From the NCBI GenBank assembly GCA_963965975.1, contig OZ014422.1:3371155-3435154 (forward strand): a stretch of DNA of 64,000 bases, read 5' to 3'. Shown piece by piece: positions 1 through 64,000 of this stretch (position 1 is its first letter; the number at the start of each line of letters is the position of its first letter). Made by a program: the position numbers and the translations under genes. The notes beneath the pieces are model-generated. The model made no database searches, was not told the origin of the DNA, and was given only the letters and a program-made list of their open reading frames with translations. This DNA comes from Xestospongia bergquistia. Its lineage: Eukaryota > Porifera > Demospongiae > Haplosclerida > Petrosiidae.

Positions 1-196
1 TGATTGGCATCTTTAATCTCATTATTGATAATGGCTAAACAATCTAATATATCTAAAGTTCTCGGTTTTTGGTAAAATCGACTTACTAGAACGTCTCCTG
101 TAGATATGGCAGCAGACGACTTTTCTTGTAGTGATTTGTCGTCCGACAATGTGACCTCCTCTGACTTTGAAGAAATGGATGAGTTGTGGAAGTAAG
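1..196. other. Flank upstream of the LINE, with a possible short acidic first exon
   Basis: Between 115 and about 195 on the plus strand there is an ATG-led acidic stretch (starting MAADDFSCSDLSSDN) that stays open to a gtaag-like donor at about 193-198. It could be the first exon of the UNC13-like gene whose 3' exons appear after the LINE, with the LINE lying in intron 1, but nothing in it identifies a family. On the minus strand about 20 codons are open to the window edge (1-60). Both are weak; I name no product. Confidence 0.2.
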
Positions 197-442
197 AAAC
201 TGATTTTTGCATGCTTAATGGGCGATTTGGTCCCATTTCTAATAAGTACACCTCTGTCTCATACAGAGGATCAGCAATAGTAGACTATTGTATTATATCT
301 ACCTCAAACTTTCATCTAATTACATCTTTTCAAATAGAATTAATACATGACTTCATGGACAAATTTAACATTCACATAGATAGCATTGTCCCAGATCATT
401 CTATATTACTTTGGAATTTTAAATTTAACAACCCTATCCATA
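197..442 (+). mobile_element. LINE fragment 1: end of AP-endonuclease domain
   Basis: The reading frame from 211 encodes the C-terminal half of an apurinic-type endonuclease as found in non-LTR retrotransposons. It contains a LNGRFG start, a TSVSYRGSAIVDYCII block (usual form GSSxxDYxxxS) and the SIVPDHSILLW block with the catalytic DH. The LINE is 5' truncated at about 197 and is cut at 442 by the CACTA-ended element. If one TA is removed, the frame continues without a break into 7549 onward, so this and 7547-10340 are one LINE copy. Confidence 0.8.
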
Positions 443-1514
443 CACTACGAAAAATTATTGTTGATTTAATTATTTTTTTGAGGTTATTTTAATTGAAACT
501 GAGGTAACCACTTTCATGGTTGTAACAAAAATACCAAAAATTGGTTATTTTTGCCATTTAAATATTACTTAATTTAACCATATTAAATACAGTTGATTAT
601 ACTGTATAAAAAAGGATAATTATACTATAGAAAAAGGTTAAATGTACTATAAGTTTAAGTTAATTTTACATTTGAATAAACGTTTTAAGAAATGAATATA
701 GTTGATTTAAATATTAACTATTACCGTTATAAATAAAATTTTGCATTTTAATCTTTTCATAATTGTATAATTACAATACCCCTATTTAAAATAATATGAA
801 CCTTTATTGAAAATAACCTATTTCAACATGTTTCAATGATAGACAACATGTATAATGAGTGTTCTAGTAAACAAAAACAGTATTATTATGAAACAAATTT
901 CCTGATATCAGTTGCGATCGAGAGAAAGCTACCGCTTTTAGCTTTTTTGTAACTGCCAGTTGGTAAATTAAATACCGACTATTGAAAAAATAGACACACC
1001 TCCAACACTTCAACCATATACTCCCAGTTAAGTACATAAAAGGAGGAGAACCAGGTCATCGACATCTCAGAGAACGAATGGGACGTTGTCAAAACGACAC
1101 CTTCTACATATAAGAAAAACTGAGCACTGCCATTTTCTCTATAAAATCCAATAAAGTGAGGACCTGAATATCAACATCAGCTATATCAACATTCATCTAG
1201 AAGGATAAAATTTCAGTAAGCATTCTAAAATAATTAGAATTTACAAACTTACCTTTCGTTCGTCATAAATATACGAAATAGCATTAATCACACCTTTTTT
1301 AGGAAACAAATGGCAAAGTAGTGCTAAGGCAGTTTTAGCATTACAGTCTATATCACCTGTAAATTAAAAGTAATACATTTCAATTAATAATCACTTACTA
1401 CCTTGATATTCAGCCTCAACTCTTTTTAAAAATCCTCTAGTTTTTCCTTTTAATGAATTTCCATACACTATTATAGCAGGAACCCATTTGTTCATCCAAT
1501 TTTGGAAACATGTC

Positions 1515-4500
1515 TTAACCGATTAAACGCGAAATTCCATTAAACCGGAAATGCACGTGACCGCGAAATTAATTTCAAGAAAATGACCTTTTCTGTGTGA
1601 CCTTCAAAGAGTGACTTGTACCGAAAAAATTAGGCAGAACTGGTATAGGGAAGCTTCGTTCTGAAGAAAGATAAGGTCCAGAGGTGGATATCTACATCTT
1701 GAAAATTAGCTGTAGACACTACTACGACGGAGATATAATAGCGCGAGTAAAACACTTATCGTGTACAAAGCTGAAACAAGTGGATCGGTGAATCTGAAGC
1801 TCCATAGACTACTGAAGGCATTGCTGTGTCTTTTCAAGGACAGTAACACTCTAAAGTAACGTAGGTTTTCAAAATATAGAGTACTACTAAGTAGAATGTA
1901 TACGTTAACATTTTTTCTGTTGTAGCCATTGGGAATTTTTATTTTATTTTATAATAGGTGTTAGTAAATGTTACAATGTGATTATAGGAAACAATGCATG
2001 ATAATTAGTACACAGTGAACTGATGTATATAGTATATAGAGGTTTTATATGATTATGAGATATTGTATGAATAGATACTTTGTAAGTGAAAGGTAGATTT
2101 ATACATACATGTTACTGGTATTGTTTTGTGTGCCACATTAGGAAGCAGTCTTCAGTATCACCAGTGTGACAAAGCCAAGTATCGCACTCTCTACAATACC
2201 AGGAACTATCAACACGAGCGTGGTGAACTGTGTTATGATAAGAGCATCGACCTCTTCTCAACTTGTTGTTGTCATCTCTTATCTTCACAGGAAAATGCCG
2301 TAGAGATAGTTGACGAATAGCTCCTCCATTGCGACCACATCTTAGTCGACTACAATAGTTGCCTATCAACTCTTTTGCTAGCTGAACATGGAACTCCTTT
2401 ATGTTTTTAAATGTTGCTAGCGAGTGATAGTTTTTGCGTAAGATGTATGCATTGGTGACGGTAACATTGAAAAGAAAAAAGACAATATATTTATAGAGTT
2501 TGCATGACTTGATTTTGTAGCTGTAATAGCCACGAAGCTGATCCCCCTGTCTACTCCACCCATGTACTTGTTGTACGTTATAATATTTTGTGGACAAGGG
2601 ATTGCAGAACGAGTTGTATCGACTTGTCGTCGAAGTACAGTACCTACAGCAGATGGTTGTGTATTTGATGACATCATTGTCACAACCTTTCTATCGAGCC
2701 AAGGTGTAGCAGAGATGTTGTTTTTCTGTAGAGTCACTGAGTCTCCTCTATGAATAAGGTAAGAAATGTATTCAATACTTATCAATATAATTGTACTTGG
2801 TAGTAGGTACAATAGGCAAAGTCATATGTTCTAATACTGTAGTGTACTCTACTGTACTTTCAAGTGTAAGCTATGTTTGAAACAAACTTGAAAGACTACT
2901 TGAGCTATTTATTTGAATGCATTATACCTGTTAGTGAGTTTTAATGTCTTCAATGTAGGTGGAAATCCTATGCGATGCTTACGAACTGTTCCACATCCAT
3001 ACAATCCATCCGCCTCAAGATCTTCTAACAATTTCAGGCTTGTAAAAAAATTATCAAAAAAAATGTGGTATGATTTGTGAGTGTCTTCACTACTCTCGCT
3101 CCTAGGTTAGCCTCTCGAGTACCTTCTTTTCCAGAATAAATCTGAAACTTATGGAAATAGCCATTGTGGCTATCTCCAAGTACCCACACCTTTATGGCTC
3201 TTTTAATTGGCTTCATTGGCATATATTGTTTCAGAGATGACCTACCCTGAAATTTAATCATCGCCTCATCTACAGCAAGCTCACAGTGTGGATTGTATAA
3301 GTCAGAAAATCTCTGAAAAAGGTGATTGATTACTGGGCTAACTTTGCCCAAACGATCGTGACCTGGTTGCCCTCGAGGTACAAGTGTACTGTTATTAACG
3401 AAATGGAGATATCTAGAGATATCTCGAAAACGGTCACGTGAGATGTGATCTGCTATTGGTAAGTAATGGAACACAGGATCTTTTTTCCAATAGTCTTCCA
3501 ATGATGGTAAGGGAACCATCCCCATCAAAAGCATAAAACCAAAATAAGCCTTTATTTCCTCCACTGTAATTTTGGTCCATGATTCGTATTTAATATCTCC
3601 CATTACTTCTTTAGCGTATAAATTGCTTTGTTCCACTATGTTGTCTATAAAAGGAGTTGTAAAAAACAACTCAAAAACCTCTAATGGAGAGTTTGGGATA
3701 GTGACTGTAGGACCAACAGAAGAGACAAATGGTTTTATGCTTACTGGTTGTAAGTTAGATGACCAAGTAGATGTAGATGTAGATGTAGAATTGTTAGACG
3801 ATGGAAGAGTAACACTAGCAGTAGATGATGAATCAATAGATGATAAACATGTAGGAGATGATGTTTGGACTGTTGTTGAATGAATAGTAGGTGGTAGTGA
3901 TGATGTCAATGATAAAAACGGTTGTTGGATTGTTGATAAAATTGACGATAAAGATGGTTGGTTAGGAGTTGATGTTTGGACTATAGTTGATTGAATGTTA
4001 GGGGGTAGTAACGACTTAGATGTTTGGATAGTAGACGGTAATGTTACAGTGGATGACACATACGATGGAAAATTATTTACTTGTGGTGATGTATGGTTGT
4101 AGACTGAGGTAGATGGATGTGAGATAGAAGTAAGATATTCATTTCCTAAAAAATAAGAAAGACATGTTGCTATACTGGTATATACTAGATGTTTATATCA
4201 CTTTTTTATGTGAATGTATATTTACCTTCTTCATCATCCTCGTCAATATCTGACAAATCACTAAATTCGTCATCACTTCCCAACATTACAGGTTCTTGTG
4301 GATCATCTAGGTCGAGAAAGTAGTCTTCTCCATCAAGCTCTCGAATTACATCATCTGTTGTCAAAATTCTTGGTCTTTTTGCCATGTTTATATTACTACA
4401 TTGTAGATTGATGTTTATATTATAAGATTTTTAATTTATGTTGTGTTTTTATACAGTATTCAAACTTATTAATTATCACATAGTAAATATTCACCTGAAT

Positions 4501-4750
4501 TCAAGTAAAAACTTTGTGGTCAAAAAACGAGACAAAAGTCTATAACAACCACTTGAAAAGAGACTTGTCAAATGATGTGTGGTCACTCAAGATAAGTAAA
4601 ACTTGTTCAAATAACCTCCAGCAACTTTATCTCCAGCTGCAAATGACTAGGTATATGGTGAGGTCCAGCTGACGCAAAATTGCGTCTATCGCGGTTCAGT
4701 GATCGCCCACGCTTCACGCAAAATTGCGTCTATCGCGTTTAATCGGTTAA
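1515..4750 (-). mobile_element. piggyBac element 1 (complete ends, TTAA duplicated)
   Basis: The element body is 1519-4746, flanked by TTAA at 1515-1518 and 4747-4750. The ends are inverted repeats of CCGATTAAACGCGA. The right subterminal region contains a 21-bp block (cgcaaaattgcgtctatcgcg) twice, at about 4674 and 4717; the block includes a small palindrome. The transposase runs on the minus strand. The element lies in an exon of the SAM-domain gene: joining 4751 to 1518 through one TTAA gives an uninterrupted reading frame. Confidence 0.92.
2112..4385 (-). pseudogene. piggyBac transposase of element 1, frameshifted
   Basis: Exon 1 (4385-4226) begins MAKRPRILTTDDVIRELDGE and is acidic. Exon 2 starts at 4145 after a short intron and carries a Ser/Thr/Pro-rich stretch and then the DDE_Tnp_1_7 domain. 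The three catalytic aspartates are visible: in AVDEAMIKFQGR (about 3230-3270), in HIFFDNFFTSLKLL (about 3020-3055) and in YNKYMGGVDRG (about 2545-2580). The C-terminus (to 2112) is a cysteine-rich cross-brace with CSYH, CREC, LC and CFLMWH. The frame breaks at a T8 run (about 3050) and at a C5 run (2543-2547). A probable intron follows at about 2800-2940. Both breaks are in homopolymers, so assembly error cannot be excluded. Overall size and motifs otherwise fit an intact family member. Confidence 0.85.
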
Positions 4751-6370
4751 ACACATCTTTCTTGTCAAGAATAAGGTCCATCTCATTTATAATCTACAAA
4801 TGTAAAAATACATGAAAAACGAGTGAAACCAATGTCAACTAACCACATAGAGAATTTTTAATTCCTGAAATTTGTTGATCAGACCAGAAGCAGTAATTTC
4901 TGAAGATTCGTTTAATATTTCTTCACGTCTGTACATAAACGTTTGGTTACATAAAGAAATAATTAATTCTTTTCGTGGTTTTTCCCTTTCTAGCTCTTTA
5001 TAAAGAGCTGATTTATTACGAGATAATGTGATATGATCATCATTGAAACCTTTTATAGGAGGATACCGGTCCTCCAAATTCTGCTTCTTCGGCCTACCCC
5101 TCTTTTTCTTGGGTGTTCCTTCAATGTCAGGTTCCATGTGTTGCTTACGAGAAGCAGCTTTCATATTATAAACACGCTCAATTATTTTTTTCTCCCATGA
5201 TCCCTATAAAAGTTGCATTGGTATATAAGAAGTCAATTATGACAACTAACTTACATAACCACTGACTTTGTCCCCAAGGCCCTCCAAAAATTTGTACTTA
5301 GATACAAGCATTTTGGCTGCTTGGGTGCAAAATGCTTTGTCTGGATTATTTTTATACGAGAACATACTCGAGAAGGTGTTAATGCCCTCCGTTGATCCTC
5401 AATTGTTACTTTATGAATACAGTCCATGATAGTTGGTCTCCATGTAGATGGAATTGTAAACTTTCCTTTGCTTGAAGATACAGATGATCCAATTGAATGA
5501 ACAGAAAACAAGTCATCACAATCTGAACTGCGTGGAGAAAAAGGAGATGCCATATCAAATGTCAAGCTACTCATTTCTGATGACATCGGTGGACTGTATA
5601 TTGATGGAGAGGTTATCGGTGGACTGATAATTGATGGAGAGGATATTGGTGGACTGATTGTAGTAGTAGTATTGTTAGTATTAGTCTAAAAATGAATAAA
5701 CAAATCTTGGTGGTTATAGAAAATAAACATACCATTTGACATTGAAACTGTGCTCTCAATCGAATGATTTTTTTAACTACACCAATCTTTTTCACAACTT
5801 TAGAAATGTCATCTTCAGTGAGCTCCATAAAGGCTTCTCCATCTACTTCATGCTCTATAACAATAAACACAAACCATAGTACAACATTAAGAAGGTTCAT
5901 AACTGTTGGAATAGTAAATTGACTTTATCACTTAATCATTATTAATTAATTAGTAAGTGTTTTAGATGCACGTGTTTTTCAGTCTCTAGAACATTCTACA
6001 ACTCTTATCATTCTGTTGCATATTATAAATTCTGTCAGTTTGTCTATTTCAGCCGTTATTCATTATTCAGTAAAATAACAATAACCGCTACAAATCTCAG
6101 TACTGAACTATACTAAGGTGAACGTGCACAGATAGCGGCTTAAGTACTGAAACTTACCATGGAGCTTATTACATACGTCAATTGGTATACTCTTGTCAAG
6201 AAGTAAGTCAAACAGCTCATTATAATCCATATCTCGATTGAACTCGGTCATTTTCGGCACTTTATCAATAATATTTACCAGCAGTTAGCAACTAGATTTA
6301 CACCATGTGCTTCTAAAATCGTCACGTGACCTTGACTCATTATTAACCCTCACTCCTATAGTAGTTTGTC

Positions 6371-7325
6371 ATGTCTGCCCCTGTTGTCAAATGTCAGATT
6401 TGTGACCTTTTATCCCCAAATTTCCGCCTTCATGTTAGTCATCTTCGTCTTGTTCATTCAAAAGATTGTAATTTCGATGTAAATTGTGGAATAAAAGGAT
6501 GCACCAAAAGGTTTTTTAGCCTTTTCTTATGACACAATAGCTTACCTTGGTATTTTAATTCAAGAATACTTAACACTTATTCAAACTCTCTATCCAGCTA
6601 CAACATTAAAACCTAAACATCATTATATGATTCATTATCCTTCATAAATAAGCATGTTTGGGCCTCTAATTTATTCTTGGACTATGCGGCAAGAATCTAA
6701 GTTAAGTTTTGCTAAAAGGGTGTCATATTTGAGTAATTATAAGAATGTGAGTAAAACTGTGGCTAATAGACATCAGTACTGGCTCTGTCATAAGATTATA
6801 TCTGACCCTCCTCTCCTTTCTCCATCTTTAAAATAAATCCAGTATGTGAAACCAATCCATTGTCTACTGAACCAAATTACATTCAAGCAGAATTAACAAG
6901 GCTTTCACCTGGCTTAGATTTATTTTCAATTGTCAAACACCCTAAGTGGGTTAAGATGCAAAGTTCATCTTTTAAAATGGGTTATTATGTTTTACTGAAG
7001 TATGACATTTATGAACATTTGTTTGGTAAAATCATTGACTTTGTTATTTGTGAAGGTATTTTCATAATATGCGTTGAAGAGTATCATTCGTCTTTTTTTT
7101 TATTCTCACTACAATTCATTTGTCATTGTAAGTCATGGAACTTTCTCTGCTTTGGAGGTCAACAACCTTTATGATCATCGTCCTATTCATCCTAAGTATA
7201 GTTTTGTAAAACTGATAAGTCAATTTACATTTCTTTGCCTTACTTGTATTAATATTGAAATAACTTTTAATGGTTTATTTAATTCAATAATTGTTGTTAA
7301 AATAATCAGTAGCTTGTTAAAATAA
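6371..7325 (+). pseudogene. C2H2 plus CACTA-type transposase remnant
   Basis: The frame from the ATG at 6371 encodes a C2H2-like finger (CQICDLLSPNFRLHVSHLRLVH, i.e. CxxC...H....H) followed by a CGIKGC knuckle, then stops at about 6527. The next recognisable block (about 6580-6780) is LKPKHHYMIHYPS and, after a stop, FGPLIYSWTMRQESKLSFAKR with KNVSKTVANRHQ. This is the conserved C-terminal region of a multi-copy metazoan transposase-like family. From 6860 comes the LFSIVKHPKWVKMQSSSFK block and in another frame (about 7100-7210) the HYNSFVIVSHGTFSALEVNN tail. The region that would hold the catalytic core between finger and HYP block is deleted. It starts about 120 bp from the divergent SAM gene, so the two may share a promoter. 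Confidence 0.6.
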
Positions 7326-7546
7326 TTTTTAATGGTTAATTTAACATAATTTCAGTCATAACAAACAGTAAGTCAGTTAAAATAACTTTAAATATATGGT
7401 CAAATCAAAAGAAACATCTTAAATTAAACAAAGCTATTGAATTAACCATTACTAGTTGATTCAAATATATTCTATGTTGAAATGAGTTTCACAAAATAGT
7501 TTGTTTTAAAAATACATGGTTATTTCAAATAAAATTTTTTATAGTG

Positions 7547-10340
7547 TAATACCACACATGCACTCCCTTCCTCTGTAGTTAGACTACCTAAACAGGTTAT
7601 CCCACAGAATTATTTAGAAGATGAGGAGGCCTTACGTCATATTGATGATTTGTGTTCATTAATTTCTAGTAGTGAAGGAGTGGACAGTGTTTATGCTAAA
7701 TTTTGTTCTTTTATTTCTAACTCATTACACTTAGATAGTTTTCCCAATCATAAAAGTAAAAAGGAAAATCAAAAAAAATTCACAAACTATGGTGGGATGG
7801 TGATCTTCATGTTATGAGGAAAGAAGTTAGACTTGCCCTTAAAGCATGGTTAAAAAACAAATCAGTAGTAAGCATTAAGCAATCTTATTTGACTCTCCAA
7901 CAAACTTTGACAAACTAGTTAAATGTAAAAAAGACTGTTTCTTTCAACCCAAAAACAAGAACTATTAGACTTACAAAAGCATAATCTTAGATCATTTGGG
8001 AAGAATGTCAAAAAACTATCTATCAGTTATTTTAACCAGAAATCAACCATCCCCTGGGAAGTCATTATACAGGGTAATATTTGTACCAACAAGGATACAA
8101 TACTACAAGTTTGGAAAGACACTTACTACAAACTATATAATTGCTCCATTGTACAAGACAGATATATAGATTATTACTTTACATACATAAATATTAAAAG
8201 TAAATGCCTTGATACATCTATACTCAATGATGACCTTTTGTTTGATGAAATCCATATGGCAATTTCTCTAGCACCTACTAAGAAATCTTGTGGACCTGAT
8301 AACATATATGCAGATTACTTTCAACATCCTAATCTTATTCCTTTTATTACCCAGCTTTTCAGAACATGTTTTTTAACTAGTTGTTTCCCTAATTTATGGC
8401 ATAAAGCAAATATATTACCAGTCCCATAATCAGGCAATTTTACAGACCCTTTAAATTGTAGGGGAATTGCCCTCCAATGTAATTTTCTTAAAGCATATAC
8501 AAGTATATTAAATAAACGATTAACTTACTGGCTAGAAGACAATGAAATACATGTACAAGAACAACTAGGATTTAGAAGTGGTCATAACTGTCTTGAGCAT
8601 GCTCTCACTGTTTACTTAATGGCACAAAATAGAAAGATTATCAATAAAGATACATTTATATGTTTTATTGATTTAAAGAAGGCATTTGATAGTGTAGATA
8701 GGAATTTACTTTGGTATAAGTTGTTATGTTATGGAATTAATGGTAATTTGTTATAAAATCTTAAAGCATTATATTCTAGAGTTAATTATTGTTTAGAAAT
8801 AAATGGTACTGGCACTGAGTACTTTACAGTAAATAGGGGTGACAAACAGGGTTGCCTCCTATTGCCAGTACTTTTTAATTTATATATTAATGACCTAGTT
8901 CCCTGTGTTAAAAATTTAAATTTAGGAGTAAATACAGAAGAGGACATAGTTATGTGTATCCTGTTGTATGCTGATGATATTGCACTGTTTGCCAACAATG
9001 AAAATGATTTACAACACCTTATTTGTAGAGTAGCTACATGGTGTAACAAGAATCGTTTAGCAATGAACGTCAATAAAACTAAAGTACTGCATATTAGACC
9101 AAAAAGAAGAGCCAGATCATCTTTTCCCTTTGCATGTAATAGTATCATCATAGACTATTGTAATGAATATAAATACTTAGGAATATGGTTTAATGAATAT
9201 TTGGACTGTAAACAAACTTTAGAACATACTGCAAGATCAGCCAGGAAAGCTCTGGCAGGAGTTTGTGTATGTTCTAAAGAATTTGGTGGCTTTCTTTATC
9301 AGACATATACATTGTTATATAAATCATTAGTAACTCCAATATTAGACTATAGTGCTTGTATATGGGGCTACCAAGAACATCCCCAGTTAACTATTGTACA
9401 AAACAATGCAATGTGCTTCTTCTTAGGATGTAATAAGTCCATGCCTCTAGTTGCTTTAACAGGAGAAATTGGATGGCTTCCCACCCATTATAGACAAATG
9501 AATATCATTCTTAAGCTCTTTATACAATTAGAAAGTAATACATGTAACCCTTACTACAGAGTCTATTCAAACAATCTACTGACTTAGGTAATTTAGGAAA
9601 ACACACTTGGTCTTGGCATTGCATGAAATTAATATGTAAAATAAGAGAATATAATAAAGGTATGAACCCAATACCTTCAGAACTACATAATATAATACAC
9701 ACTATAGCCAATGAAGGCTGGCAGTCTCAACTAAATAAACTTTAGATCCTTCATCTGAGACAGGAAGTAAGTTAGTAATATATAGACAACTACAACAGGA
9801 GCCATTGCCACCTAGTTATGTGCTTGTCAACATGACCGCAAAGAGATGTAGGACTATGGTGGCCATACGTGGAGGTTGTTTGCCCCTAGCAGTTGAGAGG
9901 GGGTGTTTTCATGTACCTAAGATACCTCTAAAGGATAGACTATGTATTCTTTGCAACACCAATTCAATGGAATATGTACCTCATTTTGTCCTGTTCTGTC
10001 CAAAGTACAATAACATACGACTCAAACTTTACAACACAATCACTTCCAAAGTACCATCCTTTTACTCACTTCCCCACACTTTATCTAACGAATTCAGCCA
10101 TATATCATCGTTGTATTTTAATGAAATGTTCATTTTAAGATCAAATTTAGTTTTGTAATTATTAATTTTGTTTTTCTTCCATGTTTTGTATAGTCACTGT
10201 AAGTTTATTGTTTAATCCAAAATTTTATTTATATCATATCACTTTTATTATGTAACTAACTTGTCACTCATAAGCCATTGGTGGCTGGGCAGTCTTCTGT
10301 GTGTGACATTAATAATAATAATAATAAATAATAAATAAAT
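7547..10340 (+). mobile_element. LINE fragment 2: reverse transcriptase, C-terminal knuckle and TAA tail
   Basis: This continues the LINE cut at 442. A linker region (7549-8230, with a frameshift near 7790 at WWDGDLH) leads to the reverse transcriptase. Visible RT blocks are KKSCGPDNI (RT1), NCRGIAL (RT2), FICFIDLKKAFDSVDR (RT A), GDKQGCLL (RT B) and ILLYADDIALFA (RT C, YADD catalytic pair, about 8960-8995). In-frame stops at about 8427 and 8754 and further breaks kill the ORF. A later block at 9805-10158 has a CILC...H....C knuckle near the C-terminus. The 3' end is a TAA microsatellite (10311-10340), as in several TAA-tailed animal LINEs. The clade is not assigned. Confidence 0.85.
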
Positions 10341-10498
10341 TATAATCTTATTGAAAGGATTCTTTATGACGTTTACCAGATTCAGCTTTTAAAAGTTTGA
10401 CAACATCCAAATCTAAATTATAAAATTCTACTGACATCAGCTATACAAGTACTGTCAATGACGTTGTTAATATATTAGTATTGACATTAACTGCTTAG

Positions 10499-12800
10499 AC
10501 TGCTGTTTCCCAATGGATGCTGACATCGTCAGGAAGTCTAATGCCAGCACATAGTGTAAGTATATACACCTGTGTATGATCTCTCTAACTATAATTATAT
10601 ACTAGGGTGTTATGGAAAATATGCTTGCTTTTAAAGCACTGTGTTTTCATTGTTTAAAACAGTGTGAGCAAGTACATAGCAAAATTCATTCTATGTTTAT
10701 GGAGTAAGTACAACCTCAAAACTCAAGCCATATTTTTATTCTTCATTAGAATAGCTGTGGGCTATTTCTCTCTTTTCTTTACTACTTTGGACAATTTGTT
10801 TAGTCCTATCTGACTTCACATTTCCTAACTCTGTACTTAGCTATATAGTGAGGTTAACAGTCAATTTGGATTTGAAGAAGACAATCCACATATTATTCTT
10901 GTTACATATGAAATTTATAAAATTTTTGAAGAACTGTCTGTGTTTGCTAACACTGTTGATTCTGAGTAAATTTGGACTTTTTTAGTTCATTAATATACAT
11001 GTATATATTCTAACATTCCTGCATTCATATATCTTTTATTCATTTATTTGTATACCTATAGTTTTTTAGGAAAAATGCAAGTTGTGGAGCTTACAGTTAT
11101 CTCCTATCATCTTTGGTTTTAACCTTTTCTTTCAAAGTGGATACATCTTGCACAGAATAAAGCTAAAGACAGGCTGTTAAAAGTGATTAAATTGAATCAG
11201 TAAGATTGAATCAGATCATCAAGGGAAAGGTGTAGTACATGTATTATATACATAGATAGGAACATTGTGTCTCTAGTTGTCACCAAGTATATTGACTTAT
11301 TTACCTGGTATTATGGAAGCTAGTGATGATATGCCTTCAGACAAAGTTAGTCAAGTCAGGAAATGTCAATATAATATCAATACTGTGTGTTAGATATTGG
11401 AACCACTGTTGCACTATATTGCTACTAATATGAGCAAACTGGGACAAGCTTTATTGACTCCAATCTTCCTAAGGTAGTAAATAATTATCATATCTAGACA
11501 TTGCTGTTACTATTATCATATTAGTATTATGAAGGAAATATGGCTAGATATTATCATCAAGTTAAAGGGAGAATATGTCAAGTTGTCACGCAAATCAGCT
11601 GTTAATTGTTACAAGTATAAACACTTGAGAGTAACTCTAATTACACTAGGTGACTTCTTTGAAGCTGATGGAAATGGATTATCACGTACTGAACTGGAGA
11701 CAGAGGACTACACAGTGAGTAACTAAACTTATGACATGTAATGAGTTTCTTTGTAGACCTTGTTGGATGAACTTAGTGTTTCTGTGTTATCAACAGAAGA
11801 TGTTATAAAGAAATTTTGTCATGATTTAGTAAAACATCAGGTATTGAAGTATTGTTATACTTGTACATTAATGTTTATATATATTTTAATGGTTCTTTCA
11901 AAGAATGAATACGGTGTCCTTCATATAAGTCATATTTATGACTCTACAAAGAAGGCATTAGTAGTTGAAGTATTGTTTGCTGAGCATATTCCTGGTCTAG
12001 ATCGAAGTGGTGAGTCAACTAGTTTCATATGTCATAGTCATATTGATTTAGGAAAAAGCGACCCTTATGTTAAGCTGTACCTACTACCAGCAACAATATT
12101 TATTGCTGTTGAATACAAACCCCTTAAAACCACTGTGCAGAAACAAACATTAGACCCAATCTTCAATGAGACATTTGAATTGTAAGCTCCAAATTTTGTC
12201 TCTACAAGATATGTAAAGACAATATGTTGCAGTAACTATATATGCGTATATACTGTAATTGTAATATTATTATTTTCAATATTCATTTTTATTTAACCAA
12301 ACAAAAAATGTATTAACTTTCAATAGTCATTATTTAAGCCACTGACGAAGATAGTCAGTCTGACTATTGAAACGTTTGGTGTTAATACATTTTTTGTTTG
12401 GTGAAATAAAAATGAATATTGAAAACGCTAATCTACCCAAACATCCAGGTCTTTTTCTCATTGTAATATTACTCTTAGGACTGCTGATCCTTCACAACTC
12501 AAACAAGATGGTGCTATTCTTCTTCTCGCTATGTTTGATTACGATACATTTGGTAGTGATGACTTTTCTGGTATATGTGTCGTATCTTGTAATACAACAC
12601 CTTTGGAAGGAGATGAATGTAAACTAGAGCACTTAAACCTCTTTCGCTATGAGAACACTCTTGCCTTTAATGAACTAGAGAAGAAAATTACTGAACCAAT
12701 GGCACACAAATTTATGAAAAGTGTTAAAAACTTCAAGAGAGAAACCAATGTTGGACATTCCTTTCAATTCAGTTCTCATTTTCATTGGTACCACAAATAA
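10499..12800 (+). CDS. UNC13/BAIAP3-like protein, 3' exons (MHD2 and C-terminal C2 domain)
   Basis: At least nine exons can be followed: about 10499-10555, 10606-10703, 10849-10965, 11138-11203, about 11277-11371, about 11395-11475, 11525-11715, 11758-11849, 11909-12013, 12053-12181 and the last from about 12478 to the stop at 12798-12800. Exon junctions in the first part are approximate. The MHD2-like part includes LLHYIATNMSKLGQALL, IMKEIWLDIIIKLKGEYV and FFEADGNGLS. The C2 domain starts LVVEVLFAEHIPGLDRSG, continues LGKSDPYVKLYLLP and TLDPIFNETFEL, and finishes with MFDYDTFGSDDFSG; the Asp residues in DRSG..GKSDPY and FDYDTFGSDD are the expected calcium-binding loops. The family primes vesicles for exocytosis (UNC13D, BAIAP3). 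The N-terminal half is not seen: it either lies before the window with the LINE nest inside an intron, or has been lost. Confidence 0.75.
12273..12425. repeat. Fold-back (hairpin) element in an UNC13-like intron
   Basis: Two arms of about 60 bp, starting ttttcaatattcattttt on the left and ending aaaaatgaatattgaaaa on the right, are near-perfect inverted copies separated by about 35 bp. Both arms contain the same atgtatta/taatacat block. It lies in the intron before the last exon. No clear target duplication is visible, so it is a MITE-like hairpin rather than an assigned family. Confidence 0.8.
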
Positions 12801-15758
12801 CAAACTTGTCATACACATGGCTTTATGTTTTTATATATTAGAAGGTGTAGTATTTTTATATCTTCTACAAAAACTTGCAATAATTGTTTGTATCTGTGTA
12901 ATTTTTTTTCTAAATTTTTAAAGTTCTACACGAAGTTAATTTAGAACAAAGATACTAGAATTATAACTGTACTAAGTCAATTAGTTAGAAAAATTTGCAA
13001 GATTGACTGGTCATTCTGGCTATTGTTAGAATACTGATGTTATGTTGACTATCCCAGGACAATTCTGGGATAGTCATCAGTCATAGCCCTTGTGTAAAAG
13101 TATCCTGGAATATATATACTGATCAAAGTTACATTGACTGATAATGTTACGTCTTGTTACAATCCTAAGGTGAGCATTTGAGCAATTACAATTGTATCAA
13201 AGCAATCTAGAATATTGGTGTTACTGTGACTTGGGATGGTCATCAGGGTCATAACAGTAATGTCATTCCTTCGGAGTATACTAGGGTTGTTACTGTGACT
13301 ATATTCTAGTCTATCACAATCCTATGATGGTCAACAGTCACAACTACTTTTAATATCTCTATTACATGTATCTTGTATCTACATCTACTCATTGCAAACT
13401 GATCATCAAATTGTTTAGCTTCTCTCAATAGGTATAGATATCTAAGATGCCTTAACTCTAACTAATTTATCATCTACTGACAGAACAACAATGTTAGGAT
13501 CTGAATGATCTTTTAACACTTTCAATGATCATTCTAGTTTCTCGTGTCATATACTTTGTAACATTGTACATTGCTCCTACAGCTTTTCAATGATATATCT
13601 AGCAAGAGAATGAAACATCATATAAACATAGAAATCAATATTAAAGATATTAGGTCATTTCAAATAAGATGACATTTTATTATCACTACAGACATCAATG
13701 CTCAACTGTTTGTCACATGTTGTTCATGAGTGATCATCATTAACTGTTTATGATGTGGCAATGCTGTCCACACAAAATGTATACAATATACTATTATATA
13801 CATAACTAACAAAATATATCCCACTACCTGTATTTACTAAGAACTTCTATAAATAAAAAATCATGTACTTCTATGTAGTTGAACACAATGGACTAGAATT
13901 AGCAGCAACAAACAACAAATATTGTGTCTGTCTCTCATCAGTTATATGAGCACAAACATTAGCTCAATAGTAACTGGTTTGTTGTCCTCAGAGCATCTGC
14001 ATACTGATACAATACTATCTTTAGGTAAATGAAATTCGCCTGAATCCACAAACCTTAAGCAACTACTTCATATACAGACTCTACTGGTGAGATGACCTCT
14101 GCTGGGATGACAAGTCTTAACACATTTTTTCTAATAATAACTCATGAGCAGTTGATTAGATTGTTAAGTACTTTTGTAGTGTTGCAATGGTCTCAGCATT
14201 CTTGTGCTAGATAGAGAAATGAACTCAACTAATATGTCTCATACAACATGCTATCATTCAGTGTATGATAAAATAACTTACCACTGTACACTTGATGATA
14301 TTCAATATATGGAGACTATTTGATACTGCACCTTCAACATAGCCACCAGAGATGATTTTTCTTCATATTGTATTTCAAAGTAACTACCAGGTGGCATTCA
14401 CTGTACGTCCAGTGATCTGAGATATGATCCATTTACCTAAAAGAAGAACAAATAGAACAATCATCATTATCACTCATCAGTAGTAGTGGTTAGATCATGA
14501 CAATGACTGTAGTGAGCAATATCTGACAATTAGATGTAATAATTTAATCTTCTTACCAGTTGATACATCAAATGGATTGTGCTCAATGGTATATACTCTA
14601 CCACAGAATAAGTGACAATATTGATCTTGAGATATTTATGTAGAGGGTGCATGTGAACCCATAACATCCTATCATTTTTAGTGTTGTCCTTCATACTCAG
14701 GTGACATCATGTCATCATTGGATCATTTCACAACAGGTATGTTGTCATCTGGTGGTTATGGTTGTGTCCAAGTATAGGTAGAAGTATTGAGCTGAAAGTT
14801 GGCACTATGAAAACAATCATCACTTTAACACCATCCTGCAAAATATAGCATTTTCTTGACTGATGTACAGGAATATCCTGCCACGACTAGTATGGACTTT
14901 GTTAAAGTATTTAGGTGTTCTCTGTTTATTCAACTATAACTAAATAATCAACTGTAGCATTTACATAGTGTGTACAAATAGGTACAAAATAAAGTCATGT
15001 GTGGTGGGATGATTTTGGACTCTAGCTATTTGCTGTGATTATTATTGACTTCTTAACTTGATTGGGACATCATACATTTATACATTCATTGATTACAACT
15101 TGTTTAAGAATTTAACTAGTGATGTGGTACTAGACCAAGTGATGTAATTCAAGTTGTTCTTCAAGCTGTTCAATTTTCCAATTAAGCTAATCCACCACTA
15201 CAAGCTGTATTCAAAGCATGAAAATTTTTGGTCAAAATATCTTGTGCTAAGGTATTAAATGTCACCATATCGCTAATGACTTCACCTACACTATCACCAG
15301 CACAATATGCACTTTTTACATATCCTTTTATCCCCTTATTAATTAAATTATCAAGTATACTTGGTCACAGTAGATGTATCAGGTTGATATATTTATGGAG
15401 CAACACAACTTCAATCAATAATTGAGTTATCTTGATGAATAAAGCTAAAGAGAAAGTGATGACCACAATAGCCATGACTTTGAAACTACGGAGCACATAC
15501 ACAAGTGATGACAACGTTGCTCAAGATGATCTCCTAATTCTTAAACCAATCCAATTTTTGTAGTGATAACATCACTTGAGAAGATCTTTTTTAACTCTTA
15601 TAAATCTCAACAGTTTATTCTAAACATTCCAATGTAAGTGTGCTAATTTTTCGCAGATCATTTACCTAATTTTTCGTGACATTTTTGATGAAGACTTAGG
15701 TATTATAATATTTAATTATAATTTATTTCAATAAAGCAAAAATATATATATATATATA
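12801..15758. other. Non-coding interval between the UNC13-like gene and piggyBac 2
   Basis: No convincing gene was found on either strand. Around 13010-13340 there are loosely repeated, partly self-complementary motifs built on tgttactgtgac and gatagtcatcag. Short open stretches (for example 15228-15425) have no recognisable motif. A TA microsatellite lies at about 15741-15760, directly before the first readable exon of the piggyBac 2 gene. Confidence 0.4.
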
Positions 15759-15760
15759 TA

Positions 15761-17662
15761 GATGATGAAATTGATGTAGTAGCTGATAATATTGTTGTGG
15801 TTGATGAGACTGAAAAAGAACAATTGAATGGTAAGATAAAAATTACTTTGCAATATATTGTATTATCATTATAAAACTTACCTGTAATAGTAAGTGGTAG
15901 TGGAAGTGTACGTGGAGGTTGTGATAGGCATGGCAGGGGACGTGGAGGTTGTGGTAGAGGACGAGGTGGTTGTTACAGTGGTGTTAGGGGACGAGGTGGT
16001 TGTAGTAGTAACGGGAAAGGAGGTGATGGAGCTGAACCGTGGATACCAGTGGATGACCTCCAAGTTGACACTCCACCAACAGCTATCCCATTCATGGAAC
16101 AGCCAGGACCAAAAATTTCACTATCGGCAGACTCTTCCCCACTGGATTTCTTTTCTCTTTTCTTTAATGACGTAATAATTCAGATGCTTGTTGATGGTAC
16201 AAATGAGTATGCTGGTGATGTTATTGCTGAGAAGGAGAGAGGTGGAAAATTAACTCCAAAATCCAGATGGGTGAAGTGGAGACCAGTCACCACAGAAGAG
16301 ATGAAGGCGGTCCTGGCGGTTATTATAAACATGGGGGTAATGCACTGCCCGGAACGAGCTAGCTATTGGAAGACATCATGGGAGAGTTATATACCGTTCT
16401 TCCATGATGTTCTTCCACGTAACAGGTTTGAAGAGATCTTCTGGATGTTACATCTACGAGAAGACACAACATCAACAAGACTACGACGAATTGACAAAGT
16501 TAAGCCTCTTCTCGATCAACTGCTTACAACATTTCAGAGTGTTTTCTACCCTGGACGTGAGATTTCAGTGGATGAAACAATGGTTGGTTTCCGCCAATAT
16601 TGTCCACTGAAACCGATTGAATGGGGCCTCAAGTCCTTTTTTCTGATAGTGCTACAGGGTTTATTCTCAATATAATCCCATACACTGGAGGTGAGACAAA
16701 GGACATATATCTGTCAAATTGTAACCCTGAACTCCCAAGCCTCACCCAGATAGTGTTGGCTCTTGTTGAAAATTATCTTCACAAGGGTCATCATATTAAT
16801 GCTGACCGGCTCTATTCTAGTGTCCCTTTGGTCGATGAGCTAGAGAGGTGTAACACTGGTTACACTGGGACATTAGTTAGGACTCAGCAACAGCTTCCAA
16901 GTGTGGTAAGAGGCAAAAGTTTCAAATTGAACAAGGGAGAAACTAAGGCGTGGAGAGATGGAAAGAAATTGGTGTTGGCATGGAGGGACAAAGGGAAGCC
17001 AACAGTAATGATCTCCACTGTCTATCAGGGGTCAATGACGACAGTTCGAGGTCGCCGTGGAGAAACCAGGAAGAAACCTCTGGTTGTTGACAAGTACAAC
17101 CAGAGCATGGGTGGAGTTGATATAGCTGATCAGTATGGATGTTACTATTCATTTGGAAGGAGGAGTATCAAGTGGTGGAGGAAGCTCATGTTCTGGTTGC
17201 TGGAGGTCAGCCTTGTGAATTCTTATATCCTCTATAAGGCAACTTCCTCAAATCATTTGTCACATTCTGACTATCAGCGTAAGCTGGTAGTTGGATTGTG
17301 TGAGGGGTTGCCTGTAGGAGATGTAAGACGACAGCTCATGTGGCCTACCAGGTTGGAGGAGAGGTTCGAGGGACGTCATTATATTGAACGAGGACAGTCA
17401 AGACGTAGGTGTATTGTATGCAACAATTCTAAAAGAGGACAAAGACATGACACTATCTCTTTTTTTGTAAAACATGCACACACAATCCACCGTTACACCC
17501 TGACATTTGTTTTGAACGTTACCACGAACTTGTTAATTATCATTTAGCTACATATATAAACTATATAAATATTACTTACTTGTCACTGTTTGTACTGTGT
17601 TGTATTGCATTGTATAACTATTGTCTTGCAATTGTGGTTTGTAATTATGGTACATCTTACTA
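15761..17662 (+). pseudogene. piggyBac transposase 2 with RGG-box N-terminus, frameshifted
   Basis: An acidic exon (about 15761-15831) splices in frame (AAT G|TA AGT) to a long exon from about 15891. That exon opens with Gly/Arg/Cys repeats (RGRGGC, three to four copies), an RGG-box-like region. The DDE_Tnp_1_7 core follows: PLDFFSLFFNDVIIQMLVDGTN, the first Asp in ISVDETMVGFR (about 16565-16595), the second in HHINADRLYSSVPL (about 16790-16825) and the third in YNQSMGGVDIADQ (about 17095-17135). The C-terminal CIVC, FCKTC and CFERYH cysteine motif is read only after a frame change at a T7 run (about 17459-17466). Another frame change is at a T6 run (about 16637-16642), and about eight residues after VGFR seem missing compared with relatives. 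It differs strongly from piggyBac 1, so it is a separate lineage. Element ends were not found with confidence. Confidence 0.82.
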
Positions 17663-20600
17663 GAAGCTTCACATGTCTTGCTACTGACAAAAGCAACATA
17701 CTAAGGCTGAAGCTTTTTGTTCATCTAATAACCTTACACTGTAGCTAGTGATCACCTATTTCACTATCCTCAAAAATGCCTAATTGCTCTATTTTACAAC
17801 CACAATATAAGTACATTCCAAAAACAGAAGGCCACGCCCACTCAAAGAACTAGTACTACAACGCAAAAAACACTGCAACGAAGAAATAAGAAACATTCCA
17901 CTCATTCCTACTATCATCTAAGTCTATTTCAAATAAAGAAACATGGGGACTCTTGAAAGATGCTTTATACGTCATTTACAATGTGTGCGTAGTTATAACA
18001 TAATGCTTACCTTGTAGACGACGAATACACCAATCATAAGAAGAACAAAACATCCAGGTATCCATATTGAAGCAAACTTGAAACAGCTAAACTTCTAGGA
18101 GACAGTTTAGAGATGATACAAGAGCTGAAACGCAACCACTCCAACCCTGAAAATACTCGTGCGTAGGCAGTAATTACTTGCTTTATGCGCATGCGCGAAA
18201 AGGGTTAAGAGTCACCATTTACATCCCAATATGCTATGGATATGGCTTAAAAGCCAATGATAACATTAGGACAGTTTAGTGCAGATACTGTGAACTAGCT
18301 ACTTCAATTGACTACAAATCATCAGACAATAAACTCCATCATAGTATAGCTTTGATATATACAATGAAAAAAACAGGAAACTTCAACATTAAGACACACC
18401 AAATTAATGACTTAAAATGAAAACTTTGACAATTGATATAAAATTAAAGTTTTCATGAAAACTAACCTCTGCTACTTTTTATAGTTTATAAGTTTATGCA
18501 CCATATATTGTTATATTATGAACATCAGTAATTCAGTGACCATACTCTTTTTGTTAATACTTTGATTATATAAAACATCAGATGAAAATCAGTTTCACTC
18601 TTTAAATAAAAGTATAATTATTATATAAAGTATTAGATGCTATATTCCTATAACCAGTACATATAAAACTCTTTAATGAAAGTGTAGCCTTTCCTCATCT
18701 TCATCTGTATTATGTCCTTATTCTCACTGCCACGATCATGTAGAGGTTATTTGGTTTATGGATCTCGATTATCAACAAGATATTGTGAATCAAGCAATAT
18801 AATTTGGAGGAGAGGCTGAATCTATTAAGTTCAGGATTACACATTTATAAATGAAACTTATCTTTATTAGTTGAGATTTCTACATGACAAGCAAGCCCTT
18901 CCTTTACAATTGTTTTCCTGTGTACTATCTATGCATGATTCATGGATACCAAATGTCTGTACACAATTTTTAATACTTCAAGCAGGAATATTCTCAACAG
19001 TAGACCACTGGTATAACCACTTTTATTACTCTAACTTAAACATCATTATAATGATGGTGCTGTTTATGATTTATGTCCTAGCTAACTAAAACAATAACAT
19101 TGTTTTCATAATTTGCAGGTGGAATTGTGTCTGGATGAGGAAACCCTAAACTAATTATATGCTACATGTACCATAGAGATTTTTGCATTGTATGCATTGT
19201 TGTTATAAATATCATTCAGATAGACAATATTGTAAAATATGTTTCTTGTTATCAATATCATTTTTTTTTTGTTGTAATTATATTACACTTATTGTAACAT
19301 AGTTGGTGATCTGACCATGCGCATTTCTACAAACTGCTTCGGTGGCGCCAACTTCTGTCCTAAAAGTACTATTACTGCCTCATTTCTTCAAAAAACCACA
19401 TGAGCGAATCTGGTCTTCTTTACAATGAAGAAGAACGCTGCCACTTTGTCTACAGTCAATTATATCCAGTCAAGTCACCTTCTCTCTCTTTATTCATCTG
19501 AAAAGCATTGCAACCTAACAGAGGCAGCAACAAAGAAACTAGCTCTGAATGTCATTTTTGTTGCAGTATATCTCAAAGACAGAGAAAGAGCAATCAGATT
19601 AAACTAATTGTACACTATATTGAGATCTGTTCCAATAGCTGTAGACTCAGTGTAGTTGTACTATATATGTACATACAATTATACTGTTTGTTATAACTAC
19701 ATTTGAAAGCAAATCAAACAAGCTTAAGCTAGGTGGCAGTATAGACAGTCTACTGACTATTTTGACAGCCAAGTTAATAAAATTACATGAAGCTATTCTA
19801 TATATATGCTAACAAAATATGCTATTGTTTTATTATAGATGTATAACCTCTTCTTTTCTGCTAATATATAACTGGTATTGAGCCTATTGCAAATTACTTT
19901 AAATGTTAGCTTAAATTTGAGTGAAATGACATGTTCAAAGAGCTTGCTTACTTAGATGAAAGGGTATTTAATGTGCAAAGTTTTCCTCTCCACTTGCTTT
20001 AATAGAAATAACTGCACAAAAAAGTGATTTCTTTAATAGTGCAAGAGCTGTGCTTATTGTGTCAATAAAAGGCATTTGACTGGTTCTTAGGTTAGTAAAT
20101 ATGCTGAATTTTGATATCAGTTTTTTACTATATCAATTTTGTATCTCATATATTTTCTGTAAATTGTATACTCAATTCAGTATTTTCAATCTCAAAAAAT
20201 ATTACAATTAACTGGAAACTCACATAACCTGCTTTGTTGATCATATTAAAGCTACATTATGCTTTTAAAAATGCATGAGCAGTTCACTGTAGAATGCCAA
20301 ATTGTATATGTTGTAAATATGCTGCTTTAGTCATGCAATATAGGGATTAATTATTGGTTCTGTAAATTATAAGTGATCTGACTATTATTATGTATGAATT
20401 GAGTATTCTTTGTCTTACAAAAGGTCAATTTGTATTTAAATTTCTAATTAATTGCATTATATTGCCTACAGTCTTATTATCACCTATTTTATGCATGCAT
20501 GTGCTGCCATACTGGGCTTTGGTTTCTTATTAATGTTTCTTTCTAAAGTCATGGCTATTTTCTTACTTTGTCAGTTGTCATGTCTATGTATTAAGTTTTT

Positions 20601-22670
20601 TAGTAAGTTATCTTGTAGTACATATTGCAATACAACAACCATCACTCAGTGTATTTCAGTCTAGTCCATATGTTTTTCTTATAGCTTCTGATCATGTGAT
20701 AACCTACATCTACACTGTATATATACCATTTTCATATTTCAAATGATGTCATATAGTCACTTGTCCATGTCCTGTAATGTCCTAAGTTTGTTTCAGTAAC
20801 CACTATCCTATTTATTATTAAATATAGAAAATGTTTCTATTAAGCTTTAACCAGTAGTAACCTATTTATATAAGTTTTGTATGAGGTACCATTTGGACAC
20901 TCATATAATGGACATGTGTGAGCCATATAGATATATCAATCTGTTTGTTGCCAGTCCTACATGTACAAATCTCTTGTGAGTCCTACAAGATGTCGTCACA
21001 CAAGATATACCTCTTGGAAATCCCACAAGATATAAATGCAAATCCTTTCTACTTACAAAAGCTTGTAGGAAATATCTAAATGTGTCAAGCATAGAGAGAA
21101 AGCTGATGGAAGGATTCTTGTTACACGTCATTACAGTTGTCCGTAACTTGAAAGGAGAGCCAAAACTGAAAGTAATGTGATAAATTAATGGGAGTGTCTA
21201 ATTAAAGTTTGTGGTTGTATTTGCTACTCTTGTTACAGCTACTCCATAGCTCATATCTTCTAAGCCTATCTGTATTACCATGTGTCATTAACATGTTTTA
21301 GACAAATATATTTAGAATAAAATCTTGTTTGTTTTCTGAAATAGAAAGAATGAACACTGAAAATAAAAGATTAATTCAAAGGAAAATGGAGAGAGAGAGC
21401 CAGTCACACAAACAAGATGGTGGAAGAGGAATATGGAATGATATACAAGGCTAAGTAAAAAAAAGAAGTAATAAAAAAGAAAGATTCTCATATTAAAAAT
21501 ATAACAAATTGTTAATGTACACAGTACTTTTGGTGAGCAATACAGATTACTATATTGCCTTCGCTAAAAAAGTCAATAGAGAGAGTGACAGACATATGAA
21601 CCAAGTACTGTAACTCTCACCCACACACTCAGTGGCGAGAGTAAACAAAGATCATCACAAACTGGGTAGTAAGACAACTTGATCTTAAAGCTGAGAATTT
21701 AGAGGAAGTAAGTCCTCATTGTTATGTTTTAATATAGAGTTAGAATTTTTAACACAGTTTGTTAATTTTATAGTTGACATTAAGTTACCATAGTTGACAG
21801 AACTCGCTAAGATAGAAAAATCAGGGTGCCATTAACCTAATTTTTTCTAGAAAAAATAGGTTCGACTCAAATTGTCACTATACCAATCACACATCCAAAC
21901 ACCAGTATAAATAAGTTATTAACAGGCCACACCCCACATAGGAATATAACGGGAGACATTAAAAGGGTTCAAAACAGTTGCAGAATTGATTCTTAGTTTT
22001 AAAATATATACATATTTAGCAATTTACATATGTTTTATGTCTTAAGATGTGCTGGATCTGCTGGGTTTTTCACATTTTTGTCAGGACATCTGGATTTCTA
22101 AATAATTATAACTATTGATAATGTAGCTGTGAGATATACTATAAAAATTGTATTCATTATATATATGAGTGGTTGTCATTACAAAAATGTTTCGTCATTT
22201 TAACAATCAGTTCATATTTGTCATTTAAAAAAATTGTTTCAGGTTTTTGTCATTATTAGCTAATTTTAAAGAGCCTGTTTTAAGACAATATTTTATTTTT
22301 AGATTCAACATGAAATGGAAATTCTCTCATCCTAACATTTTCTCTTACTACTGTTGTTTTGTCTCAGGTTCTGCTCTATTGACAATACAACATTAATGCA
22401 TTATAGTACTACTACATGAACTGTTAAATTATGTCTGTCTGTTTGTCATAGGTTCCTGTACTGATCTAATTCATTCAGTTTCATTCTGTTGTAATGATAA
22501 AATATTAATAATTGTGTAATTACTATTTTAGAAGTATTACAACTAAACATTTTCTCATCATAAAAGTGATCCAGTGAAGGTCTCTGGTATTAGAAGCTTA
22601 GTTCTAAACTTCTAATGGACTGTGGAGCTAGGATAAAGGTAGTCATGATAAAATAGCAATAAAGACAGAA
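17663..22670. other. Long interval with a few exon-like fragments
   Basis: Mostly AT-rich sequence without a clear gene. Exon-like pieces: (a) minus strand about 18082-18013, a hydrophobic segment (IWIPGCFVLLMIGVFVVYK) ending at a gtaagc donor, possibly a membrane-spanning exon; (b) plus strand 21005-21180, a basic open stretch ending GEPKLKVM and a stop; (c) plus strand about 21349-21452, MNTENKRLIQRKMERESQS, charged and helical. None could be linked into a gene or assigned to a family. Confidence 0.3.
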
Positions 22671-22671
22671 A

Positions 22672-22691
22672 GACACACACACACACACACA

Positions 22692-22761
<70 letters not shown>

Positions 22762-22798
22762 GTCTCTCTGTCTCTCTGTCTCTCTGTCTCTCTGTCTC

Positions 22799-22834
<36 letters not shown>
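22672..22834. repeat. CA then CT microsatellite
   Basis: About 11 CA units run directly into a CT tract of about 140 bp that includes several tctctgtctctc variants. On the plus strand the CT part forms a long polypyrimidine tract ending ttttcag, i.e. a canonical splice acceptor just before the 2A-like exon. Confidence 0.95.
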
Positions 22835-22838
<4 letters not shown>

Positions 22839-22839
22839 C

Positions 22840-22976
22840 AGGAGGTGGGTGGTGATGCCATGTCTCGAGGATCAGGAGATGAAAGTGGTGGTAACCTGAT
22901 TACTCTCTAGTTTTGTTTCTTTCACTTCTCACCATTTTATCAATTGATATTGAAGTCAACCCTGGACCTAACAAAG
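22840..22976 (+). pseudogene. Exon remnant carrying a 2A-like translational recoding motif
   Basis: After the ttttcag acceptor, an ATG at 22860 gives MSRGSGDESGGNLITL and then a stop at 22908. One nucleotide out of frame the sequence continues as LVLFLSLLTILSIDIEVNPG and then P, reaching a gtaaac donor at about 22977. DIEVNPGP (22946-22969) is the exact D-(V/I)-E-x-N-P-G-P signature of 2A ribosome-skipping peptides, and the hydrophobic leucine-rich stretch before it is also typical. In this family skipping occurs between the last G and P. 2A-like motifs are known in some LINEs and in innate-immunity-type proteins of marine invertebrates. The hydrophobic lead-in suggests an N-terminal signal-like segment. 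The frame break and the lack of a recognisable downstream exon mean I call it a remnant. Confidence 0.6.
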
Positions 22977-25733
22977 GTAAACATAACAATGTAGAACCAA
23001 GCATCAGCGAGACATTTCCAGTTGGGTTTGGTTCCTGATTTTGGTCGTATATTGTAGGTCTATCATATATGGAAACTAAGGACAGACATTCATTTCTGTA
23101 TTGTTATATATGGAAGCTGAGGATGTATATTCCAACTCCATATAACCCCATTTGTTTGAAATTGGAAATAGGAATTGGAATGTCCATCTGCAGCTTTCGT
23201 AGAGAACTTAATGATTGCAGTATAACCAGTAATTATTACTTATAATTAAGTATCAAGAGTTAGTAATTTTAGTTAATTTTAAATCAACCTTACTCATGTA
23301 ACTACATGTTTACTAAAAATAGTAACATATGATTGCATATAGAGTCTAACAAGTAGTCGATAACACAATATTGATTCTGGTTACATTGTGGTTACTTTCA
23401 AAAGCTACTTTATACCTCTTGGTTGTCATATAAAATATATAAAAGCAAGTTCTAGGACAACATCATATGGTTGACCATGTTGGCAATGCTTTGTAAAATG
23501 TATAGACTTTAGGACCCCTACTGGAGAATACATTCATCAATATATGTGAATCAGTTCAACATATGAAACAAGTATCAAATACTTTAATGGCATATGGAAT
23601 TCAATACCTATATTTCTAAACTTGGAAGACTTAACATACAACTACTTCACTACTGGATCAAATGTATCTTTAATTTTCTACAGATAGGTGACTATGAAGG
23701 AAACGATAAATAATTAACTATTGAAATGCAGATGTTCCAGAAATCTGTTCAAGATTTGATTTGTTACAAATACTTACACCTAAGATTCCACTACATCAAT
23801 CAAAGCTAAATAATCAATATGAACATGACAACCCAGAAACATCAGCCATTTACATGATACAGTAACTATGGTTCATATCATGACTACACGTATGATTTTA
23901 ACACATAGACATTATAGATGTATTACAAAAGTCTATGCATTTATTAACCTGATAATTGTAAAGACAACAATTAACAGTATGCAATCCTTAATAGACAAGG
24001 AAAAACAATTATATATATAATTATGAATATATATTATATCTCAAGCTTTACGTACATGTTCACAGTACTACATTCCATTAATAAAACTATTTTTCAATAC
24101 ATACTGCAAAACTGGTCTATGTTTTTGGTAAACTTAGCTCAATTTTTGGAGAATTCTAGTTATAAAACAACAACTTTAATTAAAATAAAAACATAGCAAA
24201 TCCATGCAAAGGTGGAGCTCCTAATAATATAACTACTTATGCTCCTACTCTGTTCTTTATGTCATAAAGATATTAATTGTTATCCTGGTTCTCTTTTCTC
24301 TACAATATAGTATTTTCATACATTTCTGTAAGTATCATTTTTCTATATTTTTAATAGTTACTTGGCAGAAATACCTTTGATTGTGTAGAAAAAATATCTT
24401 AAGGGATAAGCTATCAAGATAAAATGAAAAAAGCAATATAAATATCTATGACTTTTCATTTAATTTTATTACAGGTACCATGCACAAAAAGACAGTTATT
24501 AATTTCAAAATTAGAAATAATGAAAAGCATATTAACTGTGAGACCAATTAATGTATAAAGAAAGAGATGTAATGACTGGTAATATGAAGATATTTGTCCT
24601 TCAAATTATGTTAGAGTATTTTATATTTAATTAAATGTGATATGATAATGATTTAGTACAAATGAACTAGCTATTATATTCAAGTGTATGTCATGAATCA
24701 ACACTCTTGATAAAAGATTTTACATTTTGTAAAATTTCAAAATATCCATCTACATCAACCAAACGTAATAGAGATAGAGAAGAATATAGCTTATCATTTA
24801 TGATGCATAATATAATTCAAATGAAATTAAGACAGTGTACAATCAAAACAATACATTTATTTCACTGTTACAATTTGAACAATATATAATAAATCCTTTC
24901 TGATTTAATGAAGTTTTATTAATACTACCATATGCCATAGCAATGAGATTCTTAAATAAAATACTTACTAGAGAATATATTCATGAATATAAGGAAACAG
25001 TTCATTTTGTGAGACACCTATCAAATACTTTGACCACATATATGGTAATAAATGTCTATATACTGTGTTTTTTTTTACCTTGGTAGACTTGACATATAGG
25101 GCTCTCATTACTGGACCAAATGTATCTCTCGTTTTCTACAGGCAGGTAAATTTAAAGTATTTATAAATGAAATGATTCTTGAAAAAATTTCTCCATTATC
25201 GGAATTTCAATGAATCAATTTTTCATTCTAAATGTCTACTAATATTCCATTTTATCATTCAAAAATCAAAATTATGACATTAGCCAATATTCATTGATAC
25301 ATGCAGTCACAATAATGAGTGTATGTACATGAAGGTTCTTACTCATAGAGAAATTAGAGGAATTAAAAAAGTACATGCATTTATTAACTTGACAATTTTA
25401 AGGACAATATTTGACAATATACAACTCATAACAGACAAAGCAAAAAGTATTATAATTATGAAAGTTTCTATATATTAAGCTTTGAATGTGTATGGTTTCA
25501 TAGTACAACAATTCTATTATTAAAACTACTTATTTTTATAAATTGTCTGTATTTCTTGTGAACTTTTTGTTATGTAGAGTGAAGGAATTTATAAAACCAT
25601 TCAAACATATCACAAAACCAAAACTATGCTTATTGTAAAGGTGAAACTTCAAAGTCACTTCAACTCCGTACTTATGTTAATAAAGACATCTACATAACCA
25701 TCATTACAACTTTGAGCGATCTACAGCTATCTT
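22977..25733. repeat. Degenerate tandem copy of the 5' region and first exon of the Frizzled-like gene
   Basis: Sequence at about 23505-24420 repeats at about 24940-25960. Shared blocks include ggatcaaatgtatctttaa / ggaccaaatgtatctctcg (23655 and 25113), acaattttaagg-type stretches, and the first-exon membrane segment with its donor (ggttctcttttctctacaat..gtaagtatc ending at 24328, against ggctcttttttctctaccta..gtaagtgtc ending at 25866). The offset is about 1.46-1.54 kb. The upstream copy has lost the open frame, so it looks like a dead duplicate of promoter and exon 1. The rest of the interval is AT-rich and shows no gene. Confidence 0.6.
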
Positions 25734-25742
25734 TTGCTACTA

Positions 25743-28700
25743 AAGATGGCATGTGACTGCAAAGAGAAAAGAAAGTTACCTTTTATCGAAATTTTTGTCT
25801 TGACTATTGCACTAGTTGTTGTACTGGCTCTTTTTTCTCTACCTATTGTATTTTACTATATTTATGTAAGTGTCATTTGTCCATATCAAACTATTAGTCT
25901 GTACAGTAAAATTTACTAGCAGAAATTTATTTGACAGTATTGAAAATTACCTTAAGAGATGTCATGCAGGTTAAATTAGCAAATGAACAATATATAAAAT
26001 TGTTACATCATATTATATTATATTGTACAGAAAGAAGTTATTGAGTCTTTCAGTAAATTGAAGTGTTAGTACATATATTTTAATAATATGTCCAAAATAA
26101 TAATGTTGCAAATGTTTTGGTCCAATACATTAAACATCATACTGTTTTTATTGCTAATGTACTATAGAATTGTCTGTTGATGTTGTTGTTAAAACTGTGA
26201 TAATACACACATAATGCTGAACCATTGCTGTTAGTATGAAATTGATATATACAGTTTAATGTATTTTGTAGCAAACAAAATACCCGTAAATCAAATAAAC
26301 AAACAATTAATTTTATATTTTTTGTAGTGTGTACTACATACACTAATTTATGGGGTGCCTGCTGTCAATATTATAATTATAATTCTTTTATGACCTTTAC
26401 AAATGTCATGACACATTTATAAATAATGTGAGACATTTATAAATGTCATGAGAGTTTTTTATGTGTACGTGAAATTATTTCTAAATAAATGAGTATATCA
26501 ATAAATGTCATGGAAGGTTAATAAATGTACAAATTTATAAGTCATAGTACAAGTGATACCCCACATCTAATTAGTACATTTTGCTCAATTACAGGACTCA
26601 TTCAATGATAACAGAATCAAAGAAACTACTGGACCAATCGCTATTAATAACAAGACCAGATGTACCACATTGTCCATGACCTGGAGTAGACTCAACACAT
26701 CATATCCATACTGTAATAACTATCCATATATGGGTACAATAGGTAGGGACATTCTAACTACATGGCATTTATGTACTGTTGGAAATGGAGATGTTTACAT
26801 TAATGGGACCGAACATACCCAAAGTCAACAAGAAAATGATTTAGCACTGTTGGACAAGTTTTTAGGTTAGTAATAATATGTATTACATGATTTAATCAAA
26901 TACATATCTAGTATACCACAAAGACTGTCAAAACATTGCTCTTCCATTTCTCTGTCAATATTACTTTCCACTTTATGACTGTCCTAATGGAGAAATATAT
27001 ACAGCATCAAGAGAAGACTGTATTGACATTAGTACTGGTATATGTGCTTCATTATGGAATCTGGCTATTAATATGGCTATGATGATAGATTACCTAACTG
27101 TCAGGGACTGCCATCTTGTGAGGATAGCATGAGTTTGTTTGTTTAATAATTACATACATACAATATTATCATGCATGTCAGGGCTTCAAAATATTATAGT
27201 TTCATTGATAATAATTATTAATGCCTGATTGCATGACTATTGTGTCATTTTATATGAATGTTATTTCATTATGAAATTAATAACTAGAATAAGAAATTCA
27301 TACATACTTTATCTCAATACAATAACATACATTGACTTGTACAATGAACATCAGAATGACTCTTCACTAAACCTGTCTTCAACCTCTATCATTGCAAGCA
27401 TAACATGTAGAAGTAATTTTAGTAAAGTCAACAATATATGTCAACCTCAATGTGATAGATTTGAACAAGGCACTCATATTGGAACTCAAATTATGATATA
27501 CTCAGAACTAGTACCATCATGTGTTGCTTTGCTACTTTGTATACTAATTATGATATTATCAATCAAGAATTATAAAACAATGTGAGCTCATAAATATTAT
27601 AAAAGAATCGTCAAAGTTACTAATCATTGTTTATAGGTTTGTTTATCCCTCTATCATCATATTGTTTGAAATCATTGATTGTGCAGTAGTAGGTCAGAAA
27701 AATATAATGAGTTATTGTTAAACGTTTTCTCACTTTTATAGCTAGTTTGTTTGCGATCATTTCCATTGACAGAAATAGTTTACTATGCAGTTCAGCAAGT
27801 GTTATTGACAGTATCAATATCCAACACTATTTTGTACAATTTCAGGTTTGTTTCATATCACAAACAATAGTCACATACATTTCTTATAGGTGCTGTGTTT
27901 CATTATGTGCTGGTAAACTTTATACTGTGGTGGTTCTTCCATTTATGTATACTTTTTCATAAAGTTGTTTATCCTTTTCACACCAATAGATTGGAAAAAA
28001 TGGGACGGCAGAAATACATTTTTACAACTATTTTATTCTTGGGTATTTATACACATTACAAAGTATGTAATTAATTATCATACTATAGCATTGTTTGTGC
28101 CATTGCCAGCTGTCATAGTCTCTCTTTCAGTAGAAGAACATCATTATAAAGTACTTCATTTCCCTCCATCTATATGTATAAGTAGTAGAGCTATGTCATT
28201 CTATTCTATTATTGTCATTATTGATGTACGTGTTGCTATTGGAGTCTACCTTTTAATTGTTGTCTTTTGGATTATTAAAAAGGTAATATATATAAAGATG
28301 ATATTGACTTGATTATAATTTGTTTAGAATTCAGTATTTTTATTGAACAGGAAGCAAAAACTGAGTACAGCTGAAAAGAAGATAATCATTGCTTTATGTT
28401 CATTTATACTTTTTGCTGTACTCACTTTTGTACAGAATAGTCTTGGACTTACAACTTTAGATACATTTATAGCTGCTCTGACTGATTACATCAACTGTGA
28501 GTCTTTTGGTCACATCCCTGGCAAATGCAATAGATCCAGTTTTGAACAGCACTACAATCTATATCTAGATGCAATATCAAATATTCTGATGGGACTTATT
28601 CCTTTATCTATTCTTAACTTTGTGCTCAAATGGAGATCAGTTCAAAAGAAAATGAAAATATTCTTGGAATGTATCAGGAGATCTAGTAAGAGAATAGTAA

Positions 28701-28759
28701 CAGCCACAAATCCTACAATTATATCATCAAGTGATAAAGGAGCTGATACTGAACCATGA
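25743..28759 (+). CDS. Frizzled-like receptor: N-terminal membrane segment, Cys-rich domain, 7TM
   Basis: Exon 1 (25746-25865) starts MACDCKEKRKLPFIEIFVLT and encodes a signal anchor/signal peptide. Exon 2 is about 26595-26865. Exon 3 (from about 26910) has the CRD-like core CQNIALPFLCQYYFPLYDC and REDCIDISTGIC, and LPNCQGLPSC one frame off after about 27075. Exon 4 (about 27353-27582) ends in TM1 and ILSIKNYKT; the next exon (27637-27691) gives MFVYPSIIILFEII, matching the RF-YP-II signature after TM1 of Frizzled proteins. Then come exons at 27742-27845 and about 27891-28075 (ILWWFFHLCILFHKVV), then 28078-28281 and about 28330-28759 (TM6, Cys-containing loop, TM7, basic tail). The KTxxxW Dishevelled motif after TM7 is not seen. 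Two junctions need a frame change (about 27075 and 27890), so this is either a mis-read splice or a decaying gene. Confidence 0.65.
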
Positions 28760-29333
28760 TAGTAAGGTATATCATTACATGTATAAGTCAGACATATTAA
28801 TATAAGTGTTAGTATGTTACATATTGAATATGCTATTACATTTGTTACACTTTTGTATCAATTTTGTTGGTATCTTTAGTATTTTAGTTAATTTTATTAG
28901 TGCAGCCACTTATTGAATTTATTAACCATCAATCATAACTAAGTGTGTGGAAGGTTTGTTTATATCATAACTATCCCTCGTGCAAGGCAAGTACAGTATA
29001 ATTACAGAATAGTTTAAGTATTGACAGAAATAATTTAATTGATTGAAACAGCTATCGTATAAGGGTACAAAGTTTACTAGCGTATTAAATTTCGTCACGA
29101 ACACTTAATCTGCTGACAATCTACCGAGAAATATTCTTGCATGCGCAAATCCATACACGAGGTTGGGATCGTACTTATCGCTTTTTAAATTCTATAATCA
29201 ACAGTAACCTTAAAATGTTTTTGTAGATGTGATAATTTTTAATGGTCATGTAAGCCATATGCATCACCACAAACTTTTCCACGTGTAAGAGAGTTTGACT
29301 ACACCTCTAATTATGACTGCGACAAATTTCATC
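28760..29333. other. Intergenic interval after the Frizzled-like gene
   Basis: AT-rich 3' flank with no open frame that I can support on either strand, apart from the start of a 60-residue minus-strand stretch without motifs. Confidence 0.4.
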
Positions 29334-29891
29334 TGGCAATCTGACATTAGCTTTAACATCAGGGAGGTGCAGTCACAATTACATATAATATATGGTGTAC
29401 AGCAGTCTTACATATGGCAACAAGACAAAGAGGAGTATATGATAATAGAAAGTGATGACAAGACAATGCACAACCTATTTTTTGTTGTCTATGTCCAGTA
29501 GTTGTCTATATTGATGCCTTCACTCATGAGCCATTTTAATATGTCGATACTTTCAACAAGCTTCAGATTTACAAGGCTGAGCAAGGATAAGCTGATCAGT
29601 GTTAATTATTATCCAAATTCACAGTCATAATAAGCAGTTGTTGATTACCAGCATTAGATATAGCTAAACCTACTATAAAAGAGACCAAAATAGACACTAA
29701 TATATATAGTATAACAATTATTATGATACAGTTATTATATTGTCATTTCAAGCAGTTAAAGGACATCAATTCAATTAAACAACAACTACAATACGAAAAT
29801 GAAATCAATAGTACAAGATCATGCAAATTTCCATTAGAAAAGATGTCATGTGAATGGGCAGATGCTAGATAATTTAGATGTGAAGTAAAAA
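29334..29891 (+). repeat. Left arm of a large inverted duplication
   Basis: This arm is matched in inverse orientation at 31256-31829 with high identity over about 560 bp. It contains two short coding-like segments. The first (29295-29501) ends DKTMHNLFFVVYVQ and has VQSQLHIIYGVQQSYIW and EEYMIIESDDKTM, faintly like a PB1 domain (weak). The second, an ATG-led frame from about 29724 to 29872, reads HFKQLKDINSIKQQLQYENE, a charged helix. Both copies keep these frames with few changes, which suggests a duplicated gene fragment rather than simple repeat DNA. Confidence 0.75.
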
Positions 29892-31255
29892 ATTCCCACA
29901 CTCATTATTGTTAAACTGTCATTAATTGCCACAGTTACAGTTACATTGATGATAAGAGAAGAGACAAAACCATTAATAAATAAAATGTCAGATGATAATG
30001 CACAAAATAACAAACATTTATTCTCCAAATATAACAATTAAAACAAGGGTGTTAATGATAATCATTAACAAAGCATCCTGAAATATTAATGAATATGATG
30101 TCAGTAGTAAAGGAAATATTGACAACAGACCAGTCCAAAACTAATATCTTTTTTTGTATGAACAAAAGCAACATGCATATACTGAATTATTAAACTGTCT
30201 GTGTCTGATGTTTAATTCTTAATTGTTTCCCTTAGTGTGTATTGTATAATTTTGATATGTTGTGTCTTGTTGAACTATCCTAAATAGTTATTCTCCTTTT
30301 GACTGGCAGTGTCTATCATATAACTGGTTCCAATTTGTTAATTAACATTCTGTGTCTGTTGTATAATGTTTTTCTCTTGTCTGTTGTATAATCCTGACAA
30401 AAAACCACTTGTGTCATTTTACTATTTTGATGTATTTATGTCGGCCTTTTCTAAATATTTTATCTGTCATTGTCATTGTCTTACTGCCATCTAGAAATTT
30501 TCTGAGGTCCTGAGACCATCGTGACTCTGCTATTATTTATTTATTGTTTTTGTATGAAAGTAACTTCAGTATTTTATTTTGTGTGATCTTATTTTCTGCA
30601 AAATGAACCAATTAATATGTACTTATGTTTTCCTTATTATTGTGTTCATTATTTTATATAATCCCTGTTTAGTCCTATACAGTTGTACAATAGAGTGTGT
30701 TTTATCTCCCTAAAACATAATGTATATGGTCTTGCTCTATGTAACCCACAGAGGTAATGTACTGCACACACTCGCGCTCGCATGCATCATTAAAACTATG
30801 TATTGTTTGTTCATTGTGTGTTCCCTACATGCTATATCTACTATTTTATAATTAACAGTACATATAGTATACTATTAGTAAAACATGATTTAAACTATAT
30901 ATTCACTTAGTTTTGATGGGTCAACTGGTAACACTGGTTACTATTGTTTGTATATATGACATATACACTCCCTTCATTCTTTTTCTTGCATCTAGGTTTT
31001 CAATCTGGCTTCTGATTTTTGGATGCTCTTTTTGCCTTTCATCTATTTGGCATAAAATTTTCATTACATTCAAGCATCTTTGTTGTTTGGCTGATTGGCC
31101 CCAAAACACACAAATATCTAACATGAATCTACATTTTAAACTGTCATTTTGATTTAATTATCATCAAGGTTCATCCTGTGTCTTAGAATTTTGCTAGGCA
31201 CCTATATTTAATCACCTGTTAAACTGACATCTAAGAATTTTTATTTGGCATTAAG
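29892..31255. other. Spacer of the inverted duplication
   Basis: About 1.36 kb, AT-rich. No gene supported. A block at about 30468-30530 (gtcttactgccatctagaaa) recurs near 51066-51110, so some of this is dispersed repeat. Confidence 0.4.
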
Positions 31256-31829
31256 TTTTTACTTCACATTTAAATTATGTGGTATCTGCCAATTTACCTG
31301 ACATCTTTTCTAATGCAAATTTGCATGATCTTGTACTATTGATTTCATTTTCATACTGTAGTTGTTGTTTAATTGAATTGATGTCCTTTAACTGCTTGAA
31401 ATGACAATATGATAACTGTATCATAGTAATTGTTATACTATATATATATATATATATATATATTACTGTCTATTTTGATCTCTTTTATAGTAGGTTTATC
31501 TACATCTAATGCTGGAAATCAACAACTGCTTATTATGACTGTGAATTTGGATAATAATTAATACTGATCAGCTTATCATGGCTCAGCCTTGTAAATCTGA
31601 AGCTTGTTGAGTATATTGACATATTAAAATGGCTCATGTGTAAAGGCATCAATATAGACAACTACTGGACATAGACAACAAAAAATAGGTTGTGCATTGT
31701 TTTGTCATCACTTTCTATTATCATATACTCCTCTTTGTCTTGTTGCCATATGTAAGACTGCTGTACACCATATATTATATGTAATTGTGACTGCACCTCC
31801 CTGATGTTAAAGCTAATGTCAGATTGCCA
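31256..31829 (-). repeat. Right arm of a large inverted duplication, with TA expansion
   Basis: Inverse copy of 29334-29891. It differs by scattered substitutions and by a TA microsatellite (about 31440-31463) where the left arm has only a short atatatagtat. The minus strand keeps the same charged-helix frame as the left arm, ending about 13 codons later in a slightly different tail. Confidence 0.75.
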
Positions 31830-31926
31830 TACAGATATATTTTTTTCAATTTAACCCAACTCTTATTAAATAAAAAAGAGTTAGATATTAAAAATTTGTA
31901 TGTATACGTATAGTTAGTTACTTATT

Positions 31927-32080
31927 ACATATCTACAAACATCACAGCACCTCTTCTGGGTGGTGCTGTCACTTCACAATGAGCACCCACAGTAGTTGCT
32001 TTAGTTGACTTTTACTCTTCAATGAGCTTGCATTTAATTTCCCTCACAAACTGACCAAACTTCATCTTCTCCTTCAAAGC
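31927..32080 (-). pseudogene. Tubulin-folding cofactor B-like fragment (start of a CAP-Gly domain)
   Basis: On the minus strand the sequence encodes LKEKMKFGQFVREIKCKLIEE, a stop, then KSTKATTVGAHCEVTAPPRR and GAVMFV before a second stop. VGxxCEV...PRRGxVMFVG is the opening of the CAP-Gly domain of tubulin-folding cofactor B, where a KxGxF stretch also precedes it. Only this piece is visible and it contains a stop, so it is probably a relic or one damaged exon. The identification rests on about 25 residues. Confidence 0.5.
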
Positions 32081-33138
32081 AAATAAGGACTCTAAAATTA
32101 TTATAGACTATGAAATGTCTTTAAACATTATAGCATCATTGAAATATTTCTGAACCTAATCAAGTTGTGTAGAACTTCAATGTAAGGTTGCATTTAATAC
32201 CTCCTTTTTTAACATATTACTCTTTTAACATTTTGTATTTCTCAACTTCAAATAAATCTTGAATTCTCCAAGAGATTTTGATGGCTGCTATTGCTATCAA
32301 TTGCATATATGAATTATGGAGTTATAGGTGGAGTCCCATCAGTTCAACCCCACCCACAGTAACCATATGTTACTTCAATAACAAATTTTATGAATCCAAT
32401 AATGTTAATACGTAATGTTTTAGGGGGAAGGGGTAATTACAATAGTCACTATGATTTGTCTAGGCTATTATACAATAGTATCCATATTTTAATAGTATTA
32501 TATTATTTTAATTTAGACAACAATTTTAATCCTTAACATCTCACTCTCATAGAAAGAGGTATACGAGGTTATGGAGACAAATAATAACACAAATGATCAT
32601 GTCATTGTGAACTTAATAAGCCTCTAATGATGTTGTGTCACCATCATGACATGTAATGATCTGATCAATTTTTTCTGACTATCAAGAAACTGCAGGAGCA
32701 TATTTGAATTGGCTCCTCTCATTAGCTCCAATTCACCCTAATACACATTTGAACCATGATGATTGTGAGACATACTTCTATAAATACACTCAAGCAGATC
32801 TTTTACCTTCAACTCTGCTATAGTGGTAGAGAGAGGGACTCTTTAGTGAAGTGAAAAAAAGGAGATATTGCTGCTTAGATAAACGTTCTAAGAACCTACT
32901 GTTTCATTTATAACACCATTTTTTTCTTTCCCACTAATAATGATAATAACTTGGCCACTAACTTAAATTTTATTTAGACGTGCTATAGTGATTAGTGATA
33001 TTTAGTAATGAATAACTGAAAGTACATTTTGAAAGTTATTTTTTTGATTTTGAAGTGAAAAATAATTTAAACAAAAAATAAATATTAAACATTAAAACAA
33101 GTACAAAGAAAACATCAATAGGTATAATAAATACAAAA
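32081..33138. other. Intergenic interval
   Basis: No supported gene. AT-rich, with the 3' flank of the Emi-like gene at its right end. Confidence 0.4.
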
Positions 33139-33849
33139 CTAAAGTCTTCTTAATCTTTTTTTGCTCTTCTTGTTACCAATGATAGAGTCAGAGTCGGCTG
33201 GTCTCTTAAGACTAAGTTGTCTTGTACAGCTCTGTTCGTGTGATGACTTGAAACATTGACAACAGAAGTTGTAATCACAGAAATTACAATGAGCTTTATG
33301 AACATTGATTTTTCTAGCTGGAGAACTGCACTTGGGACAAGGTCTTAGACTGGTAGTGGAATTTGCAGTGATAGTATTGGAAGTGACTTTAAGAGACTCC
33401 ATAGAGACAGTACTAGTGGTAATGACATTAATAGATGTTGTTCCAAATGGTCTACAAGGTTGTGGTAAAGTTTGTAATGTGGATTTGATGTGGTGAATAT
33501 TTTCAGAATCCATCTTGATTAGTTTTCTGTAATTTCTGATCTTTTGTACACAGTTCTTGTTCGAGATAACAGCCTGCCTCCAGTTCTTACAGATAGAAAG
33601 ACAGTTAGTGAGATCAACTGGATCAAGGCTTGACAAAATCTGGTCACTGATGTGGCGGAATGAAGGGTAGAGTAGAGAGATGAAATCCACAGTTTCTGCT
33701 GTTGAAGCAGCTTTAGTTGGTGTTAGAAGAGAAAAGACAGGAGGTGGTGAGAGAGGAGCTGTAGTTGTTAGCTCTTGGCTATCTTTGTACAGAGATGAAG
33801 GAGGAGTCAAGAACACACTAGAGGTTATCTTGTTGATAGGAGTATTCAT
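33139..33849 (-). CDS. Emi1/Emi2-like F-box protein with zinc-binding region and LRRL tail
   Basis: Single-exon gene of 236 residues. Order: a Pro/Ser/Thr-rich N-terminus with TPPSS and TPTK; an F-box-like helix set (about residues 58-100: LYPSFRHISDQILSSLDPVD then LTNCLSICKNWRQAV); a Ser/Thr linker; a zinc-binding region (about 168-208) with CPKC, CNFC, CCQC and HEQSC, the IBR-type spacing of Emi proteins; and a basic C-terminus ending KKRLRRL. In vertebrate Emi1 (FBXO5) and Emi2 (FBXO43) the zinc-binding region and the C-terminal LRRL tail inhibit the anaphase-promoting complex. All three signature parts are present here. The protein is about half the length of vertebrate Emi1, mostly from a short N-terminus. 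The start was chosen as the first ATG with no upstream coding signal; the promoter side faces a possible divergent gene at about 34139. Confidence 0.85.
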   Translation of the reverse strand: MNTPINKITSSVFLTPPSSLYKDSQELTTTAPLSPPPVFSLLTPTKAASTAETVDFISLLYPSFRHISDQILSSLDPVDLTNCLSICKNWRQAVISNKNCVQKIRNYRKLIKMDSENIHHIKSTLQTLPQPCRPFGTTSINVITTSTVSMESLKVTSNTITANSTTSLRPCPKCSSPARKINVHKAHCNFCDYNFCCQCFKSSHEQSCTRQLSLKRPADSDSIIGNKKSKKRLRRL

Positions 33850-34138
33850 CGTTTGAGCTTATCTTGAGTTAGTAAAGAGAGCAGAGTGTATGAAGTTCAC
33901 AAATGAAAAGCAATGTACTAACCACACACAAAGCTAAGATAGATATACTCATAAGGCGAGTGACAGACTTTTGAAAATTCCCTCCAATTTTGAAAATGGC
34001 CCGTTGCCATGGTAACTGAGCTTCCACGCGTGGAGTATAGCACAACGAACTTGTGCGAACTACAGGAGGTCATGCAACGTTTTTACTCCCGCCAAAATTG
34101 AACGGTTGTATGATCTCGTAGCGAGTCACCAAGATAAT

Positions 34139-34231
34139 ATGCCAAGACAAGGCTGGCGTGTGATCAAACCAATGGAGAAGATGGTGGAAGCAAACTTTCC
34201 AAAGCTATACTTTCTATTGGAACAAAAGTAG
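34139..34231 (+). CDS. Short ORF divergent from the Emi-like gene (possible first exon)
   Basis: The ORF starts MPRQGWRVIKPMEKMVEANF and stays open for 30 codons to a TAG. It lies about 290 bp from the Emi-like start on the opposite strand, in a locally less AT-rich stretch, as a divergent promoter would. No family was recognised. It might connect to weak coding signals at 34668-34770 (KIKEFLTLLKLSPTYIS) and the leucine-rich piece at 34972, but I cannot link them. Confidence 0.25.
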   Translation: MPRQGWRVIKPMEKMVEANFPKLYFLLEQK

Positions 34232-34971
34232 AAGAAAGTGGCTTATCAAGAAAAGGAGAAGACTTCATTTAATTGTATCAACAGTTAAGGATGTCAATGT
34301 ATGAGATAAATTTGTATTATAAATATATAAATGCAAATTTTACTATTGATAGAAATCAATATAATTACATGCATGTACAATTTGTGTTTAGAAAATACAC
34401 TATTATACTTAGTTCACTATTGTAAAATTATAGCTGTTACTATATACATATTTAACAATAGGTCAAAGAGAATATTGGTAACATCTTTGCAAAGTTTTTT
34501 TTTAAAAAAGGCAAATCACGAACCAGCTCAAGTCTTTTTAATCAGTAAGGAAGCAATATCATTGATTATCAATAATAATATTTAAATGGCTGTTTGGATG
34601 CTTACTTTTTGGATAATTTACAATATCTTCATTATATTTGTTGTCTTGATTGATATTTTTGTTTAGATAGATCCTACTAAGATAAAAGAGTTTCTGACTT
34701 TACTGAAGTTATCTCCTACATACATATCTACAAACTGTTTCTATAACCTCTTCTTCCTCCAAAAGTGAAAGCTTAGACAAACCTCTTACAAAACTGGTCA
34801 CCTAATCTTGTGGCGATTGTCCTATTCAAGGAGTCCATTCAACTCTCTAGACCATACATGCTAATGAGATGGATCTACACAAAATAGACAGATGTATGCT
34901 GGAACTAATGATTTTACACTGTTTAGTAAAGATATCAAGACTTTTTCAGAAGAAATTAAAAGTCCTACAAA

Positions 34972-35140
34972 CTCTACTTTCTTCCTCATACATTTTCCAA
35001 ATCAATAATTCAATTAAAATTGGACTGTAATAAGTTACAACTTCTTCCTCAAACATTTAGCAAATTGTCATCTCTTTGTTTTCTGTCTACATTATCAAAT
35101 CAACTTGCTGTTTTGTCTCATTCTTTCTTTATGCTTTGAC
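34972..35140 (+). pseudogene. Leucine-rich repeat fragment
   Basis: The frame reads LYFLPHTFSKSIIQLKLDCN and then KLQLLPQTFSKLSSLCFL. This is two units of an LRR of the form LxLxxNxLxxLPxxFxxL, the second nearly perfect. It runs on weakly to a TGA at about 35137. No complete gene can be assembled around it; several other open pieces from 34.3 to 35.5 kb may be its decayed neighbours. Confidence 0.45.
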
Positions 35141-36945
35141 TTGAGTCTTTAGATTTGTTTGGTATTCTTTTTAAAGATATAATTGATAAGCAAGTGTGTC
35201 TTACCTCAACCATATCATGATATTGTAATCATATTTTCCTTTCTAGAGCATCATCTAGGGGCATTGTTAGAGATTGAGCACCATAATATACATAAGCTAA
35301 TCAGCTAGAAATATAGCTTTATTGCCATTCATTCTCTTGCTCTATTCTTTTGTCTACTCTTTACAAAAGTTATTTAGTTCTGATAAAGTAAATAAAATAT
35401 ATAAGATAGAAGAGAACTGGATACCTGTGATCAATCAGCAAGGTAGTTTGTGTACAATTATTGTGTTGTCTTCACCATCTGACTCTGCACTCATTAGTGT
35501 AATGTGATGTCTTGCCACCTTCCCTCTCCCTCTCATACACATGCTTAGTGCATCCTTCAAACATTGATAAGACTTATGTAATGTCTTTTCGAAACTTTCT
35601 TAATTGTTCTGATTTCTCCTCTTTGCCAGGTAAACTTTCATTATAATCTTGTCTTATAATCTCATATAATCTTTTACAAGCTTCCATTTATAATACAAAA
35701 ATATCATTTAATTCAATGATTCCATTAGTTTTAGTAAATTTGTCAGAAACATTCTCCTTTAGCTCTGGTATTAATTTCTCCTGACATTGGTATTCTCTTT
35801 GCTAATGCAGCTGCAGTCATATATAATAGACTACGTTCATAAACAATTAATCTTACCTTTCTTCAAGATTAAACTGATGCTCAAAGCTGTCATGTAACTT
35901 CCTTGCTTTTTCCTATAAAAATGCACGATCTATATTATTTGTGTGCATTACTTGATAAAACACTCACTGATAGAATTCAATCCTAACTTTCTTCCTTCTC
36001 AGATAATATAGTATCTTCATGGATTATCTCCTTAAATACTTCTTCAAGTACTGTCTTAAAATATCCTGATTATTTATAAATCTCTCTACGGCCTCCTATG
36101 CTGAATAACATCATACAATATTTCAATTATGCCAGGTTGTGGAGGTAAACTCTGTAACAAGTGTCGTGATCATATCAGATACATTATAACAATGATAGGG
36201 TCACTGCCATCATGAAGAGCAAGTCTTACACTAGATAGAAGTGATGAGGTAGATGGAGAAGCGATGGTTGAAAAGTCATTAGAAGGTAACCAAGCAACAT
36301 TGGTGTTTTTATCGCCAAGGCATAGCTCTCGATTTCTGTTCCAACTGTAAGGTGTAGATTGACTTTAGTGTATCTAGTGTAACATATCAATAGGAGAGAA
36401 AAACATAGGTCCTGTTTCGACGTTGTTATTGATGTCATCATGGGCTTTGTCTCTTTGGAGTTAATGTCGAACCATCACATCGGCTGTAAAAGTTTTTACG
36501 AGAGATATTCAAGCTTGAAGGTGTATTTCTACTGTCAGCATTATCAAAAGTCCCGCTTCTCTTTAATTATAATGAGAAGGTGGAGCAAATAACTAATTAC
36601 AATAAGATTGAATTTTAATATCTTCAACTTTACGTTACCCTGCCTTCCAAATACATTAAAGGCAATGTATTATTGAGTATGGTTTGGAACTGGATGGAGC
36701 TTCAGATACTGGGACCAATGCTACAATGAGTTATAGAATCACAGACTAATAGTTGTCTCTCTAGTCATTTCTAAGGTTTTTTTAACAATATTATAGTCAT
36801 ATTATTCATGTATATAAACTGTTGGATTTTTGTTTTATATAATTAATTAAAATGCACAATGTGAATATTTACAACGTTAATACAATGGTATAAAGACAGT
36901 GATATTATGGATGAAATATTTAAGATAATTTTACAATCATGACAA
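35141..36945. other. Interval with decayed coding-like stretches
   Basis: Two minus-strand stretches look coding by composition. One, at about 36180-36330, includes GDKNTNVAWLPSNDFSTIAS; the other, at about 35990-36110, includes EDILRQYLKKYL. Neither could be extended across splice sites or recognised. The rest is AT-rich without signal. Confidence 0.25.
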
Positions 36946-37342
36946 AAGGAATTGTAATATATACATTGTATAAACAACAATTGTATTAATAAATGTATAT
37001 ATTACAACAATGTTACAATTGTTGTAATACATTGTATAAACATGACAAAAGGAATTGTAATATATACATTGTATAAACAACAATTGTATTAATAAAATTA
37101 ATGTATATATTACAACAATGTTACAATTGTTGTAATACATTGTATACATTGTATAAAAGAGAGTGGTATTAATAATGTATATATTACAACAATGTTACAA
37201 TTGTTGTAATATATACATTGTATAAACAACAATTGTATTAATAATGTATATTCTACAACAATGTTACAATTGTTGTAATATATACATTGTATATATTGTA
37301 TTAATAACGTATATATTACAACAATGTTACAATTGTTGTACA
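36946..37342. repeat. Palindromic minisatellite, about five units
   Basis: Units of about 75-100 bp, each containing acaacaatgttacaattgtt (itself a palindrome) and its neighbour atatacattgtataaacaac. Units alternate so that neighbouring copies also pair in inverse orientation. Long YNNCN-type reading frames on the minus strand are by-products of the repeat. Confidence 0.9.
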
Positions 37343-37664
37343 AAATATGTAATATATCATGTATATATATGACACCTAAAAAATACATGGTAAAAAATAC
37401 ATGGTACATTTTTGTTGGTATATTTACAATGGTAATTACACAAAAATCCGATATATATATTTACAACATAAAAACAATGAATGTATTCAATATATTTTTC
37501 CTGTGGTTACAGACATGTTATATTTGTTACAATGACTTGGTTAGTTGATCCAGTACTGGATGGAGGTTTATGGGACCAGATGCAGACCAATGTGCCTAGT
37601 TGTCACTTCAAATATAGTGTCCTGACAGCTTGACAGATTTAATCTTGCATAAGAACTATATGAT
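37343..37664. other. Short interval before the candidate pogo element
   Basis: AT-rich, continuing the composition of the satellite for about 150 bp; no gene supported. Confidence 0.4.
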
Positions 37665-38329
37665 TAGAGTAAATTACACAAGAACGGACGTATCACTTTC
37701 GGCCGCATCTAGCAAGATAAACTACCAAGAGAACTGGCATTTCTAACTTACTGTTGTAAACTACGACCTGATTAATTAATATACCAAGTGCTTTGAAAGT
37801 TTTAGGAAGCTTCTGTGAATAGCGACAAGGTTTTGAAAAAAATTTTCGGAGGCAGCAGTAAGCGGACAAGTATGATGTAAAATCGTTCAATTGCCAAAAT
37901 TCCTTCAATAACCAAGCAAAGCGAGAAGGCTACGGCCGTTGTTATCAAGTAACAATGGAACTACAACAGTATAATCAAACTTTTTAAATCTGCTAACACA
38001 TCGTTATTTTTCAGAGGAAATTTGCTAAGTAGGTGGGGCTATGATTATTCGACCACACTTGCACGTGTCAATAGAAGTCAGATAAGACTACTAAGCGTCA
38101 TCATCACAGATATTCTGAAAGGTACGATAAGATTAGATACTCAATAGATTTATTTGTGGCATGTCACATAGTCTATAATGCTAATACTACTGTATTATAG
38201 TGACTTTAGTAATTGGTTTAAGTATAATTGTACTGATGTATGATTCTCACCTTGACGTCTCAAATTGTTGCCTGAGCTTGAGTGACAATTAAAATTGACA
38301 TTTTTTGCCAAACACCTATTTGGATGTTC

Positions 38330-38961
38330 ATTGTCTCTAGTGTTGTTTTAGTTAACTATAAGTAATACTAAAATATTTTTAGTGGAGAGTAAAAATTTTA
38401 GTTAACTATAACGAAAACTGTAACTAATACTTTTTTCAAATGTTACTATAACTAATACTTTTTTCAAATGTTACTATAACTAAACTAAAATTAAAACTTT
38501 CCTTTGAACTATAACTAATACTATATTAAATAACCTCAATTTTATTAGTTATTAACCACATAGAATGTGTAAAGCATTTAACATAATTATCATGTTAGGT
38601 AGTGCATACCTGAGTTGTTTGTGGGTTTAACCTTCCATGCATGAGTGATTTTCTAGTTATTATAGTTAAGCTTAACTAGAAAGCATGCTTACAGCTAGTA
38701 TAGCAGCTGGTCCTGGCAGGCCAAGAAAAAGTGGAGTATGTATCTTCCTGAAGAAAACAAAAGTGTTTGCTTGTTAAATATGACTATAACTAATGCTATA
38801 ACTAAATTAAATTTCACATTTATACTATAACTAATACTACTAAATTAAAATTAGTATTAATACTATAACTAATACTATAACTAAAAATAAATTTTACCTT
38901 TTGCTATAACTAAACTAAAACTAAAACACCTTATGTCTACTAAAACAACACTAATTGTCTC
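38330..38961. mobile_element. hAT deletion derivative with 8-bp duplication
   Basis: The ends TAGTGTTGTTTTAGT (38338-38352) and ACTAAAACAACACTA (38939-38953) are perfect inverted repeats and fit the hAT start consensus. They are flanked by a perfect 8-bp duplication ATTGTCTC (38330-38337 and 38954-38961). The 616-bp body is filled at both sides with ctataactaatact subterminal motifs. The centre keeps a short coding relic AGPGRPRKSGVCIFLKK (about 38705-38755), which resembles the start of the BED finger of hAT transposases. It therefore looks like an internally deleted copy of a longer element. Confidence 0.9.
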
Positions 38962-39999
38962 CATAAGTATAAAACATGGCATAAGACACCTTGGAGATTT
39001 TCCTATCTCTCTTACATCCATATTCAAGATTTTCATGCACATACCTTCAAAAGAAACATTTTCCATAATAAAATAATTAACTATGACATTGACAATGTTC
39101 CCATTACTTTAAAGGAAAACTAGAATAGCCATCTGATAGAGTTGAGGCTAATTAACTTACATATTATTGATGTCTGCTTTCTTATTTGAGATATATATAC
39201 CCGATTGAAGTGCTAAAGTTATTGGGAGTGTTCTCAAGTATGGAAAAACAAACTGGAGAGCTTTATCAGACTTTTAGTTGTGAAGAAAGCATAATTTTTA
39301 TGTTAAGGTCTTTTCACTTTTTGTTGCCATTAGAACCAAAAGTGCAATAGCAAGTTACAGCTTTCATATTAATAGCCTAGGGCTTTCCCCATATGACTTT
39401 TTAGTAATATTTTAGCCCAAAAAAGGTCTTTGTTGTGATGGTGACCAGCACTGACAAGATTACAGCAGGATAACACCATACACTGCCAAATTTTTAAGGA
39501 AGTATATTTTTGACAAATAGCTTCTTTGGGAGCATTTGCAAGTGGAAATTTTCAAGAATTTCCTATTGCTCTCATCATAAAATTGTACAATTTATAAGTT
39601 GCAAAATTCACAAATATTCTTCAAAAATTTTGCAGTGAATGATGGTTTAGCTTATAATAGTTCTATATCTAAATCTAAGGCCAAATTATACAAGCATAGG
39701 GACTAGCATATATTATGTCATTGTCATTTGTGGTGTCATTCTATTTGTAAATCCTTGGCAAACCCAATGAGATCTACAAGTGTACATTACTAATTTAAAA
39801 ACAAAGTGGATGAACCCAGTCCTTAATGCACTAGTGTTGTAATAGCCTTTTGTTAAATAATTTTTGTCTACTGCTGCTACACTTAGATTATTACAATCAT
39901 TTATGTTTAGATCAGTCTTCAAATGTTTGATCTGGGCAACCAAGTACATATAGAGGTAAATTCTATAGTGTTACTTATTCTGCATCAACCGATATTATC
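38962..39999. other. Non-coding part of the candidate pogo element
   Basis: No supported gene. AT-rich sequence upstream of the degenerate repeat exons at about 40010. Confidence 0.4.
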
Positions 40000-40004
40000 G
40001 CAAT

Positions 40005-40175
40005 AATAACTCAAACACATTCTCTATCTGAAAAGGTATTAAGTCTCCAATAGGTCAGTTTCCAATTGTATTTTCCTTTGATGTTGTTATGCACCTAGTG
40101 TCTCACTTTAACTCAAGTACTCTCTTTCAAACACATTCTCAATATCTCAAGACAGCTAGTAACAAATCTCTGATA
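40005..40175 (+). repeat. Two degenerate copies of the mini-exon repeat, upstream of the HTH exon
   Basis: At 40010-40062 (ctcaaacacattctctatct ... aagtctccaatag|gtcag) and 40112-40172 (ctcaagtactctctttcaaa ... ctgatag|gtagg) there are eroded versions of the 115-bp repeat that forms the main array at 42.06-43.36 kb. They lie before the ATG of the HTH-containing exon. They could be the tail of an older tandem copy of the same gene. Confidence 0.6.
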
Positions 40176-40240
40176 GGTAGGTTGTGTATGTTATTCATCT
40201 ATCATTGACATACTTATCTGTAGTCTTTGCGTTCCATCAA

Positions 40241-43200
40241 ATGGCAAGTAAATCACTTCCTCTTAGTGGGCGTGTACTCTATTCATCCAAGTTCACACAT
40301 GACATTCCACAATCTTGTTCTGCTCGACCTCTAAAATATAAAACTTGGACTTCTGAGAACTTAGAATGGGCATGTCAAGCAGTTGTGAGTGGATTGTCAT
40401 TGAGACAGGCAGCAGAAGAGTATCAAATCCCTAAATCTACTATTCAAGATCATGTTTCGGGAAAAGTTTTAAGTGGTAGCAAGAGTGGTCAAAAATATCT
40501 AACAGATGAAGAAGAAGAAGAGCTGGTAACATTTTTATTGGAAACCGCAAAAATAGGATTTCCACGTACAAGGAAGGAAGTGATATCGATAGTACAAGCT
40601 ACAGTTGGTAGGAAAGGGAGGAATGTTACAGTTTCTAGTTGGTGGGAGGGATTCAGGAAACGAGATTCAGAACTTTCTCTCCGAATTACTGAGTAAATTG
40701 CTAACAATCGTGCTTCAGCCTGCACCCCAGACGTCTTGAGTAATTATTTCGATATTTTAGAGCAAACAATTCAAGAAAACAACCTTTTGTCAAAGGTGAA
40801 CCTTTTGTCACAAGATTCACCTTTTCAAAACTATTTAGTGAGGCATGGGCATGTGCAATGACGATGAAAAATATTCAAGCTGAATTCAAATACACAGGAA
40901 TCTACCCCTTTGAACAGGGATGCTATTGTTCCATCAAGAAAAGATGCCACAATCACACTTGCACAGCACACATGACTGAAATTTAGACCACTATATAGCC
41001 CTGCACGACGATACAGGCCTCCCATTACTCAAAAAGCTGTATTCACAGAAGAGGAAGAATCAAGATTTCAAAAAAAGTTTCAAGAAGGTTATGATATTAC
41101 TTCTGATGATCGTTATAACCAATGGAAAAAAAAGCATCAATCAACTAACAATGGTAGTGAATTCGTTGATCAAGAGCTTGATTTGAGTTCCCAATTCTCC
41201 CACAATGACACAGTTGCTAATGATGCCACCACTTGTATGTTTTATCAATACCTATATTACCCACCAGATACTAGATACCCATATTACCCACAAGACACTC
41301 TTCCATATTTTCCATTTTTTGTGCCAGCATTTGATCCTCGTTTTCAAAGTTGTCCTTCCACTGCAAGTGCTGAAAGTAATACGTATCCTTTTGTCTGTCA
41401 TTCTCCTGAACAACCTTCACAATCTGCAGTTCTTCAAAAATCATCCATTTTTTCAAAGATTTTAGAAGAAGAAAGATCATTACCCTTTTGTAAGCTTCCA
41501 GTTATACCACAAAAGAAGTCTGGAAAAGTCTTAACAAGTGCAGAGAATCGTATAGCAATTGAAGAAAAAGAGAAAATGAAATTAGAAGAAATGAGAAAGA
41601 AGGAAGAAAAAAAAGAAAAAAGAAGTAAGTATATACATAGATACTGCAACTTACACATTCTTACTTTGATTAGATCAAGCTAGGATAGCTCAGTTAAAAA
41701 AAAGTGAGAATGACATACCCAAATTTTGATTCCTCAATATTGTTATAGAAAGTTCTTGCTCTAAAAAGTCCTGTACTGGTTCAGCCCCTATTAGCAGTTC
41801 TCAATCTACATCAAACAATCCCACTGAAGGTAGGTATTTGCATAATTTCATCTTAAGTTTAGCACCTTTTCAGCCAGTATCAATGATGGTACTGTTATAT
41901 TATACTGTGGTTATAGGTTGCTCATTGTTTACAATGTCTGAAGAGCTAGAGAACAGTTTAAATGAAGGTATAGTGTTAATTTATTGAATTAGTTTATATA
42001 CCACATCAGGTGCTGCAGGTATCTCCAAGTCTCCAATAGGTTAGTTTGTCTGTTATCCTCTATATTATTCATTGGTATAATAATCTAGCCTCTAGTATTC
42101 AATCTCGGACACATTCTCGGTCTCAAACGTCAACCACTGTCAAGTCTCCAATAGGTCAGTTTGTCTGTTATCTTTTCTATTATTCATTGTTATAATAATC
42201 TAGCCTCTAGTACTAAGTTAGGGACATGTTCTCAATCTCAAAAGGCAACCAATGTCAAGTCTCCTATAGGTTAGTTTGTCTGTTATCTTTTATATTAATC
42301 ATTGTTATAATAATCTAGCCTCTAGTACTCAATCTTGGACACATTCTTGGTCTCAAAAGGCAACCTCTATCAAGTCTCCAATACTTCAGTTTGTCTGTTA
42401 TCTTTTTTGTTATTCATTGTTATAATAATCTAGGCTCTAGTACTCAATCTCAGACACGTTCTCGATCTCAAAAGACAATCTCTGTCAAGTCTCCTAGAGG
42501 TCAGTTTGTCTATTTCTTTTATATTATTCATTGTTATAATAATCTAGCCTCTAGTACTATGTTAGGGACATGTTCTCAATCTCAAAAGGCAACCACTGTT
42601 GAGTCTCCAATAAGTCAGTTTGTCTGTTATCTTTTATATTATTTGTTGTTATAATAATCTAGTCTATGGTACTCAGTCTCAGACACGTTCTCAGTCTCAA
42701 AAGGCAACCTCTGTCAAGTCTCCAATAGGTCAGTTTGTCTGTTTTCTTCTATATTATTCATTGTTATAATCTAGCCTCTGGTACTCAGTCTCGGACACAT
42801 TCTAATAGTCTAGCCTCTGGTACTCAGTCTCGGACACATTCTCATTCTCAAAAGACAATCACTGTCAAGTCTCAAATAGGTCAGTTTGTCTGTTATTATT
42901 TGTATTATTTTTGGTATAATAATTTAGCCTCCAGAACTATATTACGGACACGTTGTGGGTCTCAAAAGGCAACCAATGTCAAGTCTCCTATAGGTCAGTT
43001 TGTCTGTTATCTTCTATATTATTTATTGTTATTATAATCTAGCCTCTAGTACTCAATCTCAGACACATTCTCGGTCTCAAAAGACAAGCACTGTCAAATC
43101 TCCTATAGGTCAGTTTGTCTATTTCTTTTATATTATTCACTGTTATAATAATATAGCCTCTGGCACTCAGTCTTGGAAACTTTCTCAGTCTCAAAAGGCA

Positions 43201-43594
43201 ACCTCTGTCAAGTCTTCAATAGGTCAGTTTAACTGTTATCTTTTATATTATTTATAGTTATGATAATCTAGCCCCTAGTACTCAGTCTCTGACACATTCT
43301 CAGTTTCAGACAAGTTCTGAATTTCAAGAGACAACCATTGTTGAGTCTCCAATAGGTATGTATAACAAATATATTGCTCACTTGCAATAATATTTAATGT
43401 ATTTAATATTTGATGTATAAAAGTACTGCATTTGCAGGCAGGGGGAGTTTGGCAGAATGATTTATTGTGACAATGCAAATTGCTCAATTGGCTGGTGGCA
43501 TTTTGAATGTGCTAATCTTAAGAGAAAACCAAGAGGGACTTGGTATTGTTCTCTATGTGATAATGTATCTAAACTAGATGAACCAAATTCTTGA
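40241..43594 (+). pseudogene. pogo/Tigger-like transposase gene: psq and CENP-B HTH, core deleted, Ser-rich exon array, PHD finger
   Basis: The ATG at 40241 (MASKSLPLSG) opens an exon with a psq-type HTH (WTSENLEWACQAVVSGLSLR, then QAAEEYQIPKSTIQDHVSGK) and a CENP-B/Tc5-type HTH (DEEEEELVTFLLETAKIGFP, then VTVSSWWEGFRKRDSELSLR), as in pogo transposases. A stop follows at 40694, then NNRASACTPDVLSNYFDILE to ENNLL. The DDE core that should follow is missing. The C-terminal part resumes at about 40865 (FKYTGIYPF, then FTEEEESRFQKKFQEGYDIT and KVLTSAENRIAIEEKEKMKL), with a Lys/Glu-rich end. Small phase-1 exons follow at about 41752-41828, 41918-41969 and 42009-42043, then the mini-exon array, and finally a PHD finger exon (about 43424-43594): CICRQGEFGRMIYCDNANC, HFEC and WYCSLC, ending at TGA 43592. 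Transposase activity is not possible without the core; the HTH plus PHD parts could still be a chromatin-binding gene. Confidence 0.7.
42056..43360 (+). repeat. Array of 11 tandem mini-exons with their introns, period about 115 bp
   Basis: Each unit holds an intron end (taataatctag), an exon and a donor (atag|gtcagt). Exons: 42089-42154, 42204-42269, 42319-42384, 42434-42499, 42548-42613, 42663-42728, 42775-42879, 42928-42993, 43043-43108, 43157-43222 and 43272-43355. Nine are 66 nt, one is 105 nt (an internal 39-nt duplication) and one is 84 nt: all multiples of three. All start and end in phase 1, so any can be skipped or added without frame change. The consensus peptide is SSTQSRTHSRSQKATTVKSP. 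The third unit has lost its donor (atac|ttcagt). Introns are only about 49 nt. Confidence 0.9.
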
Positions 43595-44309
43595 ATGTCA
43601 TTTAATGAAACTTTTAATTGACCACCTAAAAAACTGAGTACATGTTACCATATATGCTTGCATAATGTAACATCTTGTCAGTTGTCATTGAACTTTTTAA
43701 CAGCCTTTACTTTATTATAATATACATTGCCTACCTATATGTGTTAGTGAATAATCATGGCCACACCTATTCAGCTGATTTCCTGAACAACTATTTGTTT
43801 TTAGATAATAAAGTTTTAATTGTATGACTTTTATAGTTCACTCATTACTTGATAAAAATAGCCATAGCTTATGAGTGTAGACAATATATTTAGATTATGA
43901 GACTATTTTAAATAGATCAATCAATAATAATAATGGATAAAACAAACATTACCTTTACGAGAAGGAGACTTATTAGTAATCAGGTATTATTCAGAATTTG
44001 AAAATTAGAAAAATATAATTTCATTATGAATAGAGTGCAGTTACAGATAGTGAAACACAATAAGTTCTGAACCAATAACTCAGTAATCATTTAAAAGCAA
44101 TCACATCTATTAAATGCACAAATAAATGCCCAGAAAAGCACCTTGCAAGCGTGGACGATTTTATCAACCACACCTACTCAGCTAATTTTTGTCGAGAAAC
44201 TCTCATCAGTTAACAGAAAATAGAACTTTAAGTATACTGTTGTAGCTCAGTCAGTACATGATAGCTAAGACCATAGTTCTCTTGCTCAGCTTTGTTCTTC
44301 AAGGAGTTT
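43595..44309. other. 3' flank of the PHD exon inside the candidate element
   Basis: AT-rich, no gene supported. The weaker part of the right inverted end begins at about 44310. Confidence 0.4.
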
Positions 44310-44541
44310 GAGGAACTGGATGAATTTACATGATACTCGTCCGCGCACCCATGCTTCCGATTTTTTTTTGGAAAAGACTGTCGCTGCTCAGAGGAGCTTT
44401 CTGAATCTTTTATAATCCCTTAAATGTGTTTTGATATCAGTGAAATTCATTTCAGTATTTTAGAAATGCCAATTCTCTTGGTAGTTTATCCTGCTAGATG
44501 CGGCCGAAAGTGATATGTCCGTTCTTGTGTAATTTACTCTA

Positions 44542-44639
44542 CTAACTTTGTTTATATTTATGTCATATTATTATTGTACAGTTAAGAATATGCTTTTATA
44601 TACAAGGTCACAGGTAGGTTGTTCAATATTATATATAAT

Positions 44640-44675
<36 letters not shown>

Positions 44676-45507
44676 AAGATTTTGATACTGAACTTTCGTA
44701 AGTAAAACATATGCATATATGCATAAATATTTTGATACTTAATACATTGTTGCTGTGACTGTTACTACTGTTGACCAGATGCACTTAACTCAGATTCCCA
44801 TCAAATTATTTCTTTTAAACGATAGATGAATCCATCTTCATCAGTGCCAATGAGTTGTTCATACTTCATATTAAATTTCATTTGATTTATTTAGATTTGA
44901 TTTCATCTATTTCTAATAAAAATGAAGTCAATGCAATCACAAAGTACACATATACCTGGTTAGCTGTTGTAGCCACTTCAAAGATCTTAAATAGATCTTT
45001 TCTACTATTGACTTGTAGGGCAGTCATTAACATACTTCAATGCACCTTGAATCAGCAACAGAATTTTTATCATATTTATGCTTTCAGTTACTTTTGCCTC
45101 ATTGTTAAGGATTGTATACAAAGAACAAAATGCATATCTAGCTTTTGCGTGGGTGCAAAGATACTGAATCTTCAGCTACTGTTACTAATGCAGAATGGTA
45201 AAAGACATAGGAAGGTAGAGATAGCAATGCATGCATGATGACATTTGATAAATAATTAGAAGTGTGGCACAGTATTTCTGAGAATTAATTGATGAAACAT
45301 TTCCTGTGAGGATTTCAAATAGTCTTTCTAATAATGGTGAAAGATAAATTCCTCATTGAAATGGCATAGAGGGTGTGAGTAGGAAAATGATAATTATTAT
45401 CTTACTATTATAGTAAACATTAAATTATTAGTTATGATTATCATTCCAGTTCTCAGCTCAAACAATACTATGATTTATGATAGGAAATAACTACTGTGTA
45501 GTTACAG
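44542..45507. other. Interval with a TA/TG microsatellite
   Basis: A TA then TG dinucleotide tract lies at about 44638-44674. The open stretch 44855-45238 has no motif and ordinary intergenic composition. No gene is supported. Confidence 0.4.
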
Positions 45508-45960
45508 TTAGATTGTCAATAGCATTTCCATTTCCACTAATATTTTGACTCTATCAATTACTTGTTGTACTAATCCCACTTCAGAAAAACCAAGATGATC
45601 AGAAATGGACACATCAAACACATTATCTGATAATGCAGTATCAACTCCTATTCCTCTCAATATACTCACCTTTACTTAGCAGAGGTAATTTTACATCAGC
45701 ATCAGCTTTTAGATTAGTACCAAGTTTAAATAGATGGATATATAACTACATAATCAAGAAGTTTGTTTCACATAATGGCATGATTAGCTTCAAATTTCCA
45801 CTTCCTCCAGCTCATAAAATCAACATGTCTTTCTGTTGCCTCCTTTCTCCATGTGCACAACATTGGAGTGATCTTTTTCATTGATCCTCACAAGAAACCT
45901 CTTTACATACTGAGCTTTTATAATCCAGTCATATAAAACACCATTTTGTCTTGTGACATA
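45508..45960 (-). pseudogene. Phosphagen (creatine/arginine) kinase pseudogene, C-terminal part
   Basis: Minus-strand blocks in order: RFLVRINEKDHSNVVHMEKG (about 45900-45830), matching the FLVWVNEEDHxRxxxMEKGG block of the catalytic domain; a degenerate stretch with [30 protein letters not shown] (about 45735-45672); then in a new frame [20 protein letters not shown] and [20 protein letters not shown] to a stop at 45508. The order and spacing match creatine/arginine kinases, but about 20 residues before GVDTA are missing. There are stops and frame changes, and the N-terminal domain is not visible. The family transfers phosphate between ATP and a guanidino compound. This copy cannot make it. 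Confidence 0.82.
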
Positions 45961-46883
45961 CATGTAAACAAATTCATTGTGACTCTGATATTCTATATAA
46001 TACAACTAAAGACACATATCTTCATCAATCTATTATAAACCTAATACACAACCTAGCATTATGACATCAATAACTGTTTGTATCTGGAGAATTATTTAGC
46101 ATCAATCACTGGTTGTTGCTTCACTTTAATCTTAAGTTTGATTATGGACTTTATACTTAAACATGATCAGACATCAGTTTGTAGGTTGTGCATGCAGATC
46201 ATTTTTTATGATGGTTTGAGTCACACATGGTCTTGTACTTATTTTATTGTCCTCCATTTATAATGCATACTTAACATGTAATATTGACCCGTTTTTTTGA
46301 CATAACCTGATGTCAGACCCTCCATACATTTGTCAATTAACTTATTCTGACCTTCAGTTTTAAACTTGTGACAGAAGTTGTCTAATCTTATTGTCTTATT
46401 GAACCCCCTTGTGCCTCATATAATCCTGAATTGTTAACCATATATGTCTGTCATATAAGGCAATCCCTCATTTTCTGTCATACATTTGTGAATTGTCAAT
46501 CCTCTGTGTCTGTCATGTTACTATCATGTTTGATTGTCATTATGACACTACTAGTTTACTAATTACTATTAATTATACTAATCTCTGCTATCTATTCTTT
46601 ACATTTGCTCATTACATGATAGATATCTATGGTTTTTAGTGATATCTAATTTCATTTTTATAATTATATTAATGTACAACATTTACCAACATTTGGAATT
46701 TCTGGATGTATGACTGGTATTGATATTTACCAGTATTTCCCTTTCAAACAAGACCTTTCGTTCATTTTCATAAATATCAACCATTTTAATTCATTTGTAT
46801 TTGAATCTTACATTTCATCTATGGTCAATGACTAACTTTTAACGACACCAAAAATTTCATATTTTTATTGGTAATGATTCTAT
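45961..46883. other. Intergenic interval before the gypsy element
   Basis: No gene supported. Contains loosely repeated tgtcatataa and gtctgtcat motifs that resemble those at 30.2-30.4 kb. Confidence 0.35.
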
Positions 46884-46888
46884 GTTAC

Positions 46889-47091
46889 TGTAATAATTTG
46901 TGTGTTTAATTACTTGTTACTAATTAAGTAATGATTGTGTAATGATGATGCAATGTTTATGTTTTGTTTTTTGGTGAGCATGCGTAGTCTGTGTGTATGT
47001 CACGTTAGTCATTGCTGTTCTTAAAAATACAAGTTGTTGTCAATCTTCTCAAATCTCGGTCAAACGTTAGCGTGGTCCTCAGGTTACCTCA
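46889..47091 (+). repeat. 5' LTR of the gypsy element
   Basis: Begins TGTAATAATTTG and ends GGTTACCTCA, with the GTTAC duplication immediately outside. Near-identical to 50544-50746. Confidence 0.95.
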
Positions 47092-47120
47092 TTTGGCGAC
47101 GAGGGTAAAAACCTATTCAA

Positions 47121-47332
47121 TGCCTGTTCACGGAAGAGTCGAGTGTTTTGATCCAGCAACCGACGATTGGTCTACTTATGTTGAGAGGTTAGAACATTAC
47201 TTTATCGCAAATGACTTAACAACGGAAGCCAAGCGTCGATCTACCCTGTTGACAGTAGCTGGTCCAGAGGTATATTCGTTAGCTTGTAACCTGGTAGCAC
47301 CAAAACTGAGGTTCTCACTATGTACCCAGTGA
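47121..47332 (+). pseudogene. gag remnant of the gypsy element
   Basis: From the ATG at 47121 the frame reads MPVHGRVECFDPATDDWSTY and VERLEHYFIANDLTTEAKRR, the start of a gypsy-type Gag capsid region. It ends at 47332 after CNLVAPK, where the sequence jumps straight to protease-region sequence. The rest of capsid and the zinc knuckles are absent, consistent with an internal deletion. Confidence 0.75.
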
Positions 47333-50300
47333 AAACGACAACTGTGAAGCCAATTCGGGTGTCAGTTGTGATTAATGGTCGAAACTTGGACATGGAACTC
47401 GACACTGGTGCGTCTGTATCACTTATAAGTGAGTCAACATACTTCAAGTTGTGGAATTCAAATAGCCGACCAACACTCAAGCCATCAAAAGTTCGTTTAA
47501 GGACATATACAGGAAGTATGGTAGAAGTTGTTGGTGTACTAAATGTTCAAGCTAGTTACGAGGGTCAAAACAAAGTGGTGCAACTACATGTTGTAAAGGG
47601 GGATGGACCTAGTTTATTAGTCAGAGACTGACTCCAGTCGATCAAATTGAATTGGGCTCAAATAAATCTATTATCAAACCCCTCCCCTGCTTTAGACAAT
47701 TTACTGGACAAGCATGCTGCACTATTCCAGGAAGAACTAGGTTTACTTAAAGATGTCACTGTCAAGTTACATGTTCATCCAGATAGTGTCCCCAAATTCC
47801 ACAAGCCTCGTCCGGTGCCATTTGCGCTTAGAGAAGGAGTTGAGAAAGAGTTGGAAAGACTACAGAGTCTTGGAGTAATCAAGCCAGTTGCTACATCAGA
47901 CTGGGCAGCACCAATAGTCCCTGTGGTTAAAAGAGATCATTCAATTAGAGTGTGTGGAGATTACAAGCTGACTATTAATCAAGTTAGTAACACAGAAACT
48001 TACCCTCTACCTCGTATAGAGGAAATATTTGCATCACTTTCAGGTGGTAAAACTTTTACAAAGTTGGATTTGCAGAATGCGTACCAACAGCTGTTGTTAG
48101 ATGAGAAGAGTCAAGAACTGGTGACAATAAACACACACAAGGGGTTGTTCCAATATACACGGCTACCCTTCGGGATAGCTTCTGCACCAGCAATTTTCCA
48201 AAGGACTATGGAAACAGTGTTACAAGGCCTTCCAGGTGTATGTGTATACTTGGACGACATTCTAGTCACAGGGGCATCAGAAAGGGAGCACTTGGAGCAC
48301 TTGAAATTAGTGTTGCAGAAATTAGAGGATGTTGGTTTGCGGCTAAAGAGAAGTAAATGTCAGTTTATGGTGTCTCACGTAGAGTACCTTGGCCATCGTA
48401 TTGACCAAGAAGGATTACATCCAACAGCTGGAAAGATAGAAGCAATCCAGAAAGCTCCAGCTCCAACTAACAAGACTCAGCTCAAGGCATTTCTTGGTTT
48501 GGTAAATTATTATTGCAAATTTTTACCTCATTTGTCTTCTAGGTTGTCACCACTCTATTTGTTGCTTAAGAAGAATAGTCGGTGGTGTTGGACTAAAGCC
48601 CAAGAGAAGGCATTTCAAGCTGTCAAGTCAGGATTGTCTTCAGATCTGTTGTTAGTTCATTTTGACCCAAACAAGAAGATTATTTTGACCTGTGATGCCT
48701 CACCATATGGAGTGGGGGCGGTCCTATCTCATCTCATGAATGATGGCACAGAACGCCCAATTTCTTTTGTCTCTAGGGCATTGTCACAGGCAGAGCGTAA
48801 CTATGCTCATATAGAGAAGGAAGGGTTAGCCATCATATTTGGTGTTCGACGTTTTCACTCGTATCTGTTTGGGAGACATTTCACCATTCGCTCTGACCAT
48901 CAACCGCTAAGGTATCTCTTTGGAGAGAATAAAGCAGTGCCAACACTAGCATCTGCTCGTATTCAACGCTGGGCACTGATTTTGAGTTCATATAGTTACA
49001 CCGTGTCATACAAACCGGGTAGTCAAATACCTCAGGCAGATGCACTGAGTAGGTTACCACTAGATGTCCCAACACCCTCCACAGTTAAAGCACAAGAAGA
49101 GGAAGTATTTTTGTTTGCAGAACACCAAGGTCCAATGGTAGTCACTAGTAAACAAGTCAAGTATTTCACAGCTCGTGATCCGGTCTTATCAGCAGTGGTT
49201 AGGTTTACTCTCCAAGGTTGGCCTACCAAAGTGGACAATCAAGGTTTACAGCCATATTGGTGTAGACGTCTAGAACTGACTGTGAGTGATAATTGTTTAT
49301 TGTGGGGCTCAAGGGTTGTTATACCTCCACAAATTCGAGATTCAGTGTTAAAAGAGCTTCATGATACGCATATTGGTATATCTGGTGGCCTTCACTTAAT
49401 AAAGATACTTAATAAAGATATTGAAACAATGGTCAGGACTTGCATACCTTGTCAAAGTTTGCTCAATGCACCTGCTGCTGTCCCACTACACCCATGGGAG
49501 TGGCCACAACGTCCTTGGTGCAGGTTACATTTGGACTATGCGGGACCATTCATGGGGAAGATGTTTTTAGTTGTTGTGGACACCCACTCAAAGTGGCTAG
49601 AAGTCAAGACAGTACCTGCAGCAACATCAAAAGCCACCATAGTATGTCTTCAGTCAATATTTGCCACACATGGTCTTCCAGAGAGAGTGGTAACGGATAA
49701 TGGTAGCGTGTTCACTATGAGGAGTTTAAGGAATTTCTAGAAGCAAATGGTATTGCTCATTCTACTAGCTCCCCTTACCATCCAGCCTCTAATGGGTTGG
49801 CAGAGAGGGCAGTCCAGAGTTTTAAGCAGTCTATGAGGAAGTTTACCAGTGGATCCACAGAGTCCAAGTTGTCACGGTTCTTATTCACTTACCGCCTCAC
49901 TCCTCATGCTACCACGTCACAGTCTCCAGCTGAGTTGTTACTTAAACGTCGCCCACGGTCCAGATTAGATATCCTGGTTCCAAGTGTTGAGCAAGTGGTT
50001 GAACGACGTCAGGACAATCAGAAGAAAAGTCATGATGTTCATAGTGCTACTCGTGAGTTTGCTATAGGTGACTCAGTTTTTATTAAGGACTTCCGTCCTG
50101 GCAGTAAACATTGGCTGCCTGGAAAGATAGTAGAATTGTTGGGTCCGGTGTCAGCTCGAGTCAAGTTGTTGAATGGAGAATTTCATAGACGTCATTTTGA
50201 TCATCTACGAAAGTGTCAAGTACCAGAACAAGACTATTCACCAGTAACGTCTGTTGATTGTAATACTGAAGATTGGACATCTAGTGTTCCTATACCAATA

Positions 50301-50453
50301 CCAGTTGATTCACAGTCTGTGGACTTAGGTGGTACCTCTACACTCACTGGCCCACCTACATCAAATGATCCGGCAACACCCAGTGGTGCGACAGTTCGTC
50401 GTTCTACACGTCACCGTACAGCACCCAATAGATGGGACCCAAGTTTCCAGTAA
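47320..50453 (+). pseudogene. gypsy pol: protease, reverse transcriptase, RNase H, integrase, with a stop and a frameshift
   Basis: Protease: MELDTGASVSLIS with the catalytic DTGA (about 47390-47430). A TGA at 47629 separates it from the RT frame (47647-49740), where relatives have a Trp codon. RT: FTKLDLQNAYQQL, LPFGIASAPAIFQ and VYLDDILVTG (catalytic DD). RNase H: ILTCDASPYGVGAVL, then RPISFVSRALSQAERNYAHI and RSDHQPL. Integrase: IPCQS, the first catalytic Asp in LHLDYAGPF and the second in VTDNGSVFT (about 49690-49720). A frame change at about 49717 leads into the rest (to 50453), with HPASNGLAERAV (catalytic Glu region) and a C-terminal GDSVFIKDF ... HFDHLRKC module. The HHCC finger before CIPCQS looks shortened. 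Confidence 0.9.
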
Positions 50454-50543
50454 CTACTGTAACTTGTATATTGTTTTGTGAGTTAATGTTTACTCTTATG
50501 ATTTGTGTAGTTATTGGACAATTCCACCCTGGTTGGGGGGAAG

Positions 50544-50746
50544 TGTAATAATTTGTGTGTTTAATTACTTGTTGCTAATTAAGTAATGATTGTGTAATGA
50601 TGATGCAATGTTTATGTTTTGTTTTTTGGTGAGCATGCGTAGTCTGTGTGTATGTCACGTTAGTCATTGCTGTTCTTAAAAATACAAGTTGTTGTCAATC
50701 TTCTCAAATCTCGGTCAAACGTTAGCGTGGTCCTCAGGTTACCTCA
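50544..50746 (+). repeat. 3' LTR of the gypsy element
   Basis: Direct copy of 46889-47091 with one visible difference; the GTTAC duplication follows directly. Confidence 0.95.
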
Positions 50747-50751
50747 GTTAC

Positions 50752-53202
50752 CATCTTTAATAACTGTATTAACAACATTGGTACTATAATAATACTATAC
50801 TACAGTCTAACAATCATGACTGATGTCTGAGGTTTATATTCTTAGCATAAGATACTTTTTTAGGATTTTATGATTATTTAATTGTTTAAAATTAAGCTGT
50901 CATCTAATCTTTTCTTTATTTTACTGGCATACATGAAATTGATTTTCTGGTATTTCTAGTAATGTCTTATTGGATTAATTTTGTTGTTACTGATGTCAAG
51001 AACTCAAAACATTTATTTTAATTTGTTATATTATGTTTGCATTAGTGCAATAGTTTATTTCTCATTGTCTTATTGCCATCTAGAATTTTACTGAAGTCCT
51101 AGATTTTCTCAATTTTTGAATTTTCTTTTTTTTTTACTTATGCCTAGAATTTTTTTTCTTTGTTTGGCTTGAAGATTTGAAGAATATAATTTAGTATTGA
51201 CATATGTTCTTTTCATTCTACTAACATTGTGATAATTTGAAGATTTCTTTATGGGATGTGGACATTTCCTATAGCACTTGATGTTACTTTACTTGGTTCT
51301 CATGGCATGGAATATTTGAGAATTTGATAGATATCTGTATCTTAATAAGATCTACTATCAAGGTTTATTAAGTTGTGGTCCTTCTTTCTTGCAGGTCTCT
51401 GGAGGTTTTCTTAGCATAGGAGGCTACGTGTAATTTCTGGGTTTTTATTCTTTTTAATGATATAGAATATTGTAGTTGAAGATTATTAAGTAATTTTAAT
51501 GTAGAATAGATTTTTGTCAATTATAACAAAATATATTTCATTTTATAGTAAGCTATTAATGCTAGAAATGGTCAACTGAATGCTGTTACAAACTAAATGA
51601 TGCCTTTCTCTAGTCTTTTATTTTAGAGTACAAATGTTTCCTGATGTACTAAAGATGGGTATTCTACATCTAGTAAGTTGATAGAAACACATGATAATTA
51701 ATTGTTTTTACTATTTGTTCTATCTGTGTCACAGAAACTTGTTCTATACCAAATTATGATGACCTAATACTTATTGATCCATTACATGTAATGTTAGTCA
51801 TATATATTATTAAATATAATTAATTTACTGCATATTTCTGTTATTTTGTAGTGTAATTATAAATTATAATAATGTTCTAATGAGCATCATTTTAGAACAA
51901 ACAAATTCTGTTACCTATAATAGGTTGATTTGTAGACATACTGGAGATGATCTGATGACATTTGTTAATACCTACTACTGTAAGTTAACTAGTTAGATAT
52001 TATAATTGTTTATTGAACTGTATTAGTTCTATATAGTCAAATGGATAAGTTGATGATCACTGATAACGATTATCTGATGACTAGAGTAAGTTATGTCTGT
52101 TACATAACAATACAGACAGTCTTATATTAAGTGTATGTGTTAATTGTTTAGTGACAGTTTGATCTATTATAACACACAACACTGACATTCTCTGATCCAT
52201 CATTAAATTGACAAGATTGTATTAAAAATTGTTCCTTAATTCTTTAGCAGTGGCTAACATTGATGACTGGACTGGAGAGACATCTAGTAAGGATCTACTA
52301 TTAAGGAAACCTTGTACCCCACTTATAATAGAAAATCTTCTATTTCAATAGAAGTGGAGGAATGTAAGTGTGTTGAAGTGAATTGTTATTAACTTGTAAT
52401 TTATTAATTTATTATTTGTTATTATTGTGCTTGCTCAGTATGTTGAATAGGCCACCTTTGTATTGGAATATTTTGTATTGTAGGTACCTCAGTTGAGAGC
52501 TGGCTGTTTATGTGACCACAAAATACAAATATACATGATGCTAGTGAATTATATTAAATGACATAAAAGTTCCCTGTTTACTAGCCCAGGTTATTTGTAC
52601 ATAATCTTGCTCTATAGCTTTACACTCTTTTGTTACAAAATTTGTACAGGCCCCCTTTGTATTACAATATTTTGTATTTGTGGTCACCTCATTGTTCTTA
52701 GTTGGATAGAGATTTTGCTATTAATGCTATATTATACAATTGTAACTCTCATGATGATACTGGAGCTGTTTGTCAAGGTATATATTAGTTAGATATAAAA
52801 TAATTAACTAATACCATAATAGTGTCTGTTAAACAAATAAATTGTAGTAATGGTGAAATCAGAATAGTGAATAGTAACTGACAAGTTCACTATCTGCTTG
52901 TGGAATATCTATTTGTTACTTATCTGCTGAATTATGTTATAAGGAACATTGACTATCTACACTTTCCTAAGACAATTTTACAAATTTTCAGTGGAATGTT
53001 TCAGAGCCTATAATATTAGGTCTAGCTACCAACATCACTTAGATTAGTAGTTACTTATTTTGGGCTATAATTTTATTGTATAGTTGATCTAAATGAAAAA
53101 TTTTAGTTTGCAAGCACCTTTCTTTAGTTTAACAAGTTATTAATCATAAAAAATTGATATTACTATTTTTAAAAAAATAACTATTACGTTTACTTTTAAT
53201 TA
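50752..53202. other. Upstream region of the helical-repeat gene
   Basis: Mostly AT-rich, with one block at about 51066-51110 related to 30468-30530. A short coding-like stretch at about 52250-52360 (ANIDDWTGETSSKDLLLRKP) sits between a possible tag acceptor and a gtaag donor and may be an exon of the gene that follows. Confidence 0.35.
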
Positions 53203-53203
53203 G

Positions 53204-53763
53204 GGTATATCCTCTTGTTGTCTCTGGTGTCAACAATATGCAGTCTCCTACCATTGCCTATAAATGATGAAAACCAGCAACGGAGCTTTTGTAATGATCT
53301 TCTTGTCAAAACAAAGATATTGTTAGCTAAGTATACTGGAGATGATACTAGTCAACTTGAACATCATGATACTGAAGAGATTAGATGTGGTTTATTACTT
53401 GTTGTAGAACTACTGAAGAATGACCAAACAAAAGTTAAAGATACAATATATCAAATGTTATCAAGTTAATGTCATAACCAGCTAATGTCCATGTTGATTA
53501 GTTTTATCTATCAACAATTTAATAGTGAGTTGTGTACATTATATATCATTATATCTAATTAATATTACCAATCCATCAGTTCTCAAATTAGTTGTAACTA
53601 AATATAAACCATACTTGGAACTATTTAATAAGATGGACATGTTTAGAGCTAGACCTTCCTCTTTGCTGATGCATGAGAAAGTTCTTCATGAAGAAGAGGG
53701 AAGATGTGTTGTAGCTATACCAGTCCATTGCCCATATATAGAAATCTTTTTAGTACCTACCTG
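53204..53763 (+). CDS. Exons of an unrecognised helical, leucine-rich protein
   Basis: An exon from about 53204 reads LLSLVSTICSLLPLPINDEN and later EEIRCGLLLVVELLKNDQTK to a stop at 53469. A second open stretch, 53525-53763, has NPSVLKLVVTKYKPYLELFN. Amphipathic leucine-rich helices suggest an alpha-solenoid (HEAT/ARM-like) but no named family was recognised. The opening splice acceptor and GGTATATC start resemble the exon at about 61689, so these may be paralogous exons. Confidence 0.4.
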
Positions 53764-53910
53764 AGTACCATGTAGTCATATTTTGCTATTAACACATATA
53801 CTATTTAGCTATTCTCTAATATGCTTGATAGTTAGTATTGTAATGGCATCATGGAGTAGTTTGTAAGACTGAAGAGACCCCTAAATGTCAATGTTCTACA
53901 GATAGAAACC

Positions 53911-56900
53911 AAGACAATGTTGATACTGGGTGTTTTACCAAATGACAAAAACACAACTACAAAGCTAGTAACCACTTAAGACTATAAAATCATATACCTT
54001 ATATGGTAAGAATAAGATAAGGACTTGTCCTAACAGATAGCACATGAAAGTATGTGTTTGACACTCCCTTGTTTTTCTTCATGCACTACTGGTCTAACAA
54101 GGTTATGATGAATTGTACTTCACTTGACATATCAGATTCTACTACCCAGAATCTGGATAGCACAAGAAGCAGAAAGTAGTATTAGTTAGAGCTATTAATA
54201 TCCAGCTTATTTCTATAAGTTAAAAAAACTGTTTAGTGCTTACTATTAAGGTTAGACTGTTTTAATAGTCAATAACATAGTTACCTGTAACTAATCTATA
54301 ACAGTAGACAGTTTACATTAATTAATGAGATTGTTGCTTACACATGTGTGTGTGTGTATGGCTTCTTTGATTTTTCTTACCATAATTAAATGAAGTCCTC
54401 ATGTGACCTTTGCTAAACTTTTAATATAACCAACAGTAACCGTGTCTGATTGAAGTTTGTAGTTGCTACTCTGCCTTATAGCCAGCCAGCCCATAACTAT
54501 TTAGATTATAACCTTTTTCTGTAGCTACTGTGATGGAGAGCAGACCTATTGATTAAAAGCATTCATTGATGTTGTCGTATTTCATTGTACAGATGAGTTC
54601 TTCTAATAGCACTAAAACTATTTTAGTGGACAATAACTTCATGCACTGTGCAGTTCACCAGTTAAGATGTTTGGAAATTTTTTTGTCTTATTCTGAGGTT
54701 ATTTTTTTTAAATGTACAGTATGGCCATATACTGTTCATAATATTAATATATTTGTATTATAAGCTACTCACTTACCTTAAATAAAAATATCAATAAATG
54801 AATTTCAATTCACACTTTGTATTAGACTTTCACTTACCCATTACTGATGTATTATGTGTTCATAAGGAGGACAATAGATACAATAAGTTTCTTTGCATTG
54901 TTTTATTCTGGTGTTGTGTGTGACAATCAATAGCAATGAATAAATTAATCCTCTTCTTTAAATGTCAAAATATATGGCAACCAGTCAACTTCATTAACCG
55001 TATATTTGTGACCATTAAATGACTGATCGTGGATCCTAGGCTTAAAGCATGCTTTTATGCCCATAATAAAGTAACATTCTGTAGTGTTCTACATACACGT
55101 CTATTAAACCTCTTATTTAGATAGTGTTTTATTGTGAATTCAGTGTTCCAAACTATTATATGACAATTATTTCAGTTGTAATCATGTTATTATTGATCAA
55201 ATTTTTAGAAATAGACTGTGAATTTGTGTAATGTTTAATTTAAGAGTATATGACTACTAACTGATGTTATTTGTGTGATAACTGTCTAATATGATCATGA
55301 TGACCAATCAATTACATGTTGTCTTTTTGTAATATAGAAACAGACAGACATTATAGGACTTCTGCTAACTACTCTCTGTAATTGCTGTCTAGTATCATCA
55401 GATACCACTTGTAATTAAACAAGCAGTATGATTTACAATACATCATATATTACCATATTATGTTAATCTTCACTATGTCAATATCTCCCTCTTAGCTAAG
55501 ACTGTATTAGCTATCTTATTTGATTATGAGATACTGAGTGAGAAGTTTTAACCCTTTCTGAAATTGAACAACATTGAATTTTCTAATATAAAGAGAAGGC
55601 TAACAAAATCCTTAGAATCTCCCTATCATTATACATGATAGTCGTGGAGGTCCAGCTAACTGTTATGACGCCTCTGACCTGTTGCTATATCTTTATTTGT
55701 TCTCCAAGCACCAGGCTAATTTTGGTCTGTTTAAAGATCTTGAGTTTTTGACCCTCTTTCAGCCACTGCTTCAAAATGAGGCCTTACAACCTAATGGACT
55801 TAAACTATTATCCAGTATCTGTTCCAATTATGAACATGCTAGGAAATTTCTTTTTCTGGAAATGATTTAGTGAGTTTTGTTGCTGCTACTACAGCAGAAA
55901 ACATTTTGATCAATGCAAATGACACATCTCCTGGTATGTTTGTATTACATTATTTACATATAGTGAGTGACATCATACAACTTTACCAGTATATCATACA
56001 TACTCAATAATTCTGCTACTAATTTTTATTTCTGGGCACAGACATACAACAATAAAAACACAAATTTTTACAATAATTATTATAACATATTTGTCATTAT
56101 ATTTTGTAGAATTATCCACAATTGAAGATACTATCAGGATAACTTCCTGTCACTTTTAAGAGTCTATATTAACAGTTAAAGAGCTATCTTTTAAAGGTCC
56201 AAACCAGAACAATCACTTTTGTTTATGACCTTGATTTACAAATTCAAATAAACTTCCTTGTCAGCTTGTTTCAAGTACTCACATTAATAGGTGAGGAACA
56301 AGTTTCCATTGTTTTATTTCAGTGTGCTCAGGAGATATCAGGGTTACTTGTTATAGTGTGTGATTACACTCATTGGATGTTCACTGGTAAGTCACATAAT
56401 AGTTATATAACTGGTAATATGATGGTATTATTATGTTAAGACTATAAGTTAATATACTTATTGCACAGCCGGTTAATTATCAAGTCATTAATTCAATACA
56501 CTGGAATATTATCAGGTTTTCTTTTTCCAGGTGTACTAAAGAACACTACTGAAGACTTATTACAACTTCCTTTAACTCATCCTCTTCCTCTATTTGATAT
56601 CTTCTTCCATGTTCTCAGCAACTCTGAAACTTGAAGACAGTTAATACAAAGCAATGTACTATGTCTCATTATGAGTGAAATAGAAGCTTTAACATTTCTT
56701 CCAAAGCTACACAAGGTATTAGAATTAACATAGTGAGATATAGGACTTGTCTTGTAGTTTATAGTAAAGATATCACAAATTAGTTATTAAGTTCAGGGTT
56801 TAATTTTATACAGCATTTTTAGTTGTTTAATGATTCTAACATTCATTGAATTTTTTTAACCTCTACAGAGATTTTCAATGGGAATACTATTGAGAAAGTG

Positions 56901-57215
56901 CCAACAGCAACCTCAGCTTGTTTAGAAAGAATATTGCTACTACTCCAAGATGTATGTCAAAGTTCTGATGACTTTTGTATGACTCTGGGAAGAACAGGAT
57001 TTATAGGTCTTGATGACATGGTACATACTTTCTCTATACATGAGCTCTACAGTCGTTTACCACAGGTATGTATATAGTAAAATACACATATACATCAATT
57101 CTTAATAATCAACATTGCAATATACATAATATGTTGTTTACCCTTGCCATTTGATATGTGAGCATTTTCCTGAAAAAGAACAAAAGCAGCTTCAAACCAT
57201 TAAACTTGTAGCATT
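53911..57215 (+). repeat. Tandem copy A of a gene segment (decayed, with two large deletions)
   Basis: Matches 57230-63040 with high identity over introns and exons, starting gatactgggtgttttacca against gatgctgggtgctttacca. Exon remnants: about 55336-55412, 55496-55930, about 56325-56390, about 56531-56715 and 56870-57065. The exon at 55496 has a stop created by one change (AAG TTT TAA, where copy B has AAG TTT TTA) and an 11-bp loss after GAATCTCCCTAT. Compared with copy B it lacks the equivalents of about 60205-61028 and 61055-62628. Both joins are at about 56800-56815. Confidence 0.85.
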
Positions 57216-57229
57216 TAAACCTTGTCAAT

Positions 57230-60200
57230 ACAAGATTGATGCTGGGTGCTTTACCAAATGACAAAAACACAACTACAAAGTTAGTAACCACTTGAGACTA
57301 TAAAATCATATACCTTATATGGTAAAACTAAGATAAGGACTTGTCCTAACAGATAGTACATGAAAGTATGTGTTTGACACTCCCTTGTTTTTCTTCATTC
57401 ACTACTGGTCTAACAAGGTTATGATGAATTGTACTTCACTTGACATATCAGATTCCACTATCCAGAATCTGGGTAGCATGGGAAGCAGAAAGTACTATTA
57501 GTTAGAGCCATTAATATCTAGCTTATTTCTATAAGCTAACAAACTGTTTAGTGCTTACTATTAAGGTTAGACTGTTTTAATAGTCAATAACATGGTTACC
57601 TGTGGTTTTATAAAGTGAACTAATCTATAACAGTAAACAGTTTACATTAATTAATGAGATTGTTGCTTACCCATATGTGTGTGTGTGGCTTCTTTAATTT
57701 TTCTTATCATAATTAAATGAAGTCCTGATGTTAACTTTTCTAGACTTTTAATATAAACCAGGAAAGATAACAGTAATCTTGTCTGATTGAAGTTTGTAGT
57801 TGCTACTCTGCCTTATAGCCACCCCATAACTATTTAGATTATAACTTTTTTCTGTAGCTACTGTGATGGAGAGCAGACCTATTGATGAATAGCATCCATT
57901 AATGCTGTCATATTTTATTGTACAGATGTGTTCATGTAATAGTACTGAAGCTGTTTTAATGGACAATAACTTCATATACTGTGCAGTTCACCAGTTAAGA
58001 TGTTTGGAAATTTTTTTGTCTTATTCTGAGGTCATTTTTTAAAAAATGTACAGTATGACCATATACTGTTAATAATATTAATATATATTTGTATTATAAG
58101 CTACTCACTTACCTTAATAAAAATATCAATGAATGAATCTCAATTCACACTTTGTATTAGACTTTCACTTACCCATTACTGATGTATTATGTGTTCATGA
58201 AGAGGAAAATAGATACAATAAGTCTCCTTGCATTGTTTTATTCTGGTGTTGTGTGTGACAATCATTAACAATGAATAAATTAATCCTCTTCCTTAAATGT
58301 TGAAACATATAGCAACCAATGAACTTCAGTAACCCTATATTAATGGCCATTACGTGACTGATCATCTATCAAAGGCTTAATGCATTACACTAACATGTTT
58401 GTATGCCAATAATAAAGTGATATTTTTAACATGCTGTAATATTCTATATACACATCTATTGAACTGCTTATTTAGTCATTGTTTTGATTGTGAATTCAGT
58501 GTTTTCAAAACTACTATAGGACAATTATTTCAGTTGTAATTATGTTATTAATGATAAATATTTTTAAAATAGACTGTGAATTGTGTAATATTTAATTGAA
58601 GAGTATATGACTACTAACTGATGTTCTTTGTGTGATAACTTTCTAATATGATCATGATGACCAATCAATTACATGTTGTCTTTTTGTAATATAGAAACAG
58701 ACAAACATTATAGGACTTCTGCTAACTACTCTCTGTAATTGCTGTCTAGTATCATCAGATACCACTTGTAATTAAACAAGCAGTATGATTTACAATACAT
58801 CATAATTATATTACCATATTATGCTAATCTTCACTATGTCAATATCTCCCTCTTAGCTAAGACTGTATTAGCTATCTTATTTGATTATGAGAAACTGAGT
58901 GAGAAGTTTTTACCCTTTCTGAAATTGAACAACATTGAATTTTCTAACATACAGAGAGGGCTAACAAAATCCTTAGAATCTTCCTATCTTAATGTCATTA
59001 TACATGATAGTCGTGAAGATCCAGCTAACAGTTATGATGCCCCTGACCTGTTGCTATATCTCTATTTGTTCTCCAAGCACCAGGCTAATTTTGGTCTGTT
59101 TAAAGATCCTGAGTTTTTGATGCTGTTTCAAGCAATACTTCAAAAGAAGGCCTTACTACCTAATGGACTTAAACTATTATCAAGTATCTGTTCCAATTAT
59201 GAACATGCTCTGATTATTTATACTAGTCATTCTGAGTTATTGTCAAAATTGGAGGAACTTTCTTTTTCTGGAAATGATCTAGTGAGTTCTGTTGCTGCTA
59301 CTACTGCAGAAAAAAGTTTGATCAATGCAAATGACACATCTCCTGGTATGTTTGTATTACATTACTTACATATAGTGAGTGACATCATGCAATTTTACCA
59401 GTTGATCATACATACTCAACAATTCTGCTATTATTTTTTTATTTCTAGGCACATTATTGTAACCTGTTTGTCATTTTATTTTTTAGAATTATCCACAAAT
59501 GATGAGATATTCCATGTTATCAGGAAACTTTCTGTCACTTTTAAGAGTCTGTATTAACTGTTTAAAAAGCTATCTTTTAAAGATCCAAACCAGAACAATC
59601 ATTTTGTTTATGACCTTGACTTATGAATTCAAATAAGCATCCTTAGCTTGTTTCAAGTACTCACATTAATTGGTGAGGAACAAGTTTCCATTGTTTTATT
59701 TCAGTGTGTTCAGGAGATGTCAGAGTTACTTGTTATAGTGTGTGATTACTCACTTGAATGTTCACTGGTAAGTCACACAATAATAGTTATATAACTGGTA
59801 ATATGATGGTATTATTATGTTAAGACTATAAGTTAATATACTTATTGCACAGCAAGTAAATTTATGAAGTCATTAATTCAATACACTGGAATATTATCAG
59901 GTTTTCTTTTTCCAGGTGTACTAATGAACACTACTGAAGACCTATTACAACTTTCTTCAACTCATCCTCTCCTTTTTATTTCATGTCTTCTTCCATGTTC
60001 TCAGTAACTCAAGCTCTGAAGCTAAAAAATGCAAAAAAATCAAATCAAAAATCAAAGCAATGTATTATGTCTCATTATGAGTGAAATAGAAGCTTTAACA
60101 TTTCTTCCAAAGCTACACAAGGTATTAGAATTAACATAGTGACATATTGGACTTGTCTTGTAGTTTATAGTAAAGATATCACAAATTATTTATTAACTTC

Positions 60201-63040
60201 AGGACAAGTACTATTTCTTAATATGTAAAAAAGCTGTTTTGTAATTATTAAGTGAACATTTACACTCTCTGCTACTTTTATGCAAACAATATAATCAAAT
60301 TGATATAAAATGACAAGTCATAATGATGTTAGTAGCATCACACTTGCATGAACAAATGAGTCTAGATTTTTTAAAAAATTATTTTATATAGGGATGGCAG
60401 TAAAATCTGTCTAATGAGCCCAAAGTACATAGGAATGACAATATCAACATCAAAGCAAAAAGGAACTCGAGAAGACTCCACTTTTTGCCTTTATATAAAA
60501 TTGAACACTGGTTTACTAGCCTACATCTTTGTATCGACTTTGTTATTTTCTTATGAATATTTTACAGAGTTTAGAACTGTCTAAATCAATCTTTTACTTG
60601 TTAAAAAGCACAATACCAGAGTACTAGTAAATGTAGATATTTGATCTAAAATTATACCTTTCTTTTTGATAGTCATTTAATCCTTCTAGTTTTAGTGTTA
60701 TTATGAGGGAAACAAAGTAATAATAATAAGACAAAAGAGATAGCACCATCTCTACATAGACAGTGCTACACCTGATATCACATATGCTTTAGTATTACCA
60801 ATGTCATTAAAAGAATTGGACTAGTGTAGTTTCTTGTGTATTATATAGGAATGACATATAACACATTTTATTGAAATCAATATGTACACTTAGCTTATTA
60901 TTGTTTCCCACTTACTATAAAAGATAATATATTAACTACCCATCTACACTAAAGCCTATTGTATTGGTAAGCATGACACATTATGTTTCTAATAACTTTA
61001 CAATTAAAAATTGTCTTAAAGATAGACTTTAATTTTATACAGCATTTTTAGTTGCTCCACATAACTAGTTCTATCTTCATAAACAACTTAGCAGTAGGTT
61101 TATATAGACCAGTTTTTTGGTTCTACCATTGTTAATAGATCAATAAGCATTATTAACCTGCCAACTTAAGATTTAAAAGAATATTGCTTAACAACATTGT
61201 ACTATATTATGAAGTGTTAGTAGCAGGTTACTATGAATCTCATAATAAGATATATCAGATATATCATAGTTCATCAACATAACCAAGTAACTGAGGATTT
61301 TATAAAAGATAACGCAATCATTTTTATGGCTCTTGGACAATACCTTTACAAATCCCCTCATTGGCAGGTTTATATAACACATATAGACCTATGAAGTTTG
61401 AAACACAATATATAAATACTAATAATTGGTGTTCATGGATACAAAATTTAGTATAAAAAGTAAATTCATAGTAAAGACAAATATTTCTTCTACAGTAGTG
61501 TTCTTAAGTACATGTGTAGTCCCTATGTAGCTATGAATATGGAAGCATTAGGTGAATATCTACACATCAACATTGTTTTATAAGTACACAATATATGACA
61601 CTACTCAAGAAAGTGTACAGACTTTATTAAATAATTACTAAATTTATACTTACTTCAGTCATTGATTTACTGATTATTGTTTTTTCAGGGTATATCTTGG
61701 TTAATGCTTATATGTTTTTCAATTTTAACTAACTGTGCACTACAAGTCAAAGAACATTTTGACTTAAGATTTCCAGCAAAAAATATCACATCATTTTCTC
61801 CCACTGCTAATTGTCACACAAAACTAACTGAATTATTAGAGTCTGAAGTGAAAACACTCGTCAGTTGACTCAGTCACATTTGTAAAGACACAAATAACAA
61901 GTTGACATTTCTATCTCCAATTGGCTCATGCATATCATTTCATGTTGAAGAAATGATCATTATAATAATCAGTCTACTGTCATCAAGTCCAGCAATTGTA
62001 TAACTTTCACCAAGAACAATGATTCATTGTGTGTCTTGGTTGATCTAAAAACTACAATGCCAATGTCTCCAATAGAAGATAAAACTCATCAATTAATTAT
62101 TATTATTTTAAGTCAAGTATCAGACAAGGAATCAACTCTCATTAAAGAATACCTCAAAGTATTCCCTGGTTCTTCACATAATGTCACTGAACCACAAAAA
62201 AAGTAATGTCACTTCATGAAAGAGACTTTGTCTTTATATGTAATATTGTTATGTTACTTTGTAGACTCAGAGATATCAGTGATGACTGATTGTGAGTACT
62301 GTGTTCTAGATTCAATGAAAGTAGTGATGCCAATTAATAATGAAGACTTGGATCAGAGTCTAGCTGAACATCTTCAAGAACCACATTCCATTGACTTCAA
62401 ATCTGTTACCTCATGTGATTGCCTCTGTTGTGAACTGATGAAGCTTTTAAATTTTACCACTATGACTGAAGAAACCAAGATAAACTTTGCTTCACTCACT
62501 TCTGAAATGCCATACTTTCTTGTTGTTTTGTCAGATTTTGTTAACATCTGTTCTTCAAGTAAGCAACTATTCTTTGATCTTCATAATTCTTCATTATTTT
62601 AAATACTTACAATAGATACAAATATAGTTGTTTAATGATTCTAGCATTCATTGAATTTTTTTAATCTCTACAGAGCTTTTTAATGGGATTGCTATTGAGA
62701 AAGTGCCAACACCAACCTTAGCTCGTCTAGAAAGAATATTGCTACTACTCCAAGATGTATGTCAAAGTTCTGATGACTTTTGTATGACTCTGGGAAGAAC
62801 AGGATTTATACAAGGTCTTGATGACATGGTACATACTTTCTCTATACATGAGCTCTACAGTAGTTTACCACAGGTATGTATAATTATAGTAAATACATAT
62901 AATTATACATCAATTTTTAATGATCAACGTTGCAATATACATATAATATGTCATTAACCCTCGCCATTTGATGTGTGAGCATTTTCCTGAAAAGGAACAA
63001 AAGCAACTTAAAACCATTTAAACTTGTCAACAGGTTTCAC
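57230..63040 (+). repeat. Tandem copy B of the gene segment (more complete)
   Basis: The partner of copy A. It keeps the exons that copy A lost, and its main exon is open. Copy A and copy B are adjacent and in the same orientation, so this is a direct tandem duplication of about 5.8 kb, later shortened in copy A. Confidence 0.85.
58695..62957 (+). CDS. Unrecognised helical protein, copy B exons
   Basis: Readable exons: about 58695-58770 (QTNIIGLLLTTLCNCCLVSS); 58857-59345, 163 codons, phase 1 at both ends (AKTVLAILFDYEKLSEKFLP, DLLLYLYLFSKHQANFGLFK, LPNGLKLLSSICSNYEHALI); about 59705-59767 (EMSELLVIVCDYSLECSL); about 59916-60000; 61689-61868 (SWLMLICFSILTNCALQVKE); about 62260-62560 (CEYCVLDSMKVV, CDCLCCELMKLLNF); and 62674-62873 (LERILLLLQDVCQSSDDFCM, GFIQGLDDMVHTFSIHELYS). 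The many short leucine-rich helices point to an alpha-solenoid; I do not recognise the family. Some exons end in stops when read alone, so the splicing model is uncertain. Confidence 0.45.
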
Positions 63041-63898
63041 AATTAGTTTCTAACAATTGTTGCTACTTTGACATAACGTTTGAAGTCAGGATAAAACATG
63101 CTATACATGTTGTTCCTACGGATTACCTAGCAATATATAAATATAAAGTAACTACCATGCAAAACTTGTGTAAATAAACTTCAATTTGATCAGACATAAA
63201 ATATTTGTTACCTAAACAGACATATACACACACAAACCAAGTACTATTACCATTGTCTTCTCAGAGAGCAGTGAGGATTAACAAGTGATTAATTTGTTCT
63301 CTGTTAGCCGTTTTCCACCATATGGTTTATATTTCTTAATATAATTATACAAACTAAAATATATCAATGTCCTTTTACTTCATATTGTTCTACATGGATA
63401 TATAAAGCAACAAGTAAAAATGGTGTCTACTGTATTGTTTCTTATTATATGTTTAGTTGATTGATAAAGATATCTTAGTAATAATAGTAGATACATGAAA
63501 GAATAAACAAATCAGATATATATAAAAGTTAGACACACAAAGACAAGCCATGAATAATAATCATGGACAAATGATACATAGTCATAAAATAGCCTTGTAC
63601 CAGGTGTTTGTGAAAAAAGAGAATGCCTGGTGTAACTACTGCTTGCACATGCGCGTAATTCCACTTATTTCTTGGAAAATAGTATGCTCTATAGGAATCC
63701 TCTGTCAACTATGGTGTAAAAATTCCTTTTACCGCAATCTTCCACTATCTATGATGGTAACTTCTCTGCTGCTCTACTTTACAATCTAAAGTAGCTAGTA
63801 AGACTAAATCTATCTCTTAAAAAGAGCTTTTTGTCTGTTAAAGCTGTATATGACTGACAGAAGGAATACCTTTGTGTAGTCACCAATTCTTCTCATTC
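63041..63898. other. Interval after copy B
   Basis: No gene supported. The ORF 63550-63789 shows no motif. A small stem (ccaggtgtttgtg ... gcctggtgt) lies at about 63599-63635. Confidence 0.3.
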
Positions 63899-64000
63899 AT
63901 GATGGATTACAAGCTTTGTCTTGTTGGCACTGAGAAGAGCTGTTCTGTGTTGATCATGATAATAAATACTTTAGTAGCTCTAATGATGGATCAAGAAGTT
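63899..64000 (+). CDS. ORF open to the window edge
   Basis: Starts MMDYKLCLVGTEKSCSVLIM and stays open for 34 codons to position 64000. Hydrophobic centre; could be a first exon of a further copy or a new gene. No family was recognised. Confidence 0.2.
   Translation, partial: MMDYKLCLVGTEKSCSVLIMIINTLVALMMDQEV

Follow-up and report, generated by a model that had tools for sequence, protein, structure and literature searches.

Runs of short, phase-symmetric exons that encode flexible stretches of protein are familiar from titin (PEVK) and elastin, and tandem repeated exons of 81 bases were reportedly described in Schistosoma by Davis in 1988. The micro-exon genes of Schistosoma are presented in one account as rich in short exons, most with a length divisible by three, which serve protein variation; their products are secreted parasite proteins, their introns measure 0.1–5 kb and their exons are mostly of 15 bp (PMC10526429). 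Among mobile elements, the pogo/Tigger transposons are described as having a TA target duplication, terminal inverted repeats, HTH and DDE_1 domains with a DDxD triad and lengths of 1.20–5.20 kb, and as occurring in many animal phyla, with Tigger reported from Porifera among others (PMC7386202, PMC9219625); the words “PHD” and “intron” are absent from the available text of both surveys. In RAG2, a PHD finger that follows a flexible hinge is reported to steer and restrain a transposase-derived enzyme via H3K4me3 (PMC11844651, PMC8355894).

Here we compare with these systems a tandem array of mini-exons in a window of the Xestospongia bergquistia genome (i.e., the whole 64,000-nucleotide stretch of DNA that was analysed), which a first-pass annotation had read as allowing one gene to give Ser-rich linkers of many lengths.

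A transposon copy encloses the array

The array lies within a 6,873-bp element copy (37667–44539, + strand) that has TA on either side, imperfect terminal inverted repeats (left, 37667–38063, + strand; right, 44144–44539, − strand) and relatives elsewhere in the genome. Among the matches listed in a search of the genome (146,460,797 bases in 21 contigs; loci read there carry numbers such as L015), with the best candidates scored, matching pieces elsewhere numbered at least 69 for exon 1, at least 65 for the array, at least 45 for the PHD exon and at least 51 for the flanks. The genome copies of this element (family 1) are bounded by common ends. In the loci read, TA adjoins 12 of the 12 left ends and 16 of the 19 right ends found, the exceptions being L015 and L018, which read TC, and L025, which is a weak match. 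Grouping by comparable flanks placed 21 loci and the window copy in 14 groups, several loci being comparable at one end only, so that the number of groups should not be read as an exact tally of insertions.

The features found, namely a TA target-site duplication, terminal inverted repeats, HTH and DDE_1 domains and a DDxD triad, are those of pogo/Tigger elements. Judged by them, the array sits in a pogo/Tigger-type DNA transposon (HTH_psq and DDE_1) and not in an ordinary host gene. The length of 6.87 kb is outside the reported 1.2–5.2 kb, a range that is descriptive (PMC7386202) and not a criterion of membership.

Exon 1 carries the transposase domains. In L015 it is open over 666 codons, with Pfam matches to HTH_psq (2.1e-9) and DDE_1 (9.3e-22) and a catalytic triad, picked by motif, of D206, D313 and D349 (i.e., DD35D). 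In the window copy (40224–41624, + strand; borders read by eye), HTH_psq alone remains (4.6e-10). Compared with other copies, about 520 bp of the DDE core are absent between 40796 and 40806, the very stretch that carries all three catalytic Asp in L015, and a stop codon lies at 40694–40696. Because the catalytic core is deleted, exon 1 contains a stop, the acceptor of the PHD exon reads TAT and one mini-exon has lost its donor, the window copy is dead. L015 is also damaged, since its exon 3 contains a stop and its PHD exon has lost 1 nt, and among the family-1 copies examined none could be shown to be intact throughout. Upstream of exon 1, two degraded unit-like stretches precede the HTH exon in the window (both + strand), one from 40010 to about 40053/40061 that ends in a CCAATAG|GTCAGT donor, the other from 40112 to about 40176/40189, followed by a possible 47-nt intron to 40223; a copy from a second family, L037, likewise has a 54-nt unit upstream of its exon 1.

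The window holds several other repeats and mobile elements. We observed piggyBac-type transposase frames (DDE_Tnp_1_7) at 3034–4197 (− strand) and 15875–17547 (+ strand), a reverse transcriptase frame (RVT_1), perhaps LINE-like, at 8757–9587 (+ strand), and retroelement pol-like frames with reverse transcriptase, RNase H and integrase at 47290–50453 (+ strand; Pfam on 47632–49740). TRF also reported a CT dinucleotide repeat of 71 copies at 22694–22835 and an AT-rich tandem repeat with periods of 69–143 at 36938–37365, which adjoins the left end of the transposon. Within another family-1 copy, L029, an 826-aa frame (1470–3947, oriented) perhaps belongs to a further inserted mobile element.

Eleven mini-exons lead to a PHD exon

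The first-pass annotation had described eleven exon-plus-intron units of about 115 bp, and both approaches used here recovered them: TRF gave a period of 115 nt over 42026–42803 and of 114 nt over 42803–43308, while splice-site segmentation yielded eleven mini-exons from 42089 to 43355 (+ strand). Nine of these measure 66 nt, specifically mini-exons 1 to 6 (42089–42154, 42204–42269, 42319–42384, 42434–42499, 42548–42613 and 42663–42728) and 8 to 10 (42928–42993, 43043–43108 and 43157–43222). Mini-exon 7 (42775–42879) measures 105 nt and contains the 39-nt in-frame duplication noticed earlier, which proved real and is present in other copies too; mini-exon 11 (43272–43355; start by segmentation, end read by eye) measures 84 nt. 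As had been claimed, all eleven have lengths that are multiples of three and are open, with phase 1 at both ends, and their introns are short (46–49 nt). The loss of a donor from one unit also holds (unit 3 reads TT instead of GT), but since the copy is dead we attribute it to decay. Three small exons upstream of the array, exon 2 (41749–41829, 81 nt), exon 3 (41917–41967, 51 nt) and exon 4 (42019–42039, 21 nt), all on the + strand and read by eye, are likewise multiples of three in phase 1.

Downstream of the array, an open frame at 43421–43594 (+ strand) encodes an ING-type PHD finger. Its acceptor is TAG, joining the array to the PHD exon in frame, in 18 of the 22 family-1 copies that were aligned; it is mutated to TAT in the window copy and is also lost in L026, L032 and L033. 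The family-1 PHD resembles ING proteins such as ING1 and ING4 (E ~1e-16), zinc-ligand pattern included, with a Pfam score of 21.1, below the gathering cut-off of 24. Its Tyr, Met and Trp align with those of ING1 and ING4, residues which we take to be the H3K4me3 reader cage of ING PHDs; being of the ING type, the finger is possibly an H3K4me3 reader. The units are thus cassette-like and frame-keeping, placed between a DNA-binding region (HTH_psq) and a PHD finger, much as first described; the gene to which they belong, however, is the transposase gene of a dead transposon copy.

The same layout recurs in five related families

When the genome was searched at the protein level, the relatives listed had identities of 66–68%, 55% and 47–51%, and the transposases of the five further families described here are about 50–69% identical. 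We read the downstream parts of family 2 (L037, L039 and part of L041), family 3 (L038), family 4 (L040 and L042), family 5 (L044) and family 6 (L043), and in all five a tandem array follows exon 1 and precedes a PHD-like exon. The units differ between families: 11 units with exons of 54 or 60 nt and introns of 49 nt in family 2; 17 units with exons of 60, 84 and once 81 nt and introns of 40 or 42 nt in family 3; a two-exon unit, with exons of 87–99 and 39–51 nt and introns of about 52–55 nt, in family 4; 10 units with exons of 60–69 nt and introns of 50 nt in family 5; and 4 units with exons of 54 and 36 nt and introns of 42 nt in family 6. When unit sequences were aligned, families 1 and 2 matched (z 5.6), and the other pairs compared gave z 1.1–3.0, scores that are inflated by the splice ends common to all.

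Exons in these families were located by splice-end patterns, with 30–130 nt permitted and no length imposed. Taking one copy from each of the five families and leaving out family 1, we found that 51 of 51 exons were multiples of three (11/11 in L037, 17/17 in L038, 9/9 in L040, 10/10 in L044 and 4/4 in L043) and that 49 of 51 were open in the gene frame (11, 17, 9, 9 and 3, respectively). The second family-2 copy, L039, agreed (11/11), whereas the second family-4 copy, L042, was partly discordant, with one 41-nt exon and one stop among 7 exons. The PHD-like ends matched PF00628 in families 2 (7.5e-6), 3 (5.8e-4) and 4 (5.3e-6). In the family-6 copy L043 (oriented +), we also noted a second, ING-like PHD frame (2104–2289) downstream of the first PHD-like exon, and a fourfold in-frame repeat of 30 nt (1738–1857) in the last exon before the PHD.

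Arrays change length by whole units

For 15 copies of family 2, a young family, the interval that separates the end of exon 1 from the last unit, subtracted by hand, was 1600 nt in five copies, 1703 in one, 1497 in three, 1491 in four, 1382 in one and 1067 in one. These values differ by combinations of 103 and 109 nt, which are the lengths of the two kinds of unit, and they therefore correspond to 11, 12, 10, 10, 9 and 6 units, respectively. Within family 1, splice-site segmentation detected from at most 3 unit acceptors (L034) through 6 (L027) and 16 (L015) to 49 (L035). Copies that share flanks also differ: L015 and L018, whose 3′ flanks are 99.2% identical, have 16 and 8 unit acceptors, and L026, L032 and L033 have 15, 12 and 12 (one far-off spurious acceptor each excluded from the last two), although assembly error within the arrays could also produce differences between copies of one insertion. 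The family-2 steps and the counts in L015 and L018 bear out the earlier suggestion that unit number varies by exon-plus-intron blocks.

Pooling the family-1 arrays other than L035 and L036, we found that 187 of 202 raw exons were multiples of three, at least five of the raw rows lying outside arrays (three of 79 nt, one of 109 nt and one in L034). Of these 187 exons, 14 contained a stop in the gene frame, compared with 63 and 140 in the other two frames. The unit types of family 1 are mosaics, with a common start and end and different interiors.

Two loci depart from this pattern. L035 has 48 exons and an exon 1 with two stops, and a 1-nt insertion has been amplified in 20 of its 48 units (types I and K); arrays therefore also expand without regard to frame. 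L036 (C9:5416900–5424300) is an array standing alone, with no exon-1 or PHD match nearby among the matches listed, and appears to persist as a satellite. Of its 45 exons, 34 are multiples of three (8 of these 34 with a stop), 35 have a GT and 37 an AG, and some of the frame-likeness is therefore inherited from ancestry.

Frame is kept while the peptide is free

Exon 1 is under purifying selection, with differences of 0.221, 0.174 and 0.452 at the three codon positions when families 1 and 2 are compared. The first-pass annotation had seen in the array strong evidence for selection on frame, and had named the pattern of substitutions among units as a check. Applied to 100 distinct 66-nt family-1 exons, this check showed no constraint on the peptide: codon positions differ by 0.181, 0.215 and 0.145, and pN/pS is 1.24 (codon bootstrap 0.77–2.31). 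In a separate comparison by exon-defined unit type, pN/pS was 0.90 for pairs of one type taken from different copies and 1.26 for pairs of unlike types. Purifying selection on the mini-exon peptide was thus not found; nor do we claim diversifying selection, given that the pooled codon bootstrap spans 1. By the annotation's own yardstick the window alone does not amount to strong evidence for selection, and stronger evidence that the frame is kept comes from the other families: across families, frame, phase and splice ends are kept, while the peptide is free. Ser and Thr make up 0.48 of the mini-exon peptides in family 1, 0.47 in family 2 and 0.20–0.35 in the other families, and the net charge per unit is 0 to +4.

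We also compared divergence in exons and introns, a comparison that is biased when types are defined by exons, and in which intron divergence is underestimated since units are detected through their intron ends. It was therefore repeated for family 1, once using types defined by introns and once over all pairs of 91 units, the latter giving 0.079 for introns and 0.167 for exons. With exon-defined types, introns also diverged less in family 3 (0.030 vs. 0.067), but the order was reversed in family 2 (0.039 vs. 0.027) and there was little difference in family 5.

Discussion

The gene layout of this clade, i.e., a large exon with HTH_psq and DDE_1, a few small exons, an array of phase-1 exons in multiples of three and a last, PHD-like exon, is the same in six families, which suggests that an unusual design is being kept. 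We think it likely that in this clade an elastic linker, made by splicing, connects the transposase with a PHD finger that reads chromatin. The element with its ends, its many copies, the frame running through array and PHD exon, the length changes by whole units and the six-family layout can all be read directly from the DNA. If the predicted splicing holds, mini-exons would enter the transposase mRNA and encode a flexible linker, whose length would differ between copies and perhaps between isoforms. Such a linker could let the PHD finger grip a nucleosome while the transposase grips DNA, and that grip may steer or restrain insertion. Units would be gained and lost through unequal exchange or slippage, and if only phase-1 units in multiples of three leave the transposase alive, frame and splice sites would persist while the peptide drifts.

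A broader proposal is that of a clade-wide splicing accordion, in which mini-exon sequence is renewed while frame, phase and place are selected, so that one transposase gene gives either PHD-tethered enzymes that differ in reach or a transcript dense with introns and thereby able to escape host silencing; we advance it only tentatively and consider it rather unlikely to hold in full.

Much of the evidence for an elastic linker is explained as well by a neutral ratchet, in which a repeat grows and shrinks by itself, units that are not phase-1 multiples of three kill the transposase and are lost, and neither length nor isoforms have a function. We take this possibility seriously while leaning against it. 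It agrees with the lack of peptide conservation among units, with unequal unit numbers among copies of one insertion, with the array that ballooned in the decayed L035 and with the stand-alone array on C9. Set against it is the presence of an array in six of six families read, with unit sequences that differ and, in every case, immediately upstream of a PHD-like exon. The array was never emptied in these families, which is therefore the weak point of a neutral account, since loss of a repeat would sometimes be expected.

It may alternatively be the introns that are kept, either because a transcript resembling that of a host gene evades silencing or because slowed splicing limits the transposase. 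Introns are reported to counteract HUSH, a silencer of long, intron-poor transcripts (PMC8770142), and both the near-constant intron lengths, beside exons that need only their frame, and the lower divergence of introns in families 1 and 3 would agree with such a role. However, exon 1 in these families is itself an intronless stretch of about 1.9 kb, HUSH is a system known from vertebrates whereas the host is a sponge, and families 2 and 5 do not repeat a divergence pattern that is in any case inflated by underestimated intron divergence. We regard this idea as speculative and improbable.

The splicing itself is predicted from sequence and one array stands alone on C9, which would also suit a non-coding satellite within a single long intron or the 3′ portion of the element. 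This is very unlikely in view of the 51 of 51 exons in multiples of three and 49 of 51 open in five other families, the in-frame junction of array and PHD exon, and the exon length classes, which differ by multiples of three where intron lengths do not (40/42 and 48/49 nt). Domestication of a transposon into a host gene that uses the array for regulated isoforms might be suspected from a multi-exon structure with a chromatin-reading domain, but the inverted repeats, TA on both sides, relatives at many sites and the broken catalytic core and PHD acceptor exclude it for the window copy and make it the least credible account of all.

Transposases are usually compact. If a clade indeed keeps both an expandable set of mini-exons and a finger that reads histones, a single element would tie the repeat dynamics of exons to splicing and to the choice of target sites. 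With array lengths that span 6 to about 48 units and families of many copies, these elements form a natural series for the effects of linker length or intron number on a transposase, and are a rare case in which gain and loss of tandem exons can be watched in young copies.

Comparison with known systems

The element family resembles pogo/Tigger transposons in its TA, terminal inverted repeats, HTH and DDE_1 domains and DD35D triad (L015), and differs from them in that the window element reaches 6.9 kb despite an internal deletion. By title and start of abstract, we recognised no transposon of such design in the limited open-access literature searched; pogo-type transposons themselves are known, and it is the transposase gene, with its mini-exon array and PHD finger, that is unusual. 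An abundance of short exons whose lengths are mostly divisible by three is a feature shared with the Schistosoma micro-exon genes, which, however, are not mobile elements and lack near-identical exon-plus-intron units of about 100 nt, whereas the array in the window has introns of 46–49 nt. Titin and elastin are host structural genes, not mobile elements. RAG2 offers, by analogy, a precedent for how a PHD behind a flexible hinge can steer or restrain a transposase-like enzyme, but it is a partner subunit in another superfamily, with an acidic hinge and no repeated exons, whereas the PHD of the sponge transposon sits on the predicted transposase itself, behind a linker that is mostly mildly basic.
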